The notes beneath the pieces were generated by a model that worked only from the letters and a program-made list of their open reading frames with translations, ran no database searches and was not told the origin of the DNA. DNA of 41,957 nucleotides, taken from positions 1-41,957 of the IMG/VR virus record IMGVR_UViG_3300042879_001711; one strand, 5' to 3'. How positions within the stretch are numbered: the first letter of the stretch is position 1; every line of letters begins with the position of its first letter. Shown piece after piece: positions 1 through 41,957 of this stretch. This DNA is from a virus. Both the position numbers and the translations under genes were made by a program.

Positions 1-127
1 GTCCCCGGACGGGTCCGGAGTTGCGATCCCCCGCGTCCATCCTTGCGGGTTGTGCCGGCCAAGGCCAGACTGCCGCCATGCGGATCGACACCGACGACTA
101 CGTGACCTGCACCCACGCCGCCGAGCT
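1..127. repeat. Terminal direct repeat, left copy (circular overlap)
   Basis: The first 127 bases are identical to bases 41831-41957. The copy begins inside the gap after the integrase and runs 50 bases into the small HTH gene, so it respects no gene boundary. This is what a linearised circular assembly looks like. The length of exactly 127 matches a common maximum assembler k-mer, so a biological terminal redundancy is less likely. Confidence 0.97.
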
Positions 128-257
128 GGCCGGCGTGTCGCGGCAGTGGATGCGGCGGCTCGCCGAGGACGGGAAGGTGCGGTCGGTCGTGATCGACGGC
201 CTGCTGTTCGTGCACCGAGCCGACGCCCTCAAGTTGTCACGTGACAACGGCCGATGA
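78..257 (+). CDS. Small HTH DNA-binding protein, excisionase-like
   Basis: This 59-residue protein is essentially one MerR/excisionase-type winged helix-turn-helix: a helical part (HAAELAGVSRQWMRRLAEDG, residues 13-32) followed by a short wing (KVRSVVIDGLLFV) and a final helix. Such proteins bind DNA as recombination directionality factors or small regulators. On the circular genome it lies 87 bases downstream of the integrase on the same strand, which favours an excisionase. An in-frame ATG at 21 would add 19 residues without domain character, so the ATG at 78 is preferred. It could instead be a simple transcription regulator. Confidence 0.72.
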   Translation: MRIDTDDYVTCTHAAELAGVSRQWMRRLAEDGKVRSVVIDGLLFVHRADALKLSRDNGR

Positions 258-299
258 GTGTGTGGTCACCTGACAACACCACAGCCAAGGAGGGCTACC

Positions 300-371
300 A
301 TGTCGATCACAGTCTGGCTCGAGCTGTTGCTGCTCGTCGCTCGCATCCTGTCGGCCGGCGGAGTGTTCTAG
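300..371 (+). CDS. 23-residue hydrophobic peptide
   Basis: A tiny ORF starting MSITVWLELLLLVARIL and ending GGVF is preceded by a strong Shine-Dalgarno sequence, AAGGAGG at 287-293, six bases before the ATG. Its middle is a short hydrophobic helix that could insert in or lie on a membrane. Its TAG at 369-371 overlaps by two bases the stop of the convergent gene 368-772. It is the last plus-strand gene after the integrase and HTH gene. No family is recognised. The ribosome site is the main reason to call it; a chance ORF remains possible. Confidence 0.45.
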   Translation: MSITVWLELLLLVARILSAGGVF

Positions 372-772
372 GCCGCCCGCGTCCTCACCTGGAACGCCAG
401 CCGGCGGATGCCGATCCGGTGCTCGGTGCTTGCAAACCACAGGTTCGCCACCTCGACGACGCAGGCCAGCACGATCAGGTTGACGGCCTCACCCTGCTCC
501 TCGGTCTCGCACCGCAGCTCGAGCACCTCGCGGACCTTGGCGGAGATGACGCCGATGGCATCTAGCGCCTCGCGGCCGGCGCCGGCCGCCTCCGCCCGCC
601 TGGCCAGGTCGGCCATGTGGCGCTCGGGCCAGTGCACGAGCGTGGCGTCGACGATCGCGGCCACCTCGTCGGGCAGCTGCAGGGCAGGCCCACCGACGCG
701 GTGCCGTACCTCCGCCCGCAGCCAGGTCAGGTCCATGCCGGCGACGTCGCCCACGGGAGCCTCCAGCATCAT
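368..772 (-). CDS. Hypothetical protein, last gene of the leftward operon
   Basis: The 134-residue protein is mostly alpha-helical by composition, with a hydrophobic stretch near residues 100-115 (NLIVLACVVEVANLWFAS) and a basic end. No family is recognised. The start is ATG at 772 because it overlaps the stop of the upstream gene as ATGA, the pattern used throughout this operon. Another ATG at 859 would add 29 residues but overlap the neighbour by 91 bases. It closes the membrane-protein group that includes the papain-like peptidase, so a part in late functions is possible but unproven. Confidence 0.6.
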   Translation of the reverse strand: MMLEAPVGDVAGMDLTWLRAEVRHRVGGPALQLPDEVAAIVDATLVHWPERHMADLARRAEAAGAGREALDAIGVISAKVREVLELRCETEEQGEAVNLIVLACVVEVANLWFASTEHRIGIRRLAFQVRTRAA

Positions 773-1077
773 GGCGTGGCCGGCTTGCCAGGCGTGGGCG
801 ACGCCGCAGGCATCGGCGCTCGTGGCCGCTTGCACGGACACGAGGCCGGGCACGGGCATGGCGTCCTGTGCCCGTCGCCGTGCACGATCACGCCGGTGCC
901 GCCGCAGTCGCTGCAGCACGTGCCGTCCGGCGGAGCCGGGTCGGGCGGCACATCGGGCGACGCCACCATCGTGGCGCGTGCCGCCGCGATCGACGCAGCC
1001 GCGCGTGCCGACTCGCGGCCGATGTCGGCCGGGTCCGCGGACAGCCACGTGAGGAACCAGATGATCCAGCGCCACAT
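769..1077 (-). CDS. Small membrane-anchored cysteine-rich protein
   Basis: This 102-residue protein opens with a tryptophan-rich hydrophobic segment (MWRWIIWFLTWL), followed by an alanine-rich helix and a cysteine cluster at residues 54-82. The cluster includes CSDCGGTG, the CxxCxGxG pattern of DnaJ-type zinc modules, then PCPCPASCPC. The spacing suggests one bound metal ion or disulphides. The tail is proline- and basic-rich. The start ATG lies one base past the upstream stop (1079-1081), and the end overlaps the next gene by four bases. Function is unknown; it belongs to the late membrane cluster. Confidence 0.6.
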   Translation of the reverse strand: MWRWIIWFLTWLSADPADIGRESARAAASIAAARATMVASPDVPPDPAPPDGTCCSDCGGTGVIVHGDGHRTPCPCPASCPCKRPRAPMPAASPTPGKPATP

Positions 1078-1078
1078 G

Positions 1079-1333
1079 TCACCACCCTCGTCCGTGATCG
1101 ACCGCCACGTAGCCGTCGGAGCCGATGTGCGAGCGGATCTCGGCGTGCTGCTCGGCGGGCGGCTCCTCGACGAACACGGCCACCCACAAGAGGCTCTTGG
1201 CCGCCCGGGCGATCCACCGCAGCACCGGGCGGTCCTCGAGCGGCTTGGGCTCACGGGACGCACCGGAGCCGGCGTACCAACCGACGGCCACCGCGATCAC
1301 GACCATGGCCACCATGCGATGCCTGTCCGTCAT
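1079..1333 (-). CDS. Small single-pass membrane protein
   Basis: The 84-residue product has an N-terminal membrane segment (MVAMVVIAVAVGWYAGSGA, residues 7-25) and a second, weaker hydrophobic patch around residues 45-55 (KSLLWVAVFVE). The ATG overlaps the stop of the papain-like gene as ATGA, and GGAGGAGCA lies just before it, so the start is well supported. Size, position and topology would suit a spanin-, holin- or antiholin-like accessory, but there is no sequence match I recognise. Function is left open. Confidence 0.6.
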   Translation of the reverse strand: MTDRHRMVAMVVIAVAVGWYAGSGASREPKPLEDRPVLRWIARAAKSLLWVAVFVEEPPAEQHAEIRSHIGSDGYVAVDHGRGW

Positions 1334-2391
1334 TGCTCCTCCGGTGGCGGCTGCAGCCAGTCGCCGTTGTGAATCTCGCGGTACGCAAACCCGTCCACGC
1401 CACCGATGGCGTAGCTGTCGCCCTGTGCAAGGATTCGCTGGATGGCCGACTTCTCCGCCCAGAACGTGCCGTCTGGCTGGTCCGGCGGAAACTTTCCACC
1501 GCCCACGTACGCGCCCCACGAGTTGCAGATGAGAGCACCCGTGCGATTGCCGAACCGCACGCCGATCACGCACATCTGGTGCATCCACGTGCCGGACGCT
1601 GCACAGAAGCCGTCGGCGTCGCGGTTGCCGCTGTTGAAACCAACGGACGACGCGATCGTGACCGGGTAGCCCGAGGTCACCGCGGCTACCAGCTCGTCCC
1701 ACGTCTTGACGGCCACCACGTGCCGGCAGGGATGCCGCTTGGCTCGCGCGTCGAGCTTGCCGTCGTCGCCCTGGCCGCCGCAGCCGTACGCTCCCCACGC
1801 CTTGGCGCGGGCCTTGTCGTATGCCCGCAGGTCGTGCCCTAGCACGTCCTCGCGGTACACCACGCCCCAGTCACGCAGCCACCGTGCCGCTCCCCAGCCG
1901 GTGGCACCGTCGCTCCACCCGCCGACCGGCGACCGCCCCGAGCCGTCGCGGCCGCGCGCCTCGACCCGGGCACCGCCGTATATCGCTTCGCTGGCCGGCA
2001 TCTTGGGCGGCTCGGCCAGTTTGCCCGTCGCCCAGTCCACGGCCTCGGCGCAGTAGACGGCGTGCATCGCGCCCCAGGCTATGCAGTCGCCGATTCCTTG
2101 CTTGCCAACGACGAACGGCGTGCCGTACCGGGCGCGGTGCGCCTTGTCCATCTGCCGGTACAGGAACGTGTCGACCGGCACCGCCTGACGCATGGCGTCG
2201 GCGCCGGCCTGGGCGAAGTAGGGCTCGGGCAGCTCCTCGAGGAACCTGGCGACGCCCTCGGGGTCTGGCACGTATCCGGTCAGGATCGCCGGCTGGCGCA
2301 CCTCGCCGGCCGCCCACCAGAAGGAGAGCAGGAGCCAGACGACCAGTGCCGCAGCCGCCACGAGGCGCCACGGATGCTTGGGAGCGCTCAC
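1330..2391 (-). CDS. Membrane-anchored papain-like (C1-type) cysteine peptidase
   Basis: The 353-residue protein has an N-terminal membrane anchor (residues 9-28) and then a papain-like catalytic layout in the right order. KQGIGDCIAWG holds the probable oxyanion Gln98 and nucleophile Cys103; WMHQMCVIGV holds His271; CNSWG holds Asn290, as in the NSWG motif of papain. The Gln-Cys spacing is one residue shorter than in papain and the first Cys of the usual CGSCW block is missing. Several extra cysteines may form disulphides, fitting action outside the cytoplasm. It sits among small membrane proteins at the end of the late operon, where lysis genes are common. It could be a lysis or entry peptidase; the substrate is unknown. 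Confidence 0.75.
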   Translation of the reverse strand: MSAPKHPWRLVAAAALVVWLLLSFWWAAGEVRQPAILTGYVPDPEGVARFLEELPEPYFAQAGADAMRQAVPVDTFLYRQMDKAHRARYGTPFVVGKQGIGDCIAWGAMHAVYCAEAVDWATGKLAEPPKMPASEAIYGGARVEARGRDGSGRSPVGGWSDGATGWGAARWLRDWGVVYREDVLGHDLRAYDKARAKAWGAYGCGGQGDDGKLDARAKRHPCRHVVAVKTWDELVAAVTSGYPVTIASSVGFNSGNRDADGFCAASGTWMHQMCVIGVRFGNRTGALICNSWGAYVGGGKFPPDQPDGTFWAEKSAIQRILAQGDSYAIGGVDGFAYREIHNGDWLQPPPEEQ

Positions 2392-2930
2392 CTGGCGGCC
2401 TCCGCGGCCCGGGCGACCTCACGGTAGGCCGCCACCCACTTGGCCTTCTGCTCGGGCGTGAGCGGGCCTCCTGCGGTGCCTGCGACGGTGTTGAGGTAGT
2501 CCTCGATCGCTTGACGCGCGAGCGGGTGTTTTGCCCCAAGCGACTCGCCACGGCACAGGAGGACGCGCGACCTCACCCGCAGCTCGTCGAACGCCACTCC
2601 GGTACGGATGAGCGGCTCGGGCTGACTGGCGTCCCACTCGATCTCATTGGCCAGCTCGGTGCACAGGGCGGCGACGAGCGCCGCGTCCCGGGCGGCATCC
2701 GGCCCGACAAACTTGCCGCGCAGCGTGAACGCCGCCGGGTCCGGGGCAGGGGCCGGCGCCGGCGTGGCCGGCGAGTTGGCCACGTACGACCACGCGGCTG
2801 CCGCGACGAGCGCGGCTGCGGCCAGGTGGCGGCTGTCGAGCTGCGGCCACCGCCATTCGTGGTAGTGAGCCTGAATCCACGGCCAGGCGAGCGCCACCGC
2901 GGCCACGGCGACGAGCAGGAGCGGCATCAT
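2388..2930 (-). CDS. Membrane protein with two N-terminal hydrophobic segments
   Basis: The 180-residue product begins with a strong hydrophobic segment (MMPLLLVAVAAVALAWPW). After a His/Trp-rich loop (HYHEWRWPQLDSRH) comes a second, alanine-rich segment (residues 34-48), an Ala-Pro linker (PATPAPAPAPDPA) and a soluble, helical C-terminal half with two cysteines. The start ATG at 2930 overlaps the upstream stop, and its stop overlaps the start of the papain-like peptidase, so translation is probably coupled. Topology would place the C-terminal domain outside or at the membrane depending on the two crossings. No family recognised; a holin or peptidase partner is only a positional guess. Confidence 0.6.
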   Translation of the reverse strand: MMPLLLVAVAAVALAWPWIQAHYHEWRWPQLDSRHLAAAALVAAAAWSYVANSPATPAPAPAPDPAAFTLRGKFVGPDAARDAALVAALCTELANEIEWDASQPEPLIRTGVAFDELRVRSRVLLCRGESLGAKHPLARQAIEDYLNTVAGTAGGPLTPEQKAKWVAAYREVARAAEAAR

Positions 2931-3301
2931 TCGGCGGCCCTCGTGAGCGGTAGGACGATCTCGATGGCACCGCTGGCGATCGCCAGCACAAGCGCCCGGA
3001 TGGCTGGTCGGGCGAGGATCCAGACCGGCCAGACGACGACCGGCACGGCCTTGTCCGCGAGCTGGTCGAAGAGCGCGGCCACGGCCTCGAGCACAAGCGC
3101 CTTTTTCTCGGCACCGCTCATCCCGAGCACCGCGTCGAGGGTCTCGACGGACAGCCGCAGGAGAGCCACGAGCAGCTCGCCAAACTCGGCCCACGTAATG
3201 CCGCCGGCGGCCTTGGCCTTGGCGACCTCGAGGAACGCGGCGACCTGCGCCATCAGCGTGGCCTCGCCGCCGGCCGCCATCACCGGTGCGTCGCTGATCA
3301 T
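2927..3301 (-). CDS. Helical protein with C-terminal hydrophobic region, possible holin-like
   Basis: The 124-residue protein has an amphipathic helical N-terminal half and a C-terminal hydrophobic region from about residue 84 (KAVPVVVWPVWILARP, then ALVLAIASGAIEIVLPL). That is enough for one or two membrane passes. It is the first gene of the membrane cluster and overlaps both neighbours by four bases. The layout resembles small membrane proteins that sit beside phage lysis genes, so a holin-type role is possible, but no diagnostic motif is visible. Confidence 0.58.
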   Translation of the reverse strand: MISDAPVMAAGGEATLMAQVAAFLEVAKAKAAGGITWAEFGELLVALLRLSVETLDAVLGMSGAEKKALVLEAVAALFDQLADKAVPVVVWPVWILARPAIRALVLAIASGAIEIVLPLTRAAE

Positions 3302-3765
3302 GCTTTGACTCCGGCCAGGACGATCTCGTATGTGGCGGACGCCGATCCGCCTTCGATGACGATGTTGCCGGCGTCAAACCACTTGTTGGTCGGCGCGGTT
3401 CCGGCGGTCCACAAAATCACCGCACCCGGCGGCAGCCCGCAGTTGGTGCCGGCGATGTCGTAGGTCAGCGTGACCGTCGACGACTGGTTGCGGACGTAGA
3501 TCAACTTGACGCTCGCCAAGTTGAGCGTGCCGGCCGTTCCGAAGACCGACAGCGGCAGCGCCGTCGTGTTTATTGTGTCGGTGGCCGAGATGCCGACGGT
3601 GCGCACGTCGCGCCAGTAGCCGTTTACCTGGCCGGCGCCGGTGCCGTTGGCGAGTGACAGCGTCTGCAGCACCGACGCAGAGTCGGTGACGGTCGTCAGC
3701 GTCAGGTCGTCGACCCATGACGCCGCGAGCCGCAGCTGCCCGGTGATGGTGAGGACGGGCGGCAT
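3298..3765 (-). CDS. Hypothetical beta-rich protein, probable virion surface protein
   Basis: The 155-residue product is rich in Thr, Ser, Val, Asn and Gly and lacks membrane segments, the profile of a small beta-sandwich virion protein. Its middle (GTLNLASVKLIYVRNQSSTVTL) and end (YEIVLAGVKA) resemble the upstream neighbour 3765-4268 in style: both mix NxT-rich strands with an interior 'LxxVRVVN/LIYVRN' strand. The two genes overlap as TGATG. I read them as a pair of related structural or receptor-interacting proteins. No family name can be assigned. Confidence 0.6.
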   Translation of the reverse strand: MPPVLTITGQLRLAASWVDDLTLTTVTDSASVLQTLSLANGTGAGQVNGYWRDVRTVGISATDTINTTALPLSVFGTAGTLNLASVKLIYVRNQSSTVTLTYDIAGTNCGLPPGAVILWTAGTAPTNKWFDAGNIVIEGGSASATYEIVLAGVKA

Positions 3766-4268
3766 CAGGTGGGTGCCACGGAGGTGCCGACGAGCCAGAG
3801 CGAGTACGTCACCGCCGCGGCGTTGGGGTTGGCGATGTACATGAGCTGGTTGGTCGACGTGACTGGCCAGGCGTTGATGTGATTGATTGAAAACCACTCC
3901 GAGCCCGGCCCGATCTCGGACGCGTAGGCGACGCTCGGCCGGCCGGGATCGCAGCCGACGCGGATCTTGCGACCGCTGGTCGTCTCGTTGTTGACCACGC
4001 GCACAAGCCGCAGCTGGCGGAAGTCGTAATTGACGGTGACGCCGAGCGTGGTCTGCGTGATTGCCCGCAGGTCGATCTCTTCGAGCGTGTTTGCGGCGAT
4101 GGTGCGGTTGGCCGCGTAGACCAGGTCCGCCTGCCGGCTGCCGCTGCCGTCAGTGATCGCGTACGTGTTCTGGTCGGTCTGCGCCGACACGGTCGTGCCG
4201 ATGTCCTGGTCGACCGTGCGGTCCCAGATCATCACGGTCCGCATCGTCGCGGTCAGTGTGTCAGCCAT
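3765..4268 (-). CDS. Hypothetical beta-rich structural protein
   Basis: The 167-residue product begins MADTLTATMRTVMIWDRTV and is built of alternating hydrophobic and polar residues with many Thr and Asn. Strands such as LRLVRVVNNET and AVTYSLWLVGTSV suggest a beta-sandwich fold like small capsid-decorating or tail-tip proteins. The start at 4268 overlaps the end of the upstream ORF by eight bases; longer in-frame readings run into the shadow of that gene. Its paired downstream neighbour is of similar size and composition. Function is inferred from composition only. Confidence 0.62.
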   Translation of the reverse strand: MADTLTATMRTVMIWDRTVDQDIGTTVSAQTDQNTYAITDGSGSRQADLVYAANRTIAANTLEEIDLRAITQTTLGVTVNYDFRQLRLVRVVNNETTSGRKIRVGCDPGRPSVAYASEIGPGSEWFSINHINAWPVTSTNQLMYIANPNAAAVTYSLWLVGTSVAPT

Positions 4269-4506
4269 CGAAAAGCCCCATCTCGATGGCCTGACGGGCG
4301 ACTGACGGCTTGACGCCCAGACGGAACGCGGCCAAGGCGATGTCCTCGGGCGACAGCCTGGCCGGCTTCTTCGACGTGAGCTTGCCCCACGTCTGCTGCG
4401 TCGGCGTGTAGACCGCGGCCAGCGACACAGCGTCGGACGGCGACGGGATCGCCTCGCGCTGGCCGCTGCGGTGCCGGTAGTGGGCAATCACGCTGCCGTC
4501 CTCCAT
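4261..4506 (-). CDS. Small hypothetical protein with C-terminal helical tail
   Basis: The 81-residue protein has a basic, extended first half (VIAHYRHRSGQREAIP) and a helical C-terminal third (SPEDIALAAFRLG, then SVARQAIEMGLFDG). It resembles neither neighbour. The ATG at 4506 is chosen because the alternative at 4584 would overlap the upstream gene by 38 bases and add sequence with no coding character. No clear Shine-Dalgarno site precedes it, so the start is uncertain. Function unknown. Confidence 0.5.
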   Translation of the reverse strand: MEDGSVIAHYRHRSGQREAIPSPSDAVSLAAVYTPTQQTWGKLTSKKPARLSPEDIALAAFRLGVKPSVARQAIEMGLFDG

Positions 4507-4546
4507 GCCGTCACGGTACGGCAGGACGGCGGTCGGTCGGCAGGGG

Positions 4547-5113
4547 TTATGGACGCTGTTCCTGCCTTCTGAGCACCTCGGCAATTACCGCGTAGCAAGC
4601 CAGATCCTTCAGCGTGTCGGACAGCCCGTCGAACTCCACGCGGCCCCTGCGGAAATACGCCTTGAGCCGGTGCATCTTGTCCATCATTCGCAGCACGCAG
4701 CCGGCCCACGCCGGCATGTTGACGATGTCGGCACTGGATCGGATGTTCGACAACGCGTCTTCGTCGACGCCGTAGTCGAGCGTTTTGCGCAGGTGCAGAT
4801 CACGCAGCTCGTCGAGCACGGCGAGGAACTCCGCGGAGCCAGGCCGCAGCGACGCCTCCCGTGCGAGCCGTGCCGGCTTGGCGTCCTCGACCGTCTGCTT
4901 CCAGCCGGCGGCCGCCGCACGCAGCTCGGCCTCACCACGCAGGATGTAGTCAACCGGGATCGTGCGGCCGCCGTCGCAGCACGGCGCCGGGTCCGACAGC
5001 ACGCTCGCCGCCGCAGCTTGCGCCGGCGGACAGCCCGCCAGCGACGCAGCCATGCCCTCGTGTCGTGCCGTCACAGCCGCCCGCAGGGCAGCGTTGCTCT
5101 CGTCCAGTGTCAC
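4547..5113 (-). CDS. MazG-like / DUF1599-type nucleotide-modification-associated protein
   Basis: The 188-residue protein has a C-terminal region typical of the DUF1599 (nucleotide-modification-associated domain 1) family, an all-alpha group related to MazG-like NTP pyrophosphatases. Marks are LRKTLDYG, then GCVLRMMDKMHRLKAYF, then SDTLKDLACYAVIAEVL, where the Asp and Lys residues match the family's conserved positions. The start is GTG at 5113, overlapping the upstream stop as GTGA and preceded by GGAGGACGAC. It follows a phosphoesterase gene, so a nucleotide-related accessory function is plausible. The N-terminal 90 residues hold a Cys pair (PAPCCDGG) of unknown use. Confidence 0.65.
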   Translation of the reverse strand: MTLDESNAALRAAVTARHEGMAASLAGCPPAQAAAASVLSDPAPCCDGGRTIPVDYILRGEAELRAAAAGWKQTVEDAKPARLAREASLRPGSAEFLAVLDELRDLHLRKTLDYGVDEDALSNIRSSADIVNMPAWAGCVLRMMDKMHRLKAYFRRGRVEFDGLSDTLKDLACYAVIAEVLRRQEQRP

Positions 5114-6309
5114 CGTCGTCCTCCTGGTGGTGGTCCCGATACGTGCATGCTCGACAGCCCGCCGCCGCGCTCGTACACGAACAACTCCATCGCCTGCCTG
5201 TTGCCCACGAAGCCCTGCTGTGCATGCCACTCGTCCGGCGGACACAGGGCAGGGGCCACCCGCACGAGCACGCCGTCGATCGTCTCGATCGGCCGACTCC
5301 ACTCGGCGGATTGCTGGTGGTAGTGCCCGGTGTGGATCTCCCGGTAGGGGCACTGGCTCCACAGTTCCGCCGCCTCAAGCGCCATGAGCTGCGGCAAACG
5401 CTTTTTGGCCCGGTGACCGTGGCAGAAACCGAGCAGGTTGCCGGCGTGGTGCAGGTACTTTCGCGGCGTGAACGTGTCCTCGACGCGCACCCGGCGGTCC
5501 TTGCGAAACCGCTCCTGCAGGATCCGCAGCCACGCATAGGTCAGCGTCTCGTCGTGGTTGCCGTGCACCGTGAGCGTGTCGGTCGGGGCGATGTCGCCGG
5601 CCGTGTCGACCACCTGCAGCAGCTCGTCGGTGCCGACTTGGATCATTTTCTGCAGCCGCCCGTCCCGCTCGAGCGGCGTGCCGCTCGTCGTGGTGCCGCT
5701 CGGCGTGTCGTAGTGGTACACGTCGCCGAGCGTCGCCACGGTCAGCCTGCTCGGCCGCATGGATGCCGCGGTCGACAGCAGCTCCTGCGACGCCTCACGG
5801 ATGAACGTCGCCGCGATACCGACGTCGTAGTCCTGCTGTCCGGTTGTGCGAGCCCACGCATATTTGCCCACGTGCGGGTCGGCGATCACGAGCACCGCCC
5901 AGCGGTGGCCCTTGACCGACTTGGTCTTCGGCCGGGATGGCCGCACGATGTCTCGGCTGGCCGCCGCGATCATCGCCTCGACGACCTCGCGCACGCCCGG
6001 GCCGGGTCGAGGCTTGAGCCGCACGAAGACGCGAAACAGCTCGGTCACCACCGGCTGGCCGGTCGCCCGGTCGACGGACATGCCCTCCCACTTCGTGGCC
6101 TCGGACGCCGCGACCTCGTACTTGGTCATGTCGGCTTCGATGTGCGATAGCAGGTCCTCGACCGTGCGGATCGTGCGCGAGACGCTGCGGGCCTCGACGG
6201 TGTCGCCGTCGGTGCGCTGCGTGATCTGCTCGGCGTCCTTGCCCTGCGGCACGTCGGCTGCCGCCTCGGCCAGGACGGCGTCGGCTAGTGGCTTCGTCGT
6301 CCGATCCAC
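5110..6309 (-). CDS. Calcineurin-like metallophosphoesterase
   Basis: The 399-residue protein carries the ordered metal-binding motifs of the calcineurin-like phosphoesterase superfamily: VIADPHVGK, TLGDVYHYD, TVHGNHDE and HTGHYHQ. These bind two metal ions and hydrolyse phosphate esters or phosphodiesters. About 130 residues before the first motif form helical sequence that may bind DNA or another protein. The start is GTG at 6309 because AAGGAG sits seven bases before it; the 36-residue extension to 6417 reads as out-of-frame neighbour. It overlaps the upstream ORF by 25 bases and the downstream gene by four. A DNA end-processing or nucleotide role is possible. Confidence 0.85.
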   Translation of the reverse strand: MDRTTKPLADAVLAEAAADVPQGKDAEQITQRTDGDTVEARSVSRTIRTVEDLLSHIEADMTKYEVAASEATKWEGMSVDRATGQPVVTELFRVFVRLKPRPGPGVREVVEAMIAAASRDIVRPSRPKTKSVKGHRWAVLVIADPHVGKYAWARTTGQQDYDVGIAATFIREASQELLSTAASMRPSRLTVATLGDVYHYDTPSGTTTSGTPLERDGRLQKMIQVGTDELLQVVDTAGDIAPTDTLTVHGNHDETLTYAWLRILQERFRKDRRVRVEDTFTPRKYLHHAGNLLGFCHGHRAKKRLPQLMALEAAELWSQCPYREIHTGHYHQQSAEWSRPIETIDGVLVRVAPALCPPDEWHAQQGFVGNRQAMELFVYERGGGLSSMHVSGPPPGGRR

Positions 6310-6551
6310 GCCTCGACTCCTTGGATGCCGCAGATGTCGTGGCCACGCTGTTGGCACACCGTGACGATCGCCCTGGCGAGCGCCCGCTTGTGCATTGGTA
6401 CCTGGCCGACACGCCACCGATCACGCAGCTCCTCGAGCTGCCGCAGGTCGGCCTCCGGCAGCCGCATGTACCACGGCGCGTACCCGGGGCCTTTGTTCGC
6501 TGCGACGGCGAGCACCTGGTCGATGATCGACGGCGTGTCCTCACTCGTCAC
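6285..6551 (-). CDS. Small hypothetical protein
   Basis: The 88-residue product begins with TSEDTPSIIDQVLAVAA after an initiating GTG. It has a central tryptophan/proline segment (GYAPWYMRLPEADLRQLEEL) and a helical C-terminal half with two cysteines. AGGAGGG lies eight bases before the GTG at 6551, and the start overlaps the zincin gene by 11 bases. It could be a small DNA-binding protein, but no helix-turn-helix can be placed with confidence. It lies between a zinc peptidase and a phosphoesterase, in what looks like an accessory block. Confidence 0.55.
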   Translation of the reverse strand: MTSEDTPSIIDQVLAVAANKGPGYAPWYMRLPEADLRQLEELRDRWRVGQVPMHKRALARAIVTVCQQRGHDICGIQGVEAWIGRRSH

Positions 6552-6807
6552 GTCGGAAGCCCTCCTGCTCGAGGACGGTCGTGAGCATGCCGGCAAACTC
6601 CGACACCGACTCTTCTGAGATATCCGGCCAGCGCGCGTGGATCAGCTCGTGGAGGAGCGTGTCGAGGTAGTCGGTGCCTGTCAGGCGGGAGTCGACCTGA
6701 ATCGTGCGCGTGGCGTAGTCGCACAGGCCGTAGAGATTGCGCAGCCGCGCCCGAACGATGTGCCACTTGGCACCGGCGATCTCGATCGTCCGCTGTCGCC
6801 TCGCCAT
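6541..6807 (-). CDS. Small zinc metallopeptidase-like (SprT/ImmA-type zincin) protein
   Basis: An 88-residue protein with a clear zincin signature: LLHELIHARWP gives HExxH (His53, Glu54, His57), and Glu70 in SVSEFA is well placed as a third ligand. Small zincins of this kind occur in phages near tail or accessory genes and in SprT- and ImmA-related proteins. The substrate cannot be inferred. A single cysteine and a basic N-terminus are the only other marks. It is preceded by 62 bases without a gene, so it may begin a sub-operon with the two following genes. Confidence 0.75.
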   Translation of the reverse strand: MARRQRTIEIAGAKWHIVRARLRNLYGLCDYATRTIQVDSRLTGTDYLDTLLHELIHARWPDISEESVSEFAGMLTTVLEQEGFRRDE

Positions 6808-6869
6808 GCCATCACCCTACCTGAGATGGGCGGCGGCCAGCCCCGGGTGTGGCTACGCCTACGGATCGC

Positions 6870-7148
6870 CTATTGTCCGTAGATCAACACGCGCACCGCC
6901 ATGACAATGTGTCGCCGTGCCATCGACAACCTCCACGCGGCCGGATGATGCCGCCATTGCAGCCACCACTTTTTTCTGTGCATTGCCCAACGCGCAACAC
7001 GTTGCTGGGCAGCGTATCCGATCTTGTTGAGCTTATCCCTGCGGCCAGCACAGCCACAGTCTTTGACTTTTAACAATTTCTCTACGCGCTCGCTCGTGAT
7101 GCCAGCACGCGTCAAAACTGATTGTACTGCGTCGCCGATTGCAAGCAT
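6870..7148 (-). CDS. Small basic protein with CxC-RRDKLN motif
   Basis: The 92-residue protein begins MLAIGDAVQSVLTRAGI and contains VKDCGCAGRRDKLNKIGY at residues 34-51. A short Cys pair followed by an Arg/Lys-rich helix with a final LN resembles a motif I know from small phage proteins next to tail genes; I cannot name its function. The C-terminal half is rich in Trp, Arg and His (ARWAMHRKKWWLQWRHH). The ATG at 7148 overlaps the upstream stop as TAATG. Its DNA is visibly less GC-rich than the flanks, like the next gene upstream. Confidence 0.65.
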   Translation of the reverse strand: MLAIGDAVQSVLTRAGITSERVEKLLKVKDCGCAGRRDKLNKIGYAAQQRVARWAMHRKKWWLQWRHHPAAWRLSMARRHIVMAVRVLIYGQ

Positions 7149-8359
7149 TATCCGCACCCGCACGGATTAAAACCTATAGCGTTTTGAGGCGGAAAGTCTT
7201 CGCCAGATAGTGCCGTTCCGTTACATGTCGGCAAGTCAGATGGATGCAGGACATACACATAATGCATCCCGTCATCCCGCAAGCGAAACCGCAGCGAGCA
7301 CGCGCCGTCGTTCAGCACAGCCCCACCGTTAACTGTTCCGCCCATTGAGTTTCTTGAGGAGTTGTTGAACTCTGCACCGCCGTTGACTATTCCGTCATTT
7401 CGTGAAAACAGGTTGAACGTAGCGCCGCCGTTGACGATGCCGCCAAACGCATTAGAGCCGATGTCGTTGATTAGCAGCCCTGACCCGTTCAAAAACAATG
7501 CGCCGCCGTCAGCAGTGCCTACGTTGCTTGAATCCGTGAACGTCGCAAAACCACTAACCGTGCCTTGGTTTTGCGAGATGTCAAACAAGTTAGTGGGGGA
7601 CGCCGAAAAGGTCGCATCCCCGTCGACGGTGCCCGAGTTGGTTGACGCAATGAATTCCGCGTTTCCGTTGACCAGGCCGCTGTTGACGGCACTTGTTACG
7701 AATTCTGCGTTTCCGTTTACAGTGCCTCGGTTTCTCGTTCCCGATCCACGAAACACAGCACCACCAAATACTTCGCCACTGACGTCGTTTCTTGGACCAG
7801 CGCCCAACGATTGCGCGGAAAACAAGGCACCACCACGCACTGTACCGTCGTTGTGTCTGTTCAAAAAGACCGCACCGCCGGCCGCTTCGTGTGCGGGCGA
7901 TGTGGTAATTAGTTCACTGCCGGTGATGAGGCCCTCAGTGATAGTCTGACCTGCCGGCAAAAGAAAATAGGCAGAGGCAACGGAGCGCGTGCCGTTTGTG
8001 GCCAAGGGGGTCACCACATAGATCACGGCGTTCTCGTCAGGCAACCTTGTGGCTCGTTTTGTCAGTGAAAGTTGCGTAGCTGAGATTGGCGATGCGGTGC
8101 TGTGTGAGTACCAGTTGCACAGGTTGCCCCAGTCTTGTTGCTCGGCAAGCGTCGCCGAACGACCAGCGATGCTGGTTGCTCCTGATCCAAAAAAAAACCA
8201 CGTGTTGCCACTTTCATTGCCAGTGTTCGCGCTGAATGACCAAGTGACGCTGGGCCATTCACCAGACGGTTCCCATGTGCCTTCATTAGTGGGGTCCGTT
8301 CTGTCCTTGCCGTCGACAGGGCAGTTGCCGCAACATGGATTGCAAGGACTTCCAAGCAT
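7148..8359 (-). CDS. Large repeat protein, probable beta-solenoid tail or adhesin
   Basis: The 403-residue protein has an N-terminal cysteine motif (SPCNPCCGNCPV) and ends NPCGCG. Between them, from about residue 160 to 350, is a run of roughly 20-residue repeats with the core G-T/I-V-N-G-N/G-A-x-F: RGTVNGNAEF, SGLVNGNAEF, SGTVDGDATF, GGIVNGGATF, DGIVNGGAEF. Regular turns of this kind usually fold as a right-handed beta-solenoid, common in fibres, spikes and surface adhesins. It comes directly after two distal tail genes, so a tail-tip or receptor-binding part is likely. Its start overlaps the upstream stop as TGATG. The DNA is less GC-rich than that of most neighbours, suggesting separate acquisition. 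Confidence 0.72.
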   Translation of the reverse strand: MLGSPCNPCCGNCPVDGKDRTDPTNEGTWEPSGEWPSVTWSFSANTGNESGNTWFFFGSGATSIAGRSATLAEQQDWGNLCNWYSHSTASPISATQLSLTKRATRLPDENAVIYVVTPLATNGTRSVASAYFLLPAGQTITEGLITGSELITTSPAHEAAGGAVFLNRHNDGTVRGGALFSAQSLGAGPRNDVSGEVFGGAVFRGSGTRNRGTVNGNAEFVTSAVNSGLVNGNAEFIASTNSGTVDGDATFSASPTNLFDISQNQGTVSGFATFTDSSNVGTADGGALFLNGSGLLINDIGSNAFGGIVNGGATFNLFSRNDGIVNGGAEFNNSSRNSMGGTVNGGAVLNDGACSLRFRLRDDGMHYVYVLHPSDLPTCNGTALSGEDFPPQNAIGFNPCGCG

Positions 8360-9129
8360 CAGGCACACTCCGCTGCTATAAGCGTCCATGTACTGTCAAT
8401 CAAAGCGCAGGCCACCCGCCTCGGCGCACTTGGCACCGTGACCGTGGCAAAATAGTTGGTGGCCGTGAACGTTGTGGAAGGCGACAACGCCGTGCCGTCG
8501 CCGTTCTGCTGTGTCACAGTGGCCGTATTGCCTTTCGTCCACGTCGATCCAACCGTTCCTAGTCGCACACTGCCACGGCCTGCGCCGATCCGCACCAATG
8601 CCCACTTGTTTGCACCAGTCCCAGACTCCTTGTAAATGATGGCGGCACCGTTGCCGCCGCTCTGCAGCTCGCTCGTCGACGCCTTTGGGCCTGCTGTGGC
8701 GTCCGCCGTGTTTCTGACCTCGAGCTTTACCTGCACAAGCCCGTCTACGGCTAGCATGCCGATCGAGTCGTTGGCAATCGGCTCAACAGCGACACCGAAG
8801 GCATCGTTTGTGGACGTTGTCGGCGTGCTGCCTCTAAGGACGGGCGATCGCTCGTACTGCGACGTGGCCGGCCCCGTGGCACCAACTGGTGCGACTTCCA
8901 ATCCTGTGATTGCCAACACGCCCCAGCGTGGCACTGTCTGGCCGCTCACGTTTTTGCAGGGCAATGCAATGTAGGGCGCACCGCCATAGGTGGCGGCCTC
9001 TGCGTTGAAGCCAGGACGCTGCCCAAATACGACATCTGCCGCATCCTGTGCACGGTTCCACGCCCTGGCGGATATAGACGTCTTGAGCGGTTGGCCAGGC
9101 TCAATGCGTCCGTCACGGCGGCTTGGCAT
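8359..9129 (-). CDS. Hypothetical distal tail / virion protein
   Basis: The 256-residue protein has a helical start (KTSISARAWNRAQDAADVVFG) followed by beta-rich sequence with no membrane segment. The order tape measure, 9129-10046, this gene, then the solenoid protein is that of distal tail, hub and tip components in siphoviruses. No catalytic motif is visible. Its start overlaps the upstream stop as TAATG. The call as a virion protein rests on position and composition. Confidence 0.65.
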   Translation of the reverse strand: MPSRRDGRIEPGQPLKTSISARAWNRAQDAADVVFGQRPGFNAEAATYGGAPYIALPCKNVSGQTVPRWGVLAITGLEVAPVGATGPATSQYERSPVLRGSTPTTSTNDAFGVAVEPIANDSIGMLAVDGLVQVKLEVRNTADATAGPKASTSELQSGGNGAAIIYKESGTGANKWALVRIGAGRGSVRLGTVGSTWTKGNTATVTQQNGDGTALSPSTTFTATNYFATVTVPSAPRRVACALIDSTWTLIAAECA

Positions 9130-10046
9130 TACGTCACTCCAATACCGAGCAGCGAAAAGTCTGCCGAAGGGTATACCTGGTTAACGTAGACAGCCTTCGG
9201 GACTTTCAACAGCGTGTCGCTGGCCACTTGGTCTTCGTACCTTACCCACATGTATTCGTGCCCTTTTTTCTCTATGCCAGTTACGCTTCCAACTGTCAGC
9301 ATCGGCAGCGTGCTGCCGTCGGCGTTGGGCGACGCCACAAACTTGAATGATAGAGACCATGGGCTATTGCCACGTTCTTCATCCCAGTCCTGCGATCCTG
9401 TTCCGCCCAAAAACAGCACCTCGCCTGCCTCAAAAGATCGAAATGTTGAGTTGTTGGTCGTTCCGGTCAGCGCGGATACTGTCCTCACATACGTGTCGGT
9501 GACGTACAACGCTGGAACGTCATAGCTTTCCGTCCACTGCAAAGCCGGGATGACAACGTCCACGCCTTGGACACTGGTGCCGTCGACGCCGATGGCTCCG
9601 CCCTGGCTAGGTGCGTCTGGCGGGTACTTCTTTTCAGCCGCCGTCGCCCGACCGCCTAATGCCGCGCCGGCGCCGTAACTGGGCTGCTGTGTGATGTGTG
9701 TGGTGCCGCCTGACGTGTCAAACGACCTTGAGCGACGCAGTGGATTTGGTCGCTGGTCGTCGTCCGCACCACGACTGACGTAGTTCACCGTCAGCTGCCA
9801 CGCCTGGTCGCCGAGGTAGTCGAGCGTGTAGCTCTCTGCTTGGAGGTTGTTGAGTGGCTGCCCAGGGTACTGCCAATAGAGATAGCTGGTCCACAGCGTC
9901 AAGTTGACATCGTCGTGCACGGCACGGTCGTCGGTCGTGCCGAAAATCTTCCACGACTTCTTGTACGTGTTTTGCGACCGCTGCCCGAGACGGTAGATCG
10001 TCGCCGACCGGCTCGCGGAGTCCTCGACCCATGTGTATGTCGGCAT
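9129..10046 (-). CDS. Distal tail / hub-region structural protein
   Basis: The 305-residue protein follows the tape measure immediately, the usual place for distal tail (Dit-like) or hub proteins. The sequence is rich in aromatic, Thr and Ser residues (MPTYTWVEDSASRSATIYRLGQ; SYTLDYLGDQAWQLTVNYV) and looks all-beta. No enzyme motif is seen. The gene starts three bases before the end of the tape-measure gene's coding block and overlaps the next gene as TAATG. Its exact tail component cannot be decided without structure prediction. Confidence 0.68.
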   Translation of the reverse strand: MPTYTWVEDSASRSATIYRLGQRSQNTYKKSWKIFGTTDDRAVHDDVNLTLWTSYLYWQYPGQPLNNLQAESYTLDYLGDQAWQLTVNYVSRGADDDQRPNPLRRSRSFDTSGGTTHITQQPSYGAGAALGGRATAAEKKYPPDAPSQGGAIGVDGTSVQGVDVVIPALQWTESYDVPALYVTDTYVRTVSALTGTTNNSTFRSFEAGEVLFLGGTGSQDWDEERGNSPWSLSFKFVASPNADGSTLPMLTVGSVTGIEKKGHEYMWVRYEDQVASDTLLKVPKAVYVNQVYPSADFSLLGIGVT

Positions 10047-10049
10047 GCG

Positions 10050-12104
10050 TCAGGTCCCCACCAGTGCCGGGTCTTCGTCCGTGTTGTCCGCGATCCGCTC
10101 GAGCAGGTCGACCTGCTGCTGCGCCAGCGACTTGGCGAAACCGAGGCCGCTGGCCGCTGCAGCAGAGAACGTGCCGACCACCTCGCCTCGCGACATGCCG
10201 GCAGCAGCGGCGCCGGCACCTTCGCGGATGCGTTGCTCGTTGCCGCCGGCTGCTCGCTCGGCTGCACGCTCGGCTGACGCTGCCAACGCCTCCGCCAGCG
10301 CGGCCTCTGCAGATTGCGTGGCACTGCGACGGTCGGCAGCTCGCTGCGCGTTGGCGGCCAGCCGGCCTTGGGCGGTCGCGTCGGCGGCTGCGTTCCTTGC
10401 GTTGATATTGGCCTGTGCCGCGGCAGCCGTGCGTTCGTTTTCCTGCATCGCTGCCGGGATCCGGCTTTCATAGCCTGGCCTCGCTTGTGCGCGTGCAGCC
10501 GACCGTGCTGACATCTCGTCGTTTACCTTGGCGTTTTCTTTTGCAAGGTCGTAGCCCTTCTGTATGAAGGACTGCACGTAGTTCCATGACTTGCGTACCG
10601 CTGACTCCATAGCGTCAAAAGCAGCCATAATCCCGTTAATGACGTTGTCGATAGCGCTGTAAAGAGTCGCACTCCACAAGTTTGTGCCTTGAACAATCCC
10701 CGACCACAGCGACTCCCATATGTTGGAAACAGCGGTCGACAGGTACGTAAACGTGTTCTGAAAAAACGCTACCCACGGGTCGACCTGCCCCATGAGGGCC
10801 TCGACGCCACGCGTCCAGCCAGCCTGCAGCCCGAGCCACAGGATGTCCATGGCACCAGATAGGTTGCCGGCGGCCAGTTCTTGGTACACGCCGTCGAACG
10901 TAGCCGTGGCGGTAGCGCCCAAGTCACGCAGCACGCCCATGGCATTGGACCCGGCGTCGACGAACGCTCCACCGATAGCCGACGCGATCTGGCCAAATCC
11001 GCCGGCCGCATAGATGGCAGCACCAGCCACGGCACCCAGTAGGCCTACGGCGATCGCCAGCGGGGCGTTGGCGGCCACCCAGGCGGCTAGGCTGGTCGCC
11101 GCCGCCACGGTCGTTTTCACGCCATACAGCACGGCACCGGCGGCTGCGGACACGAACGACGCCGCGAGCTGGTAGGCGAGCTTGACGGTCGAGACGAGCG
11201 GCGTCACGAGAGCAGAAAGTCCGAGGCTAACGTTTCGAAGTGCAAGACCTGCAGCTGTAAGTGCCGCGCCGACGCCAAACAGTGCAACGCCGAGAGTCAA
11301 CGCCTGCTCGACCATCTTTTTGTTTTCGGACACGTACTTCGACACGCTGCCGATCAAAAGTGCCACACCGGACGCCAGTCCAGACAACGCGGGCGCAACC
11401 GCAGCGCCGACGGTCATCGTGATGGCCTTCATGGCGGTGTGCAGCTCGCCAATGCTGTCATTAAGGCGGGCAGCCGCTTCTGCAGTGTTGGGGTCCATCA
11501 CAATGCCGAGTCGCTCGGCCTGTGCCATCAGGTCTCGTATACCTGCAGCGCCTCCTGCGAGCATCGGTATCAGTCCGGCGCCGGCCTTTCCGAACACGCC
11601 GATAGCTGCTGCCGCTCTCTGCCCTGGGTCCTCGATGCGTGACACGGCGTCCGCAAGCGTCAGAAATTGATCCTCGGGAGACATCCGCTGCAGTTTGCCG
11701 ATGTCCACGCCAAGGCGTTGCAGGCTTGCGGCCGCAGATTCATTCCCACGGGTCGCAGCGTCGAGCGCCCGCTGCATCGTGCGGATGCCATTTTCGAGCG
11801 TGCCCACGTCGGTGCCAGACTGACCGGCAGCAAATCCGAGCGAAGCTACTGCCTGCGTTGAAAGGCCTGTGCGCTGCGCCATCTTTTGGACGGCGTCACC
11901 GACCTCTGAGAAGGCAACGCCTGCACCGACGATTGGCGTGACAATCGCTGTGCCGGCGGCCATAAGCCGGTTGCCGATGGACATCATCGACGAGCCAAGC
12001 TGGCCGATGCGCTTATTCACCGAGTCGAGCGCCGCGAAAAGCAGCTTCGGGTCCGCCCCGATCTCGACGTAGACCTTGCCCTGGCGGACTGCGTTGGCAC
12101 TCAT
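10050..12104 (-). CDS. Tail tape measure protein
   Basis: The 684-residue protein has the standard order of a tape measure. A helical N-terminal part holds TMP-type repeats (SVNKRIGQLGSSMMSIGNRL; GDAVQKMAQRTGLS). A long hydrophobic middle follows at about residues 225-390, then an alanine-rich coiled-coil region. The end has the usual GLGFAKSLAQQQVDLLERIADNT pattern split over two helices. It sets tail length and enters the host envelope at DNA ejection. By the common rule of about 1.5 angstrom per residue the tail would be near 100 nm. It overlaps the end of the frameshifted chaperone frame by four bases. Confidence 0.95.
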   Translation of the reverse strand: MSANAVRQGKVYVEIGADPKLLFAALDSVNKRIGQLGSSMMSIGNRLMAAGTAIVTPIVGAGVAFSEVGDAVQKMAQRTGLSTQAVASLGFAAGQSGTDVGTLENGIRTMQRALDAATRGNESAAASLQRLGVDIGKLQRMSPEDQFLTLADAVSRIEDPGQRAAAAIGVFGKAGAGLIPMLAGGAAGIRDLMAQAERLGIVMDPNTAEAAARLNDSIGELHTAMKAITMTVGAAVAPALSGLASGVALLIGSVSKYVSENKKMVEQALTLGVALFGVGAALTAAGLALRNVSLGLSALVTPLVSTVKLAYQLAASFVSAAAGAVLYGVKTTVAAATSLAAWVAANAPLAIAVGLLGAVAGAAIYAAGGFGQIASAIGGAFVDAGSNAMGVLRDLGATATATFDGVYQELAAGNLSGAMDILWLGLQAGWTRGVEALMGQVDPWVAFFQNTFTYLSTAVSNIWESLWSGIVQGTNLWSATLYSAIDNVINGIMAAFDAMESAVRKSWNYVQSFIQKGYDLAKENAKVNDEMSARSAARAQARPGYESRIPAAMQENERTAAAAQANINARNAAADATAQGRLAANAQRAADRRSATQSAEAALAEALAASAERAAERAAGGNEQRIREGAGAAAAGMSRGEVVGTFSAAAASGLGFAKSLAQQQVDLLERIADNTDEDPALVGT

Positions 12105-12505
12105 GTTTTCACCTCATGCCAATTCGGCCCGAGCAGCTTGCGGATCTCGTCTGGCGTCGCCTGCCGCGGCGCCGCCTTTTTCGCGAACGGGTTGAACTCG
12201 ATCGGTTTGGCTTGCGCTTGTCCCTTGCTGCGATGCAGGTTGGCCTGCTGACTCATGAGCCACGCGACCCGCCACCACTCCTGCTCTAGACGAGCGTCGC
12301 GAGCGGCGAAGAGTCCACGGATGGTCCATCCGTCTGGGTTGACTCCGACGATTCCTGCGGCCTCGTAGATGGCGTCCCAGATTGTCCGAGCAGGGACTCG
12401 ACCGTCGTCTGTTGCAGCTGCGCCTCCGCCCGATTGGCCAGCTCGGCCTGCAGCTCGTCCATGCGTTCGACGAGCTGCTTGATCATGCGGCGGAGGCGGA
12501 GGGGG
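12101..12505 (-). CDS. Tail assembly chaperone T-frame (probable -1 frameshift product of 12286-12864)
   Basis: This frame has no ATG, GTG or TTG before the ATG at 12256, yet its sequence upstream of that codon is clearly coding: IWDAIYEAAGIVGVNP, GWTIRGLFAARDARLEQ and EWWRVAWLMSQQANLHRS, then IEFNPFAKK. The block resembles the T parts of G/GT tail chaperones, with an aromatic-rich helix, an AN.HR turn and a closing FNPF. It lies in the -1 frame of the upstream ORF and ends overlapping the tape-measure ATG, as GT extensions do. Coordinates start at the re-read base of the candidate slip site; fusion gives about 254 residues. The first 45 or so residues look like low-complexity linker. Confidence 0.75.
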   Translation of the reverse strand, partial: PPPPPPHDQAARRTHGRAAGRAGQSGGGAAATDDGRVPARTIWDAIYEAAGIVGVNPDGWTIRGLFAARDARLEQEWWRVAWLMSQQANLHRSKGQAQAKPIEFNPFAKKAAPRQATPDEIRKLLGPNWHEVKT

Positions 12506-12864
12506 AAAAAATCGACCAGCTCCTCCTCGAGTGCACGCTGCGCCGCCTCAAGCGAGTCACCGCGAAGCGCCTCCAAAAACTCTTCCTTCGTCAGCTTGCG
12601 CTCGTCGACCTGTCGGCACAGGATCGCGTAGAGCACCTCGCCAATCGTCGAGTAGCGTGAGCGGATGACCTCGAGGGCGCGTCCGATCGTCGAGACGTCG
12701 ATCAGGTCAAACGGAATCGACCGGTCGACCTTGCGGACGGAGCCGTCCGGCTGCTCTTCGTCCTCTTGGAGGTCGATGCGCACCAGGTCTTTCACCCTGG
12801 ATGCTGCACCGACCGTCATGACGACCCTCCACGGTCGCCCTTCGTCGTCCTTAAACTCGCGCAT
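12286..12864 (-). CDS. Tail assembly chaperone (G-like)
   Basis: The 192-residue acidic protein precedes the tape measure and begins MREFKDDEGRPWRVVMTVGAA, a start typical of short phage tail chaperones that coat the tape measure before tail-tube polymerisation. The core runs to about residue 155. The tail (GTPSTRPQESSESTQTDG) is a disordered Ser/Thr-rich extension. Codons 119-120 (FF) form T TTT TTC, a classical -1 slippery heptamer, and the -1 frame beyond carries the T-like part. Start ATG lies just after the upstream TAA. Confidence 0.85.
   Translation of the reverse strand: MREFKDDEGRPWRVVMTVGAASRVKDLVRIDLQEDEEQPDGSVRKVDRSIPFDLIDVSTIGRALEVIRSRYSTIGEVLYAILCRQVDERKLTKEEFLEALRGDSLEAAQRALEEELVDFFPLRLRRMIKQLVERMDELQAELANRAEAQLQQTTVESLLGQSGTPSTRPQESSESTQTDGPSVDSSPLATLV
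12505..12511 (-). promoter_or_regulatory. Candidate -1 ribosomal frameshift site T_TTT_TTC
   Basis: Read on the minus strand, the G-frame codons GAT TTT TTC CCC contain the heptamer T TTT TTC in exactly the X XXY YYZ register needed for simultaneous -1 slippage. A run of five C follows. The -1 frame downstream is open to the T-frame stop at 12101 and includes the conserved-looking T block. No downstream pseudoknot was worked out. The slip site lies upstream of about 70 further G-frame codons, which is farther than in lambda. Confidence 0.6.
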
Positions 12865-12866
12865 GG

Positions 12867-13220
12867 TTAAACCCTGAGCCCAGATCTAGTCAACGCACAC
12901 TCGACTGAGTAGCTCGTGACACCGTCGAGCGGGTTAGTTTCGGTTATGCTGGTCACCACGGCATCAAATACCCATCCGCCGGTGCCGCCGCTGACGGCCA
13001 CAAGCGTGCCGAGCGTCAGCTTGGTGATGTCGAGATTCGAGGAGTCGTTAATCTCAAACGACACCGTGGCGGCATAGCCTGTGGAGTAGACGGCCTGCTG
13101 CCGCACGCCAAACTCCTCCACCTCGATCGTGCGGGCACTCCCGCTCCACGTGACGTTTCTCACGCTCGTGATGGCACCGCCGACGGTCAGCGTCGCGTCC
13201 TTGCCGAGCGTGATCGCCAC
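12867..13220 (-). CDS. Tail-tube-like protein, copy 3
   Basis: The 117-residue protein begins AITLGKDATLTVGG after a GTG start and has the beta-strand pattern shared with its two upstream neighbours: an early V-x-V-S-N/E stretch, a middle TVSFEIND strand where the others have WEIECHD or IEVECVD, and a DGVTSYSVECALT ending. Tail-tube or major tail proteins normally occupy this slot directly before the chaperone pair. The three copies differ in sequence, so they are old paralogues rather than recent duplicates. This copy is closest to the chaperone gene. Confidence 0.7.
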   Translation of the reverse strand: MAITLGKDATLTVGGAITSVRNVTWSGSARTIEVEEFGVRQQAVYSTGYAATVSFEINDSSNLDITKLTLGTLVAVSGGTGGWVFDAVVTSITETNPLDGVTSYSVECALTRSGLRV

Positions 13221-13223
13221 GAG

Positions 13224-13547
13224 TCAGATGCCTCCCCGACGTGCGGTGATCGTGTACGTCACGGCGCCGTCGATGGACGCGTTCTCGGTCACGCCCATGA
13301 CCACGAAGCTGCTCGTTGGGCTATTGGTCTCGAGCTGCGCCATCACGCCCGTGGCGTCGTGGCACTCAATCTCCCAGGTCTGCGACTTGAATCCAGTCGA
13401 GAATGCACGATAGCCGACGGCACCGGTGCCGACGTTGCTGCGATTGCTGACGTCGACGACCTCGGCCTCCTCCGTGTACGTAGCCGAAATGACGCTGGCG
13501 CCGAACGGAGGAGCGCTGGCCGCTTTGAAGCCAAGGGTGATCGCCAT
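13224..13547 (-). CDS. Tail-tube-like protein, copy 2
   Basis: The 107-residue protein begins MAITLGFKAASAPP and shares with its neighbours the start MA-I/V-x-LG, the strand WEIECHD and the ending IDGAVTYTITARRGG. GGAG precedes the ATG by seven bases. It is presumably a tail-tube or tube-associated subunit. Which of the three is the main tube protein cannot be told from sequence. The lack of Gly/Pro-rich extra domains argues against a tail-tip role. Confidence 0.7.
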   Translation of the reverse strand: MAITLGFKAASAPPFGASVISATYTEEAEVVDVSNRSNVGTGAVGYRAFSTGFKSQTWEIECHDATGVMAQLETNSPTSSFVVMGVTENASIDGAVTYTITARRGGI

Positions 13548-13559
13548 GGTGGTCTCCGG

Positions 13560-13883
13560 TCAGGTCTGAGTCATAGCCCGTTGGGCGCTGACAGTGAACG
13601 TGATGATTCCGTCGATGGGCTGCGACTGGGCCACGTTGGTCACGACAAATTCGACGCTATTTCCGGTAGACGTGCCCGTAAGCGTGAACGTTTGGCCGAC
13701 CTCCTTGCCAGGGTCGTCAACGCACTCGACCTCGATGGTCTGCTCGACCATGGCCTTAATGAAACGGCGGTACGTGTCACCGAACTTGGTGACGTCCACC
13801 TCGTTCGCGGTGTTGTTCACCGTGATCGATCGGGCGTTGGACAAGCCCGAAACCGTGACGTCCTTGCCGAGCTGTACAGCCAT
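13560..13883 (-). CDS. Tail-tube-like protein, copy 1
   Basis: The 107-residue protein begins MAVQLGKDVTVSGLSNAR and has the strands EVDVTKFGD, TIEVECVDDPG and the end IDGIITFTVSAQRA, matching the two following genes in order. GGAG lies seven bases before the ATG. It follows 70 bases without a gene that contain a 15-base element shared with 29458-29472, so it may have its own expression signal as the first of the triplet. Tail-tube identity is inferred from position and the beta-rich pattern. Confidence 0.7.
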   Translation of the reverse strand: MAVQLGKDVTVSGLSNARSITVNNTANEVDVTKFGDTYRRFIKAMVEQTIEVECVDDPGKEVGQTFTLTGTSTGNSVEFVVTNVAQSQPIDGIITFTVSAQRAMTQT

Positions 13884-13934
13884 GTGTGGCTCCTGCTGGT
13901 GTCACTGGCAGGGTACGGCCAGCCGCCGCCGCTG

Positions 13935-13949
13935 CCGCAGGGGGTGTGG
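13935..13949 (-). promoter_or_regulatory. 15-base intergenic element, copy A (CCACACCCCCTGCGG)
   Basis: On the minus strand this 15-base sequence lies about 50 bases before the first tail-tube-like gene. An identical copy lies at 29458-29472, 33 bases before the gpW-like gene. A shorter match, CACCCCCT, is at 20551-20558, 35 bases before a collagen-like gene. All are in gaps between late genes. It may be a promoter, activator or RNA-binding site. Confidence 0.4.
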
Positions 13950-13953
13950 ACGG

Positions 13954-14691
13954 TTAGGCCGCGCGAATCGTGTCGCGGAACCGCGTAAAAATGCGGGCCA
14001 CGACCTTCTGTACGCCGGCAGCCCCCTGCATGAACGGACGCTTGGGATAGCGCACCGACCGCGTGATCGTGGTCTTGTCCCAGTTGCTGGCGCCCCGGAA
14101 TCCCTTGTGCGTCCACAGGATCGCACCATAGTCGTAGTCGCCGCTGGCACGTCTCGGGATCGGCTTGCCGGCATCTCGTGCATCCTTTGCACGCCTGGCG
14201 GCTCCGACGCCGATCCGCCACGCCGTCAGCGTGAGGGATCCGCCAAACTCGTGCAGCCGACCCAGCCAATCAGCGCGAAGGGTGCCGATGACGACGCTGC
14301 GTGTCGTCCCGTCCCAGTAGTACATGATGTCGTTGTAGAGCCAGCGCTTTGGCGCCCACGACTTTGGCGGCTTGCCGGCTGGCCGCGGCTTGCCGCTTCC
14401 CATCATGGTTAGGTCCCGGTAAAGCCCGTTCATAAACTCGATCACTGCCCCGGCCTTCACCTCGCGCTGCCCGGCCTTGGTGCGCTTGGGTGCGTTTTGA
14501 CCGATGCCTTTTTTCGACGCCTGGCGGATGTCCATGCCGGCCTTCTTGAGCGCCTCGTAGTTGGCTCGCTCGAGCAGCCGGCGCATTTTGGACCGGTCGA
14601 AAAACTGCCCCTTGACCCGCGTTGTGATCGCCCGCTGGCTCGCGGTCGCGGCCGACACTGGCCGGCGGTTTCCGCCACGGCGTCCGGCCAT
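13954..14691 (-). CDS. HK97 gp10-like tail completion / neck protein
   Basis: The 245-residue basic protein contains GTLRADWLGRLHEFGGSLTL near its middle, where LHEFGG is the hallmark of HK97-gp10-like and phage virion morphogenesis proteins that join head and tail. It starts with an Arg-rich stretch and ends FTRFRDTIRAA, a helix typical of this group. The ATG at 14691 overlaps the upstream stop as TGATG, so the longer ORF to 14829 is not used. It lies between the tail terminator-like protein and the tail-tube triplet, as expected. Confidence 0.78.
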   Translation of the reverse strand: MAGRRGGNRRPVSAATASQRAITTRVKGQFFDRSKMRRLLERANYEALKKAGMDIRQASKKGIGQNAPKRTKAGQREVKAGAVIEFMNGLYRDLTMMGSGKPRPAGKPPKSWAPKRWLYNDIMYYWDGTTRSVVIGTLRADWLGRLHEFGGSLTLTAWRIGVGAARRAKDARDAGKPIPRRASGDYDYGAILWTHKGFRGASNWDKTTITRSVRYPKRPFMQGAAGVQKVVARIFTRFRDTIRAA

Positions 14692-15137
14692 CAGCGAAAT
14701 GTCCTGTAGGTGGCCGTGATGACAGCCCGCCAGACGTTGCGGTCGTGCAGCGCGTCGTCCGGGTTGATTTCGATCGCGACCTCGACCGGCGTGGTCACGC
14801 CGCTGGGCCACGTCACCGCCTGATCCCAAGTGTGTGCCCGGATCGCGTCCGCGATCTCCTCGGCCAGGTCCAGCATGTCGTCTGCCATCTCGTCCGACGG
14901 CGTGTGCCGGCCGACGAAGACGGTCGCCTGGTAGTCGTACTGGTGGTGCGTGCGGTCGACTCGCTCGATCGTCAACGTGCCAGGCATGACCGCGATCACC
15001 GGGTCGACCATCTCCTCGATGGTGTAGTCCGGCCAGTTGACGCGCTCGACGGCCGGCTGCGTCGCCACCGACGTGAACGTCTCGGCGTCTAGGCCGTCGG
15101 CAAGAGCGTCGGCAATCTCACGCAGCGTGCTGCTCAT
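14691..15137 (-). CDS. Tail terminator / neck-like protein
   Basis: The 148-residue acidic protein (MSSTLREIADALADGL; VDRTHHQYDYQATVFVGR; DDMLDLAEEIADAIR) has the helix-sheet-helix profile of tail terminator or minor tail proteins of the lambda gpU / HK97 gp11 type. Such proteins cap the tube and connect it to the neck. It directly precedes the gp10-like gene and overlaps the end of the glycosyltransferase gene by 20 bases. The fold assignment is an inference from position and secondary-structure pattern. Confidence 0.65.
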   Translation of the reverse strand: MSSTLREIADALADGLDAETFTSVATQPAVERVNWPDYTIEEMVDPVIAVMPGTLTIERVDRTHHQYDYQATVFVGRHTPSDEMADDMLDLAEEIADAIRAHTWDQAVTWPSGVTTPVEVAIEINPDDALHDRNVWRAVITATYRTFR

Positions 15138-16164
15138 GGGCCTCGATCTGCTCCACGTTCTTGACCAGCCGCGGGTCGTCCGGGCATCGTCGCACAGCCT
15201 CGCGGGCGTACTGCAGGGCTTGTGGGTGCTTGCCTAGATTCCAGGCAGCGACGGCCGCCAGGTCGTAGGCTCGTGTCATGGCATCCGGATCGGTGGCGTG
15301 CGTCGACTCGCCGGTGGCCTGCATGGCCGCCTCGGCAAACGTCAGGCACTCGACCCACTCCTGCCGCTGGTAATGCACCCACGCGAGCTGCTGCCACGCG
15401 TCGGGCTCCGCCTTCGCCTCGTAGGCCGCCCGGTGCAGGTGCCGCTCGTCCTGCGTCAGCCGGTACAGGGCGCGGTATGCGTACGACCGCTCGGTCGGCG
15501 TGCCGGGGAGGCCGAGGTAGTGGGCGAACGTTGCCGCGGCGGCCGGGTGCCCTACCCACTCCTGCTCACGGGCGAGGTACCAGTGAGCGCGGGCGTCGTG
15601 CGGCGCCTCGCGGACGGCCACCTCGAGCAGCTCGAGGTCGGTCTTATGCCGCTTGCCCGGCGTCCGGTAGTGGTAGATCTCCAACCCGTCCGCGACGGCC
15701 TGCACCTTCTCGCCCGACCAGCACACGAGCCCCTCGTGCGTCGGTGCCGACCAGCGGAAGCCGCGGCGAGCGTGGACGCGGTCCGAAAGGAACACAAGCC
15801 CGGGCACGCCAGGTGACTTCCACGACCAGACGTATCGGTACCGCAGGTTGTTGACGCTCCCGGTCCACGCCCGCTCGATCGCCTCCCGCCACCCGGGCTG
15901 CAGCCGCTCGTCGAGATCAAGCCGCACGCACACGTCCACGTCGTCCGGCAGGTGGTACAGCGACAGGTTGTGGGCGTCGTCCCACCGCCACGGGATCACG
16001 TTGCCGGTCATCACCGTGATGCCGCAGGACCGCAGACGCTGCGGGGTTGAGTCGGTCGACCCGGTGTCCGTGACGATCACGACGTCGGCGCCGTCGGTCG
16101 AGTCCGCCCAGTCGATCGCGTGGGACTCCTCGTTCTTGGCGAGCGCGTAGATGCCGATTTTCAT
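15118..16164 (-). CDS. GT2-family glycosyltransferase with C-terminal TPR-like repeats
   Basis: The 348-residue protein starts MKIGIYALAKNEESHAIDWA and carries GT-A fold marks: VTDTGSTDST at 31-40 and the DxD-type RLDLDERL at 81-88. The RWSAPTHEG element that follows is common in this GT2 subgroup. From about residue 165 it becomes helical with TPR-like units (ARAHWYLAREQEW; AWQQLAWVHYQRQEWVECL; AAWNLGKHPQALQYAREAV). It would transfer a sugar from a nucleotide donor onto an unknown acceptor. No signal peptide, so it is cytosolic. It is the last gene of a four-gene sugar cassette set between surface-protein and tail genes. Confidence 0.85.
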   Translation of the reverse strand: MKIGIYALAKNEESHAIDWADSTDGADVVIVTDTGSTDSTPQRLRSCGITVMTGNVIPWRWDDAHNLSLYHLPDDVDVCVRLDLDERLQPGWREAIERAWTGSVNNLRYRYVWSWKSPGVPGLVFLSDRVHARRGFRWSAPTHEGLVCWSGEKVQAVADGLEIYHYRTPGKRHKTDLELLEVAVREAPHDARAHWYLAREQEWVGHPAAAATFAHYLGLPGTPTERSYAYRALYRLTQDERHLHRAAYEAKAEPDAWQQLAWVHYQRQEWVECLTFAEAAMQATGESTHATDPDAMTRAYDLAAVAAWNLGKHPQALQYAREAVRRCPDDPRLVKNVEQIEAHEQHAA

Positions 16165-16709
16165 GTGGTGATCACCGCACACTGCCGCAGGCCGTCGTCG
16201 ATCCACCTGGCCGGCCGTTTGGCCTGGTCTAGGAACTCGAGCACCGCCCGCCGCACGTGCGGGTTGTCGCAGTCGTCCGCCAAGATCACCGGGCACGCGG
16301 CCACCAGACGCAGGTCCCGCAGGGCACCCTGGTAGGAATGGTCGCCGTCGACGTGGGCAAAGTCCGCCCGCGGCAGCTCGCGGACGTGCTGCGTGTCCAC
16401 GACGACGAGCTGAGCATCGATGCCGCGGCGGGCTCGGACGGCGTGCCAGTGCCGCAGGCACTCGGGCGAGTCGTCGTCGAGGCCGCCGTCGATGCACAGG
16501 TAGCGTGCCATCGGTGCCGCCACGGCGAACGCCGCGAGCGAGTAGCCCGCCCGGGTGCCGATCTCGATCACGCTGCCCGGTGAGAATTCGGCACACACGG
16601 CAGCCTTGTTGACGTAGTGGCCGGCGGCCTCGTCCGTCAGGCGAAACCAGTCGCCAGGCCGCCAGACGTCGACCAAGGCTGCCAGCACCTGCTCCCTACT
16701 CGGTGGCAT
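16161..16709 (-). CDS. Class I SAM-dependent methyltransferase-like protein (Methyltransf_24 type)
   Basis: The 182-residue protein has motif I, SVIEIGTRAGYS (46-57), a second strand ending in an acidic residue (YLCIDGG), and the DFAHVDGDHSYQGALRDL block typical of Methyltransf_24 enzymes, many of which act on sugars. It overlaps the glycosyltransferase start as ATGA and the end of the propeller gene. A sugar O-methyltransferase is a sensible reading in this cassette, but the substrate is not visible. The start at 16709 is preferred over 16796, which runs into the upstream gene. Confidence 0.78.
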   Translation of the reverse strand: MPPSREQVLAALVDVWRPGDWFRLTDEAAGHYVNKAAVCAEFSPGSVIEIGTRAGYSLAAFAVAAPMARYLCIDGGLDDDSPECLRHWHAVRARRGIDAQLVVVDTQHVRELPRADFAHVDGDHSYQGALRDLRLVAACPVILADDCDNPHVRRAVLEFLDQAKRPARWIDDGLRQCAVITT

Positions 16710-17772
16710 CGAGCACCTCCCAGACGGCGGCGGCCGGCAGCTCGCACACCCACGCCTCCGCGTCGTGCACGCCGTAGGACACGACGACGCGGTCACCCTT
16801 GACGACGAGGCCGGCGGCGAACTCGATCACCCGCAGCTCGCGGAACGAGAACCAAGGCGAGACCCGCGCGAGCCGCAGGCCGGCGTCGAGCCAGATGAAC
16901 CGATGCTCGTACACACGTTGCGAGCCCACGTAGCACACCTCGTGCACGCACCCGAGCCAACCGTCTCGGAACGGCACGAGCTGCGACCCGCCGCGGAACC
17001 GCTTGGCTAGCGGGCTCGTCGCACCGCGCCTCGACAGCACGTAGCCGCCGGGCAGCTCTGGGTTGCCGTCGACCGTGACCAGGTGGCCGTCGTGGTGGCA
17101 GCCGTAGAGCCAGCCGCCTGGAGCCGCGAGGAACGGCATCCAGTTTTTCTCGTGCTCCTGCGTCGAGACGCTGTCGAGCACCCGCAGCTGCGACATGGTC
17201 GCCGAGCGGATGTCGAGGTCCGCCGTGGCGATCCGGCAGCGGCCGTCGGTCCACGGCGCGGCGTTGCGCACCGTCGCCGACACGCCCAGACCGGTTTCGG
17301 TATGCCGCAGCCGGCAGTCCTCGAGGCCGTGCACCGGGTAACCGCTCGTCGGGTACTCCGGGGCGACAATGTGCCGCTGACTGACGACGCCGAGGTCCTG
17401 GTTGAACCTGACGAGGATGTTTTCGGTGCGGATGACGCCGCCGTCCGCCTCGGGCATCCGGTACTGATGGTCGACGATCTGGTAGTTGCTCGACCGCACG
17501 ATGCCGATCAGGTCGCCGGCGACGAGCGCGATCGTCGGGTTGAACGTCGACCACCCGTCGTGCACAGCCTCCACGGCGATCCTGACGTGCCGCACAGCCG
17601 GCACCAGCTCGGCCAGGAGCGGCGTGTACCACGCGCGGTTGCTGCGGGCGAGCTGCTCGGTCTCGACCGCCAAGCCTGGCACCGCCAGCAACTGCTCGGC
17701 CGCGCGGCGGCCGGCGGCGATCTCGTCGCAGTAGTAGGCGTGCTGCAACAGCCCGGCCAGGTGCTCCACCAT
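16696..17772 (-). CDS. GH130-like five-bladed beta-propeller protein
   Basis: The 358-residue protein has a short helical N-terminus (LLQHAYYCDEIAAGRRAAEQLL) and then repeated beta-sheet modules with marks of GH130-like (mannoside phosphorylase-type) propellers: HGLEDCRL (148-155), EKNWMPFLAAPGGWLYGCHH, and a RGGSQLVPFRDGWLGCVHEV region. Variants of this fold occur fused or next to glycosyltransferases, where activity is often unproven. Blades end in FVVSYGVHD-like sequence (VVVSYGVHDAEAWVCEL). It may process or bind the glycan made by the cassette. The start at 17772 has a weak ribosome site. Confidence 0.65.
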   Translation of the reverse strand: MVEHLAGLLQHAYYCDEIAAGRRAAEQLLAVPGLAVETEQLARSNRAWYTPLLAELVPAVRHVRIAVEAVHDGWSTFNPTIALVAGDLIGIVRSSNYQIVDHQYRMPEADGGVIRTENILVRFNQDLGVVSQRHIVAPEYPTSGYPVHGLEDCRLRHTETGLGVSATVRNAAPWTDGRCRIATADLDIRSATMSQLRVLDSVSTQEHEKNWMPFLAAPGGWLYGCHHDGHLVTVDGNPELPGGYVLSRRGATSPLAKRFRGGSQLVPFRDGWLGCVHEVCYVGSQRVYEHRFIWLDAGLRLARVSPWFSFRELRVIEFAAGLVVKGDRVVVSYGVHDAEAWVCELPAAAVWEVLDATE

Positions 17773-17812
17773 GCCGCCATCGTGACCCGCGGCCGGCAGG
17801 CGGCAGAGGGGG

Positions 17813-18763
17813 TCAGGCAGCCGCGTGGACGGCTGCGTGCCGCACCGTCTCGCGGATGCCGGCGGCCAGGGTGACGGACGGCTGCCAGCCCAGCAGGTGC
17901 TCAGCGAAGGCTGCGTCGACCAGGCTGCTGCCCAGATCGCCGGCTCGGGGCTTGCCGTGCACCGGCAGCGGCAGGGCACGGCCCGTGACGGCCTCGACCT
18001 CGACCCGCACCAGCTGCTCGAGCTGGGCCACGCTCGTGCCAACGCCGGTGCCCACGTTGATCGGAAACAGCCGCCCGTACGGCAGCTCTGCAGTCAGCGC
18101 CAGCACGTTGGCGGCGGCCACGTCCCGCACGTGCACGTAGTCCCGCACCTGGCTGCCAACGCCGTGGATCTGGCACGGCCGACCCTCCATCGCCGCCCGG
18201 CAGAAGATCGCCACGACGCCGGCCTCGCCGTGCGGATTCTGCCGTGGGCCGTAGACGTTTGCGTACCGCAGCGCCACGGCCTGCATGTGGTACCAGTGTG
18301 CGTGCCACGCTAGGTACCGCTCCGCCGTGAGCTTGGCCAGTCCGTACGGGCTGACAGGATCCCGGACGGCCTCCTCGACGGCCGGCTCGCGAACGTTGCC
18401 GTAGACGACGCCACCGGACGACGCGAACACGATCCGCCGGCAGTCATTCCGCACGGCGGCCGACACGACGTTTATCAGCCCGACGACGTTGACCTCGGCG
18501 TCGAATGCCACGTCTCGCACCGACCGACTCACGCTGATCTGCGCAGCCTGGTGGCAGATGGCTGTCGGTCGCACCTCTCGGACGACCCGCTCGACGTTGG
18601 CGGCATCCCGCACGTCGACGACGTGCACCGCAACGCCTGGCGGCACGCTGGCGCGGCTGCCGGTCGACAGGTCGTCGAGGACGGCGACATCGTGGCCCGC
18701 CGCGAGCAGGTGGTCGACGACGTGGCTGCCGATGAAGCCGGCGCCGCCGGTGACGAGGATCAT
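17813..18763 (-). CDS. NAD-dependent sugar epimerase/dehydratase (extended SDR, GalE-like)
   Basis: The 316-residue protein begins MILVTGGAGFIGSHVVDHLL with the GxxGxxG nucleotide-binding turn at 6-12. It has the SDR active site: Ser115/116 in FASSGGVVYG and YxxxK (Tyr140, Lys144) in SPYGLAKLTAERY. RYANVYGPRQNP and the VRDYVHVRDVA element fit the UDP-glucose 4-epimerase / dTDP-sugar group. It would change a nucleotide sugar for the glycosyltransferase downstream. Start ATG at 18763 overlaps the LamG gene stop as ATGA; the longer ORF to 18844 is a shadow. Confidence 0.9.
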   Translation of the reverse strand: MILVTGGAGFIGSHVVDHLLAAGHDVAVLDDLSTGSRASVPPGVAVHVVDVRDAANVERVVREVRPTAICHQAAQISVSRSVRDVAFDAEVNVVGLINVVSAAVRNDCRRIVFASSGGVVYGNVREPAVEEAVRDPVSPYGLAKLTAERYLAWHAHWYHMQAVALRYANVYGPRQNPHGEAGVVAIFCRAAMEGRPCQIHGVGSQVRDYVHVRDVAAANVLALTAELPYGRLFPINVGTGVGTSVAQLEQLVRVEVEAVTGRALPLPVHGKPRAGDLGSSLVDAAFAEHLLGWQPSVTLAAGIRETVRHAAVHAAA

Positions 18764-19566
18764 GAGTCTGGGAACGCTGCCGTTGGTGGCGTGAAACCTG
18801 CCGTGTACCGAGCGACGCCGACCGTCAGTCGGAACTCGTCGCAATACCCGTCGACCTCTTGGGTGCCGTCTGCGGCGCCGGCCATAATGCTCACGTCGCC
18901 GCTTGTCCCAATCGCGCCAGCACTCACGGTGGTCGTCGTGCCCGCGGATCCGTCGACAAAAGTACGGATCGTGTTGCCGTCACGCACCATCGCAATGTGG
19001 TGCCACGTTGACGTCGATACGGTGAGGTTGGGGTCAAAGTCCAATACTTGCCAGTCGGTGCCTGTCGAGTTGCTGATATAGAGCCGCACGTCGCCGGCGA
19101 TGTGCGTCAGTAACGCGCCGCCGATCCCCACGTTGCTTGAGCGGTGCGCCCACAGCGTGCGAATGCCACTCTGCAACGAGTTGAAATAGAACCATCCCTC
19201 GATCGTGAAATTACCGCTGCCGACCGCAAGACCTGCGCCGGATGCCCTTAGGTAGTCGCCAGTACCGTCAAACGAGCCGCTTGACCCGCCAAACTTGCTC
19301 TGCGTGGTGCTGATCTGGCCGCCGCCCTGCCTCGTCACAGTCTTGGGCGACCCGCTGCTGTCGGTAAACGTTGTCGATGCGTTGCTGCCATCCATATGCA
19401 AGAGCAGGGACACACTACTAAAGTTTGGGTCGCCTGCGTTAGATGGCGGCCACGTTGCGCCGCGCTTATACCAGTAGTGCAAGTGCAGCGGCCAAATGCC
19501 GACTGCACTTGACGTAGTTGGCGTTGGAGGACGAATCCCGATGTAACTGCCAGGTATGCGCCCCAT
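18760..19566 (-). CDS. LamG / concanavalin A-like lectin-fold virion protein
   Basis: The 268-residue protein has a short N-terminal part and from about residue 55 a LamG-like beta-sandwich: SVSLLLHMDGSNASTTFTD, FDGTGDYLRA, NFTIEGWFYFN, WHHIAMVRDGNTIRTFVDG and a closing DEFRLTVGVARYT. That order is the standard one for LamG_3 jellyroll domains, which bind carbohydrates on many phage fibres and surface proteins. It lies between a small decoration-like protein and the sugar cassette, suggesting a role in host surface recognition. GGAG lies upstream of the ATG at 19566. Confidence 0.82.
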   Translation of the reverse strand: MGRIPGSYIGIRPPTPTTSSAVGIWPLHLHYWYKRGATWPPSNAGDPNFSSVSLLLHMDGSNASTTFTDSSGSPKTVTRQGGGQISTTQSKFGGSSGSFDGTGDYLRASGAGLAVGSGNFTIEGWFYFNSLQSGIRTLWAHRSSNVGIGGALLTHIAGDVRLYISNSTGTDWQVLDFDPNLTVSTSTWHHIAMVRDGNTIRTFVDGSAGTTTTVSAGAIGTSGDVSIMAGAADGTQEVDGYCDEFRLTVGVARYTAGFTPPTAAFPDS

Positions 19567-19570
19567 AGAG

Positions 19571-19948
19571 TTACGAGATCTCCAAGTAGCTGCACACAAA
19601 CTCGAGGTCGTTGGACGCCGATGGCGTAACGACAATCGACCGATCCTCTTCGAGCCATATCGTCGTGTCCTTGCTGACGACCACCAAGGTGGCGTCGGCC
19701 GGGACTGTCACGTCCGAGCAGATAGCATGACCTGTGCCGCCACCATCATCCTGACTGTGCAGCTTTACCGTCACGTCACATTGAAGTGATCCGTCGACAT
19801 TGGCGACGTAGAGCGACTGCACCTGTAACGCCTTGCCAGAGCTGGCCGCGTTGTTAAGCAGCACCGTGCCAGTAGCGCCTGTGACGGCGCGCAAATACGC
19901 GGTCTTCGCGGTAATGGTCGTGGGTCCGACGATGTTGGGAGCAGCCAT
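19571..19948 (-). CDS. Small beta-rich virion protein
   Basis: The 125-residue protein begins MAAPNIVGPTTITAKTAYLR and has strands LQVQSLYVANVDGSLQCDV and ATLVVVSKDTTIWLEEDRS, ending with FVCSYLEIS. I recognise this style from small phage virion proteins of unknown role placed near fibres. It appears to be a single beta-sandwich domain. It overlaps neither neighbour, with four bases before the LamG gene and seven after the short collagen-like gene. Confidence 0.65.
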   Translation of the reverse strand: MAAPNIVGPTTITAKTAYLRAVTGATGTVLLNNAASSGKALQVQSLYVANVDGSLQCDVTVKLHSQDDGGGTGHAICSDVTVPADATLVVVSKDTTIWLEEDRSIVVTPSASNDLEFVCSYLEIS

Positions 19949-19955
19949 GAGTCAC

Positions 19956-20516
19956 CTATGACAACGCGAGAATCAATCCGATCGCAGACGATTGCGGACC
20001 TGTTGGGCCTGTTGACCCAGTCGGCCCGCCCGACGGACCTGTCGGGCCTTCGACGCCGGTAGGCCCGGTTGATCCTGAGATGCCGGTAGGCCCTGTGACT
20101 CCTGTGGAGCCTGTGGCGCCTCCAGCACCGGTCGGCCCGGTCACATTCGACGCAGCACCGGTCGGGCCTGTCGATCCTGTGGCGCCTACTGACCCAGACG
20201 CACCTGTCGGCCCTGTGACACCAGAGGCTCCGGTCGGTCCTGTGCTGCCGATCGAGCCAGTTGGGCCGGTGACTGTAGACGCAGCTCCTGTCGCACCGAC
20301 AGCACCGGTCGGGCCTGTCGGGCCTGTTGGGCCTGTCGGGCCGGTGATCGCAAGATCGATCGGACCGCTGGGCCAACTGCCCGACTCTTTCGGGCCGTAG
20401 AGCTTGCGGCCGACCGTGTCGATGAACAGGTCACCGTTGTTGCCTACGCCACCCGTCGGCGCAGTCACGCCGGCTAGGACGGGCGATCCACCGGAAGGGA
20501 GGCTGTAGAACGGCAT
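19956..20516 (-). CDS. Short collagen-like fibre protein
   Basis: The 186-residue protein has a globular N-terminus of about 58 residues ([20 protein letters not shown]) and then about 120 residues of Gly-X-Y repeats dominated by GPTG triplets, ending in a short hydrophobic tail. Collagen-like stretches form triple helices in trimeric phage fibres. The 'DLFIDT...LYGPK' head is common at the start of such proteins. It is a smaller companion to the 1275-residue protein upstream. CACCCCCT lies 35 bases before its start. Confidence 0.82.
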
Positions 20517-20561
20517 GGCATCACTTTGCCCTGTGGGCGGCCTCGAGGTGAGGGGGTGCGG

Positions 20562-20876
20562 TCACGCGTCCGGCCCTGCCACCACGCCCTGCTCGATGCC
20601 CACCTTCGCCACATAGTTCATGAGCGCCCCAACCGCCGCCGCGAGGTCCGCGTCGGCCTCCGCTCCCGCGAGCAGGTCTTTGACGTGCAGTCGCACCGGC
20701 TCGGCGGGCGCCTCTTCGACGCCGGTCTCGGTGGTACGGAAGCGCACCAGCGTCACGCGGGCTTCGGCTTCGCCGCCTGTCGGGCTGGACACTACGATCT
20801 CGCGGACCCACAGGCGGTCGTACGTGGCCGAGATCGACAGCGGCTCGGATGCGTACAGCGTGGGAATGTCAGCCAT
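20562..20876 (-). CDS. Hypothetical small structural protein
   Basis: The 104-residue acidic protein starts MADIPTLYASEPLSISATYD and appears to be a beta domain (LWVREIVVSSP; RVTLVRFRTTETG; VRLHVKDLL) followed by a short helix. AGGAG lies six bases before the ATG. It sits between the two collagen-like genes, so it may be a fibre-associated protein or connector, but no family is recognised. Confidence 0.6.
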   Translation of the reverse strand: MADIPTLYASEPLSISATYDRLWVREIVVSSPTGGEAEARVTLVRFRTTETGVEEAPAEPVRLHVKDLLAGAEADADLAAAVGALMNYVAKVGIEQGVVAGPDA

Positions 20877-20885
20877 GGTTCACTC

Positions 20886-23800
20886 CTAGTGCAGGTCTAC
20901 CCAAGAGGTGCCGTTGTAGACGCGCAATTTGTTGGTCGATGAGTTGTAGTACACGTCTCCGGCTTCGTTGCCGCTCGCAGGGTCAGCGGCCAGCGGAACA
21001 AATCGCACTGCCCCCGTCGCCTTCACCCGCACCCGCTCGGTGCCGTTGGTGACGATGGACAGCGTGTTCGCGTTGCCGCTGACTTGATGGATGCCTGTAT
21101 CGTCGTCGCCGCTGATCGCCAAGCCCGGCTTGTACGAGCCGCTGCTGCCGCTGCCTGCGGTGACGAGCGTTTGACCGCCGCCAGTGATTCGCAGCACTTC
21201 TGTGAGCGCCCCTCCGTTCCCTGCGGGCGTAGCGCGGAACTGGATGTCGGTGCCGTGATTGGTTGACGACCAGTTCTCGTTTGCACGCCAATTGATTGTG
21301 CCGCCAGCGACATATGCAGCGCCGTCGTATGCTGTGCCGTTGATTCCTGCTATTGAGTTTGTGTTGCTTGGTGTTGCTGTTCTGGCAATACCGATTCCCG
21401 GATTGGATGCGGCGCCGATCTGGATGTTGCTTGTGCTGTCAAAGGCCGTTGAGATTCCCACCAACACTGTGCCTGTGACTGACATTCCAGAGGACACGGT
21501 CAACTGATTCTCTAGCGTGACGTTACCCGTCGCCCTGTCAATGGCTATCGGCGTACCCAAAAACGCACCGGCGTCCGACCATCGCGTGATCCAGAGCGTG
21601 GACCCGACGTTACTGCCGCTCTCCGCATCGAATCCCGGCCCAACCTCCCAGCGAGTGCTGCCGGATGTCTGCATACGCAGTTGACGGACGTTGCCTGCGA
21701 CGGTGCCGGTGAGGACGACCGGCGATGCGACGGTGACCTGCCCGCCAAAATAGTTTGGCGCCGTCCCGTTGGCGTAGAAGTTCCACCGCCCGGTTCCACT
21801 GGCGATGTTGCTCCAGAAACCGAAATTGTTTGTGGCTCCAGTGAGTGAATCCCTCGCGACGAAACCGTACTGACTCCCAATGGCCGATCCAGCGCCCAAT
21901 GACTGCTGCGCTGCCGCGTAATGCTCAAGCGAGTTGACCGTATAGGAAGCCGCCTCTGTTCCAATGTTGCTCAAACAAGATATGAAGTTGTTTGTGCTGC
22001 TGGACGGAACCAATACACGCAACACAAATCCGGCAGTCACGCCTGCCGATGAAGGTAGGCCGCCAAGTATGGCGAACTTGTGCGAGTCGGAAAACGCAGC
22101 GGTAGCGCCGATCGCAATGCGCCCAGCCGCATCGATCACAAATGGGTCGGAGTCGCCGCTCGCGTCGTTGACGACGAAACTATTCGCCGTGCCTGCGTTG
22201 GTGACGGTGAGCGGGACTACGTTGCCGCTGTTCTCAAATGTGGCGGCACCCGTAATCGCCGCCCCCGCCTGCCCGACAATCTGCCCCGCGAACGTGGCGG
22301 TGCCAGTGGAGGAGATGGTGAGGCGGGTGGTGCCAGTGGTCGTAGTAGTATTTGCCGCCGTATAGAGCCTTACCTCACTCGCCGCATTGCTGAGCGCCGA
22401 CCCGCCGCCGATCGCAACTAGGTTTTCCGTCGCGGTGCTGTAGATGCCGATGCCTTGGACGGTCTCTTCGGTCGCCGTGTAATGTGCCCCGACGACCTGC
22501 GCCGCCTTGTCTGTTGCGTCGGCGGTCGTATTTCTGAGGACTACCGTAGGTGCGGCGCTCGCCTGCGTCACAGTGATGCCAGCAGTGAACGAGGGGCCAG
22601 CCGTCGGCTGCACCGAGAGCGTGGTACGCGCCGCCTCCGCGTTGGCGTCGTCGATCAGCGACCGACCGAACGACGTGCAGGTGATCTCCTCCACGTCGCC
22701 TGCACCAGCAGACGAGCGACCGAGCAGGCGGTCGGTGGCGCTGACGTTTTGGATTTTGGCGTAGGTGACGGCGTCGTTGGCGATCGTCAGCACCGTGCCG
22801 CTGCTCGAAATCGTGATGTCGCCCTTGTCGCCGTCGCTGAAACCGACGCCGGCCACGCCTGTCGGGCCTGTTGCGCCGGTTGGCCCTGTCACACCTTGTG
22901 AGCCTTGACTGCCTGTCGGCCCGGTCGGGCCTGTAGCGCCGGTCGCGCCCACGGATCCCGTGTCGCCAGTCGCCCCCTGCGCTCCGGTTGGCCCAGTTGG
23001 TCCTGTCGACCCGACGTCGCCTTGGGCACCCGTCGCTCCGGTTGGCCCAGTCGCACCCACGTTGCCTTGAACGCCTTGCGATCCGACAGCTCCTGTCGGC
23101 CCTGTCGCGCCGGTGGCACCGACTGACCCTGTGTCACCGACGATGCCCTGCGGCCCTGTGCTGCCCGTCGGCCCGGTTGCACCTGTCGCACCGACGCTGC
23201 CTTGTGACCCGACAGGGCCAGTTGGCCCAGTCACGCCTTGATCACCTTGGGCACCGGTTGAGCCTGTCGGCCCAGTGACGCCCTGCGACCCTTGCTCGCC
23301 AGTCGGCCCTGTCGCACCTACGCTGCCGACCGATCCTTGTGGCCCTGTGCTGCCTGTAGCGCCGGTTGGCCCTGTCACGCCTTGCGAGCCGACCGCGCCG
23401 GTTGGGCCAGTCACACCTTGATCGCCTTGCGCACCGGTCGCACCCGTCGGCCCCGTCACGCCCTGGCCACCGACAGCGCCTGTCGGCCCGGTCGCGCCAG
23501 TTGTGCCCACGTCGCCTTGTGATCCGGTTGGCCCTGTGTTGCCGAGGTCGCCCTGCGACCCAGTGGCACCAGTTGGGCCTGTCACACCTTGCTGGCCTTG
23601 CGACCCGGTTGGGCCTGTCACGCCCTGTGTGCCGCTGGCACCTGTTGGTCCGGTGACGCCTTGCTCACCTTGGGCACCCGTTGGGCCGGTCTCGCCAATG
23701 AGACCTTGGGCACCAGTCGGCCCTGTGGCGCCCGTCGACCCAACGTCGCCCTGCGCGCCAACGGCACCGGTTGGTCCGGTCGGGCCAGTGACGCCTTGCT

Positions 23801-24713
23801 GGCCTTGCGCGCCAGTTGGTCCGGTGCTGCCAACGTCACCGACGGCTCCCGTGGGGCCTGTCGCGCCGACGTCGCCGACCACGCCTTGGGCGCCGGTTGG
23901 TCCGGTCGGCCCTGTCGAGCCTTGTGCGCCCGTGTCGCCGGCGACGCCTTGCGCGCCGGTCGGCCCTGTGCTGCCGACCTCGCCTTGTGATCCCGTTGGC
24001 CCGGTCGCGCCAACGCCGCCCACGGCACCTGTCGCGCCTGTCTCGCCTGTTGGCCCGGTGACACCATGCAAACCCTGCGACCCGGTTGGCCCGGTAACGC
24101 CTTGGATGCCTTGCGGTCCCGTCGCGCCGACGTCGCCTTGGCTACCGGTCGGCCCAGTCAATCCGATCAGGCCTTGCTCGCCTTGGGCGCCTGTGGCACC
24201 TGTCGGGCCGGTAGCGCCGGTGTCGCCGACTGCTCCAGACGAGCCGGTCGGCCCCGTCGCTCCCGTGGCGCCCTGCGCGCCCGAGCTGCCCTGTGCACCG
24301 GTCGGGCCTGTTGCACCTGTGCCTCCGATGTCGCCTTGCGGTCCTGTCGGGCCTGTCGATCCGACGGCGCCCGTTTCGCCTTGGGCGCCAGTTGGCCCGG
24401 TCGCACCGGCAACGCCCGTGGCGCCGACGCCGCCAGTCGATCCTTGCGGGCCGGTTGGCCCGGTCGCACCCGAGGTCGAGAACTCCGTCCACGTCGTCAG
24501 GTCGCCACCCAGCTGCCACAGCAGGCCCGTGGCCGTGACGTGCACGAGCATGCCGGCCTCGCGGCGGGCGGCCGGGATCGCGTCCCGTGCGGCGTCGGTG
24601 GCGACCGTGCGGTAGCCACCCTTGCCGTAGAGCGCCTCGTGGCTCGGGTGCACGTCGGTCGTCGAGAACGGCACGACCGGTGCGGCGACGTTGGTTCCCT
24701 TGATGCTGCTCAT
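20886..24713 (-). CDS. Long collagen-like tail fibre protein
   Basis: The 1275-residue protein has three parts. Residues 1-80 form a globular head ([18 protein letters not shown]). Residues about 82-620 are almost unbroken Gly-X-Y triplets, mostly GPTG, GATG and GAQG. The rest is a large beta-rich C-terminal region with elements common in phage fibres ([40 protein letters not shown]). The triplets would make a trimeric triple-helical shaft and the C-terminus probably contacts the host. Few Lys or Pro-rich triplets suggest stability without hydroxyproline. Its start overlaps the head-tail joining gene as TGATG. Confidence 0.9.
22850..24470 (-). repeat. Collagen-like Gly-X-Y coding repeat
   Basis: About 540 consecutive codons repeat a nine-base unit coding Gly-X-Y, most often for GPTG GA(T/Q)G blocks of 18-27 bases. 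Copies vary at third positions and in the X and Y residues, so the array is old or under selection rather than a fresh slippage product. The antisense reads as a long proline-valine ORF, an artefact of the repeat. Assembly of this stretch from short reads could be wrong in copy number. Confidence 0.85.
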
Positions 24714-25402
24714 CAGCTCACCACGACGACGACGGTGCCGGTGATCGGGTACGTGCTGCGGTAGATCGTGTAGCTACGTGCGGCCTGCCCGGTGAACGTG
24801 ATCGACCTGGTCGTCGTCTCCCATGCGGAGTTGACCAAGCCGCCGACCGTAAACGTGGGCGAGCCGAACGACGCCGGGAGCACGAAGTGCAGGTAGGCGG
24901 CCGTCGCCACGATCGTCCGCGTCTGGCTGCGGCCGTCGGCCATGTCGCTCGTCAGCTGCGACGTGATCTGACCGTCGGTGATCGCTGCGGCCGTGCTCGA
25001 GCCCCACCACCTGACGAGCAGGGCAGGGGAGGTAGCCGTGTCGTCCGCGACGGCCTTGGTGTGCACGCGCATCGTGGCTCGGAACCCGTCGCCGTACCGC
25101 CAGACCGGGATACCTCGAGGTGCCGCGACCTCGTAACTCACGTCGGACCCGCTCTGCGTGTCGACCACGCGGTCGTGCCGCTGCGGCACGCCGAGCGGGA
25201 AACTCGACGTCTTGATCACGAAGTCCCGCGATTCCCACCGCTCCACGACGCCGTTCTGATCGGCAGCCTCAAATACCGAGCTGCCGACGGTCGCCGTGAC
25301 GTTCACCGTGGTCGCACCGCGCACGTACCGCACCGTCCGCCCGGCCGAGGTCGCCAGCCGGTCAGCCAGCCAGGACGCACCAACGGCGAGCATGTCGGAC
25401 AT
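24713..25402 (-). CDS. Head-tail joining protein
   Basis: The 229-residue protein has two parts. The first 120 residues ([63 protein letters not shown]) read like a head-tail joining or stopper protein, matching its place after capsid and decoration genes. The last 100 residues are a separate beta domain rich in Thr and aromatic residues ([17 protein letters not shown]), perhaps an added surface domain. It overlaps the collagen-like fibre gene by one base. The joining role is inferred from position and pattern. Confidence 0.65.
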
Positions 25403-25418
25403 CGGTCACTCCACGGCG

Positions 25419-25445
25419 CCACAACGCCGCCGCGGCGCGTTGTGG
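25419..25445. promoter_or_regulatory. Strong GC-rich inverted repeat downstream of decoration gene
   Basis: CCACAACGC pairs perfectly with GCGTTGTGG, enclosing CGCCGCGGC, which can itself partly pair. It lies in the gap between the decoration gene (ends 25492) and the head-tail joining gene (starts 25402). No T run follows on the minus strand, so it is not a standard intrinsic terminator. It may stabilise mRNA ends or slow polymerase after the highly expressed capsid genes. Confidence 0.55.
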
Positions 25446-25491
25446 ATACGCGCCGGCGGCGGGTTGCGGCAGGTCTCGGACTCGCGTCGGA

Positions 25492-25821
25492 TCAGCGCTC
25501 GAGCTTGACGCTCACCGTGGACGCACCCGTCACGGCCTGCGCGACGGCGTAGCCCATGTTCACGCCGGTGACGGTCGTGGCGACGCCGCTGGTGGCGTAC
25601 CACTTGACCTGCGCACCGGCCGTGATGGTCTCGCTGTTCGCACCCGAGCTGTGCTTGGGCACGCTGTAGACGCCCTCGACGGCCACCACGCCCGTCTCGC
25701 CGTTGGCGATGGGACGCGGAGCGACGCCGACGAGCGAGCCGATAACCACGACGTCACCGACAGCGATGGTGCTGCCGGCGGTGTAGTCGAGGTACTTGCC
25801 ATCTTGAACCGTGGAAGCCAT
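25492..25821 (-). CDS. Capsid decoration / cement protein (DUF2190-like)
   Basis: The 109-residue protein (DYTAGSTIAVGDVVVIGSLVG; PIANGETGVVAVEGVYSVPK) matches the pattern of DUF2190 small beta proteins that decorate phage capsids. It lies next to the major capsid gene, separated from it by a 14-base-pair hairpin. The AVGDVVVIG and GEtGVVAVEGVY strands are the family's hallmarks. It is probably made in large amounts with the capsid protein. Confidence 0.8.
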   Translation of the reverse strand: MASTVQDGKYLDYTAGSTIAVGDVVVIGSLVGVAPRPIANGETGVVAVEGVYSVPKHSSGANSETITAGAQVKWYATSGVATTVTGVNMGYAVAQAVTGASTVSVKLER

Positions 25822-25858
25822 GGGACTGGTCCTCTTCTGCTAGTGGGAGTTGATCGGT

Positions 25859-25895
25859 GCCGGCTGGCTGGACTAACTCGCTCCAGCCAGCCGGC
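25859..25895. promoter_or_regulatory. 14-bp perfect hairpin between capsid and decoration genes
   Basis: GCCGGCTGGCTGGA pairs perfectly with TCCAGCCAGCCGGC over a nine-base loop. It lies 19 bases after the major capsid stop in transcript... more exactly, between the decoration start (25821) and the capsid gene end (25914), as the leftward transcript passes from capsid to decoration gene. No T run follows on that strand. It is a candidate attenuator, processing site or mRNA stabiliser. Confidence 0.6.
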
Positions 25896-25913
25896 GAAAG
25901 GTCATCGTGTGGG

Positions 25914-27752
25914 TCAGACGTCCATCTTGACGCCGGCCTTGTCCTCGGCCTTGGCGACGCCGAAGTCGAAGTAGCCGCGCATCTGGACGCCGAGCACGTT
26001 GAAGTCCGCCTCGGCCGTCTCGACCACCGGGCTCTGCACGCCGTTGAGGAACGCCACCTCCATCACCGGCAGGTCGGCCGGCGACGCGAGGAGGTAGTAG
26101 TCCGCCGTGTTGGTGAGGTAGGTCGATGAGACCACCTCGTACCGACCGGCGAACACGTTCGTCGACGGCTGGCCGCCGGTCGCACCGGACGAGATCTGGA
26201 CGCTGTTCATCAGCTCGGCGGCCGTGACCTCGAGGTCGACCGGAACGAGCAGCACTCGCGGCTGAACCGCGATGGGGTTGCCATCGGGATCGGTCAGCTT
26301 CCTGTAGAGCGCGAGGGCCTCCTTGAGACCGGCCAGGCCCAGGGCCGTGGCGGAGGTCTTCTTGTTTCCCTTCGCGGTCGTGAAGAACGACGCGTCGTCG
26401 AGGAACGCCGTCCAGAAGACGGAGTTGAGCTTCAGGGCACCACCGCGACCGATCCGCTGCGGGACCGCGGTCAGGGCACCGAGGTCGTCGTTGATGAGGT
26501 CGGTACGGGTGACCGAGGTCATGATCCCGTACGTGTCCGCACTGATCGTCCGCTTCTCGTCGCTCGCGGCCGCGTGCTTCAGCTCGCCGCCGTTCTGCAC
26601 TTCCTGGAACACGAAGCCGCCGTTGAGACGGTACTGCGTCACTGTCTTGAAGTCGTTGACGCTGCGCACCGAGCTGATCGACCGCCACGCGTTCTCGACC
26701 GAGTCGAAGCCGGCGAGCAGGAACTTGTTGACCGTGCTCGACAGGATGTCGGCGATCGAGTGCGTCGACCACGCCGCCTGCAGAACCGGCCGCAGCGTCG
26801 CCGCCGAAAGCCGACGCGGGCCGTCGTAGCCGCCGGCCACGGCCGCCTGCAGCAGCACCTCACCGAGCGACAGGTCGCGGCGCGCCTTGTGGGCGGCCTC
26901 GAGCACCTGCGCGTCGTACTTCTTCTCGACGCCCGGCAGGTTGCCCTGCAGCGCGAACGAGGCCTCGATCACCTCGGCCGACGGCGGCGCGTAGGTGGTG
27001 ACGTGCACAGCCGGCGATGCCGGACGCTCGTCGCGAGCCGCCTGGAGCTTCTCCATGTTTTTGACCTTCTCGTCGAGGGCCTTGACCGTGGCGAGCAGCT
27101 CGCCGACGTCCGCGGCCGGGGTGGTGACAGGCTCCACGGCGACCTCCGCCGTGGCCGCCACGGCCGGGGTCGACACGACCTCGTCCGTGGGCTTGGTGGT
27201 GGCGTCAGCCGCCATGGTTTCCTCCTCGACGGCCTCCTCGGCCGCGATGGCGACGCTGGTCTCCGCGTCAGCGCCAAGAGTGACGAACGAGACCTCGCGG
27301 AGAGCGGAGGCCTTGACGATGCGGACAGGCCCCATGTGGGTCTGACCGTTTGCGGTGGCGACTGCGTCGGCGTCGACCTTCTGGTGCCGGCGGACGTCGG
27401 CGCCGACACTGGCCTGCCAGGCGTAGCCTCGCTCGGCCAGGGCGAGCACCTGGCGGGCCGTGTCGGTGTCGGCCATGATCTCGCCCTCGACGATCAGCTT
27501 GGATCCCTCGACGCGGACGCTGTCCGTCTGCCCGAGGATCGACCCGAGCCCGTAGTCGTGGCCGAGAACGATCGGAATCCGCTGCTTGGTTTGCATGCCG
27601 GCCAGGTCGATCACGACCGGCTCGCGGCTCCAGCCCTGACGGATCGGAGAGCCGGTGTAGGCCTCGATCGTGAACCGACGCGGGGAGGCCGCGGCCTCGC
27701 CATCGGCGGCCTGGAGAAACGTCACGCTGGTGTCGAGTTTCAGAGTGTTCAT
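25914..27752 (-). CDS. Prohead protease - major capsid protein fusion
   Basis: The 612-residue protein joins two usually separate functions. Residues 1-170 look like a prohead protease of the HK97/S78 type: IPIVLGHDYG places His65, YAWQASVGADV places Ser115, and LREVSFVTLG is the family's conserved strand. A linker of Ala, Val, Glu and Thr (about 170-230) with a coiled stretch (TVKALDEKVKNMEKLQAA) follows. From about residue 250 the capsid part begins, containing TYGIMTSVTRTDLINDDLGA and an SGATGGQPSTNVFAGRYEV region of Mu gpT-like capsid style. The protease may cut itself free and remove the scaffold-like linker. Confidence 0.85.
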   Translation of the reverse strand: MNTLKLDTSVTFLQAADGEAAASPRRFTIEAYTGSPIRQGWSREPVVIDLAGMQTKQRIPIVLGHDYGLGSILGQTDSVRVEGSKLIVEGEIMADTDTARQVLALAERGYAWQASVGADVRRHQKVDADAVATANGQTHMGPVRIVKASALREVSFVTLGADAETSVAIAAEEAVEEETMAADATTKPTDEVVSTPAVAATAEVAVEPVTTPAADVGELLATVKALDEKVKNMEKLQAARDERPASPAVHVTTYAPPSAEVIEASFALQGNLPGVEKKYDAQVLEAAHKARRDLSLGEVLLQAAVAGGYDGPRRLSAATLRPVLQAAWSTHSIADILSSTVNKFLLAGFDSVENAWRSISSVRSVNDFKTVTQYRLNGGFVFQEVQNGGELKHAAASDEKRTISADTYGIMTSVTRTDLINDDLGALTAVPQRIGRGGALKLNSVFWTAFLDDASFFTTAKGNKKTSATALGLAGLKEALALYRKLTDPDGNPIAVQPRVLLVPVDLEVTAAELMNSVQISSGATGGQPSTNVFAGRYEVVSSTYLTNTADYYLLASPADLPVMEVAFLNGVQSPVVETAEADFNVLGVQMRGYFDFGVAKAEDKAGVKMDV

Positions 27753-27802
27753 AGGAAGTCGATCAGCTCCTCGAGGTCCTCGTCGTGGTCGAAGTCGTCC
27801 AC
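27749..27802 (-). CDS. 17-residue acidic mini-ORF between portal and capsid genes
   Basis: After the portal stop, a GTG at 27802 is preceded by AGGAGG seven bases away and opens a frame for MDDFDHDEDLEELIDFL. Its stop TGA overlaps the capsid start as ATGA. Nine of 17 residues are acidic. It could be a true micro-protein or a coupling leader that loads ribosomes onto the capsid gene. No other ribosome site is evident just before the capsid ATG. Confidence 0.4.
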   Translation of the reverse strand: MDDFDHDEDLEELIDFL

Positions 27803-27803
27803 G

Positions 27804-29228
27804 TCACGCCTCCTGCGGGTTGGCCTCCTGCATTGGCTGGGCAGCACCACCGAGGTCGATTGGCAGCCCCAGCTCTCGCATCAGCTCCAGCTCGGCCGCA
27901 CGCTGCCGCAGCTCGACGTCCCACCGCTTACCCTGGCGGGCGTACTCGCTCGCCAGCGTGGTCGTGTGCGTCCGCAGCCGCACCTCGGCCGCCGACGCCT
28001 CCTTGCCCGGGTCGACGTGCTCGCGGCCGTCCCAGACCCAGGCCCAGTTCCATTCGCTGAACGGCGGAAGGCCGTCCGGGATGACGCCGGCCAGGCTGGC
28101 TTCGTTGACCCACGCGGCCAGCACGCGGTCGAGGCAGACCCGCTCGAGCTGGTCGCGGTCGACGCGCTGCATCAGGCCGTATATCTGATGGTCCATCCGG
28201 CCGCTCGCGTAGTTGTACGACGAGCTGTCGAGCGCGGCGACGTTGTACGGCAGCTGCATGCAGCGGGCGATCTCGTTGAGGATTTCGCGCTTGAAGTCCT
28301 TGTAGGTGCTCGTCGGCTGCTCGGCCTTGAGCTGCGAGATGTCCCAGCCTTCCGGCAGGGTCACGAGGCTGCGCTTGCGGATCTCCATCTCGGCGAACGC
28401 ATCGACCTCGTCGACCTCGGCGGCCGGCGAGTTGGAGTGGATGAACGCGGCGAAGTCGGCGGCGGTCTCGGCGGCCGCGATCACGGCCTCGGTGTAGCGC
28501 CGCAGCTGACCGAAGAGCTTGAGCGCCGGCGCCACCTCGGGCATGCCGCGGTTCTGGCCAGGACGCTGCCGGCGGAACCAGTGGATGACCGCGGCAGCCG
28601 GCACCCGCTGGAACTGCAGCGTGTTGACGCGGTAGTTGGAGCCCGGGTGAAAGTTGAGCACCTGGTAGGCGACGACGTTGCCAATCTCGTCGAACTCGAG
28701 GCCGTCGACCGTGTTGCCCTCGGGCGTGATCGTCTGCCGCATCATCTCGGTCGGTGTCGCGACCATCTCGGCCTCGACGAGCCGCAGGTCGAGCTGCACG
28801 CCAGGCAGGCGGGCGTTGTTGACCATGAGCGCGAACGCCTCGCCGTCGACGACGAGCGCCTCGCGCATGGTCCGCAGCTTCGCCGGCAGGTCGATCGTCG
28901 TGCCCCAGTCGTAGAACGCCCGCTCGACGATACGTGCGGCTTCGTCCTGGACGTCGAGCTGCAGCCGCGGGCCGGTGCCGACCAGGTCGCTTGCGAGCGT
29001 GGCGGAGATGCCGGCCAGATACGAGTTGTTGTTGCGCTCGTACCGCGCGCGGTTGCGGATCGTGCGACGCACGACCGGCGAGAGCTGCGCGTCGGCCGAG
29101 AACGCGTCGGCTACCTGCCAGTGCTTGTAGTCGTCGCCTGACTGTGCGGCCTCATACCGTGCACGAACGACCGGAGCAGCGACGGGGCGCGGCTTGGCCT
29201 TGGCGCGGAAGAAGTCGAGGAATGCCAT
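27804..29228 (-). CDS. Portal protein, lambda gpB-like
   Basis: The 474-residue protein follows the lambda-type (Phage_portal_2) pattern: a basic start (MAFLDFFRAKAKPRPVAAP), RNRARYERNNNSYLAGI, SDLVGTGPRLQ, the stem-region VIHWFRRQRPGQNRGMPEV and the STYKDFKREILNEIARCMQLPYN block split over the wing, then SSYNYASGRM. It makes the dodecameric DNA gate at one capsid vertex. It overlaps the gpW-like gene as TGATG, the same gene order as lambda (A, W, B). Confidence 0.92.
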   Translation of the reverse strand: MAFLDFFRAKAKPRPVAAPVVRARYEAAQSGDDYKHWQVADAFSADAQLSPVVRRTIRNRARYERNNNSYLAGISATLASDLVGTGPRLQLDVQDEAARIVERAFYDWGTTIDLPAKLRTMREALVVDGEAFALMVNNARLPGVQLDLRLVEAEMVATPTEMMRQTITPEGNTVDGLEFDEIGNVVAYQVLNFHPGSNYRVNTLQFQRVPAAAVIHWFRRQRPGQNRGMPEVAPALKLFGQLRRYTEAVIAAAETAADFAAFIHSNSPAAEVDEVDAFAEMEIRKRSLVTLPEGWDISQLKAEQPTSTYKDFKREILNEIARCMQLPYNVAALDSSSYNYASGRMDHQIYGLMQRVDRDQLERVCLDRVLAAWVNEASLAGVIPDGLPPFSEWNWAWVWDGREHVDPGKEASAAEVRLRTHTTTLASEYARQGKRWDVELRQRAAELELMRELGLPIDLGGAAQPMQEANPQEA

Positions 29229-29425
29229 CAGCTGTACGGCGAGGGTGTGAGCTGGTTGAACCGCAGGCCACGCCTCGAGGTCGACGCGGCCGCCTTGCCG
29301 GTGAGGTACTTGTCCGCGGCGATCTGGTCTTGGATGGACTGCGCCTCGACCTCGCCGGCGTCCGTGCGGACGCGCTTGGGGCCGGTGGCGGTGTATTCGA
29401 TGGCCTGCTCGATGGCGTCGCTCAT
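29228..29425 (-). CDS. gpW-like small head protein
   Basis: The 65-residue protein (MSDAIEQAIEYTATGPKRVR; DQIAADKYLTGKAAA; SRRGLRFNQLTPS) is a short helix-strand-helix protein ending in a basic tail. It sits immediately before the portal gene, as lambda gpW does between terminase and portal. The DKYLTGKAA...RRGLRFN end resembles small gpW-type or head-associated proteins seen beside portal genes in many phages. The shared 15-base element lies 33 bases before its start. Confidence 0.72.
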   Translation of the reverse strand: MSDAIEQAIEYTATGPKRVRTDAGEVEAQSIQDQIAADKYLTGKAAASTSRRGLRFNQLTPSPYS

Positions 29426-29457
29426 AGTGGCGACGATAGAGCGCGCGCGAGCGCAGA

Positions 29458-29472
29458 CCGCAGGGGGTGTGG
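29458..29472 (-). promoter_or_regulatory. 15-base intergenic element, copy B (CCACACCCCCTGCGG)
   Basis: This copy is identical over 15 bases to the one at 13935-13949. It begins two bases after the stop of the small membrane gene and ends 33 bases before the gpW-like start. Both copies precede the first gene of a structural block (portal-capsid here, tail tubes there), which suits a promoter or regulator site for late expression. Confidence 0.42.
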
Positions 29473-29473
29473 C

Positions 29474-29617
29474 CTACTTGGCAGCCATAGCCAGGCCGAT
29501 GTTGGCCAGCGCGTAGCCGGCCCACGCGATGGCCATGCCGGTGCTGCCCTGACGGTATTGGTCAAGTGCCACGACCAGATACACCACACCGACGCCGAGG
29601 ATGAGGGGAGCGGACAT
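29474..29617 (-). CDS. Small two-helix membrane protein
   Basis: The 47-residue product has two hydrophobic helices (LILGVGVVYLVVALDQY and MAIAWAGYALANIGLAMAA) joined by the turn RQGSTG. It is a plausible small inner-membrane protein found between the DNA methyltransferase and the gpW-like gene. A similar two-helix layout with YALANIG is familiar from small unannotated phage proteins. The ATG lies at 29617 with no strong Shine-Dalgarno site. Function unknown. Confidence 0.55.
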   Translation of the reverse strand: MSAPLILGVGVVYLVVALDQYRQGSTGMAIAWAGYALANIGLAMAAK

Positions 29618-29639
29618 GGTGCGAGCAGCCCCTACGTCA

Positions 29640-29672
29640 GGCGTGATACACGGAAGCGGCGTGATATACGGA
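29640..29672. repeat. Tandem 15-base direct repeats upstream of head module
   Basis: Two copies of GGCGTGATAYACGGA (29640-29654 and 29658-29672) differ at one base and are spaced 18 bases apart. The second adjoins the short palindrome TACGGACCGTA. They lie in the 78-base gap between the methyltransferase stop and the small membrane gene that opens the head block. Repeats spaced this way often bind a regulator on one DNA face; they could mark a late promoter. Confidence 0.5.
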
Positions 29673-29695
29673 CCGTAGAAACACGAGTTCGCCGA

Positions 29696-30439
29696 CTACT
29701 TGCGGCCTGCTCCGATGTAGGCCGCCGCTTGTCTCCCAAGGTGTTCCGTGTAGGCCGGCGGGAACCCTTCCTTGAGCTCGTCCCATGACAGGTCGCGAGC
29801 CACGCCCATAGCCTCGCGGGCCTCGTCTTCAGTCTTGGCCGTGCTGCCGCCGATGACCGTCTTCCCGGTTTTCTTGCATACGCCCTTACAGGTGTCTCCC
29901 ATGATGTGATACACGCCAACGGGCTTGCCCTGCTCCGCGTGTCGGCACTCCGATCCTTGAATCGGAAACGACGCGAGGAATAGCCGGTGCCTTCGCACCT
30001 TGAGCCCGTAAGCCGATCCGCATTCCGTTACGGCACCGTCCATCCCAGGCGAGCCAGGCACGTTCTCCACGATCCAGGGGATGTCGTAGGTGCGGAGCAG
30101 GGCCAGCGTCGGCGTCAGGAAATCGCCGTGGCGGCTCTTGCCTCCTTGTGCGGATCGCAAGTGCTTTGCCCGTGTGTGTGCTTGGCATGGCGGGCTAGCG
30201 TGGATGAGGTCGAACTGTTGCACGAAATCCCTGTTCTTCAAGATCGCCAATGCGCTGCCCCACACGAACTCGTATGGGTATGAGGCCCGCAAGAAAATAT
30301 CCACGCCGGTAGGCGCAAAGCCAGCCGCAGCGTATCCATCCGCAGCCATTCCAGCCCCGCAGTAAAGATCGAGCACCCTCAACTGAAACGTCGGCGAACC
30401 AGAGGATGCAGCGGACAGCGTTGCATCGTCTTTAGGCAT
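29696..30439 (-). CDS. DNA (cytosine-5-)-methyltransferase
   Basis: The 247-residue protein has the C5-methyltransferase motifs in order: LDLYCGAGMAADGY (motif I), ASPPCQ with catalytic Cys85 (motif IV), IVENVPGS (motif VI) and YGLKVRRHRLFL (motif VIII), ending with a GFPPAYTEHLG helix. The target-recognition region is short, as in orphan phage enzymes. No restriction gene lies nearby, so it probably protects phage DNA from host cleavage. AAAGGACTCACC precedes the ATG at 30439; an upstream ATG at 30454 would include that ribosome site. Confidence 0.92.
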   Translation of the reverse strand: MPKDDATLSAASSGSPTFQLRVLDLYCGAGMAADGYAAAGFAPTGVDIFLRASYPYEFVWGSALAILKNRDFVQQFDLIHASPPCQAHTRAKHLRSAQGGKSRHGDFLTPTLALLRTYDIPWIVENVPGSPGMDGAVTECGSAYGLKVRRHRLFLASFPIQGSECRHAEQGKPVGVYHIMGDTCKGVCKKTGKTVIGGSTAKTEDEAREAMGVARDLSWDELKEGFPPAYTEHLGRQAAAYIGAGRK

Positions 30440-30483
30440 GGTGAGTCCTTTCATCGCTGCCGCTGATCCTGCGTGTTCTGTGG

Positions 30484-30705
30484 CTAGTTGCCGTCCACTG
30501 GCGGGGCCGGGAGCGGCATCCAGTGGGTCGCGTCAACGCCAGCCGAATCGCATGTGATGTTGTCGCCTTCGTAGAGCCAGAACTCGCCGCCGATGTAGTA
30601 CCCGACCGCCGCGCTGCCGTAGCCGTCGCGGTGATCTAGGTACAGCAACACCGACTTGGAATCTTCTGGCGATCTCTCCGTCACCGGAATCCACTCCACG
30701 CTCAT
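30484..30705 (-). CDS. DUF551-like small protein
   Basis: The 73-residue protein begins MSVEWIPVTERSPEDSKSVLL and ends THWMPLPAPPVDG, the first and last marks of DUF551 proteins that phages and prophages often carry. It has a tryptophan-proline start, a strand core and the WMPLPxPP tail. The function of the family is not known. A GTG at 30756 could add 17 residues, but the DUF551 start favours 30705. Confidence 0.75.
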   Translation of the reverse strand: MSVEWIPVTERSPEDSKSVLLYLDHRDGYGSAAVGYYIGGEFWLYEGDNITCDSAGVDATHWMPLPAPPVDGN

Positions 30706-30835
30706 ATTAGCAATCACTCGCTTTCCGTTGGTTTTCCAATACGTTCGATTCGCCACAGAACCACGCGATCCAGCGGACGAAGCCGCTGATCGCTGGCGTT
30801 CTCAAAAACGACCCCGGCGGGTTCGGCGGGCCGCT

Positions 30836-31078
30836 TTATCGGTGCGGTGCCTGCCCGCCGGGATCGCTGTTTATTGTGCATACCCTAACAATCAACCGCC
30901 GCTCGTCGTCCGTCATCTCGCAGCACAGACGAGCCAGCACCGAAGACAGCGCCTCGCGCTCCTCGTCTGTGAGCCGCAGCCGCTCAATCTCATCCGCCGC
31001 CTCGTCCATCAGGTCGCTTGCCGGCGCAGCGTCCACGTCGTGCGTCCACCGGCGCAGGCGTGTCACGATGTCGGTCAT
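30836..31078 (-). CDS. Small helical hypothetical protein
   Basis: The 80-residue acidic protein (MTDIVTRLRRWTHDVDAAPA; DLMDEAADEIERLRLTDEER) is mostly helix and likely a coiled coil. Its DLMDEAADEIERLR pattern is very common in small phage proteins of unknown role that accompany terminase or HNH genes. Its ATG overlaps the TerL stop as ATGA. Confidence 0.65.
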   Translation of the reverse strand: MTDIVTRLRRWTHDVDAAPASDLMDEAADEIERLRLTDEEREALSSVLARLCCEMTDDERRLIVRVCTINSDPGGQAPHR

Positions 31079-33171
31079 GCACCCATCCTCCGCAGCTCGA
31101 TCTTGCGGACGGGTGCCGTCGGAATGGTGACCTTGCGGCGATGGCTTCTCGGCGTGTCCACGCCCACCGCCGTCACGCCGGCGTAGCTGGCCGCCACGGC
31201 CGCTCCCACCACGCAGTCGAGCCAGTGGTTGTCACGGCCTGGCAGCGTCCGCCACTCGTCTACGACACGGCCACGCGCCTCGGTGCGCACCGGGTACTCG
31301 GCGGCCAGGTGCTCGAGCAGCATGGCGTGGTCGCCGGCGTGAATTGTCAACGCCTGCGGGTCGGCGGCCGGCAGCTTCAGCCGCGCCGCAATCAGTGTCT
31401 TCCAGGCGTTGGTGTCGTAGAGCACGTGTCGCTGCTTTTGGATCGTCGACGTCCGCCAGTTGCTGCCGACGCGCTCGCCGCGGTCAGGCCGCTTGTCCGA
31501 CAAGGTCGAGCCGGACGCGCCGACGAACCGGCCATGGCTTGGTAGCACGCGCGGGCCGTACGTCGACCTCCTGGCGAAGTCGCGGACCACGCCCTGAGTC
31601 TGCGCCCAGTTGGCGTCGACCATGACCTGTGAGATCCGCAGAACCGCGTCGTCCGTCTCGCGTGCGAACTCGCGGTCCAAGAGCATGGCCGCCACCTCGG
31701 CCAGCGCCTGGTTGGTGGCGGCCTCAAGGCTCGACAGCTTCGTCACCGTCTGCATGGTGCGGCGGATGTCACGCAGCGTGAAATACGAGCGGTTTTGCTC
31801 CGGCCATGTGCCGTACGCCACGAGGTGCCCACGGAACTGGTGCCCCCATGCCACCACCGCCCAGTAGAGCGCCTTTTCCTGCACGTCGATGAATGCCGTC
31901 AGCGTGTCGAGCTGCCCGGGCACCACCCACCTGGCCACCTCGACGACGTTGCTCCGCACGTCCTCGCTGGTGATCGCGTTGGTCTGCGCCTCCTGACGCA
32001 GCGGCTGGTTTTGGTACTCCGACGCGAACACGTCCGGGCCGTCGTCGATGAACGCGTTGTAGGCGTGCTGGATGGCGGACTGCTCCCGCTCCGGGTCGTA
32101 GCAGCTCTCCCACGACACCTGGCAGCCGGCGTCCATCGCGTCCCGGTGGTCGCGGTAGTACGCGTCGGCCTCGGCCCACGCGCGGGCCTGGTCCCCTGGC
32201 GTGTCCTTGTCGAACGTCACCCGCAGCTCGCGGTACCGGCCGAGCCAGTCGTCCTCGTGGCGGTCCGCCCACTGCTTGACCATGGCGATCCGCTCGCCCT
32301 GCCACGCCGGGTACCTCTTCGTGTCGAGCAGCTGGTCGACCATGTCGTCGTGCTGGATGACCGTGGCGTTGACCACGCACGCGATGCTCGACCTGTGGCC
32401 GGCCAACTTCATCACCGACTTAGACAGGATCTCCAGCCGCTTGCTGCACTGCATCGGGCTGGCGGCACTCTCGCGTGTCTGCGGGTCGTCGACGATGACG
32501 AAGTCGGGACGCAGCTGCGAGCCGTCGGGGCTCTTGTGCCGCAGGCCGAGGATCGACCCGGTCAGGCCGCGAGACATGACGATCGAGCCGGACGCCACAG
32601 AGCCCGGGATGGTGGGCATGACGATCGAGTCCGCCTGCCAGCGGATATGCGTCTGCTCGCCCTGGTGCGTCTGGGAGTTGCACCGCTGCACCTTGCCCTC
32701 GAGCGCCCGGATCGCGTGACACACCTCCGGGAAGTCGTCGTGCAGTAGGTCGTTCTCGGCCAGCTCGAGCTTGACGCTGGCGATCGCCTTGGCTGCCAGT
32801 CCGCCTTCGCCGGCAAAGATCGCGCAGAACCGACGGTGCCCATACAGCGTCGCCCAGATGATCGCGTTCTCGCTGATCGTCGACTTGGCGAAGCCGCGGT
32901 AGACCGCGTTGACGAACCGGCCGCCGCCGATGATGCAACCTTGAATCCGCTCGATGACGCGTCGGTGGTCTGGGCTGAACGGAGTCAGGCCCGTCGACAT
33001 CGGGAAGTACGTGATCAAAAAACGCTCGAGGTCGAGCCGGCAGGCGGCGCGGCGCGCGGGATCGACGACGCCGGGCACCTCGCCGATGTCGCTGCCAAGA
33101 CGTGTCCGCTCGCGGGACCGCTCGATGTCCTGGCGGCGCTTGGCGTCGGTGGCTGGCGGAGTTTGTGGCAT
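31075..33171 (-). CDS. Terminase large subunit
   Basis: The 698-residue protein has an N-terminal ATPase part with a variant Walker A (VYRGFAKSTISE, residues 91-102) and Walker B (FVIVDDPQT), and a nuclease part. Probable metal ligands are the Asp of FIDVQEKALYW, the Asp of MVDANW and the Asp of DNHWLDCVVGAA. It packages DNA into the prohead and cuts concatemers. No separate small terminase is recognised. The start at 33171 is chosen for sequence character; ribosome sites for it and for the GTG at 33258 are poor. Confidence 0.9.
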   Translation of the reverse strand: MPQTPPATDAKRRQDIERSRERTRLGSDIGEVPGVVDPARRAACRLDLERFLITYFPMSTGLTPFSPDHRRVIERIQGCIIGGGRFVNAVYRGFAKSTISENAIIWATLYGHRRFCAIFAGEGGLAAKAIASVKLELAENDLLHDDFPEVCHAIRALEGKVQRCNSQTHQGEQTHIRWQADSIVMPTIPGSVASGSIVMSRGLTGSILGLRHKSPDGSQLRPDFVIVDDPQTRESAASPMQCSKRLEILSKSVMKLAGHRSSIACVVNATVIQHDDMVDQLLDTKRYPAWQGERIAMVKQWADRHEDDWLGRYRELRVTFDKDTPGDQARAWAEADAYYRDHRDAMDAGCQVSWESCYDPEREQSAIQHAYNAFIDDGPDVFASEYQNQPLRQEAQTNAITSEDVRSNVVEVARWVVPGQLDTLTAFIDVQEKALYWAVVAWGHQFRGHLVAYGTWPEQNRSYFTLRDIRRTMQTVTKLSSLEAATNQALAEVAAMLLDREFARETDDAVLRISQVMVDANWAQTQGVVRDFARRSTYGPRVLPSHGRFVGASGSTLSDKRPDRGERVGSNWRTSTIQKQRHVLYDTNAWKTLIAARLKLPAADPQALTIHAGDHAMLLEHLAAEYPVRTEARGRVVDEWRTLPGRDNHWLDCVVGAAVAASYAGVTAVGVDTPRSHRRKVTIPTAPVRKIELRRMGA

Positions 33172-33264
33172 TCGGGAGAGAGTCGACGAAAACGAGGATG
33201 TTCGCCGCTGGGTGTACCGCTGGCACAGCGGCGAAGTACCTTTTTGCTGCTGCAGCACAGTGGC

Positions 33265-33585
33265 CTAGTCAATCGTCCCTTGTATCCATGTTGTGTCGCC
33301 GTAATCTGGCGAATGACGAGCCACGGCGTGACACATTGAGACAAACTGACGCTCGTTCATGTTTGTTTTGGCTCTGTTCACCATCGGTAGCACAACCTGC
33401 AAGTTCTCAACGTCGTCTGTGCCGCCAAGGCTTCGTGGATCTTTGTGGTCAAGCGACGACAGTTTCGGAGTGATCTCGATACCAGTCAAAGCACACTTGA
33501 AACCCTGACGCTCGACGATTTGCATGAGGTCTTTGATTGTGACCTTGCCAACGTGCTTCAAACGCATTGTCTTGCAACCGCTCAT
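33265..33585 (-). CDS. HNH endonuclease
   Basis: The 106-residue protein has an HNH core at residues 31-73: CALTGIEITP, then SSLDHKDPRSLGG with Asp46-His47, NLQVV with Asn61, and NRAKTNM with Asn70 and Lys73. It lies next to TerL, where HNH nucleases assist packaging in many phages. AAAGGA precedes the ATG at 33585. It overlaps the upstream ORF by 137 bases, and the sequence before its start in that ORF reads like the usual N-terminal region of such proteins. A frameshift is suspected. The DNA is less GC-rich than the flanks. Confidence 0.85.
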   Translation of the reverse strand: MSGCKTMRLKHVGKVTIKDLMQIVERQGFKCALTGIEITPKLSSLDHKDPRSLGGTDDVENLQVVLPMVNRAKTNMNERQFVSMCHAVARHSPDYGDTTWIQGTID

Positions 33586-34060
33586 TACGAATGTCCTTTC
33601 GTTTGTTCAAGTTGGAATACACGGTTTGAGCCCACAACCTCCAAGGCTGCTCGACCCGCTTGCGCTTCTCGTAGTAGCGATATGCGTATTGAGATAGCAG
33701 AAGTCGGCACGTCGCCTCCCATTCAAGTCCGCTCTCCCTGACCACCCCGGTGAGGGCATTAGATTTACGCAGGTGACGCTTTCTGTTTCGCCTCCACCTC
33801 AACGAACGCAACCACACGGTGCACTTTTTAGACCACTTGTTTTCGCCCTTGCGCTTTACACGAGATGTGAAATTCCACGCTAATAACTGGAGTCGCTTTT
33901 GCCATTGCAAAGCCAATTCAAGCCTTTTTTCTTCGGCTTGGGGCATCGCGCAAGCTACGCCTTTATCAACCATGGCAACCGTTTGACCAGATGCGTCCAG
34001 GATCTTGACACGGTCTGCCAAATCAACAACGGTAAAGGTGACACGTTCGACCCGGATCAT
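33449..34060 (-). CDS. Basic hypothetical protein, possible N-terminal part of the HNH gene
   Basis: The 203-residue basic protein begins MIRVERVTFTVVDLADRVKIL, has a helical middle (LELALQWQKRLQLLAWNFTS) and an Arg/Lys/Trp-rich stretch (WRLWAQTVYSNLNKRKDIRN). The last 45 codons overlap the HNH gene in another frame and there look non-native. WAQTVYSNLNKR followed by the HNH core would be a normal domain order. So this may be a broken or +1-shifted first half of a longer HNH protein, or a separate nucleic-acid-binding protein. It is less GC-rich than most of the phage. Confidence 0.5.
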   Translation of the reverse strand: MIRVERVTFTVVDLADRVKILDASGQTVAMVDKGVACAMPQAEEKRLELALQWQKRLQLLAWNFTSRVKRKGENKWSKKCTVWLRSLRWRRNRKRHLRKSNALTGVVRESGLEWEATCRLLLSQYAYRYYEKRKRVEQPWRLWAQTVYSNLNKRKDIRNERLQDNAFEARWQGHNQRPHANRRASGFQVCFDWYRDHSETVVA

Positions 34061-34389
34061 CGTTGCCTTGCCACAATCGTTGCGAGTTCTGCCAATCTCA
34101 CCGTCTCGACAATCACCACGCTGTGCCTGTTGTTTGCGCGATGCCACACGATCGGCACCTTGCCATCTGGTGCGTCGGCCTTTGCCTGTTCAATGGCTTC
34201 CCACAGCGACAACCGCTCTGTGCGTTTGCACTCGACATGGATTGGCACGCCCTCGAGCACAACGTCAGGTGAGTCCGGCCCGCCTTGGTACTGCACACCA
34301 CGGCGTGCGGTCACACCGAGCAGGCTGGCCAGCTCGGCCGCACACTCGCGTTCACCTCGCTTGCCCTTCTGACGGCTCATGCGTCCCAT
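34057..34389 (-). CDS. PDDEXK-family nuclease, Holliday junction resolvase-like
   Basis: The 110-residue protein has the PDDEXK layout: GKRGERECAAEL with Glu13 or Glu15, SPDVVLEG with Asp42, VECKRTERLS with Glu53-x-Lys55, and an EAIEQAKADA helix with Gln69. Such small enzymes resolve branched DNA during replication and packaging. GGAGG lies six bases before the ATG at 34389. It overlaps the protease gene by 38 bases and the next gene by four. Position among recombination and packaging genes fits a resolvase. Confidence 0.82.
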   Translation of the reverse strand: MGRMSRQKGKRGERECAAELASLLGVTARRGVQYQGGPDSPDVVLEGVPIHVECKRTERLSLWEAIEQAKADAPDGKVPIVWHRANNRHSVVIVETVRLAELATIVARQR

Positions 34390-35134
34390 GGTTGGCCTCC
34401 ATGACGGACGTCATCCACGCTCGCACAGGGTGCAACAGCACGTGCCCGCTCTCCTCGCCGTAGCGTGATCGCAGTGGCCCACGTGGCCCGACCTGGTGCG
34501 AGTTGATGGCGGCCAGCTTGGCGTGTGACCCTGACCCGACGAACAGCGGCCCGCCACTGTCGCCCGGGCCGATCATGTACTCGAGCGGAGACGACTTGGC
34601 CCGTGCCGAGCAGGTGACGATCGGCCCGTCGATCGAGTCGATCGTCTGCGTGCCGGCTCGGAGCCGGCCGTCTGCGATCTCGTAGCCTCGCCCCATGGTG
34701 CCCGTCACGCCGTAGCCGGCGACGATGCAGGCCTCGCCGGCCGTGACCGTCTCGGCAATCTCCGGGTACCAGGGCAGGGCACAGTCCTCGGTCGTCCGCA
34801 GGATCGCCAAGTCCTCGCTGGCCATGGCCAGACGCTCCCAGCCCGGGTGAACCACGACCAGGTCGACGTCCCGCGACGTATCCGCGAACGCCAGCCGCAC
34901 GCCGTCGCAGCCGGCCACGACGTGTGCCGCCGTCAGCGCCCAGCGGCCGGCAATGACCACGGCCGTTGCCGTGTGCCGATGCCCATCGGGGCTGCGGCAG
35001 CTCACCGCCGCCGTGTACGGCCGCATCTGCCGACCCAGCTCGAGGTACCGGGCATCCGGCACGCCGTCGTCCCTGGTCCCAGCGACGGCTGGGTGCGTCA
35101 GGGTCAGCGCGAGGATCACGACCAGGGCTCGCAT
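34352..35134 (-). CDS. Secreted trypsin-like (S1) serine protease
   Basis: The 260-residue protein has a signal peptide (MRALVVILALTLTHPAVAG) and a complete S1 catalytic triad: WALTAAHVVAGC gives His71, SEDLAIL gives Asp108, and GPGDSGGPLF gives Ser193. Cys46/76 and Cys118/136/175 could form disulphides of an extracytoplasmic enzyme. The region before Ser is Pro/Glu-containing rather than Asp at the S1 pocket, so specificity is unclear. It lies among replication and packaging genes, not with tail or lysis genes, which is odd for an exported enzyme. It may alter the host surface or help lysis. Confidence 0.85.
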   Translation of the reverse strand: MRALVVILALTLTHPAVAGTRDDGVPDARYLELGRQMRPYTAAVSCRSPDGHRHTATAVVIAGRWALTAAHVVAGCDGVRLAFADTSRDVDLVVVHPGWERLAMASEDLAILRTTEDCALPWYPEIAETVTAGEACIVAGYGVTGTMGRGYEIADGRLRAGTQTIDSIDGPIVTCSARAKSSPLEYMIGPGDSGGPLFVGSGSHAKLAAINSHQVGPRGPLRSRYGEESGHVLLHPVRAWMTSVMEANHGTHEPSEGQAR

Positions 35135-35179
35135 GCCCTGACCGTAGCGGCGGCCGGCTGTCGTCGAGCGGGGCTGTGG

Positions 35180-36016
35180 TCAAGAGGCCTCCCGGCGTTT
35201 GGCGGCCAGCGCGGCCTCGGTGCGACGCACGGCGGCTGAGAACTCCGGGTCGAGCTGCCGCTTGGGCTGCTCGCCGGCCGCTCCACGCTCGGCGCGGGCG
35301 TCGTCGTACTGGCCGCCTAGCACCCGTCGCACAAATCCGCTGCCGCAGAGCTGCACGAGGGTCGGCGGGGTTTTGAAAAATCGGCACTTGGGCAGGTGGG
35401 CGATGGCCTGCACGGCCTCGTCCAGCCACCCGGGCTCCGCCAGCCGCTCCTCGAGGCCGTCAGGGGGCTGCGGGTGCTTCCACGGACGTCCAGGGCCGGC
35501 GTTCCACGCCGTCCGCAGCTGCTGCCAGGCGTCCTCGGTCTGCGCAGCCTCGCGCGGAGGAGGAGGAACTTCTTCTCTCCTCTCCTCTCCTCTGCGATGC
35601 GCGAGCGCCGGAACGTCCGATGCGCGCGCATCGGAAGGTCCGATGGGGCGTTTTCGGGCCGGATTGCGGTCCTCGTACGACCGTGCCCGGTCGGCTTGCT
35701 GGGCTCTCGACTTGGCCGCCTGGCTGAACCGGCGGTCCCATCCGGGGACAGCGACGGTAGCGGCCGTCTCGTCGATCTCCAGCCACCCGACGGCCGCCAC
35801 GGCACGCCAGAAGGCATCGTCACCGCCGCACGTCCTGACAAGGCGTGGCAGCGTCATCCGAGCCACGCCGTCGTGGCAGTGCATCGAGGCCCAGCCCCAC
35901 AGCTGCAGGAGGCGGTAGACGACGACCTCGACCGGGTGGCCGGTCTCGTCGATCAGCTCCTGCACCTCCGGCTTGGCCGGCAGGGCAAGGTCGTAGGCGA
36001 TCCATTCACCGGCCAT
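35180..36016 (-). CDS. Replication initiation / DnaD-like protein
   Basis: The 278-residue protein begins MAGEWIAYDLALPAKPEVQEL and continues VEVVVYRLLQLWGWASMHC, the start of a winged-helix domain found in phage replication initiators and helicase-loader accessory proteins. The middle is a charged, disordered linker (residues 110-160, RGEERREEVPPPPR). The last 100 residues contain an HTH-like helical piece (GWLDEAVQAIAHLPKCRFF; LVQLCGSGFVRRVLGG). AAGGAGG lies upstream of the ATG. It is the only replication gene recognisable here; no helicase or polymerase is present. Confidence 0.75.
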   Translation of the reverse strand: MAGEWIAYDLALPAKPEVQELIDETGHPVEVVVYRLLQLWGWASMHCHDGVARMTLPRLVRTCGGDDAFWRAVAAVGWLEIDETAATVAVPGWDRRFSQAAKSRAQQADRARSYEDRNPARKRPIGPSDARASDVPALAHRRGEERREEVPPPPREAAQTEDAWQQLRTAWNAGPGRPWKHPQPPDGLEERLAEPGWLDEAVQAIAHLPKCRFFKTPPTLVQLCGSGFVRRVLGGQYDDARAERGAAGEQPKRQLDPEFSAAVRRTEAALAAKRREAS

Positions 36017-36089
36017 CCATGGCCTCCTTTCTATTCCGCCCAGCCGCGTCGAAGCGGCACCGTGCCTATCACAAGGGCGGCTGCGTTGC

Positions 36090-36941
36090 TCACGCCAATT
36101 CGGGCATTTTGAAAACGGCGTCTGGGCGGCAGTACAGCTTCGTTATCGGACGACGCTCCAGAAACGCCCTAAGTGCGGTGCAGCAGCGAATAAACAGCTC
36201 TTGCCGCTCACTGTTTCCGCCAAGCGTCAGCCTGCTAGTCAGCAGAAAATCCCTCAGCTTGATCGCAGCTTGTTCGTCACGCTCAGCGCCAGTGCCGTCA
36301 GCAAGAAGTGTTTTAAAACGCAGAAGCCTTTCCCTGTCATGCTTAAACCAAGCTGTCGCCACGGCAGCGACGTTGCATGAGTGAGCCAACCCGCGTGAAT
36401 TTGTGGTCGGCATAGCAAAGTCAACCGCGCTCTTAGTGGCCAACAAAAAAGTTTCCAGTGTATTCGTGTCGGTCACTGAGCTGTCCCAGGCTGAGTCGCC
36501 AGACACCTGAATGCCATATTGCATCCACATAATGCGAACAACTGCAACGTGCTTGGTCGTCACGTTCACTCCAAGGAAGTGCAGTACGTCACGCGCACTG
36601 CGTGGCCTACCTCCGTCAATTGCGTGAACTGCTTCTCGCTGCAGTCCGTGCGTTACGAACATCCACACACCCTGACCGGCCTCGACGATTCCAGTTAGGC
36701 GAGTTTGACCATCAGCCAAATCGCCGTCCTCGTAAAACGCGATGCCTTGGTGAGTCAGGCACCATTTCCCCTGAAGAATCATCTTCGCGAAAAAATCGAC
36801 ACGACGCGGAGGAATGCTCCGGTTGTTGCGATTTCGCCTCAACCACTCCGACGCCATGTCTGGAGTCACGAATACCTTCTCAGTACGCAGGCCGTGAGCG
36901 CCGTTTGTTGACGGCGATCGTCCCACTGTTGCCATAGCCAT
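36090..36941 (-). CDS. DGQTRL-family phage protein (ParB/Srx-like)
   Basis: The 283-residue protein carries the sequence GIAFYEDGDLADGQTRLTGIV, where ADGQTRL matches the DGQHRL-type core of ParB/sulfiredoxin-like phage proteins. It is preceded by a NRNNRSIPPRRVDFFAKMI helix and followed by a long helical region ending PDAVFKMPELA. The family's biochemical role in phages is unsettled. AAGGAG lies seven bases before the ATG at 36941. The DNA is noticeably less GC-rich than the neighbours, suggesting recent acquisition. Confidence 0.72.
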   Translation of the reverse strand: MAMATVGRSPSTNGAHGLRTEKVFVTPDMASEWLRRNRNNRSIPPRRVDFFAKMILQGKWCLTHQGIAFYEDGDLADGQTRLTGIVEAGQGVWMFVTHGLQREAVHAIDGGRPRSARDVLHFLGVNVTTKHVAVVRIMWMQYGIQVSGDSAWDSSVTDTNTLETFLLATKSAVDFAMPTTNSRGLAHSCNVAAVATAWFKHDRERLLRFKTLLADGTGAERDEQAAIKLRDFLLTSRLTLGGNSERQELFIRCCTALRAFLERRPITKLYCRPDAVFKMPELA

Positions 36942-36990
36942 GCCTTGTCTCCTTGTCGTTAAATCAGCACAAAAAAACCTTCCCGGAACG

Positions 36991-37297
36991 TCACCGCGAC
37001 GCCCTTCCACTCCGATACTCACACTCCCCACCCGCCACCTCTCGCCCCGTCTTTTCGATTAGCCCGGCACGCCGCAGCTCGGGCAGCCGCTTGAGACACG
37101 GCGGCCACCGTGATGCCTGCCCGCCGTGCGATCTCGGTCTGCCCCGCAGGCCCGGCCGCCAACGCATCAAGCACCAGGCGACGGTGACCGGACACCGGCG
37201 CCCGCTGGGCGGCCTTGTGCGACGTTGGCGGATCCGTCCTCCTGGCCGCCGCGAACAGCGGCAGCACGGCCTCGGGCTCGCGGTAGTAGTCGCTCAC
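36991..37297 (-). pseudogene. Winged-helix DNA-binding protein with apparent +1 frameshift
   Basis: From a GTG at 37297 the frame reads SDYYREPEAVLPLFAAARR and QTEIARRAGITVAAVS, clearly a winged helix. In-frame it then turns to low-complexity Ala/Arg and stops at 37019. Skipping one base near 37093 restores the fold: KRLPELRRAGLIEKTGRE then VAGGECEYRSGR, with a stop at 36991, giving 101 residues. The domain, after a 'DPPTSHKAA' segment, is the MarR/phage-regulator sort. It is either a sequencing indel, a real mutation, or a +1 recoding event. The start overlaps the next gene by four bases. Confidence 0.72.
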
Positions 37298-37545
37298 GAC
37301 GTGACCTCCGCAGCCCCTCGCAGCTTGGCCGCCTGCTCGAGCAGCCGCCGCCCGATCTCCTCGATCTCGCCGGCCATAGAAGCCTCCGCGTCCACGGCAC
37401 GTGCGTGCCACTGCGGAGAGATCCGGTGCCTAGTCTCGCCGCACTCGACCCACTGACCGCACTCGGACACCCTCCCGGAGTAGGTGCTGACGAACACGCC
37501 GTCGCTGGTCACGCGATCCGCACGCCATCCCTTGTAGACCGTCAT
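37294..37545 (-). CDS. Small hypothetical protein with Cys pair
   Basis: The 83-residue protein begins MTVYKGWRADRVTSDGVFVS, has SECGQWVECGETRHR (a CxxxxxxC pair) and ends in a helix (AGEIEEIGRRLLEQAAKL). The Cys pair may bind zinc with His residues nearby. The start at 37545 overlaps the previous gene by four bases. No family is recognised. It lies among small early proteins next to the single-strand-binding protein. Confidence 0.6.
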   Translation of the reverse strand: MTVYKGWRADRVTSDGVFVSTYSGRVSECGQWVECGETRHRISPQWHARAVDAEASMAGEIEEIGRRLLEQAAKLRGAAEVTS

Positions 37546-37763
37546 GCAATGCGTGCTCCGTCCGGTAGTGCCTTGCCCATGTACTGCAGCTGCACGACGC
37601 CGTCTCGCTGCACCAGTCGGTAGTGGTGCAGCTGCCCGCTCCACGGCATGTCCAGCCTGGCCGGGTACTGCTCGCCACGCCTCGGCGTGTACGGCATCCC
37701 GTCCCACGGGCCGCCGTAAAACTGGATGGTGCGGTCGTCGTCAAAAGGGGATGTCGTCGGCAT
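37542..37763 (-). CDS. Small hypothetical protein (YGGPWDGM motif)
   Basis: The 73-residue protein includes TIQFYGGPWDGMPYTPRRGE and ends YRLVQRDGVVQLQYMGKALP. The 'FxGGPxDGxx' start and the terminal YxL-x-YxG strand are typical of a small, widespread phage protein of unknown role. It overlaps the SSB-like gene by 23 bases. Most likely a single beta domain. Confidence 0.65.
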   Translation of the reverse strand: MPTTSPFDDDRTIQFYGGPWDGMPYTPRRGEQYPARLDMPWSGQLHHYRLVQRDGVVQLQYMGKALPDGARIA

Positions 37764-38256
37764 CGCTCCGCTCCTGGAACTCCGCATGCGTCTTGGCGGC
37801 CGGCGTGCGGGCCGGCGCCCGCTTCGGCTTTGCCTCGGCCGGCAGCGGCCTCTGTGGCGACGCATGCCACCTGGTGATGCGCTGGTACTCGGTGCCCGTG
37901 GCCTGCGCCACCTTGTTCTCGATGTCGACGGTCGCCACGCGCCCGACCAGCGACTGCTCGTCCCAGTCCTCGCCACGCTTCGGTGGCGACACGCCAGCCG
38001 ACCGGCACACCGCCTCGAGCAGGCCACGCCACCGCAGGTTCACAATCGCCTCGACCGGGTAGTACCCGGCCTTGCTCCACGTGACGACGAGCGACGTACC
38101 CGTCGGGTTGTCGTCCGCGATCTTGAACTTGAGGTCCTTGATCTCGGCCTTGACGATGTCGCCGGTGTGCCGACCCGTCGGCACCTTCTGCGTGTGCCCG
38201 TGATCGACGGCGGCTCGTGGCTCCTCGTCCCAGTTCCACCACTGATCGAAATTCAT
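37741..38256 (-). CDS. Single-stranded DNA-binding-like protein
   Basis: The 171-residue protein has an OB-fold-like region (TGDIVKAEIKDLKFKIADDN, then SLVVTWSKAGYYPVEAIVN) and a Pro/Ala/Lys-rich linker, and ends EERSDADDIPF-style with DADDIPF. An acidic tail ending in IPF is the hallmark of SSB C-termini, used to recruit partner proteins. It lies next to the RecA-like ATPase, as in phage single-strand annealing systems. It could be a DUF669-like protein instead. Confidence 0.78.
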   Translation of the reverse strand: MNFDQWWNWDEEPRAAVDHGHTQKVPTGRHTGDIVKAEIKDLKFKIADDNPTGTSLVVTWSKAGYYPVEAIVNLRWRGLLEAVCRSAGVSPPKRGEDWDEQSLVGRVATVDIENKVAQATGTEYQRITRWHASPQRPLPAEAKPKRAPARTPAAKTHAEFQERSDADDIPF

Positions 38257-38450
38257 GACTTCACCTCAGGCTCGTGTGCCTTACCGACCCTCACGCGGAG
38301 CGGCTCCAGCAGCTCCCGCACATGCTCGACAGCCTTCGTGCCCGAGATGCGGCGGACGTGCCACCGCCGCACCACCTCGGCCACCTGCTGCATCAGCTCC
38401 TCCGACTCCGCACGCTTGGCCGTCCACGGCGGCACGTCATGCCACGCCAT
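38253..38450 (-). CDS. Small helical protein between Sak4-like and SSB-like genes
   Basis: The 65-residue protein (MAWHDVPPWTAKRAESEELM; EVVRRWHVRRISGTKAVEHV) is helical and highly charged, overlapping both the ATPase gene (14 bases) and the SSB-like gene (four bases). No family is recognised. Its place between two recombination genes suggests a partner role, which is inference. Confidence 0.58.
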   Translation of the reverse strand: MAWHDVPPWTAKRAESEELMQQVAEVVRRWHVRRISGTKAVEHVRELLEPLRVRVGKAHEPEVKS

Positions 38451-39363
38451 CGATCACCTCCTGCGGCTCGATCGCGTCGTGCCGCTCCTTGACCAGTACT
38501 GTCAACGCCTCGCCCTGCTCGGCCGTCAGCTGGCCGTCGGACAGCAGCGCGTCGATGCGGTCGCCGATCTTGCCGAGCGTCCGCACGCTCTTGGCCTCGG
38601 CGATGTACTTGACGACCTGGTCGTACAGCTCGGTGTCGATCGGCTTGGCCCCGGTGCCTGTGAACAGCGGGGCGAGCGCGTCGATCGTCATTGGCAGCTC
38701 TTCGCCCAGCCCGTACCGGTTCTTCGCGTCGTAGGCCGCAGCACGCTCGGCGTAGACGACGCGGTCCTTGCCGCCGATCGCCTTGCGCTTGCCGTCCGAG
38801 CCCTCGATGAGCCGCATGCGGTAGTTGGCGAAGAGCAATGCGTCCGCCCATTCCTTGACGATCGGGCTGACCTGCTTCGACAGCCGCAGCTCGTACCGGT
38901 CGTAGCCGTCCGTCTGGTCCGGCGGGCTCGTCCGCTGCACCTTGGCGTGGGCCACGAGCAGCACGTGCAGACCGGCACGGTGCAGGTTGTCGAGGCCCTC
39001 GACGAACCGCCCCATATGCTCGGCCACCACCGTGTAGCCCTTGCCGAAGCCGTAGTCCTCGATCGACTTCTTGCCGTCCTGCTTGCAGACGAACTCGACG
39101 AGCGCCCGCTCCGCCCAGTCGATCGAGTCGATGACGATCGTCTGGTAGCCGTGCTTCTCGACCGCCAGCTCGGCGACCGCGCCACGCAGGCTCGGCCAGT
39201 CCGGGCACGCGACCCGGTCGACCTCGAGCTGCTTCGTCCCGTCCTCGGTGTCGAGAAACAGCGGCGTTGGAAACTGCGCCGCCAGCGTCGTCTTGCCGAT
39301 GCCCTCGACGCCGTAGAGCACGCACCGCACCGGTGCAGCCTGCTTGCCTTTCACGATCTTCAC
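38437..39363 (-). CDS. Sak4-like RecA-fold ATPase (single-strand annealing/recombination)
   Basis: The 308-residue protein has Walker A YGVEGIGKTTLA (17-28), a TEDGTKQLEVDRV element, Walker B-type YQTIVIDSIDWA and a HVLLVAHAKV strand. This is the pattern of phage Sak4-like AAA/RecA-fold ATPases (PF13479), which work with SSB proteins in recombination. The start is GTG at 39363, overlapping the CsrA-like stop as GTGA with AGGAGG upstream. A frame extension to 39402 is the CsrA shadow. The SSB-like and resolvase-like genes nearby complete a recombination set. Confidence 0.88.
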   Translation of the reverse strand: MKIVKGKQAAPVRCVLYGVEGIGKTTLAAQFPTPLFLDTEDGTKQLEVDRVACPDWPSLRGAVAELAVEKHGYQTIVIDSIDWAERALVEFVCKQDGKKSIEDYGFGKGYTVVAEHMGRFVEGLDNLHRAGLHVLLVAHAKVQRTSPPDQTDGYDRYELRLSKQVSPIVKEWADALLFANYRMRLIEGSDGKRKAIGGKDRVVYAERAAAYDAKNRYGLGEELPMTIDALAPLFTGTGAKPIDTELYDQVVKYIAEAKSVRTLGKIGDRIDALLSDGQLTAEQGEALTVLVKERHDAIEPQEVIDGVA

Positions 39364-39569
39364 TTCATGTCCTCCTCTTGGGTTGGCTCGTCCTCGTCCC
39401 ATTGATCCATCGCGATCCGATCGAAAACCTCGCCGCGGAAGATGTCGATCCGGTTTGGCGCTCTGAACGCCAGGCGGACAACATTGCCTCTGATCTCCTG
39501 CACCACGATTTCCATCCGTGCATGCGGCACGACGACACGCTCGCCCTCCGCTCGCGTGAGCACTAGCAC
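39360..39569 (-). CDS. csrA: CsrA-like RNA-binding translational regulator
   Basis: The 69-residue protein begins MLVLTRAEGERVVV with Leu4 and Arg6, continues IVVQEIRGNVVRLAFRAPNR and has FRGEVF with Arg45, the pattern of CsrA. These residues form the two RNA-binding surfaces. CsrA proteins bind GGA in mRNA leaders and block or help translation. The gene starts with GTG preceded by AAGGAGGGCTAC; that leader contains GGA inside the Shine-Dalgarno site, so it may repress itself. The C-terminus adds an acidic tail (WDEDEPTQEEDMK) not in standard CsrA. Confidence 0.88.
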   Translation of the reverse strand: MLVLTRAEGERVVVPHARMEIVVQEIRGNVVRLAFRAPNRIDIFRGEVFDRIAMDQWDEDEPTQEEDMK

Positions 39570-39632
39570 GTAGCCCTCCTTAGCGCGGCCGGCCGCACTC
39601 CGTCACGACCGACCGCAAAAAACCATCCGTGA

Positions 39633-39986
39633 TCAGGCCAGCGATCCGTCGCCGACCTCGCGTCCTTGCGTATCGCCTTGAACGAAGAGGCTCTCGCCAC
39701 GCTCGGCGCGGCGACACATCTCCTCGACCTTGTCTTGGGTGCCCGGCGCGGCCGTCGTCGGCTCGGCCGCGTCCATGGTCGCGCCGATCTCGTCGCGCAC
39801 CTCGATCAGCTCGTCGATCGTCACCGTGAGCGCGTCGTAGAGCAGCGTGCGGTCGCCGCGAGCCGCGCGGGCCTGGTACGTCTCGCCAGCGTTGGACTGC
39901 CCGCCGGCTTTGCTCGGGTCGCCGTAGAGCCGCACGATGGCGCACAGATGCGCGTGGCAGCGCGCCACGCGGTGCAGCCACGTCAC
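39633..39986 (-). CDS. Hypothetical early protein
   Basis: The 117-residue protein starts with GTG overlapping the stop of the upstream regulator as GTGA, then TWLHRVARCHAHLCAIVRLY. It has a middle helix (RTLLYDALTVTIDELIEVRD) and an acidic, Gly-rich end. Two Cys-His pairs near the N-terminus (CHAHLC) could bind zinc. It is the second gene of the early operon. No family is recognised. Confidence 0.6.
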   Translation of the reverse strand: MTWLHRVARCHAHLCAIVRLYGDPSKAGGQSNAGETYQARAARGDRTLLYDALTVTIDELIEVRDEIGATMDAAEPTTAAPGTQDKVEEMCRRAERGESLFVQGDTQGREVGDGSLA

Positions 39987-40288
39987 CAGAAGCTGGCAAG
40001 CCCGAGATCGGATGCGTGTACGACGGTTACGCTCGCTCGCCGCAGCCCGGCTCTCCTGCGCCGCTCCTGCTCGGACCAGCGCGACTGCACCTCCGAGCAC
40101 CGCTGGCGAATGGTCGCCTCGTCCGGGTCCTTGGGGCCGGGATGTGGGTCCGTCCAGCCGAGCGCCCGTAGCCGGCGCGAGATCGACGAGGTAGTCGACC
40201 CCGTAATTGCGGCGATGCGCTCCAATGGCATAGCCGCTGCCCACTCGAGGAGCTGCGTATCCGTGACGTGCGCGAATCCGCGGCCCAT
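39983..40288 (-). CDS. HTH regulator, first gene of the leftward operon
   Basis: The 101-residue protein has an HTH at about residues 20-43 (LERIAAITGSTTSSISRRLRALGW) followed by a basic helix IRQRCSEVQSRWSEQERRRR. The second motif, R-C-x-E-x-x-x-x-W-x-x-x-E-R, is often seen in small phage DNA-binding proteins. It lies 56 bases downstream of the start point expected from the promoter at 40351-40379, so it is likely the first protein made on induction: an antirepressor, Cro-like or early activator. Confidence 0.68.
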   Translation of the reverse strand: MGRGFAHVTDTQLLEWAAAMPLERIAAITGSTTSSISRRLRALGWTDPHPGPKDPDEATIRQRCSEVQSRWSEQERRRRAGLRRASVTVVHASDLGLASFW

Positions 40289-40322
40289 CGGCAACACCGG
40301 TCGGCATGGCGTATCCCTCCGC

Positions 40323-40341
40323 CTCACGCCGTCGTGGCGTG
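40323..40341. promoter_or_regulatory. Inverted repeat near the leftward transcription start
   Basis: TCACGCC pairs perfectly with GGCGTGA around the five-base loop GTCGT. It lies just downstream of the expected start point of the leftward promoter, where a bound repressor would block elongation. As RNA it would form a short 5' hairpin before gene 39983-40288. A role as operator or leader structure is plausible. Confidence 0.5.
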
Positions 40342-40350
40342 ACGGGGGCG

Positions 40351-40379
40351 GATAGTAGGCCACGCCTAAAAACCCGTCA
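40351..40379 (-). promoter_or_regulatory. Sigma70-type leftward early promoter
   Basis: On the minus strand TTGACG (40379-40374) and TACTAT (40356-40351) are separated by exactly 17 bases, close to the bacterial consensus. The transcript would begin near 40344, and the first gene starts at 40288. The -35 box lies within the loop of the 9-bp inverted repeat at 40364-40393, the arrangement expected of a repressor-controlled early promoter. Confidence 0.72.
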
Positions 40380-40393
40380 AGGCGAGTTTTTAG
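40364..40393. promoter_or_regulatory. Candidate operator: 9-bp inverted repeat over the -35 box
   Basis: CCTAAAAAC pairs perfectly with GTTTTTAGG across a 12-base spacer containing the -35 hexamer. The A/T-rich arms stand out in GC-rich DNA. This is a good candidate binding site for the XRE repressor encoded 27 bases upstream, or for the HTH protein downstream. It can also act as a weak terminator of the repressor transcript, with T runs on both arms. Confidence 0.62.
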
Positions 40394-40419
40394 GTGACAC
40401 GGAAAAATGAAAAACTGGG

Positions 40420-40695
40420 CTATTGCCGCAGTTTGTCGAGGGGGACGCCGAGCGCGTCCGCCAGTCGGCAGGCCGTTTCCATCTTGGGCTTCGTCTGGCC
40501 CATCAAGAGCTGCCACATGGACACGTAGCTGATGCCGATCTTCTCAGCCAACTCGCTGCGTGTCAGGCCTCGCTTGGCGGCCATGGCCTCAACTCGGAGG
40601 CCCCACTCGCTCGGAACCCTGTTCCGTGGCCGGCCGCCGGAAGGCTTGCTGCGGCTGCTGCCAGGTTTCTGCCTGCGGGTGCCCTGTCCTGGCAT
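40420..40695 (-). CDS. XRE-family HTH repressor, CI-like
   Basis: The 91-residue protein has an XRE HTH domain at about 30-88: LRVEAMAAKRGLTRSELAEK, IGISYVSMWQLLMGQ and METACRLADALGVPLDKL. The first 28 residues are basic and Pro/Gly-rich (GSSRSKPSGGRPRNR), with an AT-hook-like GRPRNR. There is no cleavable C-terminal domain of the LexA type, so induction would not be by RecA-driven self-cleavage. AAGGAAGGC lies upstream. It lies between integrase and early operon, so control of lysogeny is the natural reading. Confidence 0.82.
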   Translation of the reverse strand: MPGQGTRRQKPGSSRSKPSGGRPRNRVPSEWGLRVEAMAAKRGLTRSELAEKIGISYVSMWQLLMGQTKPKMETACRLADALGVPLDKLRQ

Positions 40696-40755
40696 GAGCG
40701 CTTTGCCTTCCTTGGCGTAGATCCCGATGGTTCCAGTGGGCCTACCGGGGACAGG

Positions 40756-40780
40756 GTTGCGATCCCGTCGGGATTGCAAC
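40756..40780. promoter_or_regulatory. 11-bp imperfect inverted repeat between repressor and integrase
   Basis: GTTGCGATCCC pairs with GGGATTGCAAC at 10 of 11 positions around the loop GTC. The left-arm core TTGCGATCCC recurs at 21-30, on the other side of the integrase. CGGGGACAGG also occurs twice nearby (40746 and 40793). The 223-base gap 40696-40918 holds these and three CCCGCAC copies (40827, 40836, 40873), with no other gene. It may bind the repressor, integrase or excisionase. Confidence 0.48.
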
Positions 40781-40918
40781 GTTTGTAAGTGGCGGGGACA
40801 GGATGAAACCCGGCAAAACCGGCCGACCCGCACAGCCCGCACGACCGGACTCCCTTCCACGGACGGAGCACACCCGCACGGACGCGTGACCTATCCCTGA
40901 GTAGGAGGATCACGCACC

Positions 40919-41821
40919 ATGACTCTCGACGCGTTTCTGGACACCGTGTACGTGCCGCTGCGACTGCGCGGTAGGTCGCGCGAAAGTGTCCGCCTGCTGC
41001 GGCACGCCATCACGCAGTTTTCCAAGTGGCTCGGACGAGCCGCGCTCCTCGACGACCTCGAGGACCTGACCGTCAGCCAGTTCCTCGCAGTGCGCGGCCA
41101 GCGGCTTTCGCCCAACAGCGTGGCCCGCGAGCGGTCAGGGCTCTTGGCCCTGTGGAACCTCGCCCAAGGCCGCGGCCTCGTGAAGCTTCGGCCGTCGGTC
41201 GCGCCCGAGCTGGTGCCGCAGGCGATGCCGCGAGCGTTCACGACGGACGAGCTGGCCAGGCTCGCCGAAGCCGCACGGCAGGCGAGCGGCTGGGTCGGGC
41301 CTGTGCCGGCGGCGGTTTTCTTCCCGGCGCTCGTCGCTGTGGCACTGGAAACCGGCGAGCGCATAAACGCGATCTTGTCGACGCCCCGCATGTGCTGGCG
41401 TCGTCCGACGCTCACTGTGCCGGCCCACGTCCGCAAAGGCGGACGCCAGGAACGTGTCTACGAGCTGTCGCCCGAGGCCTCGGACCTGGTCGACCGCGTA
41501 GCGGCCCATACGGGGCCGACCGTGTTCTGGTGGGTGTCGTCTGGAACAGCGCTTCGCAAACGCTGGAAGACCATCACGAGGCGCGCCGGCCTTGGAGACG
41601 GACGCGACGTTCAGTTCCACGCTCTGCGTCGGTCGACGGCGTCGCACCTCGCAGCGGCCGGCTTCGACGCCACGGCATTTCTCGGCCACTCGTCCGACCG
41701 CATCACTCGGCGTAGCTACCTAGATCCTCGCGTGGTCGATGCTCATCGCCCGAAGGCGTGGCAGGCCATGCCGCGAATATTCAAGCCTGATGACCACGAG
41801 CCGCCGGCTCGCACTGCGTGA
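40919..41821 (+). CDS. int: Tyrosine recombinase integrase
   Basis: The 300-residue protein has an N-terminal SAM-like core-binding region (RESVRLLRHAITQFSKWLG; SPNSVARERSGLLALWNLA) and a catalytic domain. The catalytic residues are visible: Arg in ETGERINAIL, Lys in VRKGGRQERVYEL, HxxR in HALRRSTASHL, His in FLGHSSDRITRRSY and the nucleophile Tyr in SYLDP. It integrates and excises phage DNA at attP/attB. GGAGG lies ten bases before the ATG. It is transcribed opposite to the repressor and toward the HTH gene at 78-257. Confidence 0.95.
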   Translation: MTLDAFLDTVYVPLRLRGRSRESVRLLRHAITQFSKWLGRAALLDDLEDLTVSQFLAVRGQRLSPNSVARERSGLLALWNLAQGRGLVKLRPSVAPELVPQAMPRAFTTDELARLAEAARQASGWVGPVPAAVFFPALVAVALETGERINAILSTPRMCWRRPTLTVPAHVRKGGRQERVYELSPEASDLVDRVAAHTGPTVFWWVSSGTALRKRWKTITRRAGLGDGRDVQFHALRRSTASHLAAAGFDATAFLGHSSDRITRRSYLDPRVVDAHRPKAWQAMPRIFKPDDHEPPARTA

Positions 41822-41830
41822 GCCAGTAGC

Positions 41831-41957
41831 GTCCCCGGACGGGTCCGGAGTTGCGATCCCCCGCGTCCATCCTTGCGGGTTGTGCCGGCCAAGGCCAGAC
41901 TGCCGCCATGCGGATCGACACCGACGACTACGTGACCTGCACCCACGCCGCCGAGCT
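41831..41957. repeat. Terminal direct repeat, right copy (circular overlap)
   Basis: This stretch repeats bases 1-127 exactly, and the two should be merged into one. The true circle is 41,830 bp. The join lies ten bases after the integrase stop and places the HTH gene 87 bases downstream of it. Confidence 0.97.

Follow-up and report, generated by a model that had tools for sequence, protein, structure and literature searches.

The locus at 12101-12864 of the analyzed window is best read as a G/GT tail assembly chaperone pair expressed by programmed -1 ribosomal frameshifting, a reading to which we assign a probability of about 95% on comparative sequence evidence. The window is the whole stretch of DNA under analysis, 41,957 nt corresponding to positions 1 to 41,957 of the IMG/VR virus record IMGVR_UViG_3300042879_001711, and all window coordinates given below refer to its minus strand. 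An earlier, sequence-only reading of this DNA had proposed that the two chaperone parts are joined at the slippery heptamer T_TTT_TTC. Comparison with relatives upholds this proposal: the heptamer is kept in all 85 viral stretches compared and in 49 of 70 planctomycete loci.

The G-type chaperone is encoded by an ORF with an ATG start (12286..12864), identified from the ORF list and from its relatives, whose unshifted product has 192 aa and 21.7 kDa. Relatives of G, with 30-100% identity, occur in viral contigs and in planctomycete genomes. The T-type domain, which would form the C-terminal part of GT, lies in the -1 frame (12101..12385) and is conserved in all loci. In the window this frame stays open between stops at 12550 and 12103-12101 and, as had been observed from the letters alone, offers no ATG, GTG or TTG until T residue 85 (M of MSQQ). 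The computed GT product has ~254 aa and 28.4 kDa. A tail tape-measure gene follows directly after G/GT (10050..12104; PHROG tape-measure families, best E 7.6e-33), and three tandem short ORFs of similar size precede G (12867..13883). The latter are major-tail-protein-like by PHROG comparison, with weak major-tail matches in two of the three (E 0.0003 and 0.002), and may be tail-tube genes in tandem or paralogues. Judged by its PHROG neighbors, the position of G/GT between the major-tail-like ORFs and the tape-measure gene is that of lambda-type pairs.

Protein family searches link T only weakly to one known family and leave G without a usable one. Phage_tail_T (PF06223) is the only Pfam family matched by T, weakly and in 6 of 17 members (best E 0.0038); the window's own T has no Pfam match. 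For G, Pfam, PHROGs and NCBIfam yielded no usable family, with only non-significant chaperone matches in PHROG and NCBIfam, and no match was found among 50,697 phage records. The AlphaFold model of G is poor (pLDDT 51), and that of T (pLDDT 69.8) consists of a disordered linker at T 1-36, with pLDDT under 50, and a helical domain at T 44-92. Foldseek searches against PDB and BFVD returned nothing significant; two BFVD proteins named "Minor tail T domain" are among the weak matches. Because G has no usable family, its model is poor and the Foldseek searches were null, the chaperone roles suggested here for G and GT rest on gene order, the weak PF06223 match and analogy. On the same strand, upstream of the tail module, lie genes for a methyltransferase (PF13578; 16161-16796) and a sugar-nucleotide epimerase (PF01370, E 3.4e-57; 17813-18844) with one unassigned ORF between them, possibly a glycan-modifying cassette. 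A Concanavalin-like lectin/LamG domain protein (PF13385, E 6e-17; 18760-19635) adjoins these sugar genes.

The slippery heptamer T_TTT_TTC lies at 12505..12511 and is followed by CCC. As previously proposed, its register is correct, the first T being the third base of G codon 118. The claim that this is the sole canonical slippery site in the locus needs slight amending, in that a second heptamer, T_TTC_CCC, overlaps it 3 nt later (12508-12502); a slip at either gives the same product. The G stop lies 216 nt past the heptamer, or 72 codons against the roughly 70 first estimated. Upstream, a Shine-Dalgarno-like run AGGAGGAG (12520..12527) ends about 8-10 nt before the heptamer and is a candidate stimulator. 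It is strong in the window clade, yet no stronger than synonymous recoding predicts, its strength being explained by Glu codons, and stimulation of the shift by this run is possible.

Two IMG/VR scans gave 131 loci with both G and T parts. The window and 84 distinct viral relatives form a comparison set of 85 G-T stretches, which fall into 22 groups at 90% and 15 at 80% identity. GATTTTTTCCC is present in register in all 85. This invariance is not a matter of codon preference, since in the genes of the viral set Asp is encoded by GAT in only 15% of cases and Phe by TTT in 33%. The distance from the first base of the heptamer to the G stop varies from 71 to 105 codons across the set. Stops in the -1 frame are common on one side of the heptamer and lacking on the other: in the 22 representatives the 2507 upstream codons contain 47, whereas the 880 downstream codons (40 each) contain none and synonymous recoding of G predicts 16.7 there. 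The chance of this absence is ~2e-8 for the 22 representatives and ~5e-6 for the 15 lineages, values that serve as guides only because the lineages are related. In two viral loci (L131 and L133) a TGA in the -1 frame immediately precedes the heptamer and so sets a 5' limit to the shift. By codon-position diversity, the G frame is constrained up to about residue 155 and the T frame from about residue 160, with the switch near G residue 158. Comparison of these sequences thereby establishes the site, the frame and the direction of the shift.

The family extends to distant loci in planctomycete genomes. A pattern-based scan of genome contigs with the T profile yielded three loci, all in planctomycete metagenome-assembled genomes (MAGs; Phycisphaerales, Pirellulales) and all with TTTTTTC in register, and a G-profile search of planctomycete genomes found the family in 38 of 392. 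In each of 70 distinct planctomycete G-T loci T is in the -1 frame. The homologous site reads T_TTT_TTC in 49 of them, T_TTC_TGC in 11, T_TTT_TCC in 4, T_TTT_ACC in 3, T_TTC_TTC in 2 and G_TAC_TGC in 1. The sequence-only reading had named as contrary evidence relatives that keep T and lack the heptamer, or that start T on its own; such cases were sought in ~150 loci, and 20 of the 21 planctomycete loci that have lost the canonical heptamer keep T_TTY at the same place. The codon before Phe is GAT, GCT, TCT, GGT, AAT, AGT or TAT, so that the residue is D, A, S, G, N or Y, and its third base, ahead of the Phe TTY, is T in 69 of 70 loci versus 11% of codons ending in T in these genes. Since this T is kept while the preceding residue changes, selection acts on the nucleotide and not on the amino acid. 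The kept T before TTY is, at the level of comparative genomics, direct evidence of selection for a Phe tRNA slipping from TTY to TTT. The U_UU.Y tetramer shifting that the T_TTY variants need is already known from E. coli reporters, where U_UU.Y ranks second among tetramer classes in its tendency to shift and ZZN codons made up wholly of pyrimidines shift well (PMC4066793).

Between the site and the T block, the planctomycete set (43 lineages) has no stop in the -1 frame versus 45 expected from pooled codon usage, and a -1 stop stands directly before the site in 5 loci. The site lies 138-267 nt from the G stop (median 184; 70 loci). The sole locus of the 70 without T_TTY at the shift position (L168; GAG TAC TGC CCG) still has T in the -1 frame, with a -1 stop ~10 nt before that position, and possibly uses another shift mechanism or belongs to a decayed prophage. 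One 7.4-Mb planctomycete contig (genome G354, contig C1) carries eight copies of the G/GT locus (including loci L151, L177, L180, L181, L184 and L185) at 2.68, 2.84, 2.92, 3.07, 3.13, 3.36, 3.70 and 5.70 Mb. DNA identity among the six copies compared is 84-88% over as much as 3 kb, and the copies may represent many related prophages or a spreading tail element. The phage represented by the window probably infects planctomycete bacteria, because among the genomes searched homologues occur only in planctomycetes, other phyla being covered only by the pattern-based T-profile scan.

Downstream of the heptamer, after a spacer of 6 nt (12499..12504), lies a predicted stimulatory stem with the GC-rich 5' arm CGCCUCCGCC (12489..12498) and the 3' arm GGCGGAGGCG (12421..12430). 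Spacers between heptamer and stimulator usually measure 5-9 nt (PMC5009743), and the canonical bacterial -1 signal, X_XXY_YYZ plus a downstream structure at 5-9 nt, is matched here by T_TTT_TTC, the 6-nt spacer and the predicted stem. The suggested fold of the 60 bases after 12505 is too short to reveal this conserved stem, the 3' arm lying 75-84 nt past the heptamer. Short-window folding (50 and 80 nt in 20-nt steps) gave no special signal, and the long-range stem was seen only when the folded segment began right behind the heptamer and extended to ~90 nt. The fold in the window has an energy of -49.9 kcal/mol and a z of -3.7 against dinucleotide shuffles. An inner 10-bp hairpin within the long stem-loop (12450..12478), present in both the minimum-energy and the centroid fold, belongs to the window clade only and is not conserved in other clades.

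Two stem designs occur among the viral representatives. Class I comprises 16 of them, and in 15 the duplex exceeds in strength at least 96.7% of the alternatives obtained by synonymously recoding G (P <=0.033), so that the protein sequence does not account for the stem. Across 26 sequences 89.6% of cells pair, versus 41-49% with the partner slid. Covariation is modest, with a compensatory change at one pair, the outer C-G becoming G-C in 6 of the 26. In the other six representatives, a second clade (class II), GGCUGCG at the same place pairs locally with CGCAGCC. This local hairpin exceeds the synonymous expectation in 5 of 6 (P <=0.037), and no covariation was found in it. In planctomycete loci the 99 nt after the site fold more stably than recoded versions, with a mean z of -1.16 compared with -0.32 for an upstream control (Wilcoxon P 0.0009). 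Comparison with recoded sequences thus establishes selection on the RNA structure.

The same observations weigh on three other ways in which T could be produced. The sequence-only reading had itself allowed for a shift farther downstream, at a non-canonical site. Were this site near G residue 158, immediately ahead of the conserved T block, GT would keep the C-terminal helix of G. The low-complexity -1 stretch ahead of such a site fits this idea, as does the frame constraint, which switches near residue 155-160 as a shift there would predict. A later shift would, however, leave unexplained the invariant heptamer and the T_TTY that is kept despite the changing residue, the stop-free -1 linker in all lineages and the -1 stops ending directly 5' of the heptamer in 7 loci, and the viral relatives show no conserved heptamer closer to the T block than T_TTT_TTC. 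With the -1 frame free of stops from the heptamer on, we rejected a later site as very improbable.

Slippage of the RNA polymerase on the run of six T would instead produce mixed mRNAs, some read in the -1 frame, and thus a similar product. The six consecutive T are what such a process would use, but the run is exactly six and never longer in any of the 85 viral stretches or of the 49 planctomycete loci with the canonical heptamer, it comes to just three or four T where the site is T_TTC_TGC or T_TTT_ACC, and both the codon register and an RNA stem at ribosomal spacing are kept. Transcriptional slippage was rejected on these grounds and appears about as improbable as a later site. Least probable of all is a separate start for T, at MSQQ or at a non-AUG codon, with its translation coupled to termination of G. 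The ATG at 12256, 30 nt past the G stop, could serve such a start; it lies within the conserved T helix, has no clear ribosome site and is missing in many relatives, and 66 of 70 planctomycete loci have no ATG, GTG or TTG in the T frame between the site and the T block. Independent initiation was rejected because that ATG falls inside the T helix and start codons are mostly absent in the relatives.

Programmed -1 ribosomal frameshifting at T_TTT_TTC remains the preferred reading, and from it we infer that ribosomes slip in the cell, how often they do so, that they pause and what G and GT do, as follows. The majority of ribosomes would not shift and would make the 192-aa G. A fraction would be paused by the GC-rich stem starting 6 nt past T_TTT_TTC and would slip back by one base with tRNA-Phe in the P and A sites, giving GT. 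This product would begin with G residues 1-118 and the two Phe encoded at the site, followed by a flexible Pro/Gly/Arg-rich linker of roughly 40 residues and the T domain. By analogy with lambda (PMC5009743), G might coat the tape-measure protein and GT might recruit the tail-tube subunit.

The stretch between the site and the T domain (12386..12504) is dual-coded, as judged from codon-position diversity, disorder prediction and the lack of -1 stops. In the G frame it encodes a conserved predicted helix (G 121-158), and in the -1 frame the Pro/Gly/Arg-rich GT linker, which is predicted to be disordered. With 72 codons between the site and the G stop, GT would lack this conserved C-terminal helix of G, and G and GT would carry alternative C-termini. 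We tentatively propose, as a conjecture somewhat short of even odds, that in this planctomycete phage family the shift exchanges C-termini rather than adding one. The G-only helix would be encoded in the stem-forming RNA, so that ~120 nt serve the G helix, the GT linker and the frameshift signal together, and its function would be specific to G, for example in G-G or G-tape-measure contacts that GT must avoid.

With these loci, planctomycete phages gain a large family of tail chaperones that use frameshifting. Standard annotation misses it, since G is not named by any PHROG or NCBIfam model and T lacks a start codon. The occurrence of T_TTT_TTC, T_TTT_TCC, T_TTC_TGC and T_TTT_ACC at one homologous site, with at least two stem designs, offers a ready set for dissecting bacterial -1 signals. 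The family also indicates that at least one phage group commonly places its shift sites at a long distance from the G stop, beyond the training range of the prediction tool PRFect.

Frameshifted G/GT pairs are widespread, and several known systems share parts of the present arrangement. In phages with related tape-measure proteins (L214, ctUhy936; L215, Vibrio phage K303; L216, Alteromonas phage PB15) the tape-measure gene is likewise preceded by a small ORF with a T-like ORF in its -1 frame, but the candidate sites are 3-30 nt before the G stop, and G and T are not recognizably homologous to those described here. The bacterial signals of the IS3 family and dnaX resemble ours in the heptamer, the downstream stem at short spacing and the SD-like run ~10 nt upstream; they serve other genes, and selection on the SD element is not seen here. 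With lambda gpG/gpGT the locus shares the order of major tail protein, G, T in the -1 frame without its own start and tape measure, and the lambda T family is the PF06223 Phage_tail_T that the T block weakly matches. Pairs of the lambda type are characterized by two proteins produced at a fixed ratio, which tails require and virions lack. In lambda, however, the shift occurs near the 3' end of G and GT keeps nearly all of G (PMC5009743), whereas GT here would lose >70 G residues, including the conserved predicted helix.

A shift close to the 3' end of G is a usual but non-defining trait of G/GT pairs, and it is absent here, with 216 nt in the window and 138-267 nt in the 70 planctomycete loci. 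Published means for the distance from site to G stop are 26 nt (SEA-PHAGES set) and 36 nt (Xu set) (PMC10885494). Set against these 26-36 nt, the earlier remark on an unusually far upstream position is borne out; the feature is not unique, as SPP1 is alike (PMC6316719). In SPP1, gp17.5 (173 aa) and gp17.5* (297 aa) share their first 112 aa, with UUUUUUC as the putative -1 site (PMC6316719). As here, a G/GT analogue precedes the tape-measure gene and the same heptamer lies ~61 codons before the G stop (PMC6316719); SPP1 differs in its Gram-positive host, and the likeness is drawn from the published description. Because SPP1, an accepted G/GT analogue, departs from the usual pattern likewise, a long distance between site and stop does not exclude membership among G/GT pairs. 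Since SPP1 has the same layout, the mechanism itself is already known; within the reach of our searches, what is new is the family with its host group, the stem under selection and the variety of sequences at the site.
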